Assembly (NCBI RefSeq): GCF_016865485.1 | Contig: NZ_AP024452.1 | Span: forward strand, 1,510,501 to 1,574,500 | Direction of reading: 5' to 3' | DNA from: Luteitalea sp. TBR-22 | GTDB taxonomy: Bacteria > Acidobacteriota > Vicinamibacteria > Vicinamibacterales > Vicinamibacteraceae | DNA: 64,000 nt | Shown: piece by piece, positions 1-64,000 of the stretch | How positions within the stretch are numbered: the stretch's first letter is position 1 | Layout of the letters: every line of letters begins with the position of its first letter | Notes under the pieces: model-generated | Database searches by the model: none | What the model was told of the DNA's origin: nothing | Seen by the model: the letters and a program-made list of their open reading frames with translations, nothing else | Program-made: the position numbers and the translations under genes

Positions 1-1
1 G

Positions 2-460
2 ACCTCGTCGCCGTTCGCCTGGGCCGATGCCGTCACCCGGTTCGCCCGGGCGATTGGCGCGGCCCGCAGCGGCGCCCTGGCGCAGGCGCGCGACGACACC
101 GCCGCGCTCGGGGCGATCGCGCAGCGCCTCGCGGCGGCGGGCGAGGCGTACTGGGCCGGGCAGGTGGACATCCAGCGGCGCGCGGCGCAGGCGTGGGTGT
201 TGTTGGGGGAGGGACGGCGGGTCGAGGCGCGCGCCTTGATGCAGGATGCTGCCGATCGCGAGGACGCGACGGAGAAGGCGGCCGTCACGCCCGGGCCGAT
301 CGCGCCGGCGCGCGAGCTCCTGGGCGACATGCTGATGGCACTGGACCGGCCGGCGGAGGCCCTGGCCGCGTACGAGGCGACGTTGAGGCAGGAGCCGGGG
401 CGACGGCGGGCGACGCGGGGCGCGGCGGAGGCGGCGCGAGCGGCCGGGTCGAAACGGTAG
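2..460 (+). CDS. C-terminal part of a TPR-type protein (5' end outside window)
   Basis: The reading frame is open from base 2 and ends with TAG at 458-460, so only the last 152 or so residues are present. The visible part is alanine-rich and helical. Its final part (LGDMLMALDRPAEALAAYE) has the spacing of a tetratricopeptide repeat, a fold that mediates protein-protein contacts. An internal ATG at 164 is not needed as a start because coding continues upstream. Substrate and partner cannot be judged from the fragment. The next gene lies on the opposite strand 27 bp away, so the two genes converge. Confidence 0.7.
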   Translation, partial: TSSPFAWADAVTRFARAIGAARSGALAQARDDTAALGAIAQRLAAAGEAYWAGQVDIQRRAAQAWVLLGEGRRVEARALMQDAADREDATEKAAVTPGPIAPARELLGDMLMALDRPAEALAAYEATLRQEPGRRRATRGAAEAARAAGSKR

Positions 461-487
461 TTCCAACCCGGCCCGTCGGCGAAACGC

Positions 488-2023
488 TTATGCGGCTTCG
501 GCCTTGCTCTGCTGCTCGATCGGACGCAGTTGGAGGCCCGGCATCGGCGTGCCGGCAAACAGCTTCTGGCAGGGGATGGCCATGAGCCGCGCCCAGCGTA
601 CCGACCGGCTGACGCGGGCGCTGTCGGTCGCGATGCCGGTGTTGGCGTACATCTGTCGGTAGATCTTCGAGATCAGCAGGAACGCCAGCCGCGACTTCAG
701 CGACTTGACGACCTGCGCGCGCTTCCAGATGCTCTTGGTCGAGTAGAACCGATCCCACACGCCCTGCGTGCGTTCGCGGATCTCCTGCGCGCTCATCACC
801 GGGTGCTCGATGTACACCTTGGGACGCACCGCCTGCGGAATCAGCCAGTGGCGCGTCACCGGGATGCCGTTGACCGACTCCGGCTGCTCGCCCTGCGTCT
901 TCTCCCAGGCCGCGAAGTCCAGCGTGCCCGGGAACGGCGTCAGCATCACGAACTGCGCGAACGTCACGTCGGCACGTTCGGCCACCGAAAGGCACGTGTC
1001 GAACGTCTCCGGCTTGTCGCTCGGCAGGCCGAAGATGAACGACCCGAGCACGTGCACGCCATGCTTCCGGAACTGCTGCAGGCGCGTGACGAGTGCCTCG
1101 CCGGCGACGTTGAAGCCCTTGTAGACGTCCTTGAGGCCCTCGGGCGTCACCGACTCGACACCGACCAGCGCGCCCTTGATGTGGGCGCGCCGCATCGCGT
1201 CGAGGAACTCCGGATCGTCGGCGGCCTCCATCGTGATCTGCGTGAACATCACGGTGTCGTCGGGCAGGCGCGCCAGTTGCTCCATCAGGGCGAAGCGCTC
1301 GGCGCGGATCGCCTTCAGCTCCTCGAGCCGGTCCTTGTTCTCGCGCCGCGCCGCCATGCGCAGGTCCTCGAGCGTCACCGGGTAGAAGTTGTCGTCGGCC
1401 AGCGCGATGAAGCGGAAGCCGCGGCGACGCAGGTCGAGGATCTCGTTGATCACGACCTCGACGTGCCGATGCCGTGGTGCCTGGCCGTCGGTGCGCCACA
1501 CGGAGCAGAACGAGCAGTGCTTCGGGCAGCCGCGCACGGTCTGCACCGACGCCCACATGTACTTGCCCGTCGGCAGCATGTCCCAGCGCCCCGGCTTGAA
1601 CTGCTCGGCGGCGATGCGGCCGCCGTCGTACAGCGGCTTGGGCGCGCCCGACGCGATGTCGGCCAGCACGGCCGGCCAGGCGACCTCGCCGTCACCGGTC
1701 ACCACGGCATGCGCGCCGCCCAGATCGCGGGCTTCATCAGGGAACAACGTCGCGTGGATGCCCCCGTACACGACGGTGGCGCCGGCTTCTCGGGCGGCCT
1801 TGCCGATCTCGTACCCGCGCAGGGCGTTACCGGTATGGATCCCGATCCCCACCGTGTCGCCGCGCTTCAGGATGGTGGGGTCGAGGGGGTCGAGGGTCTC
1901 GTCCACGAGGATGGGCGTGCCATAGGCATCGGGCGTGGCCGAGGCCAGCACGTACATCCATCGCGGCGTGATCACGCCGATGCCGAACGACACGTGGCTG
2001 GGGTTGACGAGGTAGACGCTCAT
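488..2023 (-). CDS. B12-binding-domain radical SAM protein
   Basis: This 511-residue protein has an N-terminal Rossmann-like half (about residues 1-150) of the B12-binding type and a radical SAM core. The cluster motif CPKHCSFC (C-x3-C-x2-C) should bind the [4Fe-4S] cluster that cleaves S-adenosylmethionine. The C-terminal 150 residues are a helical extension. The ATG at 2023 is chosen because the family N-terminus (MSVYLVNPSHVSFG) starts there and because it overlaps the stop of the upstream rpoZ-like gene by 4 bp (ATGA). Longer upstream reading is arginine-rich shadow sequence. The family includes hopanoid and lipid methyl- or alkyl-modifying enzymes; the exact reaction is not inferable. 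The N-terminal domain has no obvious DxHxxG cobalamin ligand motif. Confidence 0.85.
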   Translation of the reverse strand: MSVYLVNPSHVSFGIGVITPRWMYVLASATPDAYGTPILVDETLDPLDPTILKRGDTVGIGIHTGNALRGYEIGKAAREAGATVVYGGIHATLFPDEARDLGGAHAVVTGDGEVAWPAVLADIASGAPKPLYDGGRIAAEQFKPGRWDMLPTGKYMWASVQTVRGCPKHCSFCSVWRTDGQAPRHRHVEVVINEILDLRRRGFRFIALADDNFYPVTLEDLRMAARRENKDRLEELKAIRAERFALMEQLARLPDDTVMFTQITMEAADDPEFLDAMRRAHIKGALVGVESVTPEGLKDVYKGFNVAGEALVTRLQQFRKHGVHVLGSFIFGLPSDKPETFDTCLSVAERADVTFAQFVMLTPFPGTLDFAAWEKTQGEQPESVNGIPVTRHWLIPQAVRPKVYIEHPVMSAQEIRERTQGVWDRFYSTKSIWKRAQVVKSLKSRLAFLLISKIYRQMYANTGIATDSARVSRSVRWARLMAIPCQKLFAGTPMPGLQLRPIEQQSKAEAA

Positions 2024-2223
2024 GGCGCGAGTGCTCCGAGGGTGGCGTCGACGATGGGATCGTCGGCCTTCACCGCCCCGGCGGCGACCTCCATCTGCGC
2101 CATGACGGCGATCGTGTGCGCGCCGGGTACGCGCGGGGTGCACCCCTGGGCAAGTTGCAGCACGCGCAGGCGCGCAAGGGTGACGAACGCGAACGCGCCG
2201 AGATCGTCGGGGCGCTTGACCAT
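2020..2223 (-). CDS. rpoZ: RNA polymerase omega subunit-like small protein
   Basis: This 67-residue product contains FAFVTLARLRVLQLAQGC followed by TPRV and ends in a short beta-rich tail. That layout matches the divergent omega subunits of Acidobacteriota (a helix with LRxxQL, then GCxPRV), which help assemble RNA polymerase. Its stop overlaps the start of the radical SAM gene by 4 bp, implying translational coupling. It starts at the ATG at 2223-2221, with an intergenic space to the divergent peptidase gene that presumably holds both promoters. Identification is by remembered family pattern only. The alternative is an uncharacterised small protein. Confidence 0.55.
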   Translation of the reverse strand: MVKRPDDLGAFAFVTLARLRVLQLAQGCTPRVPGAHTIAVMAQMEVAAGAVKADDPIVDATLGALAP

Positions 2224-2388
2224 GGGGACAGTCTCCAGGCGCGCGGGGAAGACGCACGGGCGCGCCGCGTGGACAGCACGGGAGTCCCAGGCTCATGACA
2301 CGGCTCGCTGGCCGCGACTGCTGGCTCGATGAAGTTCGAGTCTAGCACGCAGGATCGATGCGGCCGGCCGCATGGCAGAATCGCCGGC

Positions 2389-3579
2389 ATGGCGCCTGAT
2401 CCCGAGCCAGCCTCGCGCGCGCACGCGAGAGGCCTGGCGACCGCGATGCTGCTGCTGGGGCTCGGCGCAGGCGTGTCGGTCGCCCAGCCCGGTCCGCCCG
2501 CGTCCTCCGGGCCGCCCCGGCCGCGGCCGTCGGCGCGCGACCTCGGGGTGGCGCCAGGCGTCCTCGCCCCTGGTCCGCTCAACGCCATCACCGACGTCGG
2601 CGGCGTGCGGGTCGGGCATGTGACGCTCAGCCGCGGCGACGACGTGCGCACCGGGGTGACGGCGATCCTGCCGCATGGCGGCAATCTCTTTCGGGAGAAG
2701 GTGACCGGCGCGGTCTTCGTCGGCAACGCGTTCGGCAAGCTCGCCGGCTCCACGCAGGTGCGCGAGCTCGGCACCATCGAGACGCCGATCGTGCTCACCA
2801 ACACGCTCGCCGTCGGCCCCGCCATCGAGGGCGTCGTCGGCTGGACGTTGGCCCAGCCCGGCAACGAGGACGTGCGCTCGGTCAATGCGGTGGTCGGCGA
2901 GACCAACGACGGCGGGCTCAACGACATCCGCGGCCTGCACGTGTCGGCCGCCGACGTGCGCCGGGCCATCGACGAGGCGTCCGCGGGGCCGGTCGACGAA
3001 GGGGCGGTCGGGGCGGGCACCGGGACCATGGCCTTCGGCTGGAAGGGCGGCATCGGCACGTCCTCGCGGCGGGTGCCACAAGGCGAGCACAGGTGGACGG
3101 TCGGCGTGCTGGTGCAGAGCAACTACGGCGGCCGGCTGACGATGGACGGCGTGCCGTTGTGGAAGGCTCTGTCGCGCGCCCCCGCCGCTGCCGGACAGGA
3201 TGCCGACGGCTCCTGCATGATCGTCGTCGCCACCGATGCGCCGCTCGACGCCCGTGGCCTCGAGCGACTCGCCGCCAGGGCGCTGTTCGCGCTCGCGCGC
3301 ACCGGGTCCACCTACGCCAACGGCAGCGGCGACTTCGCGATCGCCTTCTCGACGCACACGTCGCTGCGCGTCGTGCACGGCGCGGAGTCACCCGTGGCTC
3401 GGACGGTGCTGCCCACCGACGGCGTTTCTGCCCTGTTCGAAGCGGCCATGGATGCCACCGAGGAAGCCGTCTACGACTCGATGCTGAAGGCCGTGGACAC
3501 GACGGCGCGTGGTCGGACGGTGCGGGCCCTGCCGATCGACGACGTCCGCCGGGCGCTGGCGACGCGCGCCTATCGGTGA
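2389..3579 (+). CDS. P1 (S58, DmpA-type) family aminopeptidase, secreted
   Basis: The roughly 396-residue product starts at the ATG at 2389, which begins a signal peptide (hydrophobic run LATAMLLLGLGAG, cleavage near VAQ). The mature part has the DmpA/P1 layout: an N-terminal ITDVGGVRVGH segment and a central NDGGLNDIRG region. The autoproteolysis site is KGGIGTSSR, where the serine after GT becomes the N-terminal nucleophile of the second chain. These N-terminal nucleophile hydrolases release N-terminal amino acids or D-amino acids and beta-peptides from small peptides. The 20 residues upstream of the chosen start are unlikely to be coding. It diverges from the rpoZ/radical SAM pair. Confidence 0.85.
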   Translation: MAPDPEPASRAHARGLATAMLLLGLGAGVSVAQPGPPASSGPPRPRPSARDLGVAPGVLAPGPLNAITDVGGVRVGHVTLSRGDDVRTGVTAILPHGGNLFREKVTGAVFVGNAFGKLAGSTQVRELGTIETPIVLTNTLAVGPAIEGVVGWTLAQPGNEDVRSVNAVVGETNDGGLNDIRGLHVSAADVRRAIDEASAGPVDEGAVGAGTGTMAFGWKGGIGTSSRRVPQGEHRWTVGVLVQSNYGGRLTMDGVPLWKALSRAPAAAGQDADGSCMIVVATDAPLDARGLERLAARALFALARTGSTYANGSGDFAIAFSTHTSLRVVHGAESPVARTVLPTDGVSALFEAAMDATEEAVYDSMLKAVDTTARGRTVRALPIDDVRRALATRAYR

Positions 3580-3706
3580 AGGCCCGCAGGGGCGGCTGCT
3601 ACGCCGGCCGGGCGGCGATCCGCTACCATCCGGCACGTCCCGATCCTGACCCGTCGTGCCGCGACGCCCGCGGCGGCGGCCTGCGTCGGTCCTCCGGAGG
3701 TGCGTG

Positions 3707-4267
3707 ATGCGTGCAGTGGCGTCGTTCCTGTTGATGGGTGTCCTCGGGCTCGCACCCGTCGCGTCAGCTCAAGCACCGGCGGCGCCGCCCGCCGCCGCCC
3801 CCGATCCCAATCCCCTCACCGCGGAGGCGCGGCGCGCCGTGGAGCGCATCTCGGGCAACCTGCTGCGGATGGCGGAGAAGATGCCGGAGGAGCACTACGG
3901 CTTCCAGGCCGTGCCCGAGATCCGGACGTTTGCCGCAACGCTCGGCCACACCATCGATTCGCGGACGCGGACCTGCGCGAGCCTCAGTGGATCAGGCGCG
4001 CAACCCGGCGCCTCGGCGCTCAAGGCGAAGGCCGACCTGGTCGCGGCGATGAAGGCCTCGATTGCCGAGTGCGAGAAGGCGTTCGCGACCCTGACCGACG
4101 CGACGATCGTCGGCGTCGTGACGGGCGGCCGCGGCGGGCCGCGCTCGCGCCTGGCGGCGATCTACGGCATGGTCGCGCACGACAACGAGGAGTACGGCTA
4201 CCTGGCCGTGCACATGCGCCTGAAGGGCGTGGTGCCGCCGTCGAGCGAGGCCGCCCCGCCTCGCTGA
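3707..4267 (+). CDS. DinB-like four-helix protein, exported
   Basis: This 186-residue product starts at the ATG at 3707, preceded by a good ribosome binding site (CCGGAGG, 3694-3700), and opens with a signal peptide ending in VASAQA. The rest (AEKMPEEHYGFQAVPEIRT, then a helix with LGHTIDS and a last helix with HDNEEYGYLAVHMR) matches the DinB/YfiT-like metal-binding four-helix bundle. In that family three histidines hold a divalent metal. The function of exported members is unknown; related cytosolic proteins include thiol transferases. The larger upstream reading from 3656 lacks a signal sequence and is rejected. Confidence 0.8.
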   Translation: MRAVASFLLMGVLGLAPVASAQAPAAPPAAAPDPNPLTAEARRAVERISGNLLRMAEKMPEEHYGFQAVPEIRTFAATLGHTIDSRTRTCASLSGSGAQPGASALKAKADLVAAMKASIAECEKAFATLTDATIVGVVTGGRGGPRSRLAAIYGMVAHDNEEYGYLAVHMRLKGVVPPSSEAAPPR

Positions 4268-4304
4268 CGCCGGGCGCCGGCAACGGCGGATCGGTGAGTC
4301 GGCG

Positions 4305-5834
4305 CTAGTTCGCGCCCGAATCGACGCGCCGCCGCCCGCCCGCCTCCGGGCCTTTCTGCGGCGCCGCGGCCCGCCGCGATCGGTCGCCGTCGACGACCGT
4401 GCGGACCGTGGCCAGCAACATCTCCACGTCCACGGGCTTGGCCAGGTGCGCGTGGAAGCCGCTGGCGAGGGCACGCTGGCGGTCCACCTCGCGGGCGTGC
4501 GCGGTCACCGAGATGGCCGGCGCTTCGGCGCCGGGCAGGCCAGAGCGCCGGATGCGCTGCAGCAGCGCGTAGCCGTCCTCGTCGGGCATGCCGATGTCGA
4601 GGAGCAGCACGTCGGGCCGCCGGCGCCTCAGCACCTCGCCGATCGTCTCGCCCGACGCCAACGCCTCGACGCCTGCCCCGGCCTGCTCCAGCAGCCGGAC
4701 CAGGACGTCGCGCATGTCCGCCTCGTCGTCGACCAGGACGGCCGTGATGCCATCGAGCCTGGTGGAGGCGCCGGATGGATCGGTCGCCCCGGCGGGCGCG
4801 GCCGGCGGCAGGGCCTCGAACGCCATCCGACGTGGCAGCCGCACGACGAAGCTGGCGCCCGTGCCCGGCCCGTCGCTCGACGCCGACACGCTGCCGCCGT
4901 GCAACTGCAGCAGCCGCGACACGATCGACAGGCCAAGCCCCAGGCCGCCGTGTCGTCGCGTCTGCGTGCTGTCGCCCTGCCAGAACGGCTCGAACAGGCG
5001 CGCGATGAAGGCCGGCTCGATGCCCATCCCGTCGTCCTCCACGCGCAGCACGGCGTCGTTCCCCTCGCTGCCCACCCGCACGCGGATCGTGCCACCCGGC
5101 GTGGAGAACTTCACCCCGTTCACGAGCAGGTTGGCCGCGACCTGCTGCAGGCGCCCGGCATCACCGGTCACCACCGGTGGCGGGTCGTCGCACGCCAGCT
5201 CGATGGTGATGTTCTTCGCGGCCGCCATGGGACGCACGCCGTCGAGGGCGTTCGACACGGGCACGTCGAGGCGCACCGGGGCGAGCTCGAGGTGGAGCGA
5301 TCCGGCATGGAGGCGACTGAGGTCGAGCAGTTCCTCCACCAGGGCGGCCTGCAGCCGGGCATTGCGCTCGATCGTATCGACAGCCTTGCCATCGTCGGCG
5401 GGGCGGTTCGGCGACCGCAGGATGGCGCACCAGCCGAGAATGGCGGCCAGCGGCGTCCGGAGCTCATGCGACAGGGTGGCCAGGAACTGGTCCTTGATGC
5501 GGCTGGCGCGCTCGGCCTCGGTGCGGGCGGCACGTTCGCTCTCGAGCAGGGCATCGCGTTGCGCCTCGGCGCGGCGCCCGCGGGCGACCTCGCGGCCGAA
5601 GAAGAACATGGCCAGCAGCGCGGTCACCGAGCCCCAGATGGCGATGAGCACGGTGAAGGCCGGGCCGGGCACGATGCCCGTCGACACGACGACCCGCCAG
5701 GCCAGCATGGAGAGCAGCGTGCCCAGCAGGCACAGCCACGCCGTGGCCGCCGTTCGGTGGATGCGCAGCAGGGCCACGCAGTACACCACGGCCGCCACCT
5801 GCAGCACGGTCGCGCAGATCAGCAGCAGGCGCAC
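4305..5834 (-). CDS. Membrane-bound hybrid histidine kinase with receiver domain
   Basis: The roughly 509-residue product has two or three N-terminal transmembrane helices (residues 1-80), a short coiled coil and a HisKA domain with the phosphorylated histidine in LSHELRTPLA. A HATPase_c domain with N and G boxes follows, and then a C-terminal receiver domain whose aspartate is in VLLLDIGMPDEDG. It is a hybrid sensor kinase that probably passes phosphate to its own receiver. No periplasmic sensor domain of any size is visible, so the input may be the membrane itself. The start is read as GTG at 5834 and is not well supported by a ribosome binding site. No separate response regulator lies beside it. 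Confidence 0.85.
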   Translation of the reverse strand: MRLLLICATVLQVAAVVYCVALLRIHRTAATAWLCLLGTLLSMLAWRVVVSTGIVPGPAFTVLIAIWGSVTALLAMFFFGREVARGRRAEAQRDALLESERAARTEAERASRIKDQFLATLSHELRTPLAAILGWCAILRSPNRPADDGKAVDTIERNARLQAALVEELLDLSRLHAGSLHLELAPVRLDVPVSNALDGVRPMAAAKNITIELACDDPPPVVTGDAGRLQQVAANLLVNGVKFSTPGGTIRVRVGSEGNDAVLRVEDDGMGIEPAFIARLFEPFWQGDSTQTRRHGGLGLGLSIVSRLLQLHGGSVSASSDGPGTGASFVVRLPRRMAFEALPPAAPAGATDPSGASTRLDGITAVLVDDEADMRDVLVRLLEQAGAGVEALASGETIGEVLRRRRPDVLLLDIGMPDEDGYALLQRIRRSGLPGAEAPAISVTAHAREVDRQRALASGFHAHLAKPVDVEMLLATVRTVVDGDRSRRAAAPQKGPEAGGRRRVDSGAN

Positions 5835-5929
5835 GGGAGGCGCCAGCTTAGCAGGTATGCAACTCGACCTTGAATCCAGGGCCGAGTTGGAAGGAGCGCG
5901 GACGAGTTGCGCTGATGAGCTTCAGTGGC

Positions 5930-7561
5930 TCAGGCCAGCGCCGCCGTCACGATCTGGCGGGCCTCGTCGACGATCTGCGCGAGGTGCGCTTCGCTTCTGA
6001 AGCTCTCGGCGTAGATCTTGTAGATGTCCTCGGTGCCCGACGGGCGCGCCGCGAACCAGCCCTCCGCGGTGGTCACCTTGAGGCCGCCGATGTTGGCGCC
6101 GTTGCCGGGCGCCGTGGTGAGGCGCGCGGTGATCGCGTCGCCGGCCAGCGTCGAGGCCGTGACCCTGTCGCCCGTGAGGTGCTTGAACGCCTGCTTCTGC
6201 TCGGGCGTCGCGGCGGCGTCGAGGCGCACGTAGTACGGGGTGCCGTACTGCGCGGTGAGCTCCTGGTAGTGCACGCCGGGGTCCTTGCCTGTGACCGCCG
6301 TGATCTCCGCGGCCAGCAGGCCGAGGATGATGCCGTCCTTGTCGGTGGTCCACGCGGTGCCGTCGCGGCGCAGGAAGCTCGCGCCCGCGCTCTCCTCGCC
6401 ACCGAAGCACAGGCTGCCGTCGGCGAGCCCCGGGGAGAACCACTTGAAGCCGACCGGCACTTCGAGCAGCGTGCGGCCCAGGCCGTTCACCACGCGGTCG
6501 ATCATGCTGCTCGACACCAGCGTCTTGCCGACGGCCGCCGAAGCCCACTGCCGACGATGGCCCAGCAGGTACCGGATCGCGACAGCCAGGTAGTGGTTCG
6601 GGTTCATCAGCCCCACCGAGGGCGTGACGATGCCGTGGCGGTCGACGTCGGCGTCGTTGCCCCACGCGATGTCGAAGCGATCCTTGAGACCCACCAGGCT
6701 CGCCATCGCGTACGGGCTCGAGCAATCCATGCGGATCTTGCCGTCGTGGTCGAGGGTCATGAAGCCGAACGTCGGGTCGACGCGCGGGTTCACGACCTCG
6801 ATCTGCAGCCCGTACCGGCTGGCGATGCGGTCCCAGTAGGCGACCGCCGCGCCGCCCATCGGGTCGACGCCGATGCGCAGGCCGGCCGCGCGGATGGCCT
6901 CCATGTCGATCACGGCGCCGAGGTCGTCGATGTAGTCGGTGGCGAAGTCCTGCGCGCTGACGCATGCCGCTGCCGAGGCCTGCGCGTACGGGAGGCGTTG
7001 CACGCCGGCGTTCCCTTCGGCGAGCAGCGCGTTGGCACGCCGCTCGATCCCGCCGGTCACGTCGGTGTCGGCCGGCCCGCCGTGGGGCGGGTTGTACTTG
7101 AAGCCGCCGTCGGGCGGCGGATTGTGCGAGGGCGTGATGATCAACCCGTCGGCGAGCCCGTCGGTCCGGCCGGCGTTGTAGGCGAGGATGGCGTGCGAGA
7201 TCACCGGCGTGGGCGCGAAGCCGTCGTCGACCTGGCGCACCGTGGTCACGCCGTTGGCGGCGAGCACCTCGACGGCGGTGCGCTCGGCCGGAGCCGACAA
7301 CGCGTGCGTGTCCTTGCCGATGAAGAGGGGGCCGGTGATCCCCTGGCTCGCCCGGTACTCGCACACCGCCTGGGTGATGGCGGCGATGTGCGCGTCGTTG
7401 AAGCTGCGCGACAGCGAACTGCCGCGGTGGCCGCTGGTGCCGAAGGCGACGCGCTGCGTGGCCACCGCCGGATCGGGGACGGCGGCGTACGCCTCGAGCA
7501 GGGCGGGCACGTCCATCAGCATGTCGGCGGGCACGGGCGAACCAGCGAGGGGGTGAGGCAT
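5930..7561 (-). CDS. pgm: Phosphoglucomutase (alpha-D-glucose type)
   Basis: The 543-residue product matches the usual length of the bacterial Pgm family. It starts [10 protein letters not shown], with the substrate-binding loop [10 protein letters not shown] near the N-terminus. The phosphoserine loop is [12 protein letters not shown], the metal-binding loop is [10 protein letters not shown], and GGEESAG is the sugar-ring binding motif. It interconverts glucose-1-phosphate and glucose-6-phosphate in the cytosol, linking glycogen or nucleotide-sugar synthesis to glycolysis. The ATG at 7561 is preferred over the longer reading from 7648 because upstream residues are arginine-rich and unlike the family. 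The gene appears to be transcribed on its own. Confidence 0.93.
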
Positions 7562-7684
7562 GGGCCTCACCATACGGCAGGCGGCGCGCACCGGACAAGG
7601 GCGCGTCCCCGGACGTGGCCGTCGACCCTGGTCGACGGTCAGGGGCACGTCAGGGGAGGAACCGCGGCGTTCAACACCGACCGA

Positions 7685-8563
7685 TCAGGCGTGGTTCCAG
7701 AGGCGCAACCGTCGTTCGAGCGCGTCGAGGTTGGACGCGGGCGCGAAGGGCGGGAAGTCGGCCTGCAGTTGCGCCAGCGTCGGCACGGCGCCCCAGGCGG
7801 TGATGCGGAAGACCTCCGTGGCCCGGCCGGAGGTGATGCCGAGCTCGCGGCCGGTCCGCTCGAAGCGGGCGCGCAGCAGGCTGGCCCAGTGTTCGCGCGA
7901 GGCCGGGGGCGCCATCGCGTGCCGGCCCACCCACGGCAGCCACTCGGCAATCTGCGACTGGTGGCACCACGTCATGTCGGCGATCGTCTCGAACGCGTCC
8001 TCGACGTCGATGGCGATGTCGAAGGCGTTGGCGCCGAACATGTAGCCGTCGTAGACGTTGACGATGACCGGCACCGTGCACGGCCGTGACTGTGTCTCGT
8101 CGGCGGGGTACTCGGGCGTGAACGCGTGTGGCACGTTGATCATGTAGGCGACGCGGCGCACCGCCTCGGCGATGGTCTCGTGGTCGTTGTGGATGCCGGC
8201 CAGCGGGTCGGCGCCGAGCGGCGGACAGAACAGGTAATCCGGTTCGAAGTCGCGGATCGCCTTCCACAGCGCGGCGAGCAGGTCGGGCGTCACCTGCAGG
8301 CACGCCTCGCGCGGCACGTGGCCGTTCGGCAGGCGCAGCACGTCGACGGCGTATTGCCCGATGCGGGCCGACGCGGCCTGTTCCTCGAGCCTGATCCGTC
8401 CCGTCTCCTCGCGCGTCCGCGCGTGGTGCCCCGCCTTGCCGTCGGTGCAGACCAGGACCTTCGCCTCGAAGGCGGCGCCGAGCGCCCGCCGCCACAGCTC
8501 GAAGGTGCCGCCGGCCGTGAACTCGTAGTCGTCGAAGTGGGCGTGGATGAAGAGGGCCTTCAT
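7685..8563 (-). CDS. PIG-L family zinc deacetylase
   Basis: The 292-residue product begins MKALFIHAHFDDYEF, a variant of the AHPDDxE motif that supplies zinc ligands and the catalytic aspartate. It also carries IHNDHETI, the second HxxH zinc-ligand motif. PIG-L enzymes remove N-acetyl groups from sugars such as GlcNAc conjugates. A clustered DGKAGHHARTREE segment matches the substrate loop seen in this family. The ATG at 8563 is the only start consistent with the motif lying at the extreme N-terminus. The in-frame reading upstream to 9022 is antisense to the PQQ dehydrogenase. The substrate cannot be stated. Confidence 0.85.
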   Translation of the reverse strand: MKALFIHAHFDDYEFTAGGTFELWRRALGAAFEAKVLVCTDGKAGHHARTREETGRIRLEEQAASARIGQYAVDVLRLPNGHVPREACLQVTPDLLAALWKAIRDFEPDYLFCPPLGADPLAGIHNDHETIAEAVRRVAYMINVPHAFTPEYPADETQSRPCTVPVIVNVYDGYMFGANAFDIAIDVEDAFETIADMTWCHQSQIAEWLPWVGRHAMAPPASREHWASLLRARFERTGRELGITSGRATEVFRITAWGAVPTLAQLQADFPPFAPASNLDALERRLRLWNHA

Positions 8564-8613
8564 GCGCCACACACTAGCAGAGCGCGAACGCGCGCCGCGC
8601 GCCGGCTGCCCCG

Positions 8614-8641
8614 CTGCCCGGTGCCCGGTGCCCGGCCTCCG
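8614..8641. repeat. Short tandem heptamer array (CTGCCCG/GTGCCCG type)
   Basis: Four consecutive 7-bp units (CTGCCCG, GTGCCCG, GTGCCCG, GCCTCCG) lie in the gap between the PQQ dehydrogenase stop and the deacetylase start. It is one of four such arrays in this window, each directly 3' of a minus-strand gene. Confidence 0.6.
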
Positions 8642-8661
8642 GCGCGGTGGGACACCGCGCC
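8641..8661 (-). terminator. Strong hairpin directly after the PQQ dehydrogenase stop
   Basis: A perfect 9-bp stem (GGCGCGGTG with CACCGCGCC) and a GGA loop abut the TAG stop at 8664-8662. No U-tract follows on either strand, so it may be an mRNA-stabilising or rho-independent-like end rather than a classical terminator. Confidence 0.5.
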
Positions 8662-10803
8662 CTACCTCGGTAGCGCGAAGGCGACCAGGGCGCTGCCCGC
8701 CGGGCGGCCCGACTTGCCGCCGCCGGCCGAGATCACCACGTACTGCCGGCCGTCGACCATGTACGTGCTCGGCGTCGCATTGCCGCTGAACGGCAGCTTG
8801 GCCTGCCAGAGCACGCGGCCCGTCTGCTTGTCGAAGGCGCGGATGGTCTCGTCGGCCGTCGCGGCGATGAAGACGAGGCCGCCGGCGGTGACCACCGGGC
8901 CGCCGTAGTTCTCCGTGCCGGTCGGCGGGATGCCGCGCGCCGTCAGCTCCGGGTACTCGCCGAGGGGCACCTTCCACTTGATCTCGCCGGTGTTCATGTC
9001 GACGGCATTGAGCGTGCCCCACGGCGGCTTGATGGCCGGGTAGCCCTCGCGATCGCTCCAGCGGCGGAAGCCGCCGAAGGCATACGGGGGCTCGGGCGGC
9101 TGCTTGTCGTTCGTCGCGGTGGGCGCCGCCGGCTTCTCGGTGCCGAACAGGTACCCGGCGATGGCGCGTCGCTGTCCCTCGGGCAGCCGATCGAACGGCG
9201 GCATGCGGCCGCCGCCGGTCTGCATCACCTTCAGGACGAAGGCCTCGTCCTTCGGCGGCGCGAGGGCCGTGAGGTTGGGCATCCCGCCCTTCACGTCGCC
9301 GCGTCGATCCGCGCCGTGACAGGCCGCACAGTGCACCAGGTACTGCCGATGCCCCGGCGTCAGCGGCGCGCCGTCAGGCCCGCGCGTCGGGATCATCCGG
9401 TAGAACCACGGGATCTCGTTGACGTTGGCGTAGAGGATGCCGTCGGGGTCCGCGGCGGCGCCGCCCCACTCGAAGCCGCCGTCGGGACCGGGGAAGAGGA
9501 TCGTCTCGTCGGTGCTCGGCGGCGGCATCGCGCCGAAGTTGCCGCTGCGCTTGAAGCGCTCCGTCGTGTCGAAGCGGGCCAGCGGCGAGATCGTCGACAC
9601 GTCGTCGATCGTGTACCGCTGCCGGATCAGCGGCGCGGGCTTCTCGGGGACCGGCTGCGTCGGCCACACCTTCACGCCGGGCAGCCGCGACGGCTCGGTG
9701 GGCCGCTCGTGGACGGGCCACAGCGGCGCTCCGGTCACGCGATCGAAGGCGAAGAGCAGGCCGTGCTTGGTGCCCTGGGCGACCGCGTCGATGCGTCGGC
9801 CGCCGTGCGTCACGGTGAGCAGCGTCGGCGGCGCCGGCAGGTCGAGGTCCCAGAGGTCGTGATGCACGACCTGGAAGTGCCAGAGGCGCCTGCCGGTGTT
9901 GGCGTCGAGCGCGATCACCGAGTTGGCGAAGAGGTTCTCGCCGTAGCGGTCGCCGCCCCAGAAGTCGGGGCCGGCCGTCTCGGTGGACACGTACACGATG
10001 CCGCGCGCCACGTCCACCGAGTGCCCGGACCAGTCGGAGGCGCCGCCGGCCGTCTTCCACGCGTCCTTCGGCCACGTGTCGTAGCCGTGTTCGCCCGGAC
10101 GCGGGATCGTCCGGAACGTCCAGCGCAACTGTCCGGTGCGCACGTCGAAGGCGCGGATGCCGCCGCTGACGTTCTCGGGAATCAGCCCGCCGAGGATCAG
10201 CAGGTCCTTGTAGACGACCCCCGGCGTGTTGAGGCGAACCGACGGCAGTCCGCGCACGCCCAGGCCGCGCCCGAGGTGGATCGACCCGTTGTCGCCGAAG
10301 GTGCGGATCGGCGCGCCCGTGCGGGCGTCGAGCGCGTAGAGCCACGTGCCGGCGGAGGTGAAGATGCGGCGGTCCTCGCCGTCCTCCCAGTACGCCAGCC
10401 CACGCTGTCGATTGCCGACGGCATCCTCGCGCTCGCTGCGCGGGTCGAACCGCCAGCGCTCCTTGCCCGTCGCGGCGTCGAGGGCGATCACCTGCCGGGC
10501 CGGCGAGGCGGTGTACAGCACGCCGTCGACGATCAGGTTGTTGGTCTGGTAGTCGCCCTTCGCGGTGCTGCTCGCGTCGCCCTCGACGGGCGTGCCCGCC
10601 GCATCGAAGGTCCACGCCACCTGCAACTGGCCGACGTTGGCCGTGGTGATCTGGTCCAGGGTGGAGTAGTGGGTGCTGCCCGCGTCGCCGAGGTACGCGC
10701 GCCAGTCGCGACCGGCGCCGCTCGCCGACGTCCCGCCGTCGGGGCGCGCGCAGGCGCTCAGCGTCAGGAGCAGGACGAGGATCACACCGCAGGCCGCATG
10801 CAC
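8662..10803 (-). CDS. PQQ-dependent dehydrogenase with inserted cytochrome c domain (lipoprotein)
   Basis: This 713-residue product starts at the GTG at 10803, with GGAGG about 8 bp upstream. It opens with a lipoprotein signal (LLLTLSAC, lipid-modified cysteine). The beta-propeller has quinoprotein tryptophan-docking repeats such as VIALDAATGKERWRFD and DVRTGQLRWTF. About residues 500-590 are a c-type cytochrome insert with CAACH as the haem site and a MPPF methionine ligand. Propeller strands then resume (VDMNTGEIKWKVPLGEYPE). The family oxidises sugars or alcohols in the periplasm and passes electrons via PQQ and haem to the respiratory chain. The overall plan is closest to the glucose/quinate class, but the substrate is open. 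Confidence 0.9.
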   Translation of the reverse strand: MHAACGVILVLLLTLSACARPDGGTSASGAGRDWRAYLGDAGSTHYSTLDQITTANVGQLQVAWTFDAAGTPVEGDASSTAKGDYQTNNLIVDGVLYTASPARQVIALDAATGKERWRFDPRSEREDAVGNRQRGLAYWEDGEDRRIFTSAGTWLYALDARTGAPIRTFGDNGSIHLGRGLGVRGLPSVRLNTPGVVYKDLLILGGLIPENVSGGIRAFDVRTGQLRWTFRTIPRPGEHGYDTWPKDAWKTAGGASDWSGHSVDVARGIVYVSTETAGPDFWGGDRYGENLFANSVIALDANTGRRLWHFQVVHHDLWDLDLPAPPTLLTVTHGGRRIDAVAQGTKHGLLFAFDRVTGAPLWPVHERPTEPSRLPGVKVWPTQPVPEKPAPLIRQRYTIDDVSTISPLARFDTTERFKRSGNFGAMPPPSTDETILFPGPDGGFEWGGAAADPDGILYANVNEIPWFYRMIPTRGPDGAPLTPGHRQYLVHCAACHGADRRGDVKGGMPNLTALAPPKDEAFVLKVMQTGGGRMPPFDRLPEGQRRAIAGYLFGTEKPAAPTATNDKQPPEPPYAFGGFRRWSDREGYPAIKPPWGTLNAVDMNTGEIKWKVPLGEYPELTARGIPPTGTENYGGPVVTAGGLVFIAATADETIRAFDKQTGRVLWQAKLPFSGNATPSTYMVDGRQYVVISAGGGKSGRPAGSALVAFALPR

Positions 10804-10979
10804 GAAGGACGCCTCCGGCGGCCCACTATAGCGGAAGCGGCCGGCCGGACTGCGAGGCGCGACCACACCGCCCGGAGCGAGCGAGACACGCGGCCGGAAA
10901 CTCTGCCATGCTATGGCCGCCGTCGAACGTGCGCGGCGGTAGCCGGTACCGCGCACGGCGCGACGAGGAGGGCCGTCCC

Positions 10980-12914
10980 GTGGACCCTGTGACCAGTGGT
11001 GGACAGGGAGGTCCGTCCGAACGCAACGACGACATCGGTCGCGACGTCCTCTACCGGAGCCTCTTCGAGCACGCGCTCATGGAGGTGCACATCTGGCGGG
11101 TCGTCCGCGACGAGCGCGGGGAGATCGTCACGTGGCGGCTCGTCGATGCCAACGGCGCGGCCCTGAGGTCATGGCGTCGGCGGCTCGAGGACATCCTCGG
11201 CAAGACCACCGAGGAGATCTTCCCCGGCGCCGATCCCGTCAGGACGTTCCTGCCGCTGGTGGAGGAGATCATCGCCACGGGACAGCCGAAGGAGTGGGAG
11301 ACCCCCTTCGACGGCACGTCGCAGGTGCTCCACATGGTGAGCATCCCGATCGGCGAGTACTTCGTCAGCACCGGCTTCGACGTGACCGCGGACCGGGTGC
11401 GGGAGCGGAAGCTCGGCGACGCCCTCAGGAGCCTGAACCAGGCCACGCAGGCCGGTGGCGTCGGTCTCTGGGACTGGGACTTCGGCACCAACACGGTGCG
11501 CTACTCCGACGAGTGGAAGCGCCAGATCGGCTACCAGCCCGACGAACTCCCCGACCGCTTCGAGTCCTGGCAGTCCCGCCTGCATCCCGACGATCTCGAG
11601 TCGGCCCTCGCGGAGATGCACGCGACCATCGTCGACCCGACGCGGCCGCACGACGTGACGTTCCGGCTCCGCCACAAGGACGGCTCCTACCGGTGGATCC
11701 TCGCCCAGTCCGCGGTCATCACCGATGACGAGGGCCGGCCGATCCGGATGCTCGGCTCCCACATCGACATCACCGAACGCCGGCGCCTCGAGGCGCGCAT
11801 CAGCCAGGCCGAGAAGGTCGAAGCCATCGGCACCCTGGCAGCGGGCATCGCCCACGACTTCAACAACCTGCTCGGCGCCATCGCCGGCAACCTGACCCTG
11901 CTGCGCGACCTGCTGCCGCGGGACCAGGAGGCCGCGACGCTGCACCGCGATCTCGAGGACGCCACCAGGCGCGCCGCCGCCCTCACCTCGCAACTCCTCA
12001 CCTTCGCCAAGGGAGGGTCGCCGGTCCGGGACGTGACGTCGATCCGGGAACTCGTCATCGAGTCGGCGCGGTTCGTGACGCGCGGGTCCAACTGCCGGTG
12101 TGTCTTCGCCGTGGCCGAGGAACTCGACGCGGTCGATGCCGACCTCGGGCAGCTCAACCAGGTGCTGAACAACCTGGTGATCAATGCCATGCAGGCCATG
12201 CCGGAGGGCGGCTCGATCGAGGTCGCAGCCGACAACGTCGTCCTGGGCGCCGACGCGGAGCCGGGGCTGCCGCCTGGCCGGTACGTACGCATCGCCGTGC
12301 AGGACGAGGGCCCGGGGATCGCGCCGGGCGACCTGCCGAAGATCTTCGACCCCTTCTTCACCACCAAGCCGACCGGCAGCGGCCTCGGACTGGCGACGTC
12401 GCAGTCGATCGTCACCCGGCATGGCGGCCGCATCACGGTCGCGTCGAGGCCGGGCAGCGGCGCCCGCTTCGAGATTCTCCTCCCGTCCTCGGGCGCGGTG
12501 CCCCGCGTCGCGCCCGCGGCACTGGTGGTGGGTGGCGGCGGGCGCATCCTCGTGATGGACGACGACGAGGCGCTCCGGCGCGTCTTCCAGCGGCTCCTGG
12601 CGCGGATCGGCTACGACTCCGACGTGTGCGCCGATGGCGACTCGGCGTGCCGCCTGTACGAGGCGGCGCTGCGCGAGGGCCGGCGCTACGACGCCGTGAT
12701 CCTCGACCTCACGGCGCCCGGCGGACGCGGTGGTGCGCACGTCCTGCCGGAGTTGCGGCACCTCGACCCGCAGGTCGTCGCCCTGGTGACCAGCGGATAC
12801 GCCCACGACGACATCCTGGCGCACTACGAACGGCACGGCTTCAACGGCCGGCTGCCGAAACCGATCGACGTGGTGCAGATGAGCGTTGAACTGGCGCGGG
12901 TGCTGCGGCACTGA
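10980..12914 (+). CDS. Soluble PAS-PAS hybrid histidine kinase with receiver domain
   Basis: There are two PAS domains; the second includes FRLRHKDGSYRWILAQS and ends in DITERRRLEAR. HisKA follows with the phospho-histidine in AGIAHDFNNLL, then HATPase_c (N box NNLVINAMQAM, G box GSGLGLATS). A C-terminal receiver has aspartate in YDAVILDLTAPGG. There is no membrane segment, so sensing is cytoplasmic. I prefer the GTG at 10980 because AGGAGG lies 8 bp upstream. The ATG at 10908 also reads through in frame but lacks a ribosome binding site and adds low-complexity residues. The receiver has LTAPGG in place of the common MPxxDG, so it may be a modified output. Confidence 0.85.
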   Translation: MDPVTSGGQGGPSERNDDIGRDVLYRSLFEHALMEVHIWRVVRDERGEIVTWRLVDANGAALRSWRRRLEDILGKTTEEIFPGADPVRTFLPLVEEIIATGQPKEWETPFDGTSQVLHMVSIPIGEYFVSTGFDVTADRVRERKLGDALRSLNQATQAGGVGLWDWDFGTNTVRYSDEWKRQIGYQPDELPDRFESWQSRLHPDDLESALAEMHATIVDPTRPHDVTFRLRHKDGSYRWILAQSAVITDDEGRPIRMLGSHIDITERRRLEARISQAEKVEAIGTLAAGIAHDFNNLLGAIAGNLTLLRDLLPRDQEAATLHRDLEDATRRAAALTSQLLTFAKGGSPVRDVTSIRELVIESARFVTRGSNCRCVFAVAEELDAVDADLGQLNQVLNNLVINAMQAMPEGGSIEVAADNVVLGADAEPGLPPGRYVRIAVQDEGPGIAPGDLPKIFDPFFTTKPTGSGLGLATSQSIVTRHGGRITVASRPGSGARFEILLPSSGAVPRVAPAALVVGGGGRILVMDDDEALRRVFQRLLARIGYDSDVCADGDSACRLYEAALREGRRYDAVILDLTAPGGRGGAHVLPELRHLDPQVVALVTSGYAHDDILAHYERHGFNGRLPKPIDVVQMSVELARVLRH

Positions 12915-12996
12915 GCCTCGCGGTGACGCCGCAGGCTGCAGGCACGAGGGAGGCCTCCCGCGGTCCACCATGGCGGGACGCCCTGCCGCCGGCGCC

Positions 12997-14598
12997 TCAG
13001 GAGCCGGCCCGGCCCAGCGCGATCAGGATCTGCGCCAGCACGATCTTCACGATGGTCGTCGCCGGGTAGATCATCGCGTAGCACACCTCGACGCGCTCCG
13101 ACGGATAGCGGCGGTAGGCGTACGCGAGGATGGCTGGCGTGCCGGTGATGCCCGCGGTGACGCCGAGCAGGTCGTCGAACGGGATGTGCATGACGTAGTG
13201 GCCGACCAGCAGCGGCGTCAGCGCGAGCGCGAAGAGGATCCCCGCGCCTGCCGCCAGGTAGACGAGCCCGCCGTTGGCGACCACGTCGACGAACGGCGCA
13301 CCCGACGCCATGCCGACCTGCGCCAGGAACAGCGACAGCCCGAAGTTGCGCAGCGTGAGGTTGGCCGACAGCGGCATCGTCCAGGTGAGCGGGCCGGTGC
13401 GACCGAGCTTGCCGAGGATCAGCGCCGCGATGAGCGACCCGCCGGCGACGCCGACCTTCAGCGTGCCGAGGCCGGGGACGGGGAAGGCGACGGTGCCGAG
13501 CAGCACGCCGAGGACCATGCCGACGCCGAGCGACACGTAGCTGAACTCGGTGGTGCCGCGGATCGAGTCGCCGAAATGCTTGCGCAGGCTGGCGAACGCG
13601 CCGCGATCGGCGAGCAGGCCGACGCGGTCGCCGAGCTCGAAGGTGAGGCCCGGGGTGATCAGCATCTCCGTGTCGCCACGCTGCACGTGCGTCACCGTGG
13701 CCGCGACCCCTGCAGGCAGCTGCAGGTCGGCGACGCGGGTGCCGGCCACCGCCGGGCGCGACACGAAGACGCGCACGAGGTCCATGGCGCTGCGGTCGAA
13801 GACCACCTGCCCGGCCGCGCGCTCGCCCAGCGTCGCGCCGGCCGTCTCGAGCACCTCCCGGTCCTCGCCGCCGAGCAACAGCACATCCTCGTCGCCGAGG
13901 ACGTAGGCCGGATCGGGATGGCGGTTCTCGCCCGCCACGCGGACCACCAGCAGGCTGACCCCCGCGGGCAGGTGCGAGGCGATGTCGCCGAGCGTCCGAC
14001 CGACGACCTGGGGCGAACGGAGCACGATCTCGAGGGTGTGGAGTCCGGACCCGAGTCCGCGCTCGGTGTCCGGCTTGACCACCAACTGCGCCACGTACAT
14101 GCAGAGGATGGCGCCGGCCAGGCCGAACGGGAACGCCACGCTGTAGCCGATCGCCGGTTGGTTGGTGCCGGCCGCTTCCATGGCGGCCTGCATCGTGGCC
14201 GCATTGGTACCCGATCCGGCGAAGATGCCCGCCATCAGGTCGTGCGGCGTGTCCAGCAGCGCCTGCAGCGCCAGGGTCGTCACGGCAGCGGCCAGCAGCG
14301 CCAGGCCGGCCAGCAGGTTGTAACGCCGCCCCTCACGACTGGCCAGGCCGGCGAAGAACTGCCGGCCGAACTGCACCCCGAGCCCGTAGAGGAACATCAC
14401 CAGGCCGAGCGTCCCGACCAGCGCGGGCGGCTGGGCCTTCGGCGCCAGCGCGCCGACCGCCAGCCCCGAGAACAGCACCGCGCCCACGCCGAGCGAGAAC
14501 CCCTTGAGGTCGATGGCGCCGATCGCATAGCCGAGCGCGATGACCAGGAACACCGCGAGCAGCGGCTGTTGGACCAGCAGTGTGGCCAGGAATTCCAT
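12997..14598 (-). CDS. AspT/YidE/YbjL-family transporter with RCK_C domains
   Basis: The 533-residue product has two blocks of about five transmembrane helices (residues 5-170 and 350-530) separated by two TrkA-C (RCK_C) cytosolic domains. Both membrane halves carry the family hallmark (GSGTNAA and the related ITGTPAI). The founding member is the aspartate:alanine exchanger; other members are anion or small-acid transporters of unknown substrate, and the RCK_C domains suggest nucleotide gating. The start at the ATG at 14598 gives a typical N-terminus (MEFLATLLVQQPLL). It lies just downstream of the large anaerobic operon but is separated by a heptamer repeat array. Confidence 0.85.
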   Translation of the reverse strand: MEFLATLLVQQPLLAVFLVIALGYAIGAIDLKGFSLGVGAVLFSGLAVGALAPKAQPPALVGTLGLVMFLYGLGVQFGRQFFAGLASREGRRYNLLAGLALLAAAVTTLALQALLDTPHDLMAGIFAGSGTNAATMQAAMEAAGTNQPAIGYSVAFPFGLAGAILCMYVAQLVVKPDTERGLGSGLHTLEIVLRSPQVVGRTLGDIASHLPAGVSLLVVRVAGENRHPDPAYVLGDEDVLLLGGEDREVLETAGATLGERAAGQVVFDRSAMDLVRVFVSRPAVAGTRVADLQLPAGVAATVTHVQRGDTEMLITPGLTFELGDRVGLLADRGAFASLRKHFGDSIRGTTEFSYVSLGVGMVLGVLLGTVAFPVPGLGTLKVGVAGGSLIAALILGKLGRTGPLTWTMPLSANLTLRNFGLSLFLAQVGMASGAPFVDVVANGGLVYLAAGAGILFALALTPLLVGHYVMHIPFDDLLGVTAGITGTPAILAYAYRRYPSERVEVCYAMIYPATTIVKIVLAQILIALGRAGS

Positions 14599-14689
14599 GA
14601 GGCGTTCTCCGTGACGGTCGGACCGTCACCGACGGCAGGCCGCGCCAACCGTCACATCCATCGAGCGTCACGCCCCACGCCTGCGGCAC

Positions 14690-14776
14690 CAGCCACCAGG
14701 CATCAAGCGTTCAGGCGTCAATCGTCAAGCGTCAATCGTCAAGCGTTAAACGTTAAACGTTAAACGTTAAACGTTA
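14690..14776. repeat. Tandem heptamer array overlapping the carbonic anhydrase stop
   Basis: Read on the minus strand, about a dozen 7-bp units run from inside the last codons of the carbonic anhydrase gene: AACGTTT four times, then AACGCTT, GACGATT, GACGCTT, GACGATT, GACGCCT, decaying outward. The gene's last codon and TAA stop are made by the first repeat unit. A related array (AACGCCG on the plus strand) lies at 60889-60957. Confidence 0.75.
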
Positions 14777-15417
14777 CGTTCATCCAGCCATCGCACCCGC
14801 CCGGTGGCGAGGTCGTAGATGGCGCCGATCAGCAGGAAGCCGCCGGAAGCCTCACGTGCGCGCGCCTCCGGGGAGTCGCGGATGGCGGCGATCTGGTGAC
14901 GGACGTTGGCCTCGACGGCCGCGGCCAGCTGCTGCTGTGGCGGCAGCTTGTCGCTCACGTCCGCGATGGCCGGCAGGATGCTGTCGACCAGCAACTGGAT
15001 GCGCGACAGGTGCTGCACGCCCTTCCTGTGGCTCTGGAGGGCGGCCGACACCGCGCCGCAGCCCTCGTGCCCGAGCACCACGAAGATCGGCGTGCGCAGG
15101 TGCGCGCCCGCGTACTGCAGGCTGCCGGCGACCTCGGGCGACAGCACGTTGCCGGCGACCCTGACGACGAACAACTCGCCGAGGACGGCGTCGAAGATCA
15201 GCTCGGGCGGCACGCGCGAGTCGGCGCAGCCGAGCAGCGTCGCGAACGGCTGTTGCCCGCCGGCGAGAGCGTCGAGCGTGGTCGTGTCCATGCCGGTGAA
15301 GCGCGAGGTGCCGCGCAGGAAGCGCTCGTTGCCGTCCTTGAGGCGCTGCAGGGCCTCGGCGGGCGAGATCTGCGGCGCGTCGTGGCCGCCGGCGTGCGGG
15401 TCGGGTGACTGGGTCAT
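14767..15417 (-). CDS. Beta-class carbonic anhydrase
   Basis: This 216-residue cytosolic enzyme has the beta-class zinc motifs CADSR (Cys and Asp-Arg dyad) and HEGCGA (His and Cys ligands). It converts CO2 and water to bicarbonate. The length and the ASGGFLLIGAIYDLATG ending fit the plant-type clade. The gene sits 39 bp after the glycyl-radical activase gene on the same strand, so it may be the last gene of that operon. There it would suit a pathway that releases or consumes CO2. Its last codons are formed by a heptamer repeat array. Confidence 0.93.
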   Translation of the reverse strand: MTQSPDPHAGGHDAPQISPAEALQRLKDGNERFLRGTSRFTGMDTTTLDALAGGQQPFATLLGCADSRVPPELIFDAVLGELFVVRVAGNVLSPEVAGSLQYAGAHLRTPIFVVLGHEGCGAVSAALQSHRKGVQHLSRIQLLVDSILPAIADVSDKLPPQQQLAAAVEANVRHQIAAIRDSPEARAREASGGFLLIGAIYDLATGRVRWLDERNV

Positions 15418-15456
15418 CGGCTCTCCAGGTGGTCGGCGTCCGAGCGCCGGCGCGTG

Positions 15457-16407
15457 CTACTTGCCACTGCGCCCGAACGCCTCGTCTATGATGCCCCGCA
15501 GGTGGGCCAGCAGTTGCGGCGACGGCGGCTCGAAGTCCTCCATCTCGTACACCCTGCCGAGGAACCCGTACTTGCTCTCCCCGAAGCGCATGTAGGGCAG
15601 CAGCTCGTAGTCCACGACGTTCTTGTGAGGCCTGATGAAGTCGAGCACCGCGCGGATGTGCGCCTCGTCGTCGTTGACGCCCGGGATGAGCGGGGTGCGG
15701 GCGATGAAGGTCTTGTCGGGCCAGGTCTCGTAGGCGCGCCTGATGTTGTCGAGGATGCGGCGGTTGTCGACGCCGGTCCACGTCTTGTGCCGCGCCGGGT
15801 CGGTCAGCTTGTGGTCGTGCAGGACCACGTCGACGTGGGGCAGCACCTTCTCCACGTGCGACCACGGCACGTTGAACGCCGTCTCGATCGCCGTGTTGAT
15901 GCCGCGCTCGTGGGCCCCGGCCAGCAGGGCCGAGGCGAAGTCGGCCTGGAGCTGGCACTCGCCACCGCTCAGCGTCAGGCCCCCACCGGACTCGTGGTAG
16001 AAGCTGCTGTCCTGCTCGACCTCGTCGAGCACCTCCGTGACCGTCATCTCCTTGCCGAAGAGGTACAGCGCCTGCGGCGGGCAGGCGGGCACGCACTTGC
16101 CGCAGTTGGTGCAGAGGTCCCAGTTGATGCGCACGGCGAGGTCGGAGTCGATTGTGAAGATCGCCGACTCCGGGCATTCCTGCAGGCAGAAGCCGCACTC
16201 CACCTTGCCGATGCACTTGCGGGCGTTGTAGGCCAGCTCCGGCCGCGGGTGGATGCTCTCGGGATTGCTGCACCACTTGCACCGCAGCGAGCAGCCCTTG
16301 AGGAACACGGTGGTCCGGATGCCCGGACCGTCGTGCGTCGAGAAGTGCTGGATGTTGAGGATCGTGCCCTTGCGGTCGGCCGGGTTCGCGGCTGGGGGGA
16401 GCATCAC
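15457..16407 (-). CDS. Glycyl-radical enzyme activase (radical SAM, PflA-type with two ferredoxin clusters)
   Basis: The 316-residue product has the radical SAM motif CSLRCKWC at residues 39-46. A ferredoxin insert holds two [4Fe-4S] motifs (CIGKVECGFCLQECP and CTNCGKCVPACP), then GGLTLSGGE, the SAM-binding segment of activases. The insert is typical of activases for dehydratase/decarboxylase-type glycyl-radical enzymes and absent from PflA itself. It takes an electron and SAM to abstract hydrogen from the active glycine of its partner, presumably the enzyme at 23791-26280 in the same cluster. Its ATG overlaps the stop of the PFK-like gene by 4 bp. Activity requires anaerobic conditions. Confidence 0.93.
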   Translation of the reverse strand: MMLPPAANPADRKGTILNIQHFSTHDGPGIRTTVFLKGCSLRCKWCSNPESIHPRPELAYNARKCIGKVECGFCLQECPESAIFTIDSDLAVRINWDLCTNCGKCVPACPPQALYLFGKEMTVTEVLDEVEQDSSFYHESGGGLTLSGGECQLQADFASALLAGAHERGINTAIETAFNVPWSHVEKVLPHVDVVLHDHKLTDPARHKTWTGVDNRRILDNIRRAYETWPDKTFIARTPLIPGVNDDEAHIRAVLDFIRPHKNVVDYELLPYMRFGESKYGFLGRVYEMEDFEPPSPQLLAHLRGIIDEAFGRSGK

Positions 16408-17576
16408 GCCACCTCGCTTTCACCGAGGGAGATGCCGAGCGAGCGGGCGACCTTCACGAACACGCTGCCTGCCGGCACGGTGCGCACCCGGTTGATGGCG
16501 TCGGCGAGGGGTACGAACTGCAGCTCGGGTGGCTGGAAGGTGACCAGCACGCCGGTGCGGTCGGCCTGCAGCGCCCGCACGGCGGCGGCGCCGTACGCCA
16601 GGCCCAACTGCCGGTCGACGGCGGTGGGAGCCCCGCCGCGCACCAACTGGCCGAGCACCAGGGGCTCGGCCGTCTGGTCGGTGGCCCGCTGAAGCTGGCG
16701 CGCCACCGCGTCGGACGCACGCCCCGCCGCCTCGATGACGTAGGCGCCGGCCTGGTCGGTCGATCCGGGGGACAGCGCGGCCCGCAACGGGTCTGTCACC
16801 GTGGCGTCGGCGTTCGCCTCAGTACCGGGACGCGGTCTCGCGCCCTGCGCGACGACCACGAGGCCGGCCGCGCGCCCTGCCTCCGCCTTCTTCCGCAAGC
16901 GCGCCGCGACCGGCGCCAGGTCGTACGGGATCTCGGGGATCAGGATGGCATCGGCGCACACCGCGATGCCCGCCTGCAGCGCGAGCCATCCGGCGTGCTC
17001 GCCGAGTACCTCGACGACGCCGATCCGCCGCGCGCCCTGCGCCGCCTGCCGCACGCGCTCGAGCATGTCGACGGTGAAGCTCAGGGCGCTGTTGAACCCG
17101 AACGAGAGCTGCGTGGCGGCGACGTCGTTCTCGACCGACGTCGGCACGCACACGGTGCGGAGCCCCTGCCGATGCAGCCGGAACAGGATGCTCAGCGCCC
17201 GTGGTCCGACCACGGAGATCACCGCGTCGACGTGCTGCGCCTCGATCGCCGCGATGAGGTCGCCCGAACGGTCCACCTCCGCGATCTGGCTGTCGGCATC
17301 GATCTGGCGGACGTGGAACGGGTCGGTGCGGGTGGCGTTGCCGAGCACCGCGTCGCCGCCCGGCGACAGGCGTTCGGCCATCGCCGGCGTGAGCGTGAAG
17401 AGACCGCCATCCGGGTAGCGTTCGGGGGCCAGCAGGCCGTCGAACCCGTCGCGGATGCCGACCACCTCCCAGCCGAGCTCGTCTGCGGCCAGGACCGTGC
17501 CGGTGACCACGGCATTGAGCCCTGGCACGTAGTTGCCGCCGCAGTTCAGTGCGATGCGCTTGCGTTGTGTCGTCAT
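16404..17576 (-). CDS. PFK-fold (6-phosphofructokinase-like) protein with altered nucleotide site
   Basis: This 390-residue protein keeps several phosphofructokinase landmarks: an N-terminal glycine-rich loop (NCGGNYVPGLNAVV), VEVLGEHAGWLAL near residue 195 and PEIPYD. The ATP/PPi loop, normally GGDGS, reads VVGPRALS, and the catalytic PKTIDND reads PTSVENDV. The usual catalytic aspartate is therefore replaced by glutamate or displaced. It may phosphorylate another substrate or have lost kinase activity. It sits inside the glycyl-radical operon, coupled by a 4-bp overlap to the activase, so a role in that pathway is more likely than glycolysis. The ATG at 17576 puts the glycine-rich loop at the usual distance. 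Confidence 0.75.
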   Translation of the reverse strand: MTTQRKRIALNCGGNYVPGLNAVVTGTVLAADELGWEVVGIRDGFDGLLAPERYPDGGLFTLTPAMAERLSPGGDAVLGNATRTDPFHVRQIDADSQIAEVDRSGDLIAAIEAQHVDAVISVVGPRALSILFRLHRQGLRTVCVPTSVENDVAATQLSFGFNSALSFTVDMLERVRQAAQGARRIGVVEVLGEHAGWLALQAGIAVCADAILIPEIPYDLAPVAARLRKKAEAGRAAGLVVVAQGARPRPGTEANADATVTDPLRAALSPGSTDQAGAYVIEAAGRASDAVARQLQRATDQTAEPLVLGQLVRGGAPTAVDRQLGLAYGAAAVRALQADRTGVLVTFQPPELQFVPLADAINRVRTVPAGSVFVKVARSLGISLGESEVA

Positions 17577-17608
17577 GGCCGCGTGTCTCCGTTCAGGGAC
17601 AGTGGACC

Positions 17609-18478
17609 TCAGTGCTGGGTCGCAGGCTGGCTCGTCGCGCCTGGCGCGAGCTTCAGCAGCGAGGAGAGTGGGATGAGGATCACGAGGATGAACAGCGTCA
17701 TGACCGCGATCATCAGCATCACGCCGGGCCGGTCGCCGAACACGTCGGCGGCGACCATGACGGCGATGCTGGCGCTGCGCGCGCCGTGCATGTAGCCCAT
17801 CGCCAGGCGGCTGCCGGGATCGGGCCCGCCGAGCAGGTAGCCGATGGCGAAGCCGCCGAGGATGCAGATGATCGCCGCCAGGTTGGCGTAGGTGCCGATC
17901 AGGCCGATGATGCGCTCGTAGTACAGCAGCAGCACGATGCCGGTCAGCAGCAGGACGAAGATGCGCGAGATCTGGTGCAGGTATCCCTCGCACGCGTGCG
18001 CGACCTTCTCCCAGTAGGCCCTGATCACGAGGCCGAGGGTCAGCGGCGCCACGATGGTCAGGCCCAGCTTGACGAGCAGGTGTCCGACCGGCACGTGGGC
18101 ATCGGGGAGGAACACCCCGAGCATCAGCGGCAGGTAGACGATCGTGATGCCGATCGACAGCACCAGCAGCCCGCCCGCGAGCCTGACGTTGGCCCTGGAG
18201 ATGCCGGTGAGCAGCGGGCCGACCTCGGCGCCGGCCGCCATCATCATCAGCACCAGCCCGTACCGCAGGTCCGTGTCGAGCCCGAACTGGCGCGCCAGCA
18301 CGGCGGCCAGGGCCGGCATGATCACGTAGCTGGCGACGACGGCTGAAAGCGTCAGTCGCAGGTTCCGCAACGGACCGAGGATCTGGCCGACGGTCTGTCC
18401 CAGGCCGAGCGCCAGCATGCCGCTGACCACGTAGATCAGGATCACCGGGTGCAGCGCGTGTTCGAGGTATGAGTTCAT
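17609..18478 (-). CDS. BASS (bile acid:Na+ symporter-like) family transporter
   Basis: This 289-residue membrane protein has about nine or ten transmembrane helices and the BASS two-bundle layout. It includes MMMAAGAEVGPLLTGISR in the middle and the C-terminal MGYMHGARSASIAVMVAA, where the crossover helices bind Na+ and substrate. Family members import organic anions such as pantoate, pyruvate and bile acids. It lies between metK and the PFK-like gene in the glycyl-radical operon (58 and 32 bp spacers), which makes it the best candidate importer of the pathway's organic-acid substrate. That assignment is inference from position. Confidence 0.8.
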   Translation of the reverse strand: MNSYLEHALHPVILIYVVSGMLALGLGQTVGQILGPLRNLRLTLSAVVASYVIMPALAAVLARQFGLDTDLRYGLVLMMMAAGAEVGPLLTGISRANVRLAGGLLVLSIGITIVYLPLMLGVFLPDAHVPVGHLLVKLGLTIVAPLTLGLVIRAYWEKVAHACEGYLHQISRIFVLLLTGIVLLLYYERIIGLIGTYANLAAIICILGGFAIGYLLGGPDPGSRLAMGYMHGARSASIAVMVAADVFGDRPGVMLMIAVMTLFILVILIPLSSLLKLAPGATSQPATQH

Positions 18479-18536
18479 GGTCTGCCCTTTCCGTTCGTGT
18501 GCCCCGCGCCGGTGTCGTACCCGCGCCCGCGATCGG

Positions 18537-19718
18537 TCATGCCGACCGTGCCTTGGCCAGCAGTTCGTCGGTCGCGTCGATGTGTTCCCACGTGAACCCG
18601 TTCCGCCCGAAGTGGCCGTAGGCTGCGGTCTTCGCGTACACGGGTTCCCTGAGGTGCAGGTGGTCGATGATTCCCCGCGGCGACAGGGGAAACACCTGCC
18701 GCACCACCGCGGCCAGCGCGTCGTCGCCGATCGTGCCGGTGCCGTAGGTGTGGACCATCACCGAGACCGGGTCGACCACGCCGATGCAGTAGCCGACCTG
18801 CACGAGGCACTGATCGGCCAGGCCGGCCGCGACGATGTTCTTGGCGATGTAGCGGGTCATGTAACCGGCGGACCGATCGACCTTGGTCGCGTCCTTGCCG
18901 CTGAAGGCGCCGCCGCCGTGCACCGACCAACCGCCGTAGGTGTCGACGATGATCTTGCGGCCGGTCAGCCCGGTATCGCCCTGCGGGCCGCTCACCAGGA
19001 ACTTGCCCGTCCCGTTGACGACGATCGTCGTCCGCTCGTCGAGCAGACCGCCGATCACGGGCCGGACGACCTGGTCGACGATCTCCTGCTTGGCCTCGTC
19101 GGTGGTGTGGGTGCCGTCCCGGGTGACCACGGCCGCCGTGTGCGAGGCAGCGATCACCACGTGGTCGACACGCAGCGGCTTGCCGCCCTGGTACTCCACG
19201 GTCACCTGCGTCTTGCCGTCGGGGCCGAGGTACGGCAACTCCTTGCGCTTGCGCACGTCGGCCAGCCGCGTCGCCAGGCGGTGGGCCAACTGGATCGGCA
19301 ACGGCATCAGCTCGGGCGTCTGCGAGCAGGCGTACCCGAACATCAGGCCCTGATCGCCGGCGCCGATCTGCCCGCCTGCCTGCATCACGCCGCGCGCGAT
19401 GTCCGGCGACTGGGCGTGGATGGTGCGCAGGATGGCGGCCGTGTTGACGTCGAAGCCGTACTCCGGCGACGAGTACCCGATGGCGTTGCCGACCTGTCGT
19501 GCGACGTCGGCCGGGTCGAAGAGCGCAGTGCTCGTGATCTCGCCGCCGATGATCAGGGCGCCCATGGTCACGTAGCACTCGCACGCGACGCGGGCGTCCG
19601 GGTCCTGCCGCAGGCACTCGTCGAGCACGGCGTCCGACACCTGGTCGCAGAACTTGTCCGGGTGCCCCTCGGCGACCGACTCCGAGGTGAAGAACATGTG
19701 GTCCGGGTAGGGCGTCAT
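18537..19718 (-). CDS. metK: S-adenosylmethionine synthetase
   Basis: The 393-residue product has family-standard length and motifs: TSESVAEGHPDKFCDQ at the N-terminus, GAGDQGLMFGYA in the middle and the GGGAFSGKDATKVDRSAGY signature. It makes S-adenosylmethionine from methionine and ATP in the cytosol. Its placement inside the glycyl-radical cluster is unusual and would supply the co-substrate of the radical SAM activase encoded two genes downstream. I looked for a SAM riboswitch in the 103-bp leader and could not recognise one. Whether it is the genome's only metK or a second copy cannot be told here. Confidence 0.95.
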   Translation of the reverse strand: MTPYPDHMFFTSESVAEGHPDKFCDQVSDAVLDECLRQDPDARVACECYVTMGALIIGGEITSTALFDPADVARQVGNAIGYSSPEYGFDVNTAAILRTIHAQSPDIARGVMQAGGQIGAGDQGLMFGYACSQTPELMPLPIQLAHRLATRLADVRKRKELPYLGPDGKTQVTVEYQGGKPLRVDHVVIAASHTAAVVTRDGTHTTDEAKQEIVDQVVRPVIGGLLDERTTIVVNGTGKFLVSGPQGDTGLTGRKIIVDTYGGWSVHGGGAFSGKDATKVDRSAGYMTRYIAKNIVAAGLADQCLVQVGYCIGVVDPVSVMVHTYGTGTIGDDALAAVVRQVFPLSPRGIIDHLHLREPVYAKTAAYGHFGRNGFTWEHIDATDELLAKARSA

Positions 19719-19821
19719 CGATCAACTCCTGCCATCGCTCGAGTTACAAGGGAGACGCCCACGGCGGGTCGGCCAGCGCCCGGGTGCTGCCTGCGCCACG
19801 CAGGTGACGCCGGGGCCACCC

Positions 19822-20397
19822 TCACTGGTAGTACGGGGTCCGGCCGTTGGCGTGCCTGGTGACGTCGCGGACCTCCCGCACCTCCGGCACGCGTCGCTTC
19901 AGGGACGTCTCGATGCCGTCCTTCAACGTGGCGCCTGCCATGCTGCAGCCCTGGCAACCGCCAGACAGCTCGAGGAACACGACGCCGTCCCTGAAGTCGA
20001 TCAGCCTCGACTCGCCGCCATGCGTGGCCAGCGACGGGTTGACCTCCTGCTCGATCGCCTCCTGGATGCGTTCGGCGATCGCGCCTTCCGGAGTGTCGAG
20101 CCGCCGCAGGCCGGTCACGACCTCGAAGTCGCTGCCGACGATCCTGAACACGAAGTCGATGGTGGCGTCTTCGAGGTAGGGAGCGCTCTCCTGCGTGATG
20201 TACACGTCGATTCCCTCGACGCGCTGGACGATGTCGGTGGGCGAGGCCGGTTCTTCCGCGGGCACGAACCGCAGCCCGAAGTCCGCGCGCAGCGGCGAGC
20301 GCGGCACGGCCAGCACCCGCAGTCCCTTGACCGGGGCCTGCAGGCGCTTCCTGGATTCGGCAATCTTCTCGAGGGCGATGTCGGTGATGGTGATCAT
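19822..20397 (-). CDS. NfuA-like Fe-S cluster carrier (A-type-like plus NifU domain)
   Basis: The 191-residue product has an N-terminal region of about 100 residues beginning MITITDIALEKIAESRK, like a degenerate A-type scaffold domain without its cysteines. A NifU domain follows with the cluster-binding CxxC in GGCQGCSMAG. NfuA proteins carry a [4Fe-4S] cluster to apo-enzymes. Here the neighbours include an aconitase X and a triple-cluster activase, both plausible clients. The ATG at 20397 is chosen as the start because the domain begins there and upstream residues are out of character. The next gene upstream ends 29 bp away. Confidence 0.85.
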   Translation of the reverse strand: MITITDIALEKIAESRKRLQAPVKGLRVLAVPRSPLRADFGLRFVPAEEPASPTDIVQRVEGIDVYITQESAPYLEDATIDFVFRIVGSDFEVVTGLRRLDTPEGAIAERIQEAIEQEVNPSLATHGGESRLIDFRDGVVFLELSGGCQGCSMAGATLKDGIETSLKRRVPEVREVRDVTRHANGRTPYYQ

Positions 20398-20426
20398 GGT
20401 TCGAGGGTCGGGTCGGGGCGCGGCGG

Positions 20427-21590
20427 TCAGCAACGCGCGGCGTCGGCCGACAGCCTCCGCGCGGCTTCCTGGATGGCGATACGACGGGTCGCGTCGACAG
20501 GCGCGGCCCTGAAGAAGGTCCTGAGCACGTGGCTGATGCGGCCGTGGACATCGGCCTCGCCAACACCGTGACTCCTGCAGAAGTCCTCGACGAGGCGTCG
20601 GACCAGTTGCCGCACCTCGGGTTCCAGGTGCAGCAACTGCCACGCGCGTGAGTCGGGCGCCCGCCGCCGGACCTCCAGCGTCCTGGTGTTGATCCACCGC
20701 ACGCGCTCGCGCCTGACTCCGCCGCCGTGCCGCGCGAGGTGGAAGACGTCGATCGACGGCGTCTCGATGCCGTCCATCTGGACGACGATCAGGTCGTCCT
20801 CGTGCATGTCGGCGGTGATGCGCTCGAAGTGGCGTGCCCGCTCATCGCGGGGGTAGTGATTCAGCACGTTGCCCAGGAACAGCACGTTCTGGCGCCCAGG
20901 GACGCGCCGCGGCACGTCGGTCGCCTGCAGGACGATCCCGCACTCCGCGAGGCCTTTCTGGAGGGGATTCCACTGCACGCGGTATCCCTCCCACGACGGC
21001 GCCGGGCGGCGGAGGGCGTGAGCCTGCTGCTCGCGGGCCATCCCGGCCTCGATGCGCATGACGTCAGCAGCGAGCAGCGCATCGAGCTCCGGGTCCGAGA
21101 ACGCGACGCGTTCACCCTCGTGCATGAAGGGGCGGCCCATGAAGTACGCCTCCCACACCTCGTTCCCGTGCAGCTCGTAGCAATAGGTCACGGAGGCGAC
21201 CGTGCCCTCGCGGTCGACGACGAAGTACCAGTCGTCGACGTCGCGCGCGGTCTGCGTCGTCGAGATCATCCGGGCGACCGATCGGCGGACCGTCTCGCCC
21301 GGTTCGCCGACCAGCCAGACGCTGGCGGCGGGCACCGCCTCCGGGCGTTCGGTGGCCACGTACTCGACGTCCATGGCGAAGTCGTCGGCCAGCAGCGTCT
21401 TGAGCGCGACGGCGACCTGCGCGCGCGAGACGCCCACATCGATGAATGCGAACGCCGGGCCCAGCAGCGGCGGCTCGTCGCGGCCGGCGTCCCCGGGATG
21501 CTGGAGGTCCCACAGCAGGCTCCCGATACCGACGTTCCGGTCAGGAATGATGTTGGTGTCGACGAAGGGAACCGTCGTGTGCGCCGTCAT
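20427..21590 (-). CDS. Unrecognised protein with a methyltransferase-like segment
   Basis: This 387-residue protein starts MTAHTTVPFVDTNIIPDRN, and I do not recognise it as a whole. The segment FLGNVLNHYPRDERARHFER resembles the end of the Rossmann methyltransferase core in CheR-like enzymes (NVLxYF...R). No clear glycine-rich SAM-binding motif I is visible. The first half includes VWLVGEPGETVRRSVARM and looks like a separate alpha/beta domain. The C-terminal 80 residues are helical, charged and contain one cysteine near each end. The gene lies between the aconitase X large subunit (85 bp) and nfuA (29 bp). It could modify the pathway substrate or act as a chaperone. Confidence 0.6.
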   Translation of the reverse strand: MTAHTTVPFVDTNIIPDRNVGIGSLLWDLQHPGDAGRDEPPLLGPAFAFIDVGVSRAQVAVALKTLLADDFAMDVEYVATERPEAVPAASVWLVGEPGETVRRSVARMISTTQTARDVDDWYFVVDREGTVASVTYCYELHGNEVWEAYFMGRPFMHEGERVAFSDPELDALLAADVMRIEAGMAREQQAHALRRPAPSWEGYRVQWNPLQKGLAECGIVLQATDVPRRVPGRQNVLFLGNVLNHYPRDERARHFERITADMHEDDLIVVQMDGIETPSIDVFHLARHGGGVRRERVRWINTRTLEVRRRAPDSRAWQLLHLEPEVRQLVRRLVEDFCRSHGVGEADVHGRISHVLRTFFRAAPVDATRRIAIQEAARRLSADAARC

Positions 21591-21675
21591 GGCTGGTGAG
21601 TGACCGCGGGTGGTTCGGACGGCGAGGCGCCCCGCTTGCACGGGGCGCCCGCCGTATTGCCGGGTGGAGGCGCCG

Positions 21676-23166
21676 CTAGTCGACCATCGGGCGGGTGCCC
21701 TGGTACAGCGGGCGCTCCTTCTCGCTGTCGAGCCGCTCCTTGCGCGGCTTGCTCCAGTACTCCCAACGCGCGGTCGGCGTGAACACGCCGGTGACGGCCG
21801 CGTTGACCAGCGCCTCGGGGTTGCCGTAGATCCACTTCGGCCCGAAGCCGCCGCCCAGCTTCACGTACTTGAAGCTGTCGGTGGCGATGACCGTGTCCTT
21901 CGGGTAGTGGCGGATCGGCGACATCGCGATGCACGTCTGGTGGAAGATGTGGCCACCGGCGTCCTCGATCGCCTTGGTGTCGCCGTAGTGCTGTGCCATG
22001 AAGTAGGTGGGCGTGTCGGTCTGCACCCACAGCTTCACGCCTTCCTTCACCTTCCTGCCCTTGACCAGGCGCGCCACCTCGCGGACCTCGTCCCAGGTCG
22101 CGTGCGGGCAGCCGAAGACGACGATGTCCACCGGCTTGGCCTTCTCCGGGCCGGGGGCCGGCGAGATCGCGTTGAGGTGGCGGTACATCTCGACGACGTC
22201 TTCCATCGTCACGACGTAGCGCTCGGGGTTCTTCGGCATGTTGCCCTTGAAGGCGGCTTCCAGCGTCGGCGACTCCGGCGTGTAGCCCATCAGGTGCAGC
22301 ATCGGGTCGTTCATGCCCGGCGAGGCGCACGAGATCAGGTTCTTGGTCGCGCCGGGGCCCATCTTCTTGGGCAGGTTCAGCACGGCCATGATCCGGTTGC
22401 CGGCCTTCTCGGCGATGCAGGCGCCGAGGGCGCCCCAGTCGGCCATCCCCTTGATGTTGTCGCGCACCTCGTCGGTCAGTTCGACGATGCACTTGGCGGC
22501 GCGATTCTCATCGAGGTGGCTGCCGTACTTGGGCAGGCAGCCGGTGTAGGCGCAGTAGATCGTGTTGATGGCGGCTTCGCGGTTGGTCCGGGCGCCGAGG
22601 ATCGTGTTGATGTAGCACGCGGCGCTCGACTCGGAGCTGGCCGCGTACTCGCCCATCTTGGGGATGCGCGTGTTGAGGTACGGGTTGCACGAGAGCCAGG
22701 GCAGCCAGCCGTGCTCGGTGAGCTTGTCGTAGCCCGCCTGGAAGCCGGCGACCATCTCCTTGTCGAGCTTGAAGCTCCCCTTGCCGGGGAGTTCGAAGTT
22801 CCACGGCTTGCCATTGGGCGCCGCGTCGAGCTCGTGGGCCTTGTCCAACTGCATCATGTACGGGTCGTTGCCGCACTCGGTGCCGGACTCGTCGTGGACG
22901 TGCGCGTCCTTCATCGCGAAGAGCGGGTCGTAGAGCGGGCTGTGTCCGAGGTCGTACTCGTTCAGCTTCTTGAGGCGCTCGGGCTCCATCCGGTCCTTGA
23001 CGTAGATGGGGCAGCAGTTCAGCGTCAGCACGAGGTCCACCATCTCGGTGGCCTCCACGGCCTTGCCGAAGTCGAGCAGCTTGTCCATGCAGAACTGCTT
23101 GGCCTCGCCATGCTTGCCATCCAGCATCTCCTGCTGGTACTGCGTGAGGGTCATTTTTGATTTCAC
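21676..23166 (-). CDS. Aconitase X, large (catalytic) subunit
   Basis: The 496-residue product begins MKSKMTLTQYQQEMLDGKHG, the usual AcnX opening. It carries SSESSAACYINTILGARTNR, the most conserved AcnX segment, and FGCPHATWDE near residue 375. AcnX enzymes are iron- or Fe-S-dependent hydro-lyases. Known members dehydrate cis-3-hydroxy-L-proline or phosphomevalonate, so a hydroxy-acid or hydroxy-amino-acid dehydration is expected. This is the separate-subunit form with the small swivel subunit 52 bp upstream. Its position directly after a glycyl-radical enzyme suggests it handles the product or precursor of that enzyme. No close functional subtype can be assigned by eye. Confidence 0.85.
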   Translation of the reverse strand: MKSKMTLTQYQQEMLDGKHGEAKQFCMDKLLDFGKAVEATEMVDLVLTLNCCPIYVKDRMEPERLKKLNEYDLGHSPLYDPLFAMKDAHVHDESGTECGNDPYMMQLDKAHELDAAPNGKPWNFELPGKGSFKLDKEMVAGFQAGYDKLTEHGWLPWLSCNPYLNTRIPKMGEYAASSESSAACYINTILGARTNREAAINTIYCAYTGCLPKYGSHLDENRAAKCIVELTDEVRDNIKGMADWGALGACIAEKAGNRIMAVLNLPKKMGPGATKNLISCASPGMNDPMLHLMGYTPESPTLEAAFKGNMPKNPERYVVTMEDVVEMYRHLNAISPAPGPEKAKPVDIVVFGCPHATWDEVREVARLVKGRKVKEGVKLWVQTDTPTYFMAQHYGDTKAIEDAGGHIFHQTCIAMSPIRHYPKDTVIATDSFKYVKLGGGFGPKWIYGNPEALVNAAVTGVFTPTARWEYWSKPRKERLDSEKERPLYQGTRPMVD

Positions 23167-23218
23167 GGTGTTCTCTCTTGAAAGGGTCGTCTCGACGTTC
23201 GATCGGGTGGACGGGACG

Positions 23219-23653
23219 CTAGCCCTTGCGGGTGATGGTCACGGTGGCCTTCTCACCGACCTCGGGCGCGTCGATCTCGACCCAGTCGCCGGTCTTGATC
23301 GTCGCAACCGGGTCCTTGTCGAACGTGTCGACGGCGGGAATCTCACCGGCGATGGCGCCGTTGATGTCGATGTAGTGCACCTGCTGGCAGATGAGGCCGG
23401 CGGGGCCGTGGTGCGAGACCTTGCACTTGTAGTACAGGCTGAAGGCGCCGCTGGTGGAGCCGGCGGTGGTGGGGTAGACGAAGATCTTGCCGGTGACGAT
23501 CTGGCCCTGAGTGTCGGCGCCTGGCGCCATCACCATGCCGTCCTCGTTGCCGACGTGGTTGAAGGCCCAGCCAATGCGCTGCCGATTGACCAGCGCTTCT
23601 CCGGCCGCCTTACCCTTTGACCGTGCAATGCCGGTCAGGACGATTGTCTCCAT
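23219..23653 (-). CDS. Aconitase X, small (swivel, DUF126) subunit
   Basis: The 144-residue product has the beta-rich swivel fold of the AcnX small subunit: SKGKAAGEALVNRQRIGW near the N-terminus and TGKIFVYPTTAGSTSGAF in the middle. Its conserved SGAF/GSTSGA loop is expected to reach the active site of the large subunit encoded next. It is required for hydro-lyase activity with its partner. The start at the ATG at 23653 gives METIVLTGIARSKG, typical of the family. A 137-bp gap with a hairpin separates it from the glycyl-radical enzyme upstream. Confidence 0.85.
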   Translation of the reverse strand: METIVLTGIARSKGKAAGEALVNRQRIGWAFNHVGNEDGMVMAPGADTQGQIVTGKIFVYPTTAGSTSGAFSLYYKCKVSHHGPAGLICQQVHYIDINGAIAGEIPAVDTFDKDPVATIKTGDWVEIDAPEVGEKATVTITRKG

Positions 23654-23683
23654 GCGTCTCCTCGACTGTGTAGCGCCACTTCC

Positions 23684-23722
23684 CGGGCCGGAGGCACGGC
23701 GCTGTGGTTGTCTTCCGGCCCG
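23684..23722 (-). other. 9-bp stem hairpin between the glycyl-radical enzyme and AcnX genes
   Basis: CGGGCCGGA (23684-23692) and TCCGGCCCG (23714-23722) are perfect complements around a 21-nt loop. No U-tract follows. It may protect the 3' end of the upstream message or attenuate the downstream genes. Confidence 0.45.
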
Positions 23723-23790
23723 CCGTCATTCAGGGCCGGGGGCCCACGAGTACGGCTGTTCGGTCGCCGCCGATTCGGGCGGCGCCCAGT

Positions 23791-26280
23791 TCAGTTCACC
23801 TGCTCGGTCCGCGCGATGATCTCGGCCTGCTGCGACGGCGACAGCTCCGTGAAGTACGCGCAGTAGCCGGCCACGCGCACCACCAGGTCGCGATACTTCT
23901 CGGGATCCTTCTGCGCCTCGAGCAGCGCCTGCTTGCTGAGGACGTTGAACTGGATGTGCGCGTGCTTCTGGCTGCTCCAGGCGCGAATCAGCTGCATCAG
24001 CCGTCGCGTCCCTTCCTCGCCCGCGACGTTGGCGGGCGCGATCTTCATGTTGAGCAGGTCCTCGCGGTGCTCCTTGTAGATGTGGCAGGTCGCCCTGGCG
24101 ATCGACTGCAGCGTGACCGTCGGGCCCTTGGTGTCGCAGCCGTGCGACGGGACGATGCCGTCGGAGAGGTACTCGCCGGCGGGCCGCCCGTTCGGCGTCG
24201 CCATGGTCACCTTGCCGCACGGGTTGTGGAAGGTGATCGGGATGATGCGCACGTTGGCGCTCTGGCCGTGCGGCCGCGGATGCGCGTGCGCGTACTCCAT
24301 GACCGTCCGCTGGATGCGGTACCCGATCGCGTCCACCCACTCGATGCCGTTGCCGTACTTCGGCGCATTGAGGCAGAGCTGACGGACGGCCTCGCGGCCC
24401 TGCCAGTTCACCTCGAGCGCCTCGAGCAGCTGGTCCCAGGTGAGCTTCTTCGTGTCGAAGATCAGGTGCTTGATGGCGGCCAGCGAGTCGATGCAGGTCG
24501 CGAACCCGCCGAGGCCGTCGATGCACGAGGCGTCGAGCGCCCCCGGGATGTAGTCGGCGTGTGTGTGCAGGTCGCGACCGGCTTCCATGCACAGGTCGTG
24601 CAGGGTGGAGGCCAGTGGCGCCGCGATGTACCGCGGCTTGAGCCCCGCGGCGATGTAGTTCTGGATCATGATGTGCTTGGTGACGTTCTCCAGCTGCAGC
24701 CGGAACGCATTCCACACATCGTCGTAGGTCGCGAAGGTCCGCGGGTCGCCGGTCTTCAGGCCGAACTGCTCGTCGTCGTAGATCTTCATCCGGCCGTCAC
24801 GGAGCGTCATCTCCATGACCGCGCCGTAGTTGATGCCGGCGTTCCCGGTCTTGTGGGTCTCGCGGTTGGGCAGACGCGACTCCGAGCACCCGGACATCGC
24901 GTAATCAAGCGCTTCCTTCTTGACGATCCCGTTGCTCAGGAACCACGGCACGACGAACTCGTCGTTGATCATCTTGGGCGAGCCCTTGCCGTCCTTGATG
25001 GTCTCGGCCACCGCGTGCAGGAACCGGTCGGGCGTGCCGGCGTGGATGCGCACGCCCAGTTCCGGGTAGCTGCTGCGGAGCGGGCGCGTCGACTCGAGGA
25101 TCAGGTAGGACAGCTCGTTGGTCGCGTCGAGGCCGTCGGGAGTCTGGCCGCCGATGGTCACCGTCTCGTGATGCGAGAAGCCCTCGCGCCCCTTGGCCGC
25201 CGACGGCGACATCTGGGACTCGATGCTCTGCATCATGTTCAGCCACAGGCACTGGAACAGCTCCTGGGCGTCCTCCGGGGTGATGCGGCCCTCCTCGAGG
25301 TCCTTCCTGTAGGTGGGATACAGGTACTGGTCCATCCGGCCCTGGTTGACCTGCCCGCCGACCATCTCCTCGAAGCGCGAGAAGAGCTGGGTGAACCACT
25401 GCGCCTGCATCGCCTCGCGGAAGGTCCGCGCCGGGTTCTCCGGGACCCACGCGCAGATGGCGGCGATCTCCTCGAGTTCCTTCCTGCGCTGCGGGTCGGT
25501 GGCGCGTGCGGCCAGGGCGGCGGCCTCTTCGGAGTAGCGCCGCGCGAGCAGGCTCAGGGCATCGCAGGTGATGATCGCCGCCTCGTAGAACGGCTTGCGG
25601 AAGGCCAGGTCGCGCGGGTCGTCGAGGGCCGCCAGGCGCGCCTGCGCTTCCTCGCGCAGCCCCTTGCAGCCGCGGGTCAGCATCTTGGCGAAGTCCGGCA
25701 CCCAGTTCTGCGAATGCCGCATCGTCGACGTCGAGACGATGACGAAGGTCTGCGTGGTGCCGACGTTGGCCGGATCGGAGCCCCAGGTGAAGTGCCTGGT
25801 CTCCGGCGGCAGGGCCTTGATGAAGTTCGGGGTGAAGTCCTTGCCGTTCCAGTACGGGAACAGCACTTCGTCGATGATCCGCTTGTCGTCGTCGGTCACG
25901 GTGACCGCGTCGGGGGCACCCTTGGCGGCGATGAAGGCCTGCGCGCCGGCCTGGATGATGGTGCCATCGAGTTCCGGATACACCAGCGAGTAGCGACCCA
26001 GCCACGTGTTGGGCCGGCCGACGATCAACTCGTCGTCGAGGATCGTCACCGAGATGTGCTCGGCGATGTGGTGCAGGGCCCTGGCCCAGCGCAGGACCAG
26101 CGGCTGGCCCTCGGTGGCCTTGAACGATTCGGTGAAGTACACCGCCCGCTCGAGCGCGACGCGAGGTGGCCCGTAGGCGCGGATGGCGTCGAACATCCTG
26201 AGGACGCGGTCGCTCGCCTTGCCGTGCAGCACCTTGCGGCCTTCGGCAATGGCCCGTTCTTGTGCCGAAATCTCAGTCAC
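23791..26280 (-). CDS. Glycyl-radical enzyme (dehydratase/decarboxylase class)
   Basis: The 829-residue product matches the length of propanediol-dehydratase-like glycyl-radical enzymes. The active-site thiyl cysteine is C465 in SGCSESRLPNRE, with E467 in the C-x-E spacing seen in dehydratases, lyases and decarboxylases rather than PFL, which uses two adjacent cysteines. The radical glycine is G805 in RVAGYCAYF, 25 residues from the end. The enzyme cleaves a C-O, C-N, C-S or C-C bond of an unidentified substrate under anoxic conditions. The start is GTG at 26280, with AAGGAA upstream. The matching activase is in the same cluster. No Fe-S small subunit like that of hydroxyphenylacetate decarboxylase is present and no microcompartment shell genes are seen. 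Confidence 0.93.
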   Translation of the reverse strand: MTEISAQERAIAEGRKVLHGKASDRVLRMFDAIRAYGPPRVALERAVYFTESFKATEGQPLVLRWARALHHIAEHISVTILDDELIVGRPNTWLGRYSLVYPELDGTIIQAGAQAFIAAKGAPDAVTVTDDDKRIIDEVLFPYWNGKDFTPNFIKALPPETRHFTWGSDPANVGTTQTFVIVSTSTMRHSQNWVPDFAKMLTRGCKGLREEAQARLAALDDPRDLAFRKPFYEAAIITCDALSLLARRYSEEAAALAARATDPQRRKELEEIAAICAWVPENPARTFREAMQAQWFTQLFSRFEEMVGGQVNQGRMDQYLYPTYRKDLEEGRITPEDAQELFQCLWLNMMQSIESQMSPSAAKGREGFSHHETVTIGGQTPDGLDATNELSYLILESTRPLRSSYPELGVRIHAGTPDRFLHAVAETIKDGKGSPKMINDEFVVPWFLSNGIVKKEALDYAMSGCSESRLPNRETHKTGNAGINYGAVMEMTLRDGRMKIYDDEQFGLKTGDPRTFATYDDVWNAFRLQLENVTKHIMIQNYIAAGLKPRYIAAPLASTLHDLCMEAGRDLHTHADYIPGALDASCIDGLGGFATCIDSLAAIKHLIFDTKKLTWDQLLEALEVNWQGREAVRQLCLNAPKYGNGIEWVDAIGYRIQRTVMEYAHAHPRPHGQSANVRIIPITFHNPCGKVTMATPNGRPAGEYLSDGIVPSHGCDTKGPTVTLQSIARATCHIYKEHREDLLNMKIAPANVAGEEGTRRLMQLIRAWSSQKHAHIQFNVLSKQALLEAQKDPEKYRDLVVRVAGYCAYFTELSPSQQAEIIARTEQVN

Positions 26281-26564
26281 GATGGTTCCTTCCCTGCGTC
26301 ATGCCTCGCGCCACTCACTCGATGCCGCATGCCCAGAAGCCGTGCATGCGACTGCAGCGCCATGCTCTCGCTGGCGGCGTTGCGGCGACTATGCAGTTTT
26401 CGTCAGGCGCGGGAAGAGGCGGGGACGACAGGTGTCTTTGTCAGACGATGCTTACACGCGGGGCCGCGGGAAGGCCTGCACGCGGCCGCCGACAGGAGAG
26501 AGGTGCGAGAGAGGTGTTGCCGCCAGGAAGGCGGGGGACACGCGGCCGGCCCGGGATCGGCAGG

Positions 26565-27668
26565 TCAGCGTCGGTCGGCGAGGACGACGTGGGGCGAAGG
26601 GAGCCAGGGCTGGCGCGCGGAGGCATCGACACCGAATGCCTGTTCGTGGGTCCGGCGCAGCGTCTCGCTGGGCAACTCGCCGTAGCGCTGGTGGTACAGC
26701 GCCGAGAAGCGCCCGAACTCCACGAACCCCCACCGGAGCGCCACCGCGGTGACGGTGGCCGAGAGGCCGGGCGTGCGCAGGGTGCGACGCACCCGCGAGA
26801 GCCGCAGCCCCGTCGTCAGGGCCTTCGGGCGCATCCCGTACAGTTCGAGGAAGCCGCGTTCCAGCGTGGAGTAGCTGGCGCCCGTGAAGGCGCACAGGTC
26901 GCGAATCGACGGCACCTGGTCGGTGCTCTCCTGGAGCAAGGCATAGGCGCGACGCGCCACCTCGCGGCGCCCTGGCACCTCGCGTGGCGGGCCGGGCGGG
27001 CGCGCGTTCAGGAACAGACCCTGGACCACTTCGGCCTCGAGGATCCGCGCCGCCTCGCCGTCGGTGAGGATGGCCGGGTCGCGGTGGGCGATGTCGAGCA
27101 ACTGCGCACAGGTGTCGAGGAACCTCGCACGGTGCGCCTCGCTCAGGAAGTCCAGTCGTTCCGGGGCCTGCGCGACCAGTCGCGGCTCGTGCCACAGGTC
27201 CGCCGCGTACCGCTCCAGCGTGTCGTTGGCCAGCACCACGGTCAGGAACCGGGCGCCCGCCCGACACACGCACTCGAAGCCCTGGCCGCTCGAGAGCAGC
27301 CCCGGATGCTGCGTGTCCATGACCTGACCCCGCTGCAGCATCGGACGCGATTGGTCGAGGGGAATTCCCATGACGACCGAGCCGCGGGGGGCCTGGCCCT
27401 GCGAGGTATACGCCGCCGAGTGGGCGATGTGCCCGACCTGCAGCGACGGCGTCATGACCAGGAACGCGTCGCTGTGGCAGGTCGCCTTCAGGGGCTGATG
27501 GACCAGCGACCAGCCGGCGGCACACTCGTTCAACTCGTCGAACTCGTTGGTGACGATGTCGACGATTCGACAGCCGGGAAGCACCTGTACACGCGAACCC
27601 CGGGTCCTGGTGTTCACGGCCGTGGAGACCTGAGTGCGTGCCGGAATTCCGGAAAAGGCCGGGAGCAT
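26565..27668 (-). CDS. AraC-family regulator, EutR-like layout
   Basis: The roughly 367-residue product has an N-terminal domain of about 220 residues, with a segment near FECVCRAGARFLTVVLA. Two helix-turn-helix units follow at the C-terminus (SIRDLCAFTGASYSTLERGF and TVTAVALRWGFVEFGRFSALY). Domain spacing and the WGF..GRF..LY motif resemble EutR, the ethanolamine-operon activator. It reads in the same direction as the glycyl-radical operon and ends 284 bp upstream of its first gene, so it probably activates that operon when the substrate is present. The annotated ATG at 27668 lies only a few bases from a TATACT box, so transcripts could be nearly leaderless or the true start may be downstream. 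Confidence 0.85.
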   Translation of the reverse strand: MLPAFSGIPARTQVSTAVNTRTRGSRVQVLPGCRIVDIVTNEFDELNECAAGWSLVHQPLKATCHSDAFLVMTPSLQVGHIAHSAAYTSQGQAPRGSVVMGIPLDQSRPMLQRGQVMDTQHPGLLSSGQGFECVCRAGARFLTVVLANDTLERYAADLWHEPRLVAQAPERLDFLSEAHRARFLDTCAQLLDIAHRDPAILTDGEAARILEAEVVQGLFLNARPPGPPREVPGRREVARRAYALLQESTDQVPSIRDLCAFTGASYSTLERGFLELYGMRPKALTTGLRLSRVRRTLRTPGLSATVTAVALRWGFVEFGRFSALYHQRYGELPSETLRRTHEQAFGVDASARQPWLPSPHVVLADRR

Positions 27669-27680
27669 GGGACGGTCAGC

Positions 27681-27686
27681 AGTATA
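27681..27686 (-). promoter_or_regulatory. Candidate -10 box for the AraC regulator gene
   Basis: TATACT on the minus strand lies 13 bp before the annotated start. A weak TGCATT at the expected 17-bp spacing could act as -35. If used, the 5' leader would be only a few bases. Confidence 0.35.
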
Positions 27687-27736
27687 GAGCGTTCATTGTC
27701 GAGAATGCAGGTGGCCGACGTCCATTACACCTTGGA

Positions 27737-27815
27737 ATACAAACGTTTCGGCAGAAACTCAGCGTCTCGTGGGACGCGTCGGGTGGCTCGGCGGCTGTCA
27801 GTGCCTGATTTGTAT
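27737..27815. promoter_or_regulatory. Distant inverted half-sites ATACAAA/TTTGTAT
   Basis: ATACAAA (27737-27743) and TTTGTAT (27809-27815) are exact inverted copies 72 bp apart, each followed by a CGTTTC (CGTTTCGG and CGTTTCAGG). They lie upstream of the AraC gene, in AT-rich islands of an otherwise GC-rich spacer, as expected for an operator pair bound with DNA looping. Confidence 0.35.
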
Positions 27816-27891
27816 CGTTTCAGGACAAAGCTCGGGTGGCAAGCGGGTGCCGCGATTCCGGCAGCCTGACGCCGGCGAGCGCCGCACCAGG

Positions 27892-28770
27892 CTAGGCTGA
27901 CAGCCTGGTTCTGACGGCCGCCACTGGCCCCTTCAGCGACTGCCCGCCGGCCTGCAGGTCGGCCCACGGATCGCCGACCGCATCCATCCGGTCGCGCATC
28001 GTCCGCAGCGTGAACGACCCGGGATGCACCGTGCCGTCCTCGATCTCCTCCCACGTGCAAGGCGCTGACACCGCCGCCCCCCGCCGGGCCCTGAGGGTGT
28101 AGGGCGCGGCAAACGTGGCGCTGTAGCCGTTGCGCCCCGTGTCCATGTAGATCCGGCCGCCGCGATCGGCCTTGGCGAACTCCTGCGTCAGGGTGTCGGG
28201 CGCGAGGCGAACGGCCAGCCGGCCCACGGCATCGGCAAATCGCGCCGCCTGCCCCGTCGTGCTCTTGCCGTCGAGCGGCACGACGATGTGGAAGCCCTTG
28301 GAGCCGGTGGTCTTGATCCAGGAGCGCAAGCCGAGTTCCCCGAGCAGGTCGCGCAACGCCAGCGCCGCCGTTCGCACGCCCGCCGCATCGTCGTCGTTGG
28401 CCGGGTCGAGGTCGAAGACGCAGAGGTCGGGGCGATCGAGGTGCGGCCGGCGCGCCGGCCACACGTGCTGCGTGATCGTGTTCTGGTTGGCGACCCACAG
28501 GAGCGCTCGCAGGTCGTCGACCACGGCGTGGTGCACGACGCCGTCCTTCTTGGCCACCTCCACGCGCTCCAGCCAGGGCGGGAAGCCCTTCGACACGTCC
28601 TTCTGCCAGAAGCCCTTGGCGCCGATGCCGGCCGGGTAGCGCTCCATCGTGATCGGGCGGCCGCGCAGGTGCGGCAGCATCACCGGGGCCACCGCTTCGT
28701 AGTAGGCCGCGACGTCGCCCTTGGTGATCCCGTCGTCGGGGAAGAGCACCTTGTCCGGATGGGTGATCAC
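27892..28770 (-). CDS. LigD-type DNA polymerase (primase-polymerase domain, stand-alone)
   Basis: The 292-residue product corresponds to the polymerase domain of LigD. It begins with ITHPDKVLFPDDGITKGD. PITMERYPAGIGAKGFWQKD contacts the DNA end, VFDLDP carries the catalytic aspartates, and KTTGSKGFHIVVPL carries a conserved serine and histidine. It fills or extends ends during non-homologous end joining. The start is the GTG at 28770, overlapping the ligase stop by 4 bp (GTGA), with AGGAGGAG just upstream. LigD is usually a single fused protein, whereas here ligase and polymerase are separate cistrons. No Ku gene is in the window. Confidence 0.9.
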   Translation of the reverse strand: MITHPDKVLFPDDGITKGDVAAYYEAVAPVMLPHLRGRPITMERYPAGIGAKGFWQKDVSKGFPPWLERVEVAKKDGVVHHAVVDDLRALLWVANQNTITQHVWPARRPHLDRPDLCVFDLDPANDDDAAGVRTAALALRDLLGELGLRSWIKTTGSKGFHIVVPLDGKSTTGQAARFADAVGRLAVRLAPDTLTQEFAKADRGGRIYMDTGRNGYSATFAAPYTLRARRGAAVSAPCTWEEIEDGTVHPGSFTLRTMRDRMDAVGDPWADLQAGGQSLKGPVAAVRTRLSA

Positions 28771-29714
28771 GACTCCTCCTTCACGACGTCGTGCGGGGCC
28801 TTGTCGTGGCGGACGCCGATCAGGCGGGGGTGCCGCAGCTTGTCGTTGGCGGTCCACTCGAGGAAGGCCACCTGCACGATGACCTCGGGGCGCACCCAGT
28901 GGGCGTGGCGGGGCAGGCCGACGGCCCTCGTGAACGGACTGGCGTCGATCAGCAGCGCGTCGAGGCGCGCGCGAAGGTCGAGCAGCAGGCGCGTGTCGAA
29001 GCCCGTGCCGAGCTTGCCGGCGAACACCAGATCCCTCGCCAGATCCCGTGGCACGCCCTTCGACGCGCGGCCACGTCGTGTTGCAGCCTCGTGTGGGGCG
29101 TAGAAGCCGATGAGCAGCGCGCCGAGTCCGACGCGCGAGCCCTGCGGGTCGGTGAAGCCGCCGACGACGAACTCCTGCGACCGCTCCACCTTCATCTTCA
29201 GCCACAGCTTCGAGCGGCGGTGCTCGTACGGCGAGCCGCGCCGCTTGGCGATGACGCCTTCCCAGTGCTCGCGGCGCGCACGGTCCCACGGGTCGGCGTC
29301 GTCGAGCACCTCGACGCGGCGCAGCGGTTCCCTGAAGGGCAGCGCGGCGAGGCGCGCGAGTCGATCCTCCAGGGGGAAGCTCGTGAGCAGGGCGCCGTTC
29401 ATCCAGAGGACGTCGAACACGTGGTAGCTGCTGTGGCCGTCCCAGGCGACCTCGCCGTCGAGGATCAGCTCACGCGCGGGGAGGCGGGAGACCGCGGCGG
29501 CCACGGCCGGCAGGTGCTGCGGCAGGCGGTTGCGCGAGAACAGCTGCACGTCGGTGCCGCGCTTGTAGGCCAGCAGGCGGATACCGTCGAACTTGCGTTC
29601 GAACAGCCAGTCGCCGCCGGCGCCGAACCGCTCCTGCGTGAGGGTGGCGGCCATCGGCTCGAGCCACTCGGGCATCGCGAGGTCTGGCGACGATGGGCGC
29701 GTGGGCATGGTCAT
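28767..29714 (-). CDS. ATP-dependent DNA ligase (LigD ligase-domain type)
   Basis: The 315-residue product has the nucleotidyltransferase motif I ERKFDGIR, whose lysine is adenylated, motif III LDGEVAW, motif IV EGVIAKRRGSPYE and motif V KLWLKMK. An OB-fold follows with PEVIVQVAFLEWT. It seals nicks or double-strand ends and is probably the partner of the polymerase encoded by the overlapping downstream gene. The ATG at 29714 is used; an in-frame reading to 29882 runs into the divergent gene's promoter space. A phosphoesterase domain, the third LigD part, is not seen nearby. Confidence 0.9.
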   Translation of the reverse strand: MTMPTRPSSPDLAMPEWLEPMAATLTQERFGAGGDWLFERKFDGIRLLAYKRGTDVQLFSRNRLPQHLPAVAAAVSRLPARELILDGEVAWDGHSSYHVFDVLWMNGALLTSFPLEDRLARLAALPFREPLRRVEVLDDADPWDRARREHWEGVIAKRRGSPYEHRRSKLWLKMKVERSQEFVVGGFTDPQGSRVGLGALLIGFYAPHEAATRRGRASKGVPRDLARDLVFAGKLGTGFDTRLLLDLRARLDALLIDASPFTRAVGLPRHAHWVRPEVIVQVAFLEWTANDKLRHPRLIGVRHDKAPHDVVKEES

Positions 29715-29818
29715 CGCATGATGGTGGCGACACTGGTGCCGGCCATCGAGGACAATCGCCTCGTGTTTCCGGCCGAACCGTCGGGTTGCAGTGTGCGGGC
29801 CAGCGACAGAGGTACCAC

Positions 29819-30421
29819 ATGACGCGACCGAGTACGACATCGCGCGTGTTCCTGCTGTCGCCAGCCAATGCAGGCGGGCCACGCGGACGACTCCTGCAGA
29901 CGTCGCCGAACGTGCCCCTGGCGGCGCGACTGCGGGCCGGCGAGCGCGTGCCGATCGGCGAGTTGTACGCGTTCATCAGCGCGCTGTACTTCCGCGGCAA
30001 GCTGGCCTATGCCGATCGCTTCGCGGCCGGGCGCAGCTTCGTCATCACGCCATGCCTGGGCTTGCTCGAGCCCGCCACGCCGGTCGGCGCCGACGAGTAC
30101 GAGGCGCTGGCGCGCGTGCCGATCGACACCGGCGAGCCGCGCTACCTCGAGCCGCTGCGTCGCGACGTGGTGCGGCTGGCCCGCGACGAGGCTGGCGAGG
30201 TGGTGCTCCTCGGCAGCATTGCGTCGCCCAAGTACACGCAGCCGTTGATCGACGTGCTCGGCAGTCGCCTGGTCTTTCCGGCGACCTTCGTCGGGCGCGG
30301 TGACATGAGTCGCGGTGGCGTCCTGCTGCGGGCGGCGCGGGCGGGCGAGGAGCTCGAGTACATCCCGGTGGCGGGGGCGGTGCTGCGCGGGACGCGGCCG
30401 CCGAAGCTGCCACGCGCCTGA
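29819..30421 (+). CDS. Conserved hypothetical protein, about 200 residues
   Basis: I do not recognise a functional family. The protein begins MTRPSTTSRVFLLSPANAGG, then has a helix region with FISALYFRGKLAYADRF and LGLLEPATPVG. Its C-terminal half has VVLLGSIASPKYTQPLIDVL and FPATFVGRGDMSRGGVLLR. The composition is that of a soluble alpha/beta protein, with no signal peptide and a single cysteine. The phrase KYTQPLIDVLG...FPATFVGRGDMSRG recalls nucleotide-handling folds, but I cannot name it. It is divergent from the ligase gene (104-bp spacer) and is followed 59 bp later by an Smr protein, so it may take part in DNA repair. Confidence 0.7.
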   Translation: MTRPSTTSRVFLLSPANAGGPRGRLLQTSPNVPLAARLRAGERVPIGELYAFISALYFRGKLAYADRFAAGRSFVITPCLGLLEPATPVGADEYEALARVPIDTGEPRYLEPLRRDVVRLARDEAGEVVLLGSIASPKYTQPLIDVLGSRLVFPATFVGRGDMSRGGVLLRAARAGEELEYIPVAGAVLRGTRPPKLPRA

Positions 30422-30480
30422 CTCGCGCTCGCCAGGCCGACGTGCGATCCCGGCCGTACGTGACACAATCGCGCCCGGCC

Positions 30481-30942
30481 ATGGCGTTCGCCGTCGGGGA
30501 ACAGGTGCTGGTCGTCTCGCTCAATCGCCGCGGGGCGATCGTCGAGGCGCGAGGGCAGGCCTGGCGCGTGCTGGTCGGCGGCCTCACCATCACCTGTCGA
30601 AGCGATGACCTGCGCGCCATTGCCCCGGCCTCGAAGGCACGCCGCGGCCGTGTCTCGTCGGCGGCTCCACCCCCGGCGTCGTCGGACGCGCCCCGTTCGA
30701 CGTCGAGCGACGCGCGTTCGTCCATCGATCTGCACGGCCTCACGACCATCGACGCGCGCGAGGCGCTGCTCAGGCACCTCGACGTGGCCCTCCGGTCAGG
30801 CGACACCCTCGTCGAGGTCGTACACGGGATTGGCACCGGCCGCGTCCGTGCCGCCGTCATGGCTGCCGTGAAGGGCCTTCCGTCGGTGCGGTCGGTGCGA
30901 CCGCATCCCACCAACAAGGGCGTGCTGCTGATCGACCTGTAG
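30481..30942 (+). CDS. Small Smr-domain (MutS2 C-terminus-like) protein
   Basis: The 153-residue protein has an N-terminal beta segment (FAVGEQVLVVSLNRRGAIVEARG) with the KOW-like layout that precedes the Smr domain in MutS2. A short linker leads to an Smr domain with SIDLHGLTTIDAREALLRHL and VVHGIGTGRVRAAV, the HGxGxG loop of nicking endonucleases. It thus looks like a MutS2 C-terminus without the ATPase. Smr domains nick branched or structured DNA or act on RNA in ribosome rescue. The ATG at 30481 removes 13 unsupported residues. It follows the hypothetical gene and the split LigD genes. Confidence 0.85.
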   Translation: MAFAVGEQVLVVSLNRRGAIVEARGQAWRVLVGGLTITCRSDDLRAIAPASKARRGRVSSAAPPPASSDAPRSTSSDARSSIDLHGLTTIDAREALLRHLDVALRSGDTLVEVVHGIGTGRVRAAVMAAVKGLPSVRSVRPHPTNKGVLLIDL

Positions 30943-31091
30943 GCGTTCATGCACCACCGGACGAGACGAACGCGCACCGCGGTTCCGCATCCGTCGTCCG
31001 ACTGCGCTCCGTGCATCCGGGTGCTGTTTGACTACGGATGCGGTGATGGATACGCTGCCGCGCGTTGCGCGGACACGCGAAGGAGCGATGC

Positions 31092-33035
31092 ATGGATTGG
31101 CGGCTCTGGTCGACGACGCTGCTGGCGGCTCTGGCGATCGGTGCACCGCAGGCACCACGCGTGAGGGCGCCTCTCGGGGGTGCTGAGATCACCGGTGAGT
31201 TGCGCCAGTGGCACACCGTCACGCTGACGCTAGACGGACCTCGTGCCGACGAGCGCGACAGCGATCCCAATCCCTTCCGCGACTACCGGATGACCGTGCG
31301 CTTCACGCACGAGTCCGGCGCCCCCGTGTACAACGTGCCCGGCTACTTCGCCGCCGACGGCAACGCGGCGAACACCTCGGCCACCGCCGGCACCAGGTGG
31401 CGCGCCCACCTGTCGCCCGACAAGCCAGGACGGTGGGAGTGGCGTGTCAGCTTCGTGCGTGGAACGGATGCGGCCATCGAACCCGTGGCGGCAGCCGCCG
31501 CGACACCGGTCGCCTCGGTCGACGGCCGATCCGGCTCGTTCCTCGTCGGAGCGACCGACAAGACGTCGCCGGACTTCCGCGCCCGTGGCCGCCTGCAGTA
31601 CATGGGCTCTCACCATCTGCGCTTCGCAGGGACGGGCGAGTACTTCCTCAAGCTGGGCACCGACTCTCCGGAAACGCTGCTGGCCTACGCCGGGTTCGAC
31701 GACACGACGGCCCTCAAGCCAGCGGTCCCCCTGCACCGGTACGAGCCACACGTCGCCGACTGGCGCGCAGGTGACCCGACCTGGAAGGGCGGAGAGGGAA
31801 AGGGCCTGATAGGAGCCCTCAATTATCTCGCCTCGAAGGGCGTCAACTCGGTGTCCTTCCTGACCTACAACGCCGGCGGCGACGGCGACAACGTGTGGCC
31901 GTTCGTGTCGCGAGACGACAAGTGGCACTACGACGTGTCGAAGCTCGATCAATGGCAGGTCGTGTTCGATCACGCGCAGCGCCGCGGGCTCCACCTGCAC
32001 TTCAAGCTGCAGGAGACGGAGAACGACGACAACTACCGGGGTGACTATCGCGACGGGCGCCCACCGGGCGGAGTCGACTCGTCGGCCGCGCAGGGCCCGG
32101 ACCGCGTCGTCGAGTCGCTCGACGGCGGCGCACTCGGTCCCGAGCGGCGGCTGTATCTGCGGGAGATCGTCGCGCGCTTCGGCCACGCCCTGGCACTGAA
32201 CTGGAACCTCGGCGAGGAGAACACGCAGAGCACGCCACAGCAGCGCGAGATGGCGGCCTGGATCAGGAGCCTGGATCCCTACGGACACCAGATCGTCGCC
32301 CACACGCATCCGCACGGGCAGGACCAGATCTATCCGGGCCTGCTGGGCGAGCAGTCGGTCCTCACCGGGGTCTCGCTCCAGAACGACTGGAAGGCCGTGC
32401 ACACCCGCACGCGGCAGTGGCTCGACGCGTCGCGCAAGGCCGGCCGCCCCTGGGTGGTGGCCAACGACGAGCAGGGCGATTCACTCTCCGGCGTGCCGCC
32501 CGATCCGGGCTTCGAGGGATTCGCCGGCAAGGACTCCCGCGGCCGGGTGGTCCAGACGGTCGACGACATCCGCAGGATGACGCTCTGGGGCAACCTCATG
32601 GCGGGTGGCGCGGGCGTCGAGTACTACTTCGGCTACCTCCTGCCCGAGAACGACCTGGTTGCGGAAAACCTGCGCAGTCGCGAGCGGAGTTGGGCGTTCG
32701 GTCGCATCGCACTCGACTTCTTCCGCATCCATCGCATCCCGTTCTGGACGATGACCAACGCCGATGCCCTGGTCGGCAACGCGACGGGCGACAACAGCAA
32801 GTGGTGCCTGGCCAGGGCAGGACGGCTGTACATCGTCTATCTGCCGACGGGCGGGACGACGACGCTCGATCTGCGCGAGGCCACGGGCCGCTTTACGGTG
32901 GCGTGGTTCGACCCGCGTCGAGGTGGTCCTCTCAGGAAGGGCAGCGTCGCGATGGTCAGCGGTGGCGCCAGGGTGGCGCTCGGAGAGCCGCCCGACAGCC
33001 CCACCGAGGACTGGGCCATCGTCGTGAGGCATTGA
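31092..33035 (+). CDS. Secreted DUF5060 glycoside hydrolase-like protein
   Basis: The 647-residue product starts at the ATG at 31092, preceded by AAGGAG, with a signal peptide (LWSTTLLAALAIGAPQA). A DUF5060 immunoglobulin-like domain follows (ITGELRQWHTVTLTLDGP to WEWRVSFVRG). A TIM-barrel-like catalytic region is suggested by FHLRFAGTGEYFLK-type strands, NWNLGEENTQ and PWVVANDEQGDS, whose acidic residues are candidate catalysts. The C-terminus (ARAGRLYIVYLPTGGTTTLD) matches the putative collagen-binding or beta-sandwich domain common in these enzymes. The substrate is probably a polysaccharide. The 1-bp gap to the oxidoreductase gene suggests joint expression. Confidence 0.8.
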   Translation: MDWRLWSTTLLAALAIGAPQAPRVRAPLGGAEITGELRQWHTVTLTLDGPRADERDSDPNPFRDYRMTVRFTHESGAPVYNVPGYFAADGNAANTSATAGTRWRAHLSPDKPGRWEWRVSFVRGTDAAIEPVAAAAATPVASVDGRSGSFLVGATDKTSPDFRARGRLQYMGSHHLRFAGTGEYFLKLGTDSPETLLAYAGFDDTTALKPAVPLHRYEPHVADWRAGDPTWKGGEGKGLIGALNYLASKGVNSVSFLTYNAGGDGDNVWPFVSRDDKWHYDVSKLDQWQVVFDHAQRRGLHLHFKLQETENDDNYRGDYRDGRPPGGVDSSAAQGPDRVVESLDGGALGPERRLYLREIVARFGHALALNWNLGEENTQSTPQQREMAAWIRSLDPYGHQIVAHTHPHGQDQIYPGLLGEQSVLTGVSLQNDWKAVHTRTRQWLDASRKAGRPWVVANDEQGDSLSGVPPDPGFEGFAGKDSRGRVVQTVDDIRRMTLWGNLMAGGAGVEYYFGYLLPENDLVAENLRSRERSWAFGRIALDFFRIHRIPFWTMTNADALVGNATGDNSKWCLARAGRLYIVYLPTGGTTTLDLREATGRFTVAWFDPRRGGPLRKGSVAMVSGGARVALGEPPDSPTEDWAIVVRH

Positions 33036-33036
33036 C

Positions 33037-34080
33037 GTGCGACGTCCACTGCGGGGCGTGGGCATCGGCGCGGGCTACTTCGCGCCGTTCCAGTACGAGG
33101 CCTGGTCGCGGATTCCGGAAGTCGAGATCGTCGCGCTGGCCGATCTCGGTGAAGAGCGGGCCCTGCCGATCCTCCAGAGGTACGGCGTGTCGCGCTACTA
33201 CGCGGACTGGCGGGAGATGATCGATCGCGAGGCGCCGGACTTCGTCGACATCATCACGCCGCCCGACACCCATGAGGAGATGTGTCGTTACGCAGCCGAT
33301 CGCGGCGTCCACATCATCTGCCAGAAGCCGTTGGCGCCGACCCTCGAGACAAGCCGCCGCATCGTCGAGCACGCCCGGGCCGCTGGCGTGCGGTTCATGG
33401 TGCACGAGAACTTCCGGTGGCAGCCGTGGTACCGCGCCATCAAGCAGGTGCGGGAAGCCGGCACGATCGGCGAGTTCACGCACGTCGCATTCATGATGCG
33501 GATGGGGGACGGCTGGGGGCCAGACGCCTACCTGTCGCGTCAGCCGTTCTTCCGCGACTATCCGCGCCTGCTCGTCCACGAGACGGGCGTGCACTTCATC
33601 GACACGTTCCGCTTCCTGCTGGGGGACATCGACAGCGTGTTCGCGCAGCTGCGGCGCCTCAATCCGGTGATCGCCGGCGAGGATGCCGGCCAGGTGGTGC
33701 TGACGTTCGCAAACCGCGCCACCGCGATCTGGGACGCCAACCGCTACAACGAGGGCGAGGCCGAGTTCCCGCGGTATACGTTCGGCACGTTGCGCATCGA
33801 CGGCACGCGCGGACACCTGACGATGGACGCCGACGCGACCATCCGGCTGAAGCCGCTGGGTGAGCCGGCGCGCGAGCTCGACTACGCCAGGGCGAACGTG
33901 AACTTCGCCGGTGACTGCGTGTACTTCCTCCAGCGGCACTTCGTCGAGTGCATGTTGTCGGGTGCCGAGTTCGAGTCCAGTGGTGTCGACTATCTGAAGA
34001 CCATCGAGGCCGTCGAGGGTGCCTACGCCTCCGCGGCGTCGGGCCAGGTCGTCCGGTTGGGGGAGGCCCTGCAGGCGTAG
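33037..34080 (+). CDS. Gfo/Idh/MocA family oxidoreductase
   Basis: The 347-residue product has an N-terminal Rossmann fold (GVGIGAGYFAPF as NAD(P) loop), the EKP-type motif as CQKPLAP, and a C-terminal alpha/beta domain with HETGVHFIDTFRFLLGD. These enzymes oxidise or reduce sugars, inositols or related polyols. The GTG at 33037 starts directly after the TGA at 33033-33035 of the glycoside-hydrolase-like gene. The two are therefore probably translated in tandem, with the oxidoreductase acting on a product of the hydrolase. Confidence 0.9.
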   Translation: MRRPLRGVGIGAGYFAPFQYEAWSRIPEVEIVALADLGEERALPILQRYGVSRYYADWREMIDREAPDFVDIITPPDTHEEMCRYAADRGVHIICQKPLAPTLETSRRIVEHARAAGVRFMVHENFRWQPWYRAIKQVREAGTIGEFTHVAFMMRMGDGWGPDAYLSRQPFFRDYPRLLVHETGVHFIDTFRFLLGDIDSVFAQLRRLNPVIAGEDAGQVVLTFANRATAIWDANRYNEGEAEFPRYTFGTLRIDGTRGHLTMDADATIRLKPLGEPARELDYARANVNFAGDCVYFLQRHFVECMLSGAEFESSGVDYLKTIEAVEGAYASAASGQVVRLGEALQA

Positions 34081-34090
34081 AATCCTGCGG

Positions 34091-35566
34091 GTGCTCGAGT
34101 TCGGACCTTTCCGGATCGACTGCCGGACCTACGTCCTGACCCGCGACGGCGCCACGGTGCCGCTGTCGCCGAGGCTGGTCCAGGTGCTCGCGTGCTTGGC
34201 CGAGGCCCGCGGCGCGCTCGTCACCCGCGAGCAGTTGCTCGAGCGCTTCTGGCCCGACGTGATCGTTGCGGACAACACGCTGACCCGGGCCGTCGCCGAC
34301 ATCCGCATCGCCCTCGGTGATGCCCCTGCCGCCCCCACCTACATCCAGACGCTGGCTCGCCGCGGCTACCGCTTCGTGGCGCCCGTTGCCGATGCGGCGG
34401 CACCACGCGCAGCCGCCCACGCCGGCGTCGTGCCGGTTCCAGACGCGATGGCCGGCCTCGAGCCGTTCCTGGCGTGGGAGCGGGGGCGGGCCGCGATCGA
34501 GTCGTTGAGCGTGGCGGCGCTGCCGTCGGCCGCCGAGGCGTTCAGCCGGGCGGTGGCCGGCGCGCCGCACTATGCCGCCGGCTACGCGGGCCTGGCCAAT
34601 GCCCACGTCTTCCGCTTCGAGGCGACGCGGGTCGACAACGTGCCCGACGTGGAGGCCCTGTCGGCGGCGGTGGCTGCGGCGACGCGTGCCACCGAACTCG
34701 ATCCGACGCTGGGCGAAGGATGGGCGGCATTGGGCCACGCGCTGGCCGGGGCCGGGCAGGCCGAGCGAGCGCGTGCCGCGCTGCGGCAGGCGTTGGCGCT
34801 GGAGCCGCGCAACTGGCGGCATCACTACCGACTGGCCGCCTGCAGTTGGGGTGAGGACCGACTGCGATCCGTCGAGCGCGCCGAGGCGCTGCTGCCCGGC
34901 TTTCCGTGGACGCAGACGCTCGCGGCGATGGTGCTGATCGCACGGCAGTCGTTTGCGTTCGCGCGCCAGGCCGCCGAGCGGGGCGCCGCCGCGCCGGGCA
35001 CGCACCGCGATGGCCGCCTGCATCCCCCCAACGGGCTGCTCTGGATGCGCGGGCTCACGTCCCTGGCCAGTGGCGCTCAGGCCGACGCGCTCGACGACTT
35101 TCGCGCCGAAGCCGCCCTTTCCGCCGCGGGTACGAGTGTCCATGCGCGCGAGTGCTCGGTCATCGCGCATGAGGCACTGGGCTTCGTCCACCTCGCGACG
35201 GGAGATGTCAACGCCGCCCGCGTGGCCTTCCACGCCGCGGCTGCCGCATCGCCCGGCCACGGTCGCGCCCTGCTCGGGTTGGCGATCGCCGACGGGCGCC
35301 GCGCCGACGCCGTCAGCCGCGTCGGGCCTGCCGTCGAGGAGATGGGGCGCGTCGGCAAGCTCGGTGAGCGGACGCTCGTGCTGGCTGCGGCCCATGGCTG
35401 GGCCGGACGCGCCAGCGACGGGCTGGCGCTGGTGGCCGACGCCCTTGCCGGTGCGTCGTCCGACCCACTCGGCTGGAGCCTCCCCGCCGACGCCATGTTC
35501 GCGCCGCTCCGCGCGGCCGACGGCTACGACCGCGTCGCCGCCCGGCTGGCCTCGCGCGCCTCGTAG
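34091..35566 (+). CDS. Winged-helix (OmpR/CadC-type) regulator with TPR-like region
   Basis: The 491-residue product begins with an OmpR-type DNA-binding domain (FGPFRIDCRTYVLTRDG to YIQTLARRGYRFVAPV, about residues 1-100). An alanine-rich region of TPR-like repeats follows (FSRAVAGAPHYAAGYAGLANA; LGEGWAALGHALAGAG; FRAEAALSAAGTSVHAREC). No receiver domain precedes the DNA-binding part and no clear transmembrane helix separates the two. It is therefore a one-component regulator whose TPR part may sense protein or ligand. GTG at 34091 is the start nearest the domain, 10 bp after the upstream stop. Confidence 0.85.
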   Translation: MLEFGPFRIDCRTYVLTRDGATVPLSPRLVQVLACLAEARGALVTREQLLERFWPDVIVADNTLTRAVADIRIALGDAPAAPTYIQTLARRGYRFVAPVADAAAPRAAAHAGVVPVPDAMAGLEPFLAWERGRAAIESLSVAALPSAAEAFSRAVAGAPHYAAGYAGLANAHVFRFEATRVDNVPDVEALSAAVAAATRATELDPTLGEGWAALGHALAGAGQAERARAALRQALALEPRNWRHHYRLAACSWGEDRLRSVERAEALLPGFPWTQTLAAMVLIARQSFAFARQAAERGAAAPGTHRDGRLHPPNGLLWMRGLTSLASGAQADALDDFRAEAALSAAGTSVHARECSVIAHEALGFVHLATGDVNAARVAFHAAAAASPGHGRALLGLAIADGRRADAVSRVGPAVEEMGRVGKLGERTLVLAAAHGWAGRASDGLALVADALAGASSDPLGWSLPADAMFAPLRAADGYDRVAARLASRAS

Positions 35567-35659
35567 GCAGCGCACCGGCGGCATCTCACCGTTTCTCACA
35601 TCGCGGCGCACGACTCGGCCCGCACGTGGACGCTACCGTCGCGTGACAGGAGGGTCGCC

Positions 35660-36193
35660 ATGGTCCGCAGTGTGTGCCAGTCCCTGCTGGTCCTCGTCAC
35701 CGTTGCCGTGTTCAGCCCGACGCTCGCCGCGCCGGCGTGGGCCCAGTCGTTGCCGGCCCCCGACCCGCCGGTCTTCACCTCGCCGTCGCAGGTCATCTCG
35801 GGCAATCCGTTCGGGTTCCTCGTGAACCTGGTCAACGCCGAATACGAGCGCCGCGCCGGACCTGGCGTCACGGTTGGCGTCGGCGGTTCACGAGGGGACT
35901 GGGGCGCCATGAACGGACGCGCCTACGTCAACGGCGACGTCTTCGTGCGCTACTACCCCGGCGGCCAGGCGTTCAAGGGGCGATCGTTCGGCGTCAAGGC
36001 CGGGATGACGCAGTTTCCCGGGGACGGCGGCAGCTACTTCGGCATTGGCGTCGATGCCAACCAGACGTGGATGCTCAACCCGCACTTCGCCTTCAGCACC
36101 GGCTTCGGCCTGAAGCGCCTGATCGGCATGGAACGCAACGAAGGGCCGCTGTTCATCCCGACGCTGCGCATCAACCTCGGCATCGGCTTCTGA
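35660..36193 (+). CDS. Exported beta-barrel-like hypothetical protein
   Basis: The 177-residue product has a signal peptide (VCQSLLVLVTVAVFSPTLAAPAWAQ). The mature part has alternating short strands ending in aromatic residues (FVRYYPGGQAF, YFGIGVDANQTWM, FSTGFGLKRL) and a terminal LRINLGIGF. The aromatic last residue and alternating pattern fit a small outer-membrane barrel. AGGAGG lies just upstream of the ATG. No family is recognised. Confidence 0.7.
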   Translation: MVRSVCQSLLVLVTVAVFSPTLAAPAWAQSLPAPDPPVFTSPSQVISGNPFGFLVNLVNAEYERRAGPGVTVGVGGSRGDWGAMNGRAYVNGDVFVRYYPGGQAFKGRSFGVKAGMTQFPGDGGSYFGIGVDANQTWMLNPHFAFSTGFGLKRLIGMERNEGPLFIPTLRINLGIGF

Positions 36194-36233
36194 GAAGCCT
36201 GCGCCGTCTGACGAAGGCTCGAGAACCCCGGCG

Positions 36234-37151
36234 CTACCGGGCCGGTGCCGCTGCCGGGGCCTTGCCGATCACGTCGAGAGCCGCGCGCACCCCGCGCGCG
36301 AGTCGCTCGGCAGGTCCGGTGCCCAGGTAGTGCAGGAAGATCACCACCGGCTGCGTGCCCGTCATGTGGTGATGGATGGCGACGATGTCGATGCCGTTGC
36401 TGCGGAGTGCCTTCAGGACCGGCGTCACTTCGTGTTCCAGCATCGCGACGTCGCCGGCGACGATGGCGTCGGCATCCGAGCCGCTGAATGCCGCCCAGGT
36501 GTTCAGGCCCATGCGCGCGTTGATCGTCGCGCCGTGCTCGCGCAGGACGATGTCGGGTCGGCCGATCGTGAACTTGTGCACGACCCCTGACTGCTCTCCG
36601 GTGTGTCCGATGATCGTCGTGAGTGCTGCAACGTCAAGCGGCGGCGCCGCAGCGGCGGTGGCAGGCGGTCGGCTGGCTGCCGCGGCCATGAACTTGTCGA
36701 CGAGCGCGATGGCCGGGCGCAGGCGCGTCGCCAGGTCGGCGGCGGCGCCCATCCCGTGGACGTGCATGTAGAAGATGCGGGGCTGCTCCCAGAAGAAGTG
36801 GTTGTGCAGCGCGGTCACGTCGAAGCCGTTGTCGAGCAGCGCCGACATCACCGGGTTCACCTCGTCCTCGGTGAGCACGAGGTCGCCCATGAGGAAGTCG
36901 TGGCCGCCCTCGCCCTTCGTGAGCGCCACCCACCCGCCGAAGCCGAGCGGCGTCGGGACGGCGCGCCCGCGGATCGTGACAGCGAGGTCGCTGCGCGGGA
37001 TGTTGACCTTCAGCACGCCGTCCTTGAAGTCGCCGGTCCTGCCCAGCGTCTTCAGCACGCCCTGGTAGTCGTCGGGCACCGCCTGCGCCGACGCCATCGT
37101 CGTCGCCGCGCACAGCACCAGGGCCAACCCGCCGCATCGCCACGCGCTCAT
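36234..37151 (-). CDS. DUF1259 (LpqO-like) exported protein
   Basis: The 305-residue product starts at the ATG at 37151, with GGAGGG 5 bp upstream, and has a signal peptide ending MASAQA. It contains two DUF1259 repeats: DYQGVLKTLGRTGDFKDG with TALHNHFFWEQPRIFYMHVHG, then LTTIIGHTGEQSGVVHKFTI with VAIHHHMTGTQPVVIFLHYLG. Each repeat has clustered histidines (HNHFF, HHHMT) that could bind a metal. The biochemical role of DUF1259 is unknown; a homologue is a mycobacterial lipoprotein. A longer in-frame reading exists upstream but lacks a signal peptide. Confidence 0.85.
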   Translation of the reverse strand: MSAWRCGGLALVLCAATTMASAQAVPDDYQGVLKTLGRTGDFKDGVLKVNIPRSDLAVTIRGRAVPTPLGFGGWVALTKGEGGHDFLMGDLVLTEDEVNPVMSALLDNGFDVTALHNHFFWEQPRIFYMHVHGMGAAADLATRLRPAIALVDKFMAAAASRPPATAAAAPPLDVAALTTIIGHTGEQSGVVHKFTIGRPDIVLREHGATINARMGLNTWAAFSGSDADAIVAGDVAMLEHEVTPVLKALRSNGIDIVAIHHHMTGTQPVVIFLHYLGTGPAERLARGVRAALDVIGKAPAAAPAR

Positions 37152-37329
37152 CGCGTCCCTCCAGGTCATTTGCCGCCATCTTCCGTCAACGGCCGCGGAA
37201 ACGCCAACGCGGCCGGAGTCGCACGTCGAGTGCGGTCCGGTGACGGGGCGATCCCATTGGTCGTCTCGGACCACCACTCCAGCACATCCGCCTTGCGCTT
37301 CGCGGACCGCGCGTGCTGCGCTCCAGGTC

Positions 37330-38136
37330 ATGCGCACAGTGATCCTGGCCTTCACGATGGGCTTCGCGCTGCAGCAGGCGTCCCTCGTGCCGGTGGACCT
37401 CGGCGACGCCGTGACGACAGGGCGCGTCGTGACGCGCGGCGATCTCCAGGTCGTCACGCGGCGGGTCGACGGCGCGTCGCAGATCGCCGCGAGGCGTCGT
37501 GTTGGCGGCGAGTGGCGCCCGTGGGAGATCGTGGTCGCCGCGCCACCCGGTCAGATGGCGCTGGCATCGTCGCTGTCGCCCGACGGCACCCGGCTCTACT
37601 TCGAAGCGAACATGCGCACGCCCGCGGTGGCGGGACGCGACGACTCGGACGCGTGGGTCGTCGAACACACGGCGGCCGGCTGGGGACAGCCGCGCCCGAT
37701 CGGCGCGCCCTGGGACACACCGGCCAACGAACACGCGATGTCGACGGCCACCGACGGCACGGTGTGCCTGAACTCGACCCGAGAGGGCGGCCGCGGCGCC
37801 AACGACATCTACTGCAGCCCGTCGCTAGCCTTGTCGCCCACGCTCGTGAGTGCGCTCAGCTCCCCGGCGCAGGACGCGTTCCCCGTGCTGTCGGCGCGTG
37901 GCGACGTGTTGATCTTCGCGTCCAATCGCCCTGGCGGCTTCGGCGGGTGGGATCTCTACGCGTCGCGTCGAGAGGCCGGCACCTGGGCGCCGCCAGTCAA
38001 CCTGGGCGCACCCGTCAACACCGCTGCCGACGAACTGAACCCCTGGCTCGACGACCAACGCCTGGTGTTCGTGCGGACCCGGGACGCCGCGCGCGAGGTG
38101 CTCGTGCAGGCGCCGTGGGCAATGCCGGCCCCCTGA
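37330..38136 (+). CDS. PD40/TolB-like beta-propeller exported protein
   Basis: The 268-residue product has an N-terminal hydrophobic stretch (MRTVILAFTMGFALQQA). Propeller blades of the PD40/WD40-like type follow: LSPDGTRLYFEANM, STATDGTVCLNSTREGG, LSARGDVLIFASNRPGG and WLDDQRLVFVRTRDA. Such blades occur in TolB, OmpA-linked and peptidase-linked proteins. On its own the protein may sense or scaffold. The ATG at 37330 is preferred, with a weak AGG upstream. Confidence 0.7.
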   Translation: MRTVILAFTMGFALQQASLVPVDLGDAVTTGRVVTRGDLQVVTRRVDGASQIAARRRVGGEWRPWEIVVAAPPGQMALASSLSPDGTRLYFEANMRTPAVAGRDDSDAWVVEHTAAGWGQPRPIGAPWDTPANEHAMSTATDGTVCLNSTREGGRGANDIYCSPSLALSPTLVSALSSPAQDAFPVLSARGDVLIFASNRPGGFGGWDLYASRREAGTWAPPVNLGAPVNTAADELNPWLDDQRLVFVRTRDAAREVLVQAPWAMPAP

Positions 38137-38286
38137 CACCCTGATCGTGCCGCGAAGGGCGAGCCAGCCTGTCGCCTCGGCGCGAGGCTTTCCGATCCTC
38201 CTGATAGCGGCCGAGACGAGCCGCGCGCCGTTCCGGCACTGCGGGCCGGGACGGGAGCCATCACTCGCAGTCATCAGGAGGCACCC

Positions 38287-38817
38287 ATGTCTCGCACCCT
38301 CATTCGCGCGTTCGCGTCATCCATCGTCACGATCGCCCTGCTGTCTCCCGGCGCCTCGATCGGCGCCGCCGCCCAGGAGACGGGGTCGGCGCTCGGCCTG
38401 GCGCGACCCGGCATCGCCGCGCGTATCGAGCGCCCGGCCACCGAGGTCGTGGAGAGCGCCGGCAAGAGCATTCCCGATCCGCTCACGGCGCAGCGCACGG
38501 AGTCGTTCCTCAACGAGACCATCACGACCACCAGGGCGGGGCGCCTGCTGATCACCAAGTCGATGGAGCTGACGACGACCTGCACCCCGACCAGCGGCGT
38601 GATCTACTTCCTGGTGGTGGACGGCGTTCCCCTCCGGAACAGCGCCACCTTCTCGCGGACCGGAGTGACGGGCCAGATCACCGGGGTGACGACCGACATC
38701 GTCGCGGCCGGCGCCCACACCATCACCGTGGGCCTGACGTGCACGGTGCCGGGGGCGTTCCCGTCGGGCGCCACGGTGACGCTCATCGGCATCACGTCGG
38801 CCATCGTGCTGCCGTGA
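38287..38817 (+). CDS. Exported hypothetical protein with one disulfide-sized cysteine pair
   Basis: The 176-residue product has a signal peptide (MSRTLIRAFASSIVTIALLS, cleaved near IGAAAQ) and a good ribosome binding site (CAGGAGG). The mature protein carries beta strands and two cysteines (TTCTP and GLTCTVPG) that could pair. The C-terminal half looks like an immunoglobulin-like or jelly-roll sheet (VPLRNSATFSRTGVTGQ). The family is not recognised. It converges with the TonB receptor gene. Confidence 0.65.
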   Translation: MSRTLIRAFASSIVTIALLSPGASIGAAAQETGSALGLARPGIAARIERPATEVVESAGKSIPDPLTAQRTESFLNETITTTRAGRLLITKSMELTTTCTPTSGVIYFLVVDGVPLRNSATFSRTGVTGQITGVTTDIVAAGAHTITVGLTCTVPGAFPSGATVTLIGITSAIVLP

Positions 38818-38856
38818 GCGCCGGAGCACGTGAGCACGGCAGGGTGGGCGGCACGG

Positions 38857-41800
38857 CTACCACAGCACCTTGACGCCCAGCTGCATCTGCCGTGGCGCGT
38901 TGGCCTGGCCGGTGACGATGCCGAACGAGGCGGACGTCACGCTGGTATTGGGCGCGGAGAACTGCACCCGGTTGAACGCATTGAGCGCCTCGACCCGGAA
39001 CTGCGCGCGCACCCGCGAGGTGATCTCGAAGGTCTTGAAGATCGAGAGGTCGAAATTGCGGACGCCGTGCGCGCGCAGGAGTGGCGAGAAGATCGGCTCG
39101 TTGCCGAACGTGAACGCGGCCGGCTGGCTGTAGACGCTCGTGTCGAACCAGCGGTTCAGGCGCTCTTCGGGCGGGCCGTCGAGCCGCGGGTCCGCGCCGT
39201 TGTTGTTCGGCTGCGTGCGCGCCCCGAACACGCCGGCCGTGTTGTTGGCCGTAATCGACAGCGGCGTCCCCGACTGGAACGTCGTGATCCCGTTGAACTG
39301 CCAGTTGCCGATGATGGCGTTCAGCCAGGTCGGGGCACTGGCGAAGAACCGGCGGTCGCGCCCGACCGGGATCTCGTACAGGTAACTCAGCACGAAGCGG
39401 TGGGTGATGTCGTACGAGGCCAACGCCCAGCTCGCATCGACGTTGTAGCTGTCCTGGTGGCTCATGCCGATCTCCTCGGCCTTCGCGAGGGTGTAGGACC
39501 CCTCGAACATGAACCCGCGCGACAGGCGCTTGCGCCCGGTCAGCTGCAGCGCGTTGTAGCGAGACTCCGCGCCCGCGGCATACAGCGGCACGACGTCGGT
39601 GAACTGCGGGTAGGGTCGCAGCAACTGCCCGCGCGCCACCGTCGGCGACGCCAGCACGCCGTTGTTGACGATGCCGTAGAAGGGGTTGGGGACCTGCTGA
39701 TTGAGCTGTGAGCCGAGCGCCATGTACTGGGGATCGAGCTGGTTCAGGCTGAGGCCGCCTTCGCCCACCACCGACAGGTCGTAGCCGCGCGTGCCGACGT
39801 AGGCCGCCTCGACGAACAGGCCCCAGGGCAGCTCGCGCTGGACGTTGACGTTGTACTGGATCGTCCACGGCGAGGGCGTGTCCTGCAGCGGCGCCTGCAG
39901 GTTGGCGCCGGCCTGCGTGAGCAGCCCCTGCGACGATCCGGGCGAGGGCACGAAGCCGTTGGGATACGGATTGCGCAGCAGGTTGTACGGCGTGATGCCG
40001 TCGATCGAGGTCACCCACAGGTTCTCGGTGCGGAAGCCGAACGGCCCCACCGTGCCCTGCGCGCCCTGGTTGGACGGCCCGAAGATGTGACTGTAGCCGG
40101 CCCGCACCACGGTCCTGTCGTCCAGCTGATACGAGGCGCCGAGGCGCGGCGCGATGTTGTTGGTGTCCCAGTTGTACTGGTAGCGGCTGTTGCCGTCGAC
40201 GCCGACGAACACGACGCCCCCCTGCAGGTTGGAGAAGCCGGGCACCTGCTGCGCCAGCGGCGACGGCGCATCCGGGTCGAAGTAGTTCATCCGGTCGAAG
40301 CGTTCCGTGCGTGGCACGTCGATGTCGTAGCGCAGCCCGAGGTTCAGGGTCAGCCGGGAGTTCACGCGCCAGTCGTCCTGCGCGTAGAACGCCCAGTAGA
40401 AGCTGTTGGCCGCGACGTTCTTCCAGTTCTGGATCAGCACGTCGTTGGGCTGCCCGAAGCCGAGCAGGAGCGAGGCGAGCCCGTAGCCCGCCGTGCTGCT
40501 CGCGGTGGTCGGGTTGGGGCCCTGCGTCTCGTTGGCGCGGAAGTTGAAGGTGCCGGCGCTGCGCGCCTCCCACACGTTGACGCGGAACATGCGCCCCTCG
40601 AAACCGCCCTTCAGCGTGTGCGCCCCGCGCGTGTGGGTGAGGCTCGCTGCCGTCGTGTAGCTCATGAACGCGTTGTAACGATGGTCGTTGCCGCCGAGCG
40701 GCACCATGCCGCTGACGCCGAAGCGCGGGAACATCTCGCGGTCGACGTTCTGGTCGATCGACACCGGCAGCCCGAGACTCGACGGCTTGAACCCCAGTCC
40801 CTGGTTGTCGAAGATGAACAGCGTGCGCGCGAAGCCGAGGCGGGCGCTCAACTGCGTCGTGTTCGACATGGTGCGGCTGTAGTCGATCACCGCGTTGTGG
40901 GCGAGGTTCTGCTCGTTGACCCGGCCCTCAGCGACGGTGATCTCCTCGGGGAAGAACTTGGCCGGCGCGCTGAACGTCTTGCGGTACGAGTAGCGGATGA
41001 ACGATCGCGCCTTGTCGGAGAGGTTGTGGTCGACGCGCGCGTCGAAGTTGTCGACGTTCAGCCTGGCCGTTCCCGTCGCGAAGTAGTTCTGCGCCCCGGT
41101 CACCGGGTTGCCCGGCTGATTGGGCAGTGGGTAGTAGTTGAGCACCTGTCGCGCCACGGGATCGATGCGGTCGGCAGGGATGACGTTGTTGGGGAACGGA
41201 TCGCGGATGAAGCCGCTGCCCGACGGATTGGCGCGCGTCGTGAACGGGTCGAAGATGCGGATCAACTGGCCGTTCTGGGCATACGTCTGCGAGAAGTCGC
41301 CGTTGCGCTGGGCCAGCGTCGGCACCGTCGTGATGGTCTGCGACGCGCTGTCCTGGCGCAGCCCCTCGTACGAGGTCATGAAGAAGGTCCTGCCGCGGCG
41401 GATCGGGCCGCCCGCGACGCCGCCGAACTGGCTGCGCTGGAAGTCGCCCAGCGGCGTGCCGGCCTTCTCCGCGAAGTAGTTGTTCTCGTCCAGGGAGGAG
41501 TCGCGGAAGAACTCGTAGGCGCTGCCGTGCAGGTCGTTCGAGCCCGACTTGTAGACGACGTTGAGGACGCTGCCCAGGCTGCGGCCGTACTCGGCCGGGT
41601 AGTTGGCGCCCATCACCTTGAACTCCTGGATGGCGTCCACCGACGGGAACACCGAGATGCCGGTGAAGCCGTTGACCGTCGGGAACGACGCGGTCACCCC
41701 GTCGATGACGGTATCCATCATCGTCGGCCGCGCGCCGTTCACGCTGTAGCTCATCGAGTTGTAGTTGTTGCCGATCGAGCCGGCGACGCCTGGGGTGAGG

Positions 41801-42267
41801 AAGATGAGCGAGTAGACGTTGCGGGTGTTGAGCGGCAGTTCCTGAATGCGCCGGTTGTCCACCAGCTTGCCGATGGTGCCCGACGTCGTCTCGAGTGACA
41901 GCGTGCTGGCGCTGACTTCGACCGACTCGGTGAGATCGCCGACGTCGAGCGTGAAGTCGGTGACCACCGTGGACGCGATCGTCACCACGACATCGGTGCG
42001 CACGGCAGACTTGAAGCCCTGGAGCGTGGCCTCCACGCGGTACTCGCCGGGCGGCAGCGGGAGCGACGTGAAGCGCCCCTCGAGGTCGGCGATGACCGAA
42101 TCCTGCCGACCGGTCTGTTGGCTGGTGATGTTGACGGTCGCCTGGGGAAGGGCAGCGCCGCTGGTATCCCTGATGGTGCCGACGATCGTGCCGGTGAACG
42201 ATTGAGCAGACGCGAGTGACGGAGCCAGCACGAGCGCAGCTGCCGCCACGATGGCGATGAATCGCAT
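38857..42267 (-). CDS. TonB-dependent receptor with N-terminal carboxypeptidase-regulatory domain (Oar-like)
   Basis: The 1,136-residue outer-membrane protein starts at the ATG at 42267, with CGAGGAGG just upstream and a signal peptide ([16 protein letters not shown]). Residues 25-110 form a carboxypeptidase-regulatory-like domain ([36 protein letters not shown]). A plug domain follows ([31 protein letters not shown]), then a long beta-barrel ending in VKVLW, an aromatic C-terminus for barrel insertion. This architecture is abundant in Acidobacteriota and is thought to import complex glycans, peptides or siderophores. The terminal TonB box cannot be seen by eye. It lies downstream of an ECF sigma/anti-sigma operon. 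Confidence 0.9.
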
Positions 42268-42319
42268 TGGACCTCCTCGGGGCGAGGAGGAATATACGCC
42301 GGTCGTCGGCCGTCGCGCA

Positions 42320-42335
42320 CCTGGCTGCAGCCAGG
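42320..42335. promoter_or_regulatory. 16-bp perfect palindrome upstream of the TonB receptor
   Basis: CCTGGCTGCAGCCAGG lies 53 bp upstream of the receptor's start. A perfect 16-bp palindrome in a 118-bp intergenic region could be an operator or a transcript hairpin. Confidence 0.35.
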
Positions 42336-42385
42336 CGGCACGGCCGAGCGGACGCGCCGCCTGCTGCATGCAGCCGGGGTGACGA

Positions 42386-43378
42386 TCACCACAGCCGGCT
42401 CGCCCGGATTCGGATCGCCGTCGGCGCCGGGGCCATGAGTTGGGCGAGGTCATGGCCCTGCACGTTCCCGTGCATGGGCACGGCCGTGAACTCGACGGTC
42501 TCGCCAAGGGCCATGCGGAGGTGGGAGCGCCCGCCCGTGCCAGTGGCCAGGCTCGCCTCGCGCGTCATGACGTACCGGAACGCGTCGACCGACACCTCGA
42601 TCGATCCATCGGTTCGCAGCCGCCCTCGGATTTCGCCGCTCACCTTGAGATCGAGTGGCGGAACCGAGGTCGGAAGACCGTCGAGCGGGACTCGCGGGAA
42701 CATCATGGTGACCGCTTCGCCTTGCTGCCCGCTCGTGCGCACGTGATGGGTCGTGGTCTCCCCTGACGGCAGGGTCTGCACGAGCCAGGTGTCGTAGGCG
42801 ATGCCGGCGTCGCGGAACTCGAACGCGCTGCCGATCCCGAACTCCGCAGTGACCGCCATGCTCGGGCACTCGCCGCCGTCGGCCGCCGCATGAACCGCGT
42901 CCAGCACGGTAAGCCCGCCCTCCGAGACCTTCCACCTGAGGTGCCGCTCACGCGACGTCGAGGGCTCGACGTCACTCGCGCTGGGGGCTCGACGCCACCG
43001 CAGGTCGATGGTGGCCGTATCCCCGGCCAACTCCACGAGGCGAGCCGCGACCGTCCACGCCACTGCCGGATGTTCATCGGCGGGAATGCCCTGCCGTGCA
43101 CCGGGGACGGTCATCCGCACCCCTCCGGTGCAGAACGACGTGGTCGGGGCGCTGCGGTCTCCCGTGAACAGCGTCGCCTCGACCCACTCCCCTTGTGTGA
43201 GCCACATCGACCCGCCGGCCCCGCCGCGTGCAGCGGCGCCCGTGAGTTGCAGCGTCAGCATGGGGTAGATGTCGGTTGGTCGATCGGACTGACGCGCGGA
43301 CGCCGACCAGCGGGGCGACACAAGCCCGAGGGCGACCAACGCGAGCACGGCCACAGCGAGACGCGCGCGTGAACGCAT
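42386..43378 (-). CDS. Exported hypothetical protein in the ECF operon
   Basis: The 330-residue product has a signal peptide ([20 protein letters not shown]). The rest is beta-rich with isolated aromatic and acidic patches: [19 protein letters not shown] near the N-terminus, [20 protein letters not shown] in the middle and a terminal IRASRLW. Three cysteines are visible. I do not recognise a family. It follows the anti-sigma gene by 10 bp, so it is likely co-expressed with the ECF factor as an envelope protein. Confidence 0.7.
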
Positions 43379-43388
43379 GGGAGGCCTC

Positions 43389-43739
43389 CTAACGGCTGGC
43401 GTCCAGGGGCGCGAGCTGGACGATGCGGGACGGTGTCGGCGCGGCCGACGCATCGGCGGCATGGCGGGCATACCACGCGCCACCCGCCAGTCCCAGGCCG
43501 ACCAACGCGAGGCCCGCGGCACTGCGCAGGAACACTCGCGTCATGGGAGGGCGCGGCACGTGCTGCGGCACGGGCGTGGGACCGGGCGGGTCCGCGTCCC
43601 GCAGCGCGGCGCGGAGTCGAACGAAGTCGACCAGCAGGGCCCGGTTGCCCGGTACTTCGAGCAGGCGTGCCAGCAGGTCGGCGTCGACGGGTTCATTGTC
43701 GAGCAGGGCGGAGAGCACGTCGCGGTCATCGGTCGTCAT
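43389..43739 (-). CDS. Anti-sigma factor-like membrane protein
   Basis: The 116-residue protein has an N-terminal acidic helical stretch (LSALLDNEPVDADLLARLL) of the kind that wraps a sigma factor. One transmembrane helix follows (LRSAAGLALVGLGLAGGAWYA) and a short outside tail. No HxxxCxxC zinc motif is present, so it is not a ZAS-type anti-sigma. It overlaps the 3' end of the ECF sigma gene by 14 bp, the usual sigma/anti-sigma arrangement, which supports the call. Confidence 0.8.
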   Translation of the reverse strand: MTTDDRDVLSALLDNEPVDADLLARLLEVPGNRALLVDFVRLRAALRDADPPGPTPVPQHVPRPPMTRVFLRSAAGLALVGLGLAGGAWYARHAADASAAPTPSRIVQLAPLDASR

Positions 43740-44253
43740 CGGTCGAACTCCTGAGGCGGCCGACCTGCGGTGCGGTCGGCGGCAAGAGACGCTCTCGGAG
43801 CGCCAGACGCGCGCGGAAGATCCGCGAACGCACCGACGCATGGGTCAGGTCGCACGACGCGGCGATCTCGGCGTAGGTGAGCCCGCCGAGTTCGGAGAGC
43901 AGGAAGACGTGGCGGTCCAGGTCTGGCAGTTGCTGCAGCGCCTGGTCGAGGGCGGCGCGAAGGTCCTGGGGGGCTGGTAACGCCGGCTCGTGCCGCTCGT
44001 GCAGGGCGACGGTCTGGCGCGGTTGGCGGCGAAGATGCTGGACCAGGACGTTGTGCGCAATCGTGAAGAGCCACGCACGCGCGCGTCCCTGAGGTTCGTA
44101 GCTGGCCGCTGCCACCCGCACGAACACTTCCTGCACGAGGTCGTCCGCGACGTCACCGCCGCCGGTCGCGCGTCGAAAGTATCCGCGCAGGGCCCGACCG
44201 TACTCAGCGAGGAGACCCGCGACCAGGCCGTCCGGTGCGCCCGCACCCGTCAT
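43726..44253 (-). CDS. ECF RNA polymerase sigma factor
   Basis: The 175-residue product has sigma region 2 (VADDLVQEVFVRVAAA; GRARAWLFTIAHNVL) and region 4 (LPDLDRHVFLLSELGGLTYAE; LTHASVRSRIFRAR) with a normal linker. It starts at the ATG at 44253 with AGGAAGG upstream. The cognate anti-sigma gene overlaps it. It should direct transcription of envelope genes, possibly including the TonB receptor downstream. The region just upstream has a 40-bp motif that is repeated at 54.27 kb. Confidence 0.9.
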   Translation of the reverse strand: MTGAGAPDGLVAGLLAEYGRALRGYFRRATGGGDVADDLVQEVFVRVAAASYEPQGRARAWLFTIAHNVLVQHLRRQPRQTVALHERHEPALPAPQDLRAALDQALQQLPDLDRHVFLLSELGGLTYAEIAASCDLTHASVRSRIFRARLALRERLLPPTAPQVGRLRSSTDDDR

Positions 44254-44293
44254 GCCTTCCTATAACGCGCGAGGCGCGGATTCGTCGCAGGTG
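44254..44293. repeat. 40-bp motif upstream of the ECF sigma gene, second copy at 54273-54312
   Basis: The core reads AACGCGCGAGGCGCGGATTC here and AACGCGCGAGACGCGGATTC at 54281, flanked by GCCTTCCT and CGCAGGT in both. The two are about 90 percent identical. In the minus direction the motif ends in AGGAAGGC, the ribosome binding site of the sigma gene, so it probably covers the sigma gene's promoter. Confidence 0.55.
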
Positions 44294-44317
44294 GCCCATC
44301 GAGTATGGTGGTGAGCC

Positions 44318-44614
44318 ATGGACGACGAGCAGGACCCCACGCTCGAATCGGCAGAGCAGCGCGACGACGAGGAGGGCGCGCCAGTTCACGTGGCGGCAGA
44401 CCAACTGGAGCCGGACACCCTTCGGGCGGTGATCGAGTCGTTCGTGTTGCGCGAAGGCACCGACTACGGCCTGCACGAGACGTCGCTCGAGGACAAGGTG
44501 GCGCAGGTGCTGCGCCAGGTGCAGCGGGGCGAGGTCCACATCACGTTCGATCCCGGCACCGCGTCGGTCAACCTCGTGGTGGCGCCGGGGAGGAACGGCG
44601 CGCGCCGGCCCTAG
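44318..44614 (+). CDS. yheU: YheU (UPF0270) family protein with N-terminal extension
   Basis: The 98-residue product has the YheU core: ADQLEPDTLRAVIESFVLRE, then GTDYGLHETSLEDKVAQVLR, ending VNLVVAP. The family is small (about 72 residues) and of unknown function, known from gammaproteobacteria. The N-terminal 25 residues here are acidic (DDEQDPTLESAEQRDDEEG) and not part of the family. Its stop lies about 50 bp before the mobile-element region begins. Confidence 0.85.
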   Translation: MDDEQDPTLESAEQRDDEEGAPVHVAADQLEPDTLRAVIESFVLREGTDYGLHETSLEDKVAQVLRQVQRGEVHITFDPGTASVNLVVAPGRNGARRP

Positions 44615-44666
44615 CGGCGCATGACCTCCGAGGATCGGCACTGCGGCGCCTGCTGGTCAGGGCTGC

Positions 44667-44921
44667 ATCTGGAACGGCGTCAATTCCAAGGCGGCTCGCC
44701 GGATTCCGAGTGAGCTGTGGCCGGTCGTGCGCCGCAAGCTGGACCAGATCGATGCTGTGACGAAGCTTGACGACCTGCGCGTACCGCCGGGCAATCGCTT
44801 GCACGCGCTCGGTGGGGACCTGGCTGGGCATCATGCCGTGCGCGTCAACGACCAGTACCGACTCGTGTTTCGGTTCGAGGGTTCAGACGCTTTCGACGTG
44901 CGCTGCGCCGATGACCACTGA
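44667..44921 (+). pseudogene. higB: higB toxin remnant, 5'-truncated (copy 1)
   Basis: From IWNGVNSKAARRIPSEL onward this is identical in reading to the intact HigB at 55254-55544. The first 12 codons and the promoter/operator are missing, and an in-frame TGA lies at 44622. The only possible start is an internal GTG at 44727, giving 64 residues. It is likely a non-toxic relic next to an intact higA copy. Confidence 0.8.
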
Positions 44922-45231
44922 GGACACCGACATGCTGCCGACCCATCGCCCTCCGACGCACCCAGGTGAGATGCTCTTGAAGGAGTTCCTCGAGCCGTTG
45001 GCCGTGTCTCAAGTCGAGGCCGCCAAGCGGATGCACATTCCCTTCCAGCGCCTCAACGCGATCGTCAGGGGACGCCGCGGCGTCAGTGCGGATACGGCGC
45101 TGTTGCTTGAAGCCCTGACCCACTGGGACGCGGAGATCTGGATGACGCTTCAGGCGAAGTGGGATCTGTGGCATGCCATGCAGGCCCGGGGCCGGCGGCC
45201 ACGTGTCCGCGCCCTTCCGCAGTCCGCCTAG
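44911..45231 (+). CDS. higA: HigA-type antitoxin (copy 1)
   Basis: The 106-residue product has a Cro/CI-type helix-turn-helix (VSQVEAAKRMHIPFQRLNAI) after the conserved HPGEMLLKEFLEPL. It ends at the TAG at 45229-45231. The start overlaps the 3' end of the higB remnant, as in the intact pair at 55.5 kb. HigA normally neutralises HigB and represses the operon. The partner toxin here is truncated, so the protein may protect against toxin made from the second locus. It differs from copy 2 by only a few residues (for example KRMHI for KRMNI). Confidence 0.85.
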   Translation: MTTEDTDMLPTHRPPTHPGEMLLKEFLEPLAVSQVEAAKRMHIPFQRLNAIVRGRRGVSADTALLLEALTHWDAEIWMTLQAKWDLWHAMQARGRRPRVRALPQSA

Positions 45232-45318
45232 CAGCGACGATGGCCCTCCGGCCGGGCATGGCGTCCGAGCCAGCAACGACCCCTGCTCGTCGCGCAAGCG
45301 CGACGGCTACGTGCGCGG

Positions 45319-45514
45319 GCCCGGCAGGGCTCGACGCGAATGCCGAGCCCGGAGGGCGGAGGCATCGCGCTGAGGTCTGGCGTGGCGTGGCCAGGTCGCC
45401 AGGGCGAGACCTGGCACGCCCGGCAGGGCTCGACGCGAATGCCGAGCCCGAAGGGCGGAGGCATCGCGCTGAGGTCTGGCGTGGCGTGACCAGGTCGCCA
45501 GGGCGACCTGGCAC
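45319..45514. repeat. Tandem ~98-bp unit containing a hairpin and tRNA T-arm sequence
   Basis: Two consecutive units start at 45319 and 45418 and continue into the tRNA remnant at 45515 (periods 99 and 97 bp). Each unit begins with GCCCGGCAGGGCTCGA, the 3' T-arm/acceptor part of the tRNA-Arg, and ends in a hairpin (CCAGGTCGC...GCGACCTGG). Near-identical units precede the remnant at 48.3 kb (48228-48320). It suggests local slippage or duplication of the attachment core. Confidence 0.65.
45490..45511. other. Perfect 9-bp hairpin abutting the att core
   Basis: CCAGGTCGC (45490-45498) and GCGACCTGG (45503-45511) surround a CAGG loop. The same hairpin occurs at 48296-48317. A variant with three extra bases lies at about 45391-45413. 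Confidence 0.6.
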
Positions 45515-45553
45515 GCCCGTCAGGGCTCGAACCTGCGACCCCCGGCTTAGAAG
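45509..45553 (-). repeat. Attachment-site-like remnant of tRNA-Arg(UCU), outer left copy
   Basis: It matches the 3' part of the tRNA at 57055-57099 from the anticodon loop (CTTCTAAG) to the encoded CCA, with one changed base in the T-arm (GCCCGTCAG). Identity stops exactly at the anticodon loop, the usual crossover point for tyrosine recombinases. Only the island side carries an arm-site pair. Confidence 0.85.
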
Positions 45554-45658
45554 TTTTCGGGAGCGAGGCCACTCGAGGCCGCAGGCCACTGCTGCGGCCT
45601 CACCTCGATGAGCGCGGACAGCGGAAGGCCACTCCGAGCCGCTCCAGGCAGCCCCGGA

Positions 45659-45678
45659 TTGTCCGTCGATTGTCAGTC
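45659..45678 (-). promoter_or_regulatory. Arm-type site pair at the left end (TTGTCCGTC/TTGTCAGTC)
   Basis: Two 9-bp motifs begin at 45659 and 45670, exactly 11 bp apart, about 105 bp from the tRNA remnant. Equivalent pairs occur at 48467/48478 and 55089/55100. Inverted versions (GACTGACAA) occur before the other cores. Confidence 0.7.
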
Positions 45679-45709
45679 GAACTCAGCCGCGAGCCGGCAG
45701 GCCAGCTGG

Positions 45710-46049
45710 CTAGAGTCGTGAGCGCAGTGCCACTAATCGCGGCAACAGGCACGGCACTTCTTCAGCCACGACACTCCACACGATGTCGTCGTCGATGCCG
45801 AAGTAGCCGTGCGCCAGCACGTCACGCAGCCCCGTGATTCGACGCCACGGGATCTCGCCATCGAGGCTACGCACGTCGGCGGGGACGTTCTTGGCGGCCT
45901 CGCCGAGCACCTCGAGGTTCCGCAGGACGGCATCGTGGGCCATGGTGCCAGACACCAACTGCGCGTCGGACCAGGCCGCTGGTGTACTCCCCGATGCGGC
46001 GACACGCCTCGATCATGTCATCGAGGTAGAGGGGGACGTCACGCGACAC
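45710..46049 (-). pseudogene. hepT: HepT-like (DUF86) toxin, frameshifted
   Basis: The N-terminal part (GTG at 46049, SRDVPLYLDDMIEACRRIGEY) and the C-terminal part (MAHDAVLRNLEVLGEAAKNV; RDVLAHGYFG with the R-x4-H-x-Y active motif) are in different frames. They join near 45985, where a 1-bp change breaks the frame. Intact HepT proteins act as ribonucleases or tRNA-targeting toxins and are neutralised by AMP transfer from MntA. Here the toxin is broken while MntA is intact. It overlaps mntA by 11 bp. Confidence 0.8.
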
Positions 46050-46332
46050 GGCGGGCTTCGGCTTCGATGCGTGGCTTCAGTTGTGACCGCAGCGCCGCGC
46101 GGGTCACCAGATCGACGCGTGCGCCCAGGGTGTCTTCCAGCAGCGCCTTGAGGTCCATGAACCGCGCGAACGTTGCCGGCCCGTCGAACTCGACCAGCAC
46201 GTCGACGTCGCTGTCCGCCCGAGCCTCGCCGCGGGCCACCGACCCGAACACGTACAGCGCGGCGACGCCCAACTCGGACTTCAGTCGAGGGGCGAGCTGG
46301 CGTATGGCGGAGGCGACGGCGTCCAGTGTCAT
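46039..46332 (-). CDS. mntA: MntA-like nucleotidyltransferase antitoxin (copy 1)
   Basis: The 97-residue product has the minimal nucleotidyltransferase motif FGSVARGEARADSDVD, giving the GSxxRG loop and the D-x-D metal site. Its start, MTLDAVASAIRQLAP, sits at the ATG at 46332. It precedes and overlaps the HepT-like gene, the standard MntA/HepT order. In active pairs it AMPylates HepT. A second, equally intact copy at 49191-49484 has lost its hepT entirely. Confidence 0.85.
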   Translation of the reverse strand: MTLDAVASAIRQLAPRLKSELGVAALYVFGSVARGEARADSDVDVLVEFDGPATFARFMDLKALLEDTLGARVDLVTRAALRSQLKPRIEAEARRVA

Positions 46333-46407
46333 CGAGAACTCGCGCCCAGAATACCGAGGTGCCGCAGGGGCCCGCCTCGATGGTGACGTACGATCGGGGA
46401 CGGAGGC

Positions 46408-46629
46408 ATGGCCGTGCCGCACAAGTACGAACTCATCGTATTCTGGAGCGCAGAGGACGCGTCGTTCGTGGTGGATGTGCCGGAACTTCCCGGGTGCATG
46501 GCGCACGGTGCCACTCCGCCTGACGCGGTTGCTGCGGCGCAAGAGGCCATTCAGCTCTGGCTCGATACGGCAGCTGCCGCCGGGCGTCCCATCCCCGAAC
46601 CTAAGGGCCGGCGGCTGCTGTACGCGTAG
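46408..46629 (+). CDS. hicB: HicB-like antitoxin (copy 1)
   Basis: The 73-residue product matches the short HicB domain: KYELIVFWSAEDASFVVDVPELPGC, then HGATPPDAVAAAQEAIQLWL. No HicA toxin of about 60 residues is found next to it, and no DNA-binding tail is present. It is therefore an orphan antitoxin or a protein of another role. It is divergent from mntA with a 75-bp spacer. A second copy at 49.55 kb is split by an insertion sequence. Confidence 0.85.
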   Translation: MAVPHKYELIVFWSAEDASFVVDVPELPGCMAHGATPPDAVAAAQEAIQLWLDTAAAAGRPIPEPKGRRLLYA

Positions 46630-46638
46630 GCGTCGTAG

Positions 46639-46917
46639 AAGGCGCCGTCCGAGAGACTCCGCGCACCCGCGAACTCGACAGGGCAGCCAGCAGCGGGCGT
46701 GAAGGTGCGCACCAGGCCCGCCTCAGACGGCAACTTCCCATGGACAACGATCCGCACGGACTCACGCGGCGGCTTCTCGTTCGCCCTCGTGAGCGGCGTG
46801 TCCTATCGGCTGGTCGCCGAACGGGAGGACGGTATAGGCAAGGGGACCGAGCTTACGCTCGAACCCTCGCAAGTGCTGTCACAGCTTCGCCTGACGCTTC
46901 CAGGCCATGCCCGCTGA
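46639..46917 (+). pseudogene. C-terminal fragment of a carboxypeptidase-regulatory-like domain protein
   Basis: The frame is open from 46639 to the TGA at 46915-46917 but has no proper start. The residues TTIRTDSRGGFSFALVSGVS and YRLVAEREDG form the end of a beta-sandwich regulatory domain. It is likely the tail of a larger exported protein left over after a rearrangement. Confidence 0.45.
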
Positions 46918-47031
46918 CGTGCATCGTTGTTCGCCTCGCGAGACGACATGCGCCAAGGTGGGCGGTTCACAGCGCCGCATTGCGATTGCACACGTGGCTG
47001 TGACGCGAATCAGAACGATCAGGAGTGGGCA

Positions 47032-47733
47032 ATGGAGAACAGGGCTTTCATGCCGCGTAAGGTGCGTATGGCGTCGGTGGATGCGAGGAAGCTCGTGACC
47101 GAATGGAGCGCCGTCCTAGACCAGGCGCTCTCTCGCCGGCTGGCAGGACGGGCCTACGTGACTGCTGATGGCAAGGTGATTCTGTTACCCAGTCGGAGCG
47201 CGTACGCAAACGTGTACGAGTCGAGGGACGAAGTTGAGGCATGGCTTGCGGACGTCTTCCGTCGTGCGCAGGCGGCGCCACATCTGAGCACCTTGATCCC
47301 CAGTGGGCGTGATTTCGGATCATGCGCACCTGCTCTGGCGGAGGGACTGCTGCAGAACTTGGGCATTGCGAGTCGTGCGTACGAGCCGTCATTGCTCGGA
47401 GCGGTTGAGAAGCGGTTGCGGAGCATACCAAGGGAAGAAGTGATGCGGCCGCCACTACTTGAATCGATCATGGCCCTCGTTGGCGAATGCATCCGAACTC
47501 AGGTGAAGGGTAGTACCTGGTGGATGCGCGATACGGACGAGGGCTGGGAGCCACTAATCGTGAGCTCGGAGCGCAGAGTCACCCCGGTGCTGAGGAGCTA
47601 CAAGGAGCTTCTGGAGAGGTTTCCGGCGCCGTCGTTGAGGACGTACGTGGAATGGGTCGTGACGGCCCCGCAACGCTGGATACCAATCGAGCAGACGCCG
47701 GCTCGCCAGGGAGACGTCACCCCCTCGCAGTAG
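47032..47733 (+). CDS. Hypothetical protein, about 233 residues, element cargo
   Basis: It starts at the ATG at 47032 with AGGAG 6 bp upstream (a longer frame from 46927 is less likely). I do not recognise a family. The protein is soluble and charged. Features include VTADGKVILLPSRSAYANVY near residue 50, VEAWLADVFRRAQ, a helix bundle with LESIMALVGECIRTQVKG and WWMRDTDEGWEPLIV. Base use is less GC-rich than in flanking core genes, consistent with transfer. It is the only large gene of the first element, so it may be its main cargo (immunity, defence or another role). Confidence 0.6.
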   Translation: MENRAFMPRKVRMASVDARKLVTEWSAVLDQALSRRLAGRAYVTADGKVILLPSRSAYANVYESRDEVEAWLADVFRRAQAAPHLSTLIPSGRDFGSCAPALAEGLLQNLGIASRAYEPSLLGAVEKRLRSIPREEVMRPPLLESIMALVGECIRTQVKGSTWWMRDTDEGWEPLIVSSERRVTPVLRSYKELLERFPAPSLRTYVEWVVTAPQRWIPIEQTPARQGDVTPSQ

Positions 47734-47968
47734 CGGCGAACGGAGTCCGGTCGCTACTGCCGTCGTCGTGGCGGCGCACAACGTGGACCACAGACCTGCG
47801 GTGATCGCGGGTGGGCCTGATCGATCTCGTGTCAGCTTCGCGAAGGTGGTCGAGGGGCAGAGGAGTCGTCAGGTCGTGGATCGCTGGACCAAGGCCTGTC
47901 GCGTCCGGTCGGCCGGCTAAGCATCGAGACAGCTGGCCCGCGGCGCTGACCGGTAAGCGAGGACCCAC

Positions 47969-48164
47969 GACTGACAATTGACTGACAACGCGACGGGCAT
48001 CGTCATCCGAGCGAGCACCGACCCACTTGCCCAAAGAGCCGGGGCGCGCACACCCAAGGAATGCATCGCGAGAGTGCCAAGGCCGGCGGTGCGCGATGGC
48101 CAGCGATGCAATTCCGGGCGTGCCCAGGATGGACCACCGGCCTAAACTGACAAACGACTGACCC
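47969..48164 (+). promoter_or_regulatory. Two arm-type site pairs at the right end of element 1
   Basis: GACTGACAA-type motifs begin at 47969 and 47980, and again at 48145 (AACTGACAA) and 48156 (last bases diverged). Each pair has an 11-bp period. They are inverted relative to the pairs on the other side of each core. Confidence 0.7.
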
Positions 48165-48314
48165 ACCTTCGCCTCTTCGAGGCTTCGGCGGGCAGGCAAC
48201 TTGACAACGAGGTCAGGAGTCAGCGTGCCCGGCAGGGCTCGACCCGCCTTCGCACCTACGGCGCTTCGGCGCGCTGAGGTCTGGCGTGGCGTGACCAGGT
48301 CGCCAGGGCGACCT

Positions 48315-48359
48315 GGCACGCCCGGCAGGGCTCGAACCTGCGACCCCCGGCTTAGAAGT
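48315..48359 (-). repeat. Attachment-site-like remnant of tRNA-Arg(UCU), internal copy
   Basis: It matches the tRNA 3' part from anticodon loop to CCA and differs from the intact gene only at the discriminator position (GCCA for ACCA). Arm pairs lie on both sides (48145-48164 and 48467-48486), so the site has the form of a junction between two tandem elements. Confidence 0.88.
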
Positions 48360-48466
48360 TTCCGGGAGCGAGGCCGCCTGGGACCGCAGCAGGCCGCTGC
48401 GGCCTCACCAGGCTGAACCGAATCGCTGCTGCAGACCACCCGAAGCCGCCACAGGCAGCCTCGGAT

Positions 48467-48486
48467 TATCCGTCGATTGTCAGTCG
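48467..48486 (-). promoter_or_regulatory. Arm-type site pair at the left end of element 2
   Basis: TTATCCGTC (48467) and TTGTCAGTC (48478) are 11 bp apart and 108 bp from the tRNA remnant, matching the pairs at 45.66 and 55.09 kb. Confidence 0.65.
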
Positions 48487-48498
48487 AGCTCGGCCGCG

Positions 48499-48762
48499 CT
48501 ACTGGCCCACCTTCACGAGCGCGTCCGCCAGGCGGACCTTGATAAACGCTTGCCTCGTGACGCCGAGCCGGCGCGCCTCCTGGTCGATCTCCCGCAACAG
48601 GTCCACAGGGAAGTCCACGTTCACCCGCTGGACCTCGCGGCCCGGACGGGTCGCTGTGCTGAGGTCCATGTGCGCTGACAGGTCCTTCCCTGCATCGTGC
48701 AGGGCATCGAGTCGCGCAGCGGGGAGTGGCTCAGTCCTGACGATAGGCGTCTTCTTCTTCAT
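48499..48762 (-). CDS. brnA: BrnA-type ribbon-helix-helix antitoxin
   Basis: The 87-residue product has a basic start (MKKKTPIVRTEPLP) and a C-terminal ribbon-helix-helix (QRVNVDFPVDLLREIDQEAR; VTRQAFIKVRLADAL). It overlaps the brnT stop by 32 bp. It should bind the toxin and repress the operon through the palindrome upstream of brnT. Confidence 0.85.
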   Translation of the reverse strand: MKKKTPIVRTEPLPAARLDALHDAGKDLSAHMDLSTATRPGREVQRVNVDFPVDLLREIDQEARRLGVTRQAFIKVRLADALVKVGQ

Positions 48763-48994
48763 CGCGTGCTCTTCTGACGGAAATGATGCGCACTCGACCG
48801 TCGCGGGTGGTGGTGAAGGCCGACCACACGCGGTTGCCGATCCGGCCAATGACCTGCACGCGCGGCTCGTCGGTGGACCGGGCGGGAATCTCGAGCCGGT
48901 CCGGGTCCTGCCAGAGCGCTTGCGCATCAACGAAGTCGATGCCGTGCTTGCGCAGATTCGAGGCCGACTTTGCCGGATCGAACTCGAATTCCAT
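48731..48994 (-). CDS. brnT: BrnT-type ribonuclease toxin
   Basis: The 87-residue product has the BrnT core MEFEFDPAKSASNLRKHGID, then IGRIGNRVWSAFTTTRDG and VRIISVRRARDEE (the catalytic RxxR region). BrnT is a RelE-like ribosome-independent RNase. The pair appears complete and potentially active, unlike the other pairs in the element array. Confidence 0.88.
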   Translation of the reverse strand: MEFEFDPAKSASNLRKHGIDFVDAQALWQDPDRLEIPARSTDEPRVQVIGRIGNRVWSAFTTTRDGRVRIISVRRARDEEEDAYRQD

Positions 48995-48996
48995 AC

Positions 48997-49013
48997 GGTA
49001 TATAAAATATACC
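48997..49013. promoter_or_regulatory. Perfect 17-bp palindrome operator of brnTA
   Basis: GGTATATAAAATATACC (seven-base arms around AAA) ends 2 bp before the brnT ATG. Its position and AT-rich core fit an operator overlapping the -10 region, with a very short or absent leader. BrnA is the expected repressor. Confidence 0.7.
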
Positions 49014-49190
49014 TTTGTCGAACCTACCGCAAGCTCACGACTCGTCCGCGCGTCAGGCTGCGAATGTGCTGGTTCTGAATGTCAGGAGCACCGAGCTCAG
49101 CCGAGCTATGGCTTGTCCGAGTCGTGCGCGCCGTGCGTTCAGTCGCCGTAGCCAGGAAGGGACTTCCTCGGCAAGGACGTCAGCGGAACG

Positions 49191-49484
49191 TCACGCGACA
49201 CGGCGGGCTTCGGCTTCGATACGTTGCATCAACTGCGTGCGTAGCGCCGCGCGGGTCACCAGGTCCACGCGGGCGTCCAGGGCGTCTTCCAGCAGCGCCT
49301 TCAGGTCCATGAACCGGGCGAACGTGGCCGTACCGTCGAACTCGACCAGTACGTCGACGTCGCTGTCCGGACGGGCGTCGCCCCGAGCCACTGACCCGAA
49401 CACATACAGCGCCGCGACTGCCAACTCGGACGTGAGTCGAGGAGACAGTTGGCGTACGGCTGCGGCGACGGCGTCCAGAGTCAT
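49191..49484 (-). CDS. mntA: MntA-like nucleotidyltransferase antitoxin (copy 2, orphan)
   Basis: The 97-residue product is close to copy 1 with the same motif (FGSVARGDARPDSDVD). It starts at the ATG at 49484. Downstream only the first few codons of hepT (VSRDVPL) remain before the sequence diverges, so it is an antitoxin without a toxin. It is divergent from the interrupted hicB copy. Confidence 0.85.
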   Translation of the reverse strand: MTLDAVAAAVRQLSPRLTSELAVAALYVFGSVARGDARPDSDVDVLVEFDGTATFARFMDLKALLEDALDARVDLVTRAALRTQLMQRIEAEARRVA

Positions 49485-49762
49485 CGAGAACTGGCGCCGA
49501 GTATAGCGAGGTGCTGCTGGTCGGCGTCGTGATCCCCAGTACCATGGAGCCGTGGCGGTGCCGCACAAGTACGAACTCATCGTGTTCTGGAGCGCAGAGG
49601 ACGCGTCGTTCGGGGTGGATGTGCCGGAACTTCCCGGGTGCATGGCGCACGGTGCCACTCCGCCTGATGCGGTTGCTGCGCCTCGGTGGACGGGTCAAAA
49701 CCGGCCATTTCGTGGACGTCCAAAACCGGCCATTCCCGCCGGGCGTCGAGACGGTCTGAGTT

Positions 49763-50524
49763 CTACTGCGCGGCTGCCTCCGGACGCAAGTCGGTGTGCA
49801 CCTTGGTTCGCCAGCTGCGGGGGCCGCACTTGAGCACGTGGGCGTGGTGCAGCAGGCGATCGAGCAGCGCCGTGACGGCGGCGGTGTCGCCGAGCAGCTT
49901 GCCCCAGTCATCGACCGGCCGATTGGACGTCAGCAGCGTCGAGGCGCGTTCGTAGCGCCGCATGATCACCTCGAGCAGGTCCTCGGCGGCCGTGTGCGGT
50001 AGCTTGCGCATGCCGAGGTCGTCGATGATCAGCAGCGGCACGGTGGTCAGCTCCAGCATCAGCGCTTTGCGCGTCCCTTCCACGCTGGCCTCGGTGATCT
50101 CCTCGAGCAGGATGTGCGCTTCGCGATACAGCACGCGATAGCCCTGCAGGATGGCCGCACGCCCGATGGCCTGCGCGAGATGGCTCTTGCCGGTGCCGGG
50201 CGGGCCGAGGAGCAGCACGTCTTCTCGCTGCGCCACGAAGCGCGCGGTGGCGAGCTCGTGGATCAGCGCCTGCGGCATCTTCCGGTTGAAGCCAAAGTCA
50301 AAGGTGTCGAGGGTCCGCTCGGCATCACGAAAGCCGGCCTGCTGCAGCCGGCGTGCGAGGAGCCGGTCCTGGCGGCGCAGCAGCTCGTCGCCGACCAGCG
50401 CCGAGAGCAGATCGATCGGGGCCTGGCGTTCCTGCTGCGCCTGGCGCAGGCGGGCCTCGAGGACATCGGCCATCCCGGAGAGGCGCAGCTTGCGCAGGGC
50501 GGCATCGAGTTCGGGCAGCGTCAT
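49763..50524 (-). CDS. istB: IS21-family transposition helper ATPase
   Basis: The 253-residue product has an N-terminal helical part and an AAA+ core with Walker A GPPGTGKSHLAQAIG and Walker B LLIIDDLG. IstB selects the target and stimulates the IstA transposase. It starts at 50524 within the end of istA (ATGA overlap). Confidence 0.93.
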   Translation of the reverse strand: MTLPELDAALRKLRLSGMADVLEARLRQAQQERQAPIDLLSALVGDELLRRQDRLLARRLQQAGFRDAERTLDTFDFGFNRKMPQALIHELATARFVAQREDVLLLGPPGTGKSHLAQAIGRAAILQGYRVLYREAHILLEEITEASVEGTRKALMLELTTVPLLIIDDLGMRKLPHTAAEDLLEVIMRRYERASTLLTSNRPVDDWGKLLGDTAAVTALLDRLLHHAHVLKCGPRSWRTKVHTDLRPEAAAQ

Positions 50525-52071
50525 GTGGGATCTCCTGTGGTGCGATCGATCAGATCGCGATAGACGGTCAGTTGACGGATCAGCGGGTCGACCTGCCGCA
50601 GCGTGAGCGGCGGCCGTCGCTCCAGGTAGCGGCGGAGGAAGCGGTAATTGAGGACGCGCAGCTCGAGCGCCGCCTTGGCCGCGTCCTCGAGGGCGATCGG
50701 GCCGTAGCGCTTCGCGAGGGCGAGCGCGCCGAGGATGCGGCGTGTGCCGGCCGCGCCGTCGTGCGTGTGGATGTGCGTGCACAGCGTGTGCAGCGCGGGA
50801 CCGATCCGGCGGGCGCGCGCCAGGAGCGCGAGCGTCGTCGCCGGCGTCTTGGCGGGCCGGTCCGCCTCCGCGATGCGGTGATGCCCCCGCGGCCCACGCA
50901 CATGCTCGCGCAGCAGTTGGCCGTCGAGCGTGAGCAGGCGCACGACCCCATCGGTCCACTGCACCTGGACACGCTGGCCGATCCAGCCGGGCGGCGCCGA
51001 GTAGTAGGCGGCCTCGACCTCGACGCAGCCATCGAGATGCACGGTGCGCGTGCCGTACCGGTAATAGCGAAACGGCGTGACGGGAAGCGCCTGCAGCACG
51101 GGCTGCTCCTCGGCAAACATCGCGGCCACCTGCCGCTTCGTCGTGCCGTGGATGCGGGTGTCCGCCCAGTGGGCCGTCCAGCGATCGAGGTAGGCCTGCG
51201 CGTCCTCGAGGGACTCGAAGCGCTGCCCCTTGAGCGGCGTCTGCTTCGCGTGGCCGACGCTGCGTTCGACCTTGCCCTTGCGATCGGGATCGCGCACGCG
51301 ACACGGCAGCGCCGTGACGCCGTAGTGCGCGAGCACATCGCGATAGAGCGGATTGATCGTCGGGTCGTAGACGTCCGGCGTCAGCACGCCTTCGCGCAGG
51401 TTGTCGAGGACCAGCACGCGCGGGGCGCCGCCCAGCTGACGAAGCGCCTGCTCGTGCAGCGTGGCCCAGATCGCCGCGCTCGACTGCCACGTGAGGAGGT
51501 AGACGGCCTTACGCGAGTAGCCGAGCGTCAGCACAAACAGGCGTGTGCGCCGGTGTTTGCCCCCGCCCGGCGGCCGCACCATCGGCCCCTCGCCGTAATC
51601 GACCTGGGCCTCCTCGCCCGGCGCGGTGACGATCACCACGCGCGCCTCCGGCGTCGCGGCACCACGCAGCCGGCCGACGAAGCGCCGGACGCTCGCGTAG
51701 CCGGCCGTGAAGCCGTGGTCGTCGACCAGGTCCTGCCAGATCGCGCGGGCGTTCCGCCCGCGACCGACCGCCTCGGTGATCAGGTCGCGGTACGGCGTGC
51801 AGGCGCTCGCACTCGAGGCGCGGGACGGTGTGGGGTCGGTGGACACCCCCGTCGGCGAAATGGCCGGATTTGCCGCCGCTTCGCTCGGCGGCGCGGGCGC
51901 GTCGGCCCGCGGCCGCCCGCGGCCCCGCACGGCGACACCGGCGGCCCGGAGATAGCCGCTGATGGTCTCGCGGCGCACGCCGGTCGCCTGCTCGATGCGG
52001 CGCAGCGACCAGCCCAGGCGCCCCAGCGCCACCACCTGCTGCTGTTTTTGTGGGTCCAAGACGTTCCCCAT
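50521..52071 (-). CDS. istA: IS21-family transposase
   Basis: The 516-residue product starts MGNVLDPQKQQQVVALGR with a helix-turn-helix (WSLRRIEQATGVRRETIS). A DDE integrase core follows, with VDYGEGP as the first aspartate, VLVLDNLREG as the second and GKVERSVGHAK carrying the glutamate. A C-terminal beta domain (GCVEVEAAYYSAPPGWIG) closes it. It catalyses cut-and-paste or copy-out transposition of the element. Confidence 0.93.
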   Translation of the reverse strand: MGNVLDPQKQQQVVALGRLGWSLRRIEQATGVRRETISGYLRAAGVAVRGRGRPRADAPAPPSEAAANPAISPTGVSTDPTPSRASSASACTPYRDLITEAVGRGRNARAIWQDLVDDHGFTAGYASVRRFVGRLRGAATPEARVVIVTAPGEEAQVDYGEGPMVRPPGGGKHRRTRLFVLTLGYSRKAVYLLTWQSSAAIWATLHEQALRQLGGAPRVLVLDNLREGVLTPDVYDPTINPLYRDVLAHYGVTALPCRVRDPDRKGKVERSVGHAKQTPLKGQRFESLEDAQAYLDRWTAHWADTRIHGTTKRQVAAMFAEEQPVLQALPVTPFRYYRYGTRTVHLDGCVEVEAAYYSAPPGWIGQRVQVQWTDGVVRLLTLDGQLLREHVRGPRGHHRIAEADRPAKTPATTLALLARARRIGPALHTLCTHIHTHDGAAGTRRILGALALAKRYGPIALEDAAKAALELRVLNYRFLRRYLERRPPLTLRQVDPLIRQLTVYRDLIDRTTGDPT

Positions 52072-52283
52072 GGCGCTCACGGACGCACAGGGCGTCCGGG
52101 CGCGGTTCACGTCTCGGCGCCGGCCTCAGGAAATGGCCGGTTTTGAGGTGTCGCTAAATGGCCGGATTTGGGTGTTCACCGAGGGCTGCGGCGCAAGGGG
52201 CCATTCAGCTCTGGCTCGATACGGCAGCTGCCGCCGGCCGCCCCATCCCCGAACCCAAGGGCCGGCGCCTGCTGTACGCGTAG

Positions 52284-52742
52284 TGGGCGCGAGGGTCACC
52301 TTCGCGGGCGTCGGGGCAACAGCCGCCCGCACTTCCCACCCCGCGCGCCGGGCCCCCACCCGTCCAGAAGTCCGCGGTGCTACGTGAGCGCCAACAGGCA
52401 CTTGGCTTCGTGGCTGTCCTTGCCGAGGCGCCAGAGGAGTTCCTCCGGTGGCGTGTCGGTGCTTGGCGGCAGCATCGAGCACATCCGGTCGCCGGCAATC
52501 ATTTGCACCACACGCATCCGCGTGAGTTCCTTGCGCGGCTCCGACCCGGCCGCCATCCAGCGTGGTCGAGGATACCCCACCTGCGCCGTGTAACTGCGTG
52601 ATTCACTTCCGACGCCCCGTAGTCGCTGCCACCACAAGGCGAAGAGTACGAGCTGCTGCAGTGCCGAGGTTGAGCGTAAGTCGAGGCGGCCTGCTAAAGA
52701 GGCCATCGTCGGCCAAGACCGGATCAGTCGTACTACACCTAC
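52284..52742. other. 459-bp stretch without a supported gene
   Basis: It runs from the hicB stop to the next fragment. Short overlapping frames exist on both strands but none has a family match or a good start. It may be decayed coding sequence. Confidence 0.5.
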
Positions 52743-53051
52743 GTGGACTACACGATCCGCCATCGCATCGATTGTGGTGGTGGCAACATAAAGACGCTGG
52801 AGACGGCCTATCTGTATGCCCAGTACACGAGCGCCTGCCCAGCGTACTACCTTGATCCGCGGCCAGCCGAGTGCATCGGCAGCTCGAATGCACCCGTGGG
52901 AGACAACGGCTCAACGTGGCAGGCCAATGCTATTGGGACAAGTAAGTATCACCAGTACATTGCCAGCGAGTATGTATGCCAGTCGACAACGGCAATCAAC
53001 TATGGCGGTGTGAGCTTTGTCAAGGTGACCGCCGCCGAGGCGTGCCCATAG
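52743..53051 (+). CDS. Fragment of an exported cysteine-containing protein
   Basis: The 102 residues contain four or five cysteines and many aromatic residues: HRIDCGGGNIKTLETAYLYA; ACPAYYLDPRPAECIG; SEYVCQSTTAINYGGVSF. This is typical of a secreted disulfide-bonded domain. The only start is an in-frame GTG with no ribosome binding site or signal peptide, and coding-like sequence continues a little upstream. It is therefore likely the 3' end of a truncated gene. The family is unknown. Confidence 0.4.
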   Translation: MDYTIRHRIDCGGGNIKTLETAYLYAQYTSACPAYYLDPRPAECIGSSNAPVGDNGSTWQANAIGTSKYHQYIASEYVCQSTTAINYGGVSFVKVTAAEACP

Positions 53052-53099
53052 CAGGGGCGTGAGAGATGCCGGCGGCGTGCGAGTAGTCGCCGTCGCCGG

Positions 53100-54164
53100 C
53101 TAGCGGGGCACGTAGTATCGCCGCGAACGCACATCCACGCCTGGTCGTGTCACCTTCACCTGCACGGAACGAGGCGTCTTGTCAGCGGCAACGTCTGGCT
53201 GTCGATATGCGAGGCGATAGTACCGGCGGCTGTCCCCGACCATGGTTGCGACGCCGGCGGTAAGGTCGTTTCTGTCCGTCGTCAAGGTTCCGCCCGTACT
53301 GGACGCCATCAAGCCCAGGGCACCGTAGTAGCGAGAGCTCATCTGGTCTACGCGGGCTTGCGCCTCCCGCCCAGCCATCGCCGCAGCCTGTCCTGGACTC
53401 GCGCCTGACATGTCGGGAAACGGTGCTTCCAACCCACGCGGATCGATGCCATAGATCGACACATTTGTGTCGGCCATCACCGCTACGAGCTTGTCGTACT
53501 CAGCGCGCACCTCATGGCAGGCTTCCACACGCCCGGCACCAGGGTCGCTCATGAAGATCTTGCGACCTTCGCTGATGACCAGAATGGAGCGCCTCTCAGC
53601 CGGGTTTCCTCTCATGACGCGCGCAGCTCTGTTGATCACCGTCAGCAGGACAGTGGAGTCATGGCACTCTTGGCGCTCAAACTGCGGCATCGTGCCTTTC
53701 TGTCCGCGAACCCGCTGGATCAGCCGGGTCGCGTGCCCACGATCTGTCGTGAGCTGCATCACGAGCTCGTGAGGGCCCGTGTTGACTATGGCTAATCGAT
53801 CTTCTCGGCCAAGTAATCGCAGCAAGAACTGCAGCACACCAATTACCTGGCTCGAGTGCCGAACGCTGATCCCAAGGTCATCCACAACGGCGACGAAGTC
53901 GCGTCGAGGTGGAGTGCCTCCTGTCGTGTTCACGGATAGGTCGACGAAATCGAATGCGACGAGTTCTTGAGCTACACCATTGTCGAGGACCTGTACCTCT
54001 GCCTTCGACAAGTCCTTCACCGGCTCGCCATCTTGTGTTACGACGGCCGAGATCTCAACGATCGTGGTCTCAGCACGAAACGTGGGCTGGTCGGTGCGAA
54101 CGACTGCACGTGGCACCGCAACCGCCATGAAGGCAGCGACCGTCATTAGTGCCAAGCTAGGCAT
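53100..54164 (-). CDS. VWFA-related Acidobacterial-type protein
   Basis: The 354-residue product has an N-terminal hydrophobic stretch (LALMTVAAFMAVAVPRA). The conserved opening of the VWFA-related Acidobacterial domain follows: ISAVVTQDGEPVKDLSKAEV, then VLDNGVAQELVAFDF. The von Willebrand-type core shows DFVAVVDDLGIS (a MIDAS-like segment with a changed DxSxS), SILVISEGRKIFMS and NVSIYGIDPRGL. The family is common in Acidobacteriota and of unknown function. It lies inside element 2 and may be cargo or trapped chromosomal sequence. The ATG at 54164 is the start. Confidence 0.85.
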   Translation of the reverse strand: MPSLALMTVAAFMAVAVPRAVVRTDQPTFRAETTIVEISAVVTQDGEPVKDLSKAEVQVLDNGVAQELVAFDFVDLSVNTTGGTPPRRDFVAVVDDLGISVRHSSQVIGVLQFLLRLLGREDRLAIVNTGPHELVMQLTTDRGHATRLIQRVRGQKGTMPQFERQECHDSTVLLTVINRAARVMRGNPAERRSILVISEGRKIFMSDPGAGRVEACHEVRAEYDKLVAVMADTNVSIYGIDPRGLEAPFPDMSGASPGQAAAMAGREAQARVDQMSSRYYGALGLMASSTGGTLTTDRNDLTAGVATMVGDSRRYYRLAYRQPDVAADKTPRSVQVKVTRPGVDVRSRRYYVPR

Positions 54165-54813
54165 AGATGAAGAGAGTTGACGAGCGGCTTGGGAACGTCA
54201 AGCTCGTCGCTATCGTTGGTGGGCTGCGTAGGCTTCAGTAACTGGCAGGTCGAACGTCACGCTTTGGTCCGGGCCTTCCTGAAACGCGCGAGACGCGGAT
54301 TCGCCGCAGGTTGGGCCGGAGCCAATCTGGCGACCAGGTTCTGGACGGCCATATCGGTTGCCTGCCGGACGACACCGGTACGAGGGCGGGCAGGGCATCG
54401 ACGAGGCAAGGGCGCTGAGGCGTGGCCTGTGGCTGCCGGGGAGGCGAGCGTCTGGGCTTGATCCGATTGCGAGGGCAGGTGCTGAACGATGGGCCGGTCG
54501 CTCGACGGCCGACATGGCTACGAGCGGCCGAGAGGGCAGCGCCGAGGTCTGAGAGAGCTGAAACAGCGCTGTGCTCACCGGCCAGGCGTTCAGCGTCGAG
54601 ACCATTCGCGCGGCGTGAGCGCGTAAGCGAAGCCTGACGGCTGGCAATCGACTGACAACGCGACGGGCGTCGCTATCCGAGCGAGGACCGATCCACTTGC
54701 CCAAAGAGCCGGGGGTCGCAGACCCAGGAAGCACTGAGGTCATGCCACAACGGGCGTAAACGTGTTGGTCAGCGCTGCATTGCCGGGCCTCGGCGGGATG
54801 GCGCACCGGCCGA

Positions 54814-54833
54814 AACTGACAAACGACGGACAA
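54814..54833 (+). promoter_or_regulatory. Arm-type site pair at the right end of element 2
   Basis: AACTGACAA (54814) and GACGGACAA (54825) are 11 bp apart and about 103 bp from the tRNA remnant at 54936. Confidence 0.65.
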
Positions 54834-54935
54834 CTCGAAGTGGCCTCCAGCGGTCTTCAGTTGCCTCCGCAGACCGAAGGGCGGACCCTGGCTAGCAAGC
54901 CCATGCTTGTAACGTGTTGTCAGTGAGTGGCTTGA

Positions 54936-54980
54936 TGGCACGCCCGGCAGGGCTCGAACCTGCGACCCCCGGCTTAGAAG
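54936..54980 (-). repeat. Attachment-site-like remnant of tRNA-Arg(UCU), second internal copy
   Basis: It matches the tRNA 3' part from anticodon loop to CCA. Inverted arm pairs flank it at 54814-54833 and 55089-55108, giving the same symmetrical layout as the 48.3-kb site. Confidence 0.88.
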
Positions 54981-55088
54981 TTTTCGGGGGCGAGGCCACC
55001 CGAGGCAGCAGCAGCCCGCTGCAGCCTCACCTCGCTGAGGCTCGATCACCGCTGTAGGCCACTCGAGGCCGCTGGTGGCAGCCTCGGA

Positions 55089-55108
55089 TTGTCCGTCAAT
55101 TGTCAGTC
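55089..55108 (-). promoter_or_regulatory. Arm-type site pair at the left end of element 3
   Basis: TTGTCCGTC (55089) and TTGTCAGTC (55100) are 11 bp apart, 109 bp from the tRNA remnant. Confidence 0.65.
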
Positions 55109-55222
55109 GAGCTCAGCTATGTGGATACGGTTCATGTCGGGTGGGCAGTATGGCGTTGCCAGCGCGACAGGACAGGCCACGCGGGGCCGCGACGGTATCG
55201 CGTCAGGATCGCGCGCGTCGAT

Positions 55223-55245
55223 TAGCACGATACGCGTGCTATAGT
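55223..55245 (+). promoter_or_regulatory. higBA operator and -10 box
   Basis: TAGCACGATACGCGTGCTA (55223-55241) is a perfect palindrome with 7-bp arms. TATAGT (55240-55245) overlaps its end and lies 8 bp before the higB GTG. HigA should repress here. This region is missing from copy 1. Confidence 0.7.
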
Positions 55246-55253
55246 GCTAGGCG

Positions 55254-55544
55254 GTGATCCGGACGCTGGCCGACGACACGACGCGGGACATCTGGAACGG
55301 CGTCAATTCCAAGGCGGCTCGCCGGATTCCGAGTGAGCTGTGGCCGGTCGTGCGCCGCAAGCTGGACCAGATCGATGCTGTGACGAAGCTTGACGACCTG
55401 CGCGTACCGCCGGGCAATCGCTTGCACGCGCTCGGTGGGGACCTGGCTGGGCATCATGCCGTGCGCGTCAACGACCAGTACCGACTCGTGTTTCGGTTCG
55501 AGGGTTCAGACGCTTTCGACGTGCGCTGCGCCGATGACCACTGA
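55254..55544 (+). CDS. higB: HigB-type (RelE/ParE superfamily) toxin
   Basis: The 96-residue product has the HigB pattern: an N-terminal helix, KAARRIPSELWPVVRRKLDQ, DDLRVPPGNRLHALGGDLAG and VRVNDQYRLVFRFEG. It is expected to cleave mRNA on the ribosome. The start is GTG at 55254, 8 bp after the -10 box, so its leader is short. HigA starts inside its last codons. This pair is complete and has its operator, unlike copy 1. Confidence 0.9.
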   Translation: MIRTLADDTTRDIWNGVNSKAARRIPSELWPVVRRKLDQIDAVTKLDDLRVPPGNRLHALGGDLAGHHAVRVNDQYRLVFRFEGSDAFDVRCADDH

Positions 55545-55854
55545 GGACACCGACATGCTGCCGACCCATCGCCCTCCGACGCACCCGGGTGAGATGCTCT
55601 TGAAGGAGTTCCTCGAGCCGTTGGCCGTGTCTCAAGTCGAGGCCGCCAAGCGGATGAACATTCCCTTCCAGCGCCTCAACGCGATCGTCCGGGGACGGCG
55701 CGGCGTCAGTGCGGATACGGCGCTGTTGCTTGAAGCGCTGACCCACTGGGACGCGGAGATCTGGATGACGCTTCAGGCGAAGTGGGATCTGTGGCATGCC
55801 ATGCAGGCCCGGGGGCGGCGGCCAAGGGTCCGCGCCCTCCCGCAGTCAGCCTAG
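55534..55854 (+). CDS. higA: HigA-type antitoxin (copy 2)
   Basis: The 106-residue helix-turn-helix protein (VSQVEAAKRMNIPFQRLNAI) overlaps higB by 11 bp. It neutralises HigB and represses via the palindrome at 55223. A second start at the ATG at 55555 would trim seven residues. It is near-identical to copy 1. Confidence 0.9.
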   Translation: MTTEDTDMLPTHRPPTHPGEMLLKEFLEPLAVSQVEAAKRMNIPFQRLNAIVRGRRGVSADTALLLEALTHWDAEIWMTLQAKWDLWHAMQARGRRPRVRALPQSA

Positions 55855-55979
55855 CAGCGGCCCGCCCTCGCCATCGGCGCCGCCGCAACCGCGTCGGGCC
55901 GAGTAGCACCGCGCGCAAGGCCTGCACAAAGAGTCCTCTTCGCGCTACGCTGGGCCGATCCCCGTGAGGAGAGGTTCAC

Positions 55980-56741
55980 ATGCGCTCGTTGATTCTGCTC
56001 ACCCTCCCGATCGCGTTCGCTTGGAACCTTGGCACGTCTGACGGCAGAGCCGGTGCCGGGCCCCGCCGTACCAGTGACGTCTGGGACGGTCGTTCCGGCA
56101 GGTGTGCGAGCGCCGGAGCGTGTGCCACCGCCGACGCGGCGTCGCTGGCTGCGGTGACGGAGGGCGTGCGTGGTGTGGTGTGGTCCCAGGGCACGAGCGT
56201 CGTGCACGCGGGTCGCGCTCGGCTTGATATACCTTCACTGGGTCTCGGTGCTCAACGGCACGACTCACGTCCCAAGCGCGCTGCCTACCTGGCGGCTCCT
56301 TACACGTTGCGCCTGGCGGCGATTACGCGCTGTGACGCCACCAGTGAAGCAAGCATGCTTCACCGGAGGCCAGACGACAGCGATCATGTCGTCTGGCGCG
56401 GCCCGCTCGTGAACAACCCGGTGTGGGCCTGGGTTGACCCCGCGCGTGGATGGATGGCCACGATAGGCAACGAGTGCCGCTACGACCTTCAACACGCTGT
56501 CGTGATCTACGACCAGGCGGGGCGAGTCGTGCGGGACCTCAACGTCGGTCAGCTTCTCACGCTCGACGAACGTCGGCGGATCGGCTTCGAGGAGTTTGTG
56601 GACACGCCGCGGCGCCTGGACGAGCACGAGCGCACCGGTAACGACCTGTGGAGAAGTGGCGGGGAGGTCGTCTTCACGCCCGACACCGTCTCGCTGACGC
56701 ACCCGCGAATCGAACGACGGGTGCTCCTTGCTCGCCGGTGA
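55980..56741 (+). CDS. Exported hypothetical protein, possibly frameshifted
   Basis: The 253-residue frame starts with a signal-like stretch (MRSLILLTLPIAFAWNLG), preceded by GAGGAG. The first 90 residues after it are unusual in composition, while the C-terminal half looks like a folded domain (AWVDPARGWMATIGNECRY; HAVVIYDQAGRVVRDLNVG). A frame change in the middle would explain the contrast but cannot be proven. The family is not recognised. It is the only non-toxin gene of element 3. Confidence 0.45.
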   Translation: MRSLILLTLPIAFAWNLGTSDGRAGAGPRRTSDVWDGRSGRCASAGACATADAASLAAVTEGVRGVVWSQGTSVVHAGRARLDIPSLGLGAQRHDSRPKRAAYLAAPYTLRLAAITRCDATSEASMLHRRPDDSDHVVWRGPLVNNPVWAWVDPARGWMATIGNECRYDLQHAVVIYDQAGRVVRDLNVGQLLTLDERRRIGFEEFVDTPRRLDEHERTGNDLWRSGGEVVFTPDTVSLTHPRIERRVLLARR

Positions 56742-57054
56742 GCGGGCCAACGAGTCGCCGCGGTCGCGTGCGTTTCCCCGCCTTCGTGCTAGGTCGAGCA
56801 GCATCCGATCCACTTGCCCAAAGGGCCGGGGGTCGCAGACCCAGGAATGCATTGCGAGAATGCAACAACCGGCGATCACGTGCCGGTCGATGCTGCATTT
56901 TTGTGCCCGGCCAGGATGGACCACCGGCCCTGACTGACAAACGACTGACAACGTGAGGTGGCCTCCGGCGGCCTCCAGTTGCCTCCTCGAGAACAGAGGC
57001 GGCGGCCCGCCGCCTGGCTGATCCTTGTAAGTGTCTGAGGGAGAGATGCTTAAT
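56742..57054. other. 313-bp gene-free block between element 3 cargo and the tRNA
   Basis: It holds the conserved block 56803-56930, with hairpins GGGTCGCAGACCC and GCATTGCGAGAATGC, and the last arm pair (56932-56951). No coding signal is seen. Confidence 0.75.
56932..56951 (+). promoter_or_regulatory. Arm-type site pair next to the intact tRNA-Arg
   Basis: Two exact GACTGACAA motifs begin at 56932 and 56943, 11 bp apart and about 104 bp from the tRNA end. No pair is found beyond the tRNA's 5' side, as expected for an outer boundary. Confidence 0.75.
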
Positions 57055-57131
57055 TGGTACGCCCGGCAGGGCTCGAACCTGCGACCCCCGGCTTAGAAGG
57101 CCGGTGCTCTATCCAGCTGAGCTACGGGCGC
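57055..57131 (-). tRNA. tRNA-Arg, anticodon UCU
   Basis: The 77-nt cloverleaf reads GCGCCCG (acceptor), a D-arm with AGCTCAGCTGGATAGAGC, an anticodon loop CTTCTAA giving TCT (Arg), the T-arm GGTTCGAACCC, then the 3' acceptor and encoded CCA. A G-U pair closes the acceptor. It is the right-hand attachment site of the element array; its 3' part is repeated at 45.5, 48.3 and 54.9 kb. Confidence 0.95.
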
Positions 57132-57225
57132 GCACCGACGCGATTATCGCACCCCGCGGACAGGGCGGCAGGGCGCGGGAGCGCCCTCGTACCAGCCCCC
57201 GGCCCCCGCCGGCCCCACCTGCCAC

Positions 57226-57254
57226 GAAGGCCGAAGGCCGAACGACCAAGGCCG
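57226..57254. repeat. Short tandem heptamer array (GAAGGCC type) after the SDR stop
   Basis: Units GAAGGCC, GAAGGCC, GAACGACC and AAGGCCG run directly into the SDR stop codon at 57255. It belongs to the heptamer family of the window. Confidence 0.6.
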
Positions 57255-58037
57255 TCAGATCGACCCAGCCTCGACCATGTAGTTGTTCGCCGTGCACTGC
57301 GCCGAGTCGTCCGAGGCCAGGAACAGCGCCATCCGCGCCACGTAGACCGGATCGATCGGGTCGGGCAGGCACTGCGCGGCGAGCTGCGCGGCCATCTTCT
57401 CCGGCGTCACCCACAGCGTCTTCTGCCGCTCGGTCATCGTCCAGCCGGGGACCAGCGTGTTGACGCGGATGCGGTGCGGCCCGAGATCGCGGGCCATGCC
57501 GCGCGTCAGGCCGTGCACCGCCGCCTTCGCCGTCGTGTAGACCGGGAAGCCGCCCCCGGCCCGCCACCACGAGTCCGATCCGAGGTTGATGATCGACCCG
57601 CCGCCCGCCGCGATCATGCCGGGCGCCACGGCCTGGATGGCGAAGAACATGTGCCGCAGGTTGGTGGCGATGCGCTCGTCGTAGAACTCCGGCGTCACGT
57701 CTTCCCACCGGTGCCGGTCGTCGCGGGCGGCGTTGTTGACCAGCACCCGCGCCGCGCCGTGCACGTCGGCCACCCTGGCGACGGCCTGCCGCAAGGCGTC
57801 GACGTCGCGCAGGTCGCAGGGCTCGAAGTGCACCCGTGCCCCGGCGGCCTGCAGGTCGGCCACCAGCCGCGAGCCGCTCTCGACGTCGAAGTCGAGGAAG
57901 GCGACGCGCGACCCCTGGTCGACGAACGCGCGGACGATCTCCATGCCGATGCCCGACGCGCCTCCGGTGACGAGCACGGGCACGTCCCTGAGGCTGGGGT
58001 AGATGGCGAACGAGGGGGAGGAGGACGTTGTCACCAT
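57255..58037 (-). CDS. Short-chain dehydrogenase/reductase
   Basis: The 260-residue Rossmann enzyme has the cofactor loop TGGASGIG, acidic LDFDVES (NAD preference), VNNAA, a catalytic serine in LGSDSWW and YTTAKAA for Tyr/Lys. It oxidises or reduces an alcohol or sugar with NAD(H). The substrate is not evident. It is a single gene just beyond the tRNA-Arg, so it marks the chromosomal flank of the island. Confidence 0.9.
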   Translation of the reverse strand: MVTTSSSPSFAIYPSLRDVPVLVTGGASGIGMEIVRAFVDQGSRVAFLDFDVESGSRLVADLQAAGARVHFEPCDLRDVDALRQAVARVADVHGAARVLVNNAARDDRHRWEDVTPEFYDERIATNLRHMFFAIQAVAPGMIAAGGGSIINLGSDSWWRAGGGFPVYTTAKAAVHGLTRGMARDLGPHRIRVNTLVPGWTMTERQKTLWVTPEKMAAQLAAQCLPDPIDPVYVARMALFLASDDSAQCTANNYMVEAGSI

Positions 58038-58092
58038 GGACGCCGAGCTTACCCGAGGCGGGCCTGTGCCGCTGCGCCGCGAGGGGCTGACG

Positions 58093-59283
58093 TCAGGGGA
58101 CCAGCACTTCGCCGCGATCGTACGCCTCGCTGTAGGCCGCCCACTGCCCGAGGGCCAGCGCGCTGCAGCGTGCCGCCAGGCCCGGCATGGCGCGCTGCCA
58201 CGCCGGGCGCGCGACGTAACGCTGGAGATCCTCGATGCGGCTCGCCCCGTGGCGGTAGCACCCGCGGAGATGCGCCCAGGCCGTCACCGCCGCCATGCTC
58301 GCCACCGCCGACTCGAGACGCGCCAGCCGGCCGTCCCAGCGCTCGAGGTCCAGCCGGTCGGTCATCGGCTGCAGCTCCTTCAGGACGAAGGAGCGCCCGC
58401 CGATCGTCAGCGTGTGCAGCAGCGCCGGCGAGATCGCCTGCGCGACGCGCTGCAGCGTCACCACCCGCTCCGCCTGCGACGCCCAGCGCGTGTGGCCGCC
58501 GCTCACCGGCAGCGTCGACGGCACGGCCTGCTTGACGTCGAGCAGGTAGTTGCCGCGCGGCGAGCCCTTGCCCTCGACAAGCACGACGTAGCGCTCGAGC
58601 CCGAGGCTGCCCTTGCCGGCGACGCGCCACGCCGCGTCGAGCACGCGATAGAACCGTCGATCGCCCTGCTCGGCGCCGAACCGCTCGATCGCTGCCTTGA
58701 GCCGGGCCCGGCGCGCCTCGGCGATCGGCAACGCGCGGTCGGTCATCCGCAGGCGACGACCACGCGCCGTCCTGACGGTGCGCGCCTTGAGCAGCTGCGC
58801 TCGCGTGCGCTCGATGACACTGCCGAGCAGGTCGCGCACCATCCCGTCGGCGGTCTGGCGCTCGAGCCAGCGCGCCTTGCCGTCGAGGATCCAGGCGCGG
58901 TAGCGATCGACGAACAACTCGCCGAGGGTCTCGGCCTGCCGCGGCGACAGCCGCAGGTGCGCCGCCACGTGGATGCTGCCCATGAAGCGCAGCACGTCGA
59001 ACGTGAACGGCGCCAGCGTCGCTTCGTCGAAGTCGCTCAGGTCGAAGTACGCGAGGCGGTTGTCGCCCTTGTAGACGCCGAAGTTCTCGAGGTGGAGGTC
59101 GCCGCACACCAGCAGCGCCGGGGCGTCGGCCAGCACCGCGTGACGGGGCAGCGTGTCGTAGAAGAGATGGCACGTGCCGCGATAGAACGCGTAGGGATCG
59201 GCGCGCAGGATCGCGAACTTGCGGCGCAGCATCTCCGGGTCGCGGCCGCTGTTGTAGTCGAGGATCGCCTGCGCCACGTTCAC
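58093..59283 (-). CDS. DUF2252 family protein
   Basis: The 396-residue product has DUF2252 landmarks: FYRGTCHLFYDTLP, LLVCGDLHLENFGVYKG, AYFDLSDFDEATLAPF and VEGKGSPRGNYLLD. These recall the kinase-like fold (HxxNFG and DFDE resemble aminoglycoside kinase motifs). The function is unknown. The start is GTG at 59283, overlapping the stop of the VOC gene by 4 bp (GTGA), so the two are coupled. Confidence 0.9.
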   Translation of the reverse strand: MNVAQAILDYNSGRDPEMLRRKFAILRADPYAFYRGTCHLFYDTLPRHAVLADAPALLVCGDLHLENFGVYKGDNRLAYFDLSDFDEATLAPFTFDVLRFMGSIHVAAHLRLSPRQAETLGELFVDRYRAWILDGKARWLERQTADGMVRDLLGSVIERTRAQLLKARTVRTARGRRLRMTDRALPIAEARRARLKAAIERFGAEQGDRRFYRVLDAAWRVAGKGSLGLERYVVLVEGKGSPRGNYLLDVKQAVPSTLPVSGGHTRWASQAERVVTLQRVAQAISPALLHTLTIGGRSFVLKELQPMTDRLDLERWDGRLARLESAVASMAAVTAWAHLRGCYRHGASRIEDLQRYVARPAWQRAMPGLAARCSALALGQWAAYSEAYDRGEVLVP

Positions 59284-60221
59284 GAGGGCACCTGCCGGAC
59301 GACCACCGCCGTGCCCCAGGGGTCGCGCACCTCGAAGGCCGCATCGCCGATGGGGCGCACGGCGACGCCACCCGCGCCGAGGCTCGCGGCCAGCGACGCG
59401 ACGTCGGCCGCGGCAGGCAACTCCATCGTCCAGGCCAGCAGCTGCGCCTCGTCGGGCGCGGGCGCCGTGGCGGTCGGGCCGGCCCAGGTGTTGGCGCCGA
59501 GGTGATGGTGATACCCGCCCGCGGCGAGGAACAGCGCGCCAGGGTACCGCCACACCATCCGGTCGAAGCCCATGCGATCGCCGTAGAACGCGCCGGCGCG
59601 CGCCGTGTCGCCGACGTGCAGGTGCACGTGGCCGATCACGGTGCCCGACGGCATGCCGTCCCAGCGAACGTCGCCTGCCGCCTGCATCAAGCCCCGCACG
59701 TCCACCGGGTCGGTGGCCATCCTCAACTCACGGCCGACGCGCGTCCACGCCTCGCGCGGTCGATCGGCGTACACCTCGATGCCGAGGCCGTCGGGATCGG
59801 TCAGGTAGAACGCCTCGCTCACCAGGTGGTCGGCCGCGCCGGCCCGCACGCCGGCCTCTCCGAGGTGGCGCACGAATCGCCCGAGGTCGGCGCGCGTCGG
59901 CAGCAGGGTCGCGAAGTGATAGAGGCCGTGACGCGGCGCGGCGCGCCGCGCGCCGCGTCGCTCCATGAGGTCCACCAGGGGACGGAGGTCGCCGTGCGAG
60001 CCGAGGCGCGCCCGGCCGTCGGCGTGGTCGAGCACCCGCAACCCGAGCACGTCGCGGTAGCAGGTCAGCGACCGCTCGAGGTCGGCGACCTGCAGGCGGA
60101 CCGGCCCCAGGCGCATGGCCTCGGGGAGTCGGAACCCGGCAGGCGCCTGCCCGTAGCTGCCCGGCACCGCCGGCTCGATGGCCGCGGCGTCGCCGAAGAG
60201 GTCCTCGGACCCTGCACCCAT
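59280..60221 (-). CDS. VOC-superfamily protein (catechol-2,3-dioxygenase/CatE-like)
   Basis: The 313-residue product has two pairs of VOC modules: LGPVRLQVADLERSLTCYRD and HLVSEAFYLTDPDGLGIEVY, then IGHVHLHVGDTARAGAFYGD and YHHHLGANTWAGP. The metal ligands (His and Glu) are in place in the last half. It resembles the CatE-like ring-cleaving dioxygenases of Bacillus, but VOC members are diverse. It is coupled to the DUF2252 gene. Confidence 0.85.
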   Translation of the reverse strand: MGAGSEDLFGDAAAIEPAVPGSYGQAPAGFRLPEAMRLGPVRLQVADLERSLTCYRDVLGLRVLDHADGRARLGSHGDLRPLVDLMERRGARRAAPRHGLYHFATLLPTRADLGRFVRHLGEAGVRAGAADHLVSEAFYLTDPDGLGIEVYADRPREAWTRVGRELRMATDPVDVRGLMQAAGDVRWDGMPSGTVIGHVHLHVGDTARAGAFYGDRMGFDRMVWRYPGALFLAAGGYHHHLGANTWAGPTATAPAPDEAQLLAWTMELPAAADVASLAASLGAGGVAVRPIGDAAFEVRDPWGTAVVVRQVPS

Positions 60222-60254
60222 GGCGCTATCGTACCGGTCGCCGTTCCGGATGGC

Positions 60255-60875
60255 CTACGGGCTTCCGCCTTGGTCGTCCAGCCGGTCGGCGAGGAACGTC
60301 GCGCAGTGCGCCCGCAAATCCGGGAAGAACTCGGCGAAGTCGTCGGCAATCGACGGGTAATGCGCCGCCAGTTCCTCGCCGGCGGTGCCGATGTCCCTGG
60401 CGACCGCGGACCGGCGCGCCATGCCCCGCAGCGCCCGCTCGACGTACGCGATGTCGGCATAGCCCGACAGCCAGTCGCCGCGGGTCATCGCCTGCACCAG
60501 CGGATGGATCTCGCCGGGCAGCCGTGGCAGGTTGCCCTGCAGGGTGCGATACACGTCGCGGGCGAAGGCCTGCAGGTCGCCTTCCCCGTGGCGGGGCCAC
60601 TCACGGGCCAGGACGTGGTCGTAGTAGACGTCCACGATCACCCCCGACAGGCGCCCGTATCGATGCGCGATGCGTTGCTTGGTGCGGCGCACGACGTGGT
60701 GCCCGTCGGAGAAGCTGTCGATGGCGCGATGCAGGCGGATGCCGGTGCGCATGCGCGGGGTGACGCCCGGGTGCGCGTAGCGCTCGACGCGGCCCTTCAC
60801 GAAGTCGCCGAGCAGGTTCCCCAGGCGCAAATCCTCCTCGCCGGCCGACAGGAGGAAGTGCGCGAGGAAGTTCAT
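60255..60875 (-). CDS. Acyl carrier protein phosphodiesterase-like protein (AcpH)
   Basis: The 206-residue product has the AcpH pattern: MNFLAHFLLS, LGNLLGDFVKG, GIRLHRAIDSFSD and VDVYYDHVLAREW, an HD-like set of metal-binding histidines and aspartates. AcpH removes the 4'-phosphopantetheine group from acyl carrier protein. It starts at the ATG at 60875 with GGAGG-like bases upstream. Confidence 0.88.
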   Translation of the reverse strand: MNFLAHFLLSAGEEDLRLGNLLGDFVKGRVERYAHPGVTPRMRTGIRLHRAIDSFSDGHHVVRRTKQRIAHRYGRLSGVIVDVYYDHVLAREWPRHGEGDLQAFARDVYRTLQGNLPRLPGEIHPLVQAMTRGDWLSGYADIAYVERALRGMARRSAVARDIGTAGEELAAHYPSIADDFAEFFPDLRAHCATFLADRLDDQGGSP

Positions 60876-60888
60876 GGGGGAAGGCTGA

Positions 60889-60957
60889 AACGCCGAACGC
60901 CGAACGCCGAACGCCGAACGCCTAAGGCCGGACGCCGAACGGAAACGCCGAACGCCG
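60889..60957. repeat. Tandem heptamer array (AACGCCG type)
   Basis: About ten 7-bp units, mostly AACGCCG with single changes (AACGCCT, AAGGCCG, GACGCCG), fill the gap between the hybrid kinase stop and the AcpH start. One unit is shortened to 6 bp. Confidence 0.8.
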
Positions 60958-60974
60958 ATTGGGTTGGCAGGGCG

Positions 60975-62969
60975 TCAGGGGCGGACCGGGGGCTTGCGGA
61001 GCACGTCGCGCACCGCGAGCAGGAGGTGACGGCCCTTGAACGGCTTCTGGAGAAACGCCAGGCCGTCGCGCATGATGCCCTGGCGCAGGACCGTGTCGGC
61101 CGTGTAGCCCGACATGAAGAGGGCGCGAATCTCCGGGCGCTCGGCGCCGAGCCGTTGCGTCAGCTCGCGCCCGCCCAGCCGCGGCATCACCACGTCGGTG
61201 AGCACCATGTCGATGCGGCCGCGGTGGGCCGCCGCCTTCTCGAGCGCGTCCTCGCCATCGGTGGCGGCGATCACCGTGTAGCCGTGCTGCTCGAGCAACG
61301 TGCGGGTGAGGCCGCGCACCGCTTCCTCGTCCTCGGCCAGCAGCACCACGGCAGGCGTCTCGGCGCGCAGGTCCTCGTCGTCGACCTCGCCAGCGCTGGC
61401 CGGCGGCGCCGCGTCCTGGTCGGCGGCCAACGGGAAGTAGAGCTTGAACGACGTGCCGTGCCCGGGCTCGCTGTAGAGGATCACCTGCCCGCCCGCGACG
61501 CGCACCATGTCGCGCACCACGGCAAGGCCGAGGCCCGTCCCGTGCCCATCGGCCTTGGTCGAGAAGAACGGCTCGAAGACGCGCGAGGAGATTTCCGGCG
61601 CGATGCCCGCGCCCGTGTCGGTCACCGCCACCAGCACGTAGTCACCGGCGGGCAGTTGCTCGTCGGCGCCGGCGCGCCATCCGGCATCGAGCGAGGTCAC
61701 GCTGCTCTCGATGGTCAGCGTGCCGCCGCGCGGCATGGCGTCGCGCGCGTTCAGCGCGAGGTTGAGGATCACCTGCTCGAACTGCCCGGCGTCGACCCGC
61801 ACGCGCGCGCCGCGCCCGTGCGCCAGCCGCCGCAGCGTGATCGAGGGCGGTAGCACCTGCGCGAGCAGGTCCTCGAGCGCGGCGAGCAGGTCGCTCACGT
61901 CGGCCAGTTGCGGTCGGGGGATGCGGTGCCGGCTGAACGAGAGCAGCTGCCGGGTGATGCCCGCGGTGCGATCGCCGGCCTGCTTGAGCTCCTCCACCAG
62001 GCCGCGGTTCGGGTCGTCGGCGGCCAGCTGCGACAGCAGCAGCTCGGCGTAGCCGGTCACGACCGTCATCATGTTGTTGACGTCGTGGGCCACCCCGCCG
62101 GCCAGGCGACCCACCGCCTCGAGCTTCTGGGCCTCGCGCAGGCGCGTCTCGGCCTCGCGCGCCGCGTCCTCCTGGCGCCGCCGCAGCGACACGTCGCGGA
62201 ACACCACCACGGCGCCGCGCGCGTCGGTGCCATCGGCAATCGGCGCCGCCGACAGCTCCACCACGCGCGGCTCGCCTTCACGCCGCAGGAGCTGGAGGGG
62301 CTCGGCGATCACCTGCACCGCCTGCTGCGCGATGGCCTGCCGCGCCGGATCACGGACCGCGGCGCGGTCCTCCTCGCCGACCACCGGGAACACCTCGACG
62401 ATGGGCCGCCCCTCGGCCTCCTGCCGCGTCCACCCGGTGATCTGTTCCGCGGCGGGATTGAGGAAGGTCACGGTGCCGTCGGCGTCGGTCGCGATCACCG
62501 CATCGCCGATGCTGCTCAGGGTGGTCAGGAACCGCTGCTCGCTGGCCCGCAGATCGCGCTCGAGCCGGCACCGGTGCAGGGCCAGGCTCAGGGTGACGCG
62601 CAGCTCGTGCTCCTGCAGCGGCTTGAGGATGTAACCGTAGGGACTGGCCGCCTTGGCGCGCTCCACCGTCATCTGGTCGGAGTGCGCGGTCAGGAACACG
62701 ATGGGTGTGCCGAGCGTGCGGCTGATCTGCGTGGCGGCCTCGATGCCGTCCATCTCGCCCTTGAGCCGGATGTCCATCAGCACGAGGTCGGGGCGCGCCT
62801 GCTGCGCCGCCACGATCGCCTGCTCGCCGCTGACGACCAGTCCCACGACGGTGGCGCCGATGCTCTCGAGCCGCTCGCGCAGCTCCTCGCCGAGCAGCCG
62901 CTCGTCCTCGACGATGAGGATCCGGACGTCGAACCCGGTGGCGGTGGCGGTGGCGTGGGTGATGGGCAT
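60975..62969 (-). CDS. Hybrid histidine kinase: receiver, PAS, kinase, receiver
   Basis: The 664-residue protein has an N-terminal receiver (ILIVEDERLLGEELRERL; aspartate in LVLMDIRLKG), a coiled linker, a PAS domain (DGTVTFLNPAAEQITGWTRQ) and a histidine kinase core with AGGVAHDVNNMM. HATPase_c follows (NLALNARDAMP; GTGLGLAVV), then a second receiver (MVLTDVVMPRLGG). The first receiver may be phosphorylated by the kinase encoded upstream, whose stop abuts this start (TAAATG). The two probably form one phosphorelay. Confidence 0.9.
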   Translation of the reverse strand: MPITHATATATGFDVRILIVEDERLLGEELRERLESIGATVVGLVVSGEQAIVAAQQARPDLVLMDIRLKGEMDGIEAATQISRTLGTPIVFLTAHSDQMTVERAKAASPYGYILKPLQEHELRVTLSLALHRCRLERDLRASEQRFLTTLSSIGDAVIATDADGTVTFLNPAAEQITGWTRQEAEGRPIVEVFPVVGEEDRAAVRDPARQAIAQQAVQVIAEPLQLLRREGEPRVVELSAAPIADGTDARGAVVVFRDVSLRRRQEDAAREAETRLREAQKLEAVGRLAGGVAHDVNNMMTVVTGYAELLLSQLAADDPNRGLVEELKQAGDRTAGITRQLLSFSRHRIPRPQLADVSDLLAALEDLLAQVLPPSITLRRLAHGRGARVRVDAGQFEQVILNLALNARDAMPRGGTLTIESSVTSLDAGWRAGADEQLPAGDYVLVAVTDTGAGIAPEISSRVFEPFFSTKADGHGTGLGLAVVRDMVRVAGGQVILYSEPGHGTSFKLYFPLAADQDAAPPASAGEVDDEDLRAETPAVVLLAEDEEAVRGLTRTLLEQHGYTVIAATDGEDALEKAAAHRGRIDMVLTDVVMPRLGGRELTQRLGAERPEIRALFMSGYTADTVLRQGIMRDGLAFLQKPFKGRHLLLAVRDVLRKPPVRP

Positions 62970-64000
62970 TTATGCGGGTATCGGCGACGGGAGCGCGCCA
63001 GGGGCGGCCGCCCCCACGACGAGAGGGAAGGTCAGGCTGGTGCGGGTGCCGCGTTCCTGGCGCACGGTCGCGAGGCGGCCCTCGAGTTGCTCGGTGAGGG
63101 CCTGCATGAGGCGCATGCCCAGCGTCTGCGTCCGATCGGGGAGGAGGTCTTCGGGCACGCCGACGCCATTGTCCACGATCTCGATGCGCACCTCGCCGCT
63201 CCTGGCCAGGGCCTGCACGCGGAGCACCGGCGGCGCGCCGTCGACGAACGCGTGCTTGAAGGCGTTGGTCAGCACCTCGTTGAGTAGCAGGCCGCAGGGC
63301 ACCGCCTGGTCCAGCGACAGCCGGATCGGCGCGATCTCGCGCTCGATGCGCAGCCCCGGCAGCGTGCCGCGGTACACGTTGGCCAGGTGATCCACCAGCG
63401 AGTCGAGGTAGCGCGAGAAGTCCACCGCCGACAGGTCGTCGGACCGGTACAGCACCTCGTGGACCATCGCCATGCTGCGCACGCGCGACTCGCTCTCGCG
63501 GAACACCCGCACCGTGTCCGGGTCCTTCGCATACCGTTGCTGCAGGTAGAACAGGCTCGACATGACGGCCATGTTGTTCTTGACGCGGTGGTGGACCTCG
63601 CGCAGCAGCACTTCCTTCTCGCGCAGGTTGGTCGCCATCCGTCGCTCGACGGCCCGTTGCTCGGTCACGTCGCGCACCGTCGCGATGATGCGCAACTGCT
63701 CGCCGAGCCGGTACGGACTCAGCCCCACCTGCGCCGGGAACGTCTTGCCGTCGCTGCGCACCGCGGTCAGGTCGGGCCCGGGACCACGCGTCAGCATCGC
63801 CTGCGGGTCGGCGGCGTAGCGCTCGCGATAGGCCTGCACCGCGCGCCGGTCGGTCTCGGCGACCAGCATGTCGCTCGACTGCCCCAGCAACTGGTTGCGC
63901 GAGTAGCCGAACATCCACTCCAGCGCGCCGTTGACCTCGACGATCAGCCCCTCGTCGTCGACCACGACGATGCCTTCGGGGGTGGCGTCGAGCAGCATGC
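62970..64000 (-). CDS. PAS-containing histidine kinase of the HisKA_2 type (5' end outside window)
   Basis: The last 343 or so residues are visible. They include at least two PAS regions (TPEGIVVVDDEGLIVEVNG; DLTAVRSDGKTFPAQVG), then LREVHHRVKNNMAVMSSLFY, the HisKA_2 phospho-histidine box. A HATPase_c domain of the HWE/LovK class follows (LLLNEVLTNAFKHAF). It is coupled to the hybrid kinase that follows. The true start lies beyond the window. Confidence 0.85.
   Translation of the reverse strand, partial: MLLDATPEGIVVVDDEGLIVEVNGALEWMFGYSRNQLLGQSSDMLVAETDRRAVQAYRERYAADPQAMLTRGPGPDLTAVRSDGKTFPAQVGLSPYRLGEQLRIIATVRDVTEQRAVERRMATNLREKEVLLREVHHRVKNNMAVMSSLFYLQQRYAKDPDTVRVFRESESRVRSMAMVHEVLYRSDDLSAVDFSRYLDSLVDHLANVYRGTLPGLRIEREIAPIRLSLDQAVPCGLLLNEVLTNAFKHAFVDGAPPVLRVQALARSGEVRIEIVDNGVGVPEDLLPDRTQTLGMRLMQALTEQLEGRLATVRQERGTRTSLTFPLVVGAAAPGALPSPIPA

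Follow-up and report, generated by a model that had tools for sequence, protein, structure and literature searches.

Gene cluster at the locus

The window analysed in this work is a 64,000-nucleotide stretch of the genome of Luteitalea sp. TBR-22. Its minus strand carries a run of genes leading from a glycyl radical enzyme (GRE) to a protein with a phosphofructokinase (PFK) fold, designated here PFKL, and then to a GRE activase, after which come a carbonic anhydrase and an AspT/YidE-type transporter. In the order of the run, the features are as follows (designations such as L050 refer to loci).

23791..26280, minus strand: glycyl radical enzyme (GRE), 829 aa; PF02901/PF01228; NF048011 992.2 bits (cut-off 1000)
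23219..23653, minus strand: aconitase X swivel domain subunit; PF01989 62.8 bits (cut-off 27)
21676..23166, minus strand: aconitase X catalytic subunit; PF04412 298.9 bits (cut-off 31.5)
20427..21641, minus strand: conserved protein of about 400 aa with an uncertain start; all family matches under cut-off; relatives in the L050 and L053 clusters
19822..20400, minus strand: NfuA-like Fe-S carrier; NifU domain PF01106 79.5 bits; TIGR03341 128.4 bits (under the cut-off of 269.35); start approximate, as the open reading frame extends to 20697 and the family match begins near residue 102
18537..19718, minus strand: second S-adenosylmethionine synthetase (MetK) of the genome; TIGR01034 522.7 bits (cut-off 309.4)
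17609..18478, minus strand: SBF/BASS-type transporter; PF01758 58.7 bits (cut-off 24.3)
16404..17576, minus strand: PFKL, PFK-fold protein with altered nucleotide and sugar-phosphate sites; open frame of 390 aa; PF00365
15457..16407, minus strand: GRE activase (radical SAM), 316 aa; TIGR02494 339.6 bits (cut-off 174.35); C39/C43/C46
14767..15417, minus strand: carbonic anhydrase; PF00484 129.6 bits (cut-off 25.7); relatives in the L049 and L052 clusters
12997..14598, minus strand: AspT/YidE-type transporter; TIGR01625 184.4 bits (cut-off 71.95); PF06826 207 bits

The GRE of the window possesses the thiyl Cys465, the Glu467 of the CxE motif and the radical Gly805, and the CxxxCxxC motif of the activase (C39/C43/C46) is intact. 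The stop codon of PFKL is overlapped by the activase start over 4 nt (GTGA), or over 1 nt with the in-frame ATG as start codon, so that the translational coupling of the two genes assumed in the original prediction is plausible from the sequence. The genome encodes another PFK (L002), which is 38% identical to PFKL and has canonical motifs.

MetK and the NfuA-like gene are not general features of the cluster. Of 16 cluster stretches searched outside the window, several of them short, one has MetK (L054) and one has the NfuA-like gene (L049). The two MetK copies of the genome are 48% identical to each other, and a 76% relative of the window copy is located between the GRE and PFKL in L054. The protein encoded at 20427–21641 shares 55–56% identity with proteins of the L050 and L053 clusters. 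The split aconitase X (21676–23653, small and large subunit) has counterparts of 85–91% identity in L052 and L053, where the GREs are 84–88% identical, which suggests the recent spread of a defined pathway. The combination of aconitase X with a glycyl radical enzyme was not found in any paper in our search of open-licence literature.

Active site and predicted fold of PFKL

PFKL matches the Pfam PFK family PF00365 (204.8 bits, cut-off 30.9), and it falls below the cut-offs of all 11 NCBIfam PFK models that it matched. It is not a member of TIGR02483 (PFK_mixed; 244.2 bits, cut-off 430.55), nor is it a PPi-dependent PFK by the NCBIfam cut-offs, the best match being to NF041103 (86.8 bits, cut-off 550). 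Residues 115–246 of PFKL align with residues 93–224 of the Bacillus PFK (4i4i) without a gap in the HMMER alignment, which allows each replaced position to be assigned. In canonical PFKs residue 103 serves Mg-ATP binding, residue 127 is the catalytic base, and residues 243 and 249 contact fructose-6-phosphate.

In the PFKL of the window GGDGS is replaced by VGPRA, with P125 at the position of D103, and TIDND by SVEND, with S147 at T125 and E149 at D127; the replacement of nucleotide and catalytic motifs, which was the core of the original prediction, is thus confirmed. Two other motifs that were thought to have been kept are altered at their key residues. The N-terminal glycine loop GGD reads GNY (GGY, AGY or AGF in most relatives), and D12 is therefore lost; the VEVMGR..G motif reads VEVLGEHAG, so that R171 is lost as well (E193). 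In addition, R243 is replaced by E304 and H249 by Q310.

These replacements are a property of the whole group, as follows from the comparison of 15 PFKL sequences (a 16-row alignment less the truncated L061) with 21 canonical, lower-identity PFKs taken from 30 lower-identity loci. At site 12 all 21 canonical sequences have Asp, and all 15 PFKLs have lost it, having Tyr, Phe or Ile instead. The GGDGS Mg-ATP loop is lost in 15/15: the Asp at site 103, invariant in the canonical set (21/21), gives way to Pro, Gly, Ala or Ser in every PFKL, and G104, likewise present in 21/21 canonical sequences, is kept in none. The Thr at site 125 (21/21) is Ser or Ala in all the PFKLs, and the Asp at site 127 (21/21) is Glu in 14 of 15 and Asp in one. 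Arg171 is found in all 21 canonical sequences and in 0/15 PFKLs; Arg243 and His249 are both present throughout the canonical set, and no PFKL keeps either of them. PFKL therefore lacks what marks an ATP-dependent phosphofructokinase, namely Asp103 of the donor loop, the catalytic Asp127 and the Arg243/His249 pair. The replacements being common to the clade across phyla, a local sequencing error is excluded. A conserved subfamily with the same residues and proven phosphofructokinase activity, named in the original prediction as the counter-case, was not found.

Part of the pocket is retained. In the full 16-row alignment E149 is present in 15 rows, as is D151 (D129 in canonical numbering), and all 16 rows have a basic residue at site 162 (R/K184), Arg or Lys at site 252 (R/K313) and Glu or Gln at site 222 (E/Q244). 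Some residues that are atypical for canonical PFKs are themselves conserved among the 15 PFKLs: E149 (14/15), N162 and Q201 (15/15 each) and R176 (14/15). At some sites (N15, Q244, E304) the divergence of the window copy is greater still.

Membership in the PF00365 fold is borne out by the predicted structure as well as by the profile: the PFKL model superimposes on 1pfk with a VIA-align Z of 35.9 and an rmsd of 2.2 Å over 319 residues. The pLDDT of this model was 81.6 with canonical PFKs included in the alignment and 75.6 in an earlier model built without them. An extra segment at about 254–282 has a pLDDT below 50 in both models; a [KR]AxLSP motif lies in this segment in 14 of 16 rows, the exceptions being L060 and the second copy in L059.

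Distribution of PFKL and its position before the activase

A scan of a genome collection (84,980 species) with a two-row alignment returned 43 loci, 13 of them at 52–74% identity and the rest at 42% or less, except for a 53-residue fragment at 63% (L091); L092, L161 and L208 were added by later searches. In a tree that includes one poorly aligned sequence (L106, branch 6.7), PFKL is monophyletic with respect to 31 other PFKs (support 100/100), the nearest of these being L093 (98/90). Identity to the window PFKL across phyla is 49–73%, and 63 columns are invariant. According to record titles and labels the hosts belong to Planctomycetota, Verrucomicrobiota, Myxococcota, Thermodesulfobacteriota, Pseudomonadota, Acidobacteriota, Bacteroidota, Balneolota and Hydrogenedentes. 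The protein is rare: clade-level scores were obtained in 2/396, 1/314 and 3/317 genomes, counts that include known carriers (the window genome in the first, the sole carrier in the second and two of the three in the third). The cluster is patchy: 6 further genomes from the genus or family of the window organism were sampled, and none gave a GRE match at E ≤ 1e-50. A further PFK-family match is present in 12 of 14 PFKL host genomes, and both canonical motifs were seen in 9.

The original prediction asked whether the homologues sit beside glycyl-radical genes, and they do. In all 16 readable loci (the window, L049–L060, L092, L161 and L208) the activase is encoded on the same strand and begins −4 to +26 nt from the stop of PFKL. 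Two of these loci, L161 and L208, came to light once the pattern had already been noted, and both obey it. L061, which ends inside PFKL and leaves the next gene unreadable, stands outside this count, and the activase of L055, at a contig end, reads in two frames. The exception to the pattern is a tandem PFKL copy in L059 with no activase directly after it. This second copy (13312–14457; Bacteroidota) belongs to the same cluster and is devoid of the [KR]AxLSP motif. Of the 16 loci, 15 also contain a GRE match; in L050 none was seen in the 18 kb examined of its 21.9 kb contig. Among 82 loci with other PFK-family genes neither an activase nor a GRE match was detected; one of these is the fragment L091 and many extend only about 1.5 kb to each side, and the result remains informative on adjacency because a flank of that length would still show an adjacent gene.

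PFKL follows the activase across different GREs

The GRE of the window lies near the isethionate and DHPS lyases and, with 992.2 against 1000 bits, is not an HpsG by the NF048011 cut-off. It differs at positions that we take to be sulfonate contacts. Three residue names sought for such contacts were not found in the accessible part of PMC6453916. The GREs linked to PFKL carry different active-site motifs in separate clades (GCSES, GCMEC and ACVGS, for example). The second GRE type, seen in L055, L057, L058, L059, L061 and L209 (the last placed here by 71% identity), has a canonical radical glycine and ACVGS at the thiyl cysteine in place of the GCxE of the other PFKL-linked GREs, and it falls under all the curated NCBIfam cut-offs (five full or near-full sequences tested). 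The activases of L056–L059, beside this second type, have lost several of the auxiliary Fe-S motif cysteines of the window activase, and a ferredoxin-like protein is encoded near PFKL and the activase in L056, L057, L059 and L209. A weak SsuA-like binding protein occurs in L057–L059 and a CoA-disulfide-reductase-like protein in L057 and L059.

In a tree of 60 activases, 13 of which come from HpsG-type loci, the PFKL-linked activases (13 of 16) form one clade with 100/100 support; L054 and L055 (partial), L208 (found later), 6 near-duplicate loci picked out by hand and matches with fewer than 260 aligned residues were left out. For the GREs, a single clade of the PFKL-linked members is rejected with a p-AU of 0.0019 in a tree of 44 that holds 10 of the 15 linked GREs (without sequences below 550 aa, namely the linked GREs of L049, L054, L056 and L161, and without L092 and L208/L209). 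The GRE of the window and its relatives fall together with 14 PFKL-less GREs over the HpsG cut-off, and the GREs of L055, L057–L059 and L061 are placed elsewhere in the tree. From the genome sample that also covered the 6 relatives of the same genus or family, 4 of the 16 non-window GREs entered the tree. The separation depends on adding the HpsG/IslA-like GREs: in a narrower tree, with outgroups only from the class of the window, the linked GREs are not separated (one change, support 91/73), and the wider tree carries a long-branch warning. The comparison activases and GREs were both drawn from few phyla, and long branches are present.

Of 30 GRE loci retrieved by means of the HpsG model, none has PFKL within about 1.5 kb and 25 have an activase match; PFKL is likewise absent from the 14 loci examined whose GRE exceeds the HpsG cut-off (14 of 18 such matches). 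The genomes G510 and G512 each hold PFKL modules (L060 and L161; L208/L209) together with a PFKL-less HpsG-like GRE (L184; L186), and these two HpsG-like GREs have an activase of their own. Distances between PFKL and activase are correlated at 0.93 (13 loci), those between PFKL and GRE at 0.81 and between activase and GRE at 0.84 (11 loci). Since the two latter correlations also exist, all three proteins are co-inherited to a degree; since the linked activases form one clade and the linked GREs do not, PFKL follows the activase rather than one GRE chemistry.

Possible role of PFKL

Residues needed for the normal PFK function have been lost from PFKL while its gene stays directly before that of the activase in many phyla, and PFKL therefore probably helps to control or assemble the activase switch. 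We consider it somewhat more probable than the opposite that PFKL is a PFK derivative which is no longer a phosphofructokinase and now serves one clade of GRE activases as a dedicated partner. A role in the activation step is the best reading because the fold is kept, the donor loop is gone and the acceptor site incomplete, the protein is conserved across phyla, and it stays with the activase while the GRE changes. Judging from the genomic linkage, PFKL and the activase would act together, physically or functionally.

The fuller proposal, that PFKL is a new component of radical activation, a PFK-derived pseudoenzyme travelling as a module with one activase clade and serving varied GREs, possibly with gating by a metabolite, is put forward tentatively, at slightly short of an even chance. 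PFKL may bind the activase or the activase–GRE pair and may gate or support installation of the radical, the direction of the effect being our supposition. The remodelled PFK pocket could sense a metabolite, at a guess an adenine nucleotide, SAM or a by-product, or an anion. In the window operon the second MetK and the NfuA-like protein might form a supply kit of SAM and Fe-S clusters for the activase, an arrangement that is not general.

The original prediction left a choice between a kinase for another substrate and a non-catalytic role. A non-PFK role tied to the activase is favoured because the Mg-ATP loop is lost in 15/15 sequences, the next gene is the activase in 16/16 loci and the GRE partner changes; the kinase survives as the main rival, although we regard it as unlikely. 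Its substrate would be a sulfo-sugar, for instance, or a small acid of the GRE pathway. Catalysis on another substrate is conceivable because some pocket residues remain, namely E149, D151 and two basic residues; the window GRE is close to sulfonate-cleaving GREs, and some of the partner GREs are similar to sulfonate lyases. A PF00365 kinase for sulfofructose, SqiK, has been described (PMC9594981) and offers a comparable case. However, such a kinase would have to work without the Mg-ATP loop and for partner GREs that lie in separate clades with different active-site motifs, and no sugar isomerase or aldolase was found among those neighbouring proteins that were scanned.

The clade-wide conservation of the atypical residues E149, N162, Q201 and R176 could instead reflect a new enzyme other than a kinase, such as a hydrolase or isomerase acting on a phosphorylated or anionic compound shared by these GRE pathways, or an enzyme salvaging 5'-deoxyadenosine, the by-product of SAM. 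This seems to us quite improbable, as the GRE partners differ and the by-product flux of a low-turnover activase would hardly need a dedicated enzyme.

The patchy occurrence of the cluster (0/6 sampled genomes of the genus or family) would fit a passenger, that is, a decaying PFK paralogue on a horizontally moving GRE–activase cassette, but loss or breakage would then be expected, and the 49–73% identity across phyla, the 63 invariant columns, the order kept in 16/16 loci, the recurring replacements and the persistence with different GRE types make this very hard to credit. The reading of PFKL as an ordinary phosphofructokinase that is active despite divergent motifs, for which the PF00365 match and the predicted fold might speak, is highly improbable in view of the clade-wide loss of donor- and acceptor-site residues, the scores under the NCBIfam cut-offs and the other PFK-family match in 12 of 14 host genomes.

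The usual set for GRE activation consists of the activase, SAM, an electron donor and the GRE itself. If PFKL is indeed a partner of the activase, a glycolytic fold standing beside one activase clade adds a component, and possibly a control point, to this process; the difficulty of activating some GREs in foreign hosts may have its cause here, and PFKL would be a clear example, from bacteria, of a pseudoenzyme derived from a PFK. Among open-licence papers we did not find a PFK-fold protein paired with a GRE activase described, and a text search of the main text of PMC6453916 and PMC11528403, as far as it was accessible, gave no occurrence of the word "kinase".

Comparison with known systems

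PFKL resembles bacterial PFK-A and the TIGR02483 PFK_mixed family in fold over its full length and differs from them in its score under the cut-off, in the lost catalytic and binding residues and in the extra segment at about 254–282. With SqiK, the PF00365 kinase that acts on sulfofructose in the sulfo-EMP2 pathway of Firmicutes (PMC9594981), it shares family membership and a pathway context of organosulfonate chemistry; as far as the published description accessible to us allows the comparison, SqiK is a kinase in a sugar pathway, whereas PFKL has no donor loop.

The HpsG/HpsH and IslA/IslB sulfonate GRE systems are close described counterparts of the window GRE and its activase. The GRE scores 801.8 bits to 5ymr and 764.9 bits to 6lon and the activase 378.9 bits to NF048010, and both stay under the curated cut-offs (992.2 of 1000 and 378.9 of 430, respectively).

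Accessory proteins of GREs include the small subunits of benzylsuccinate synthase and hydroxyphenylacetate decarboxylase, and GrcA; they are small iron-sulfur or glycyl-domain proteins, each belonging to one GRE. PFKL is like them in being a partner encoded together with GREs and activases. Unlike these small proteins bound to a single GRE, it is a 390-aa protein of the PFK fold that follows a clade of activases across GRE types.
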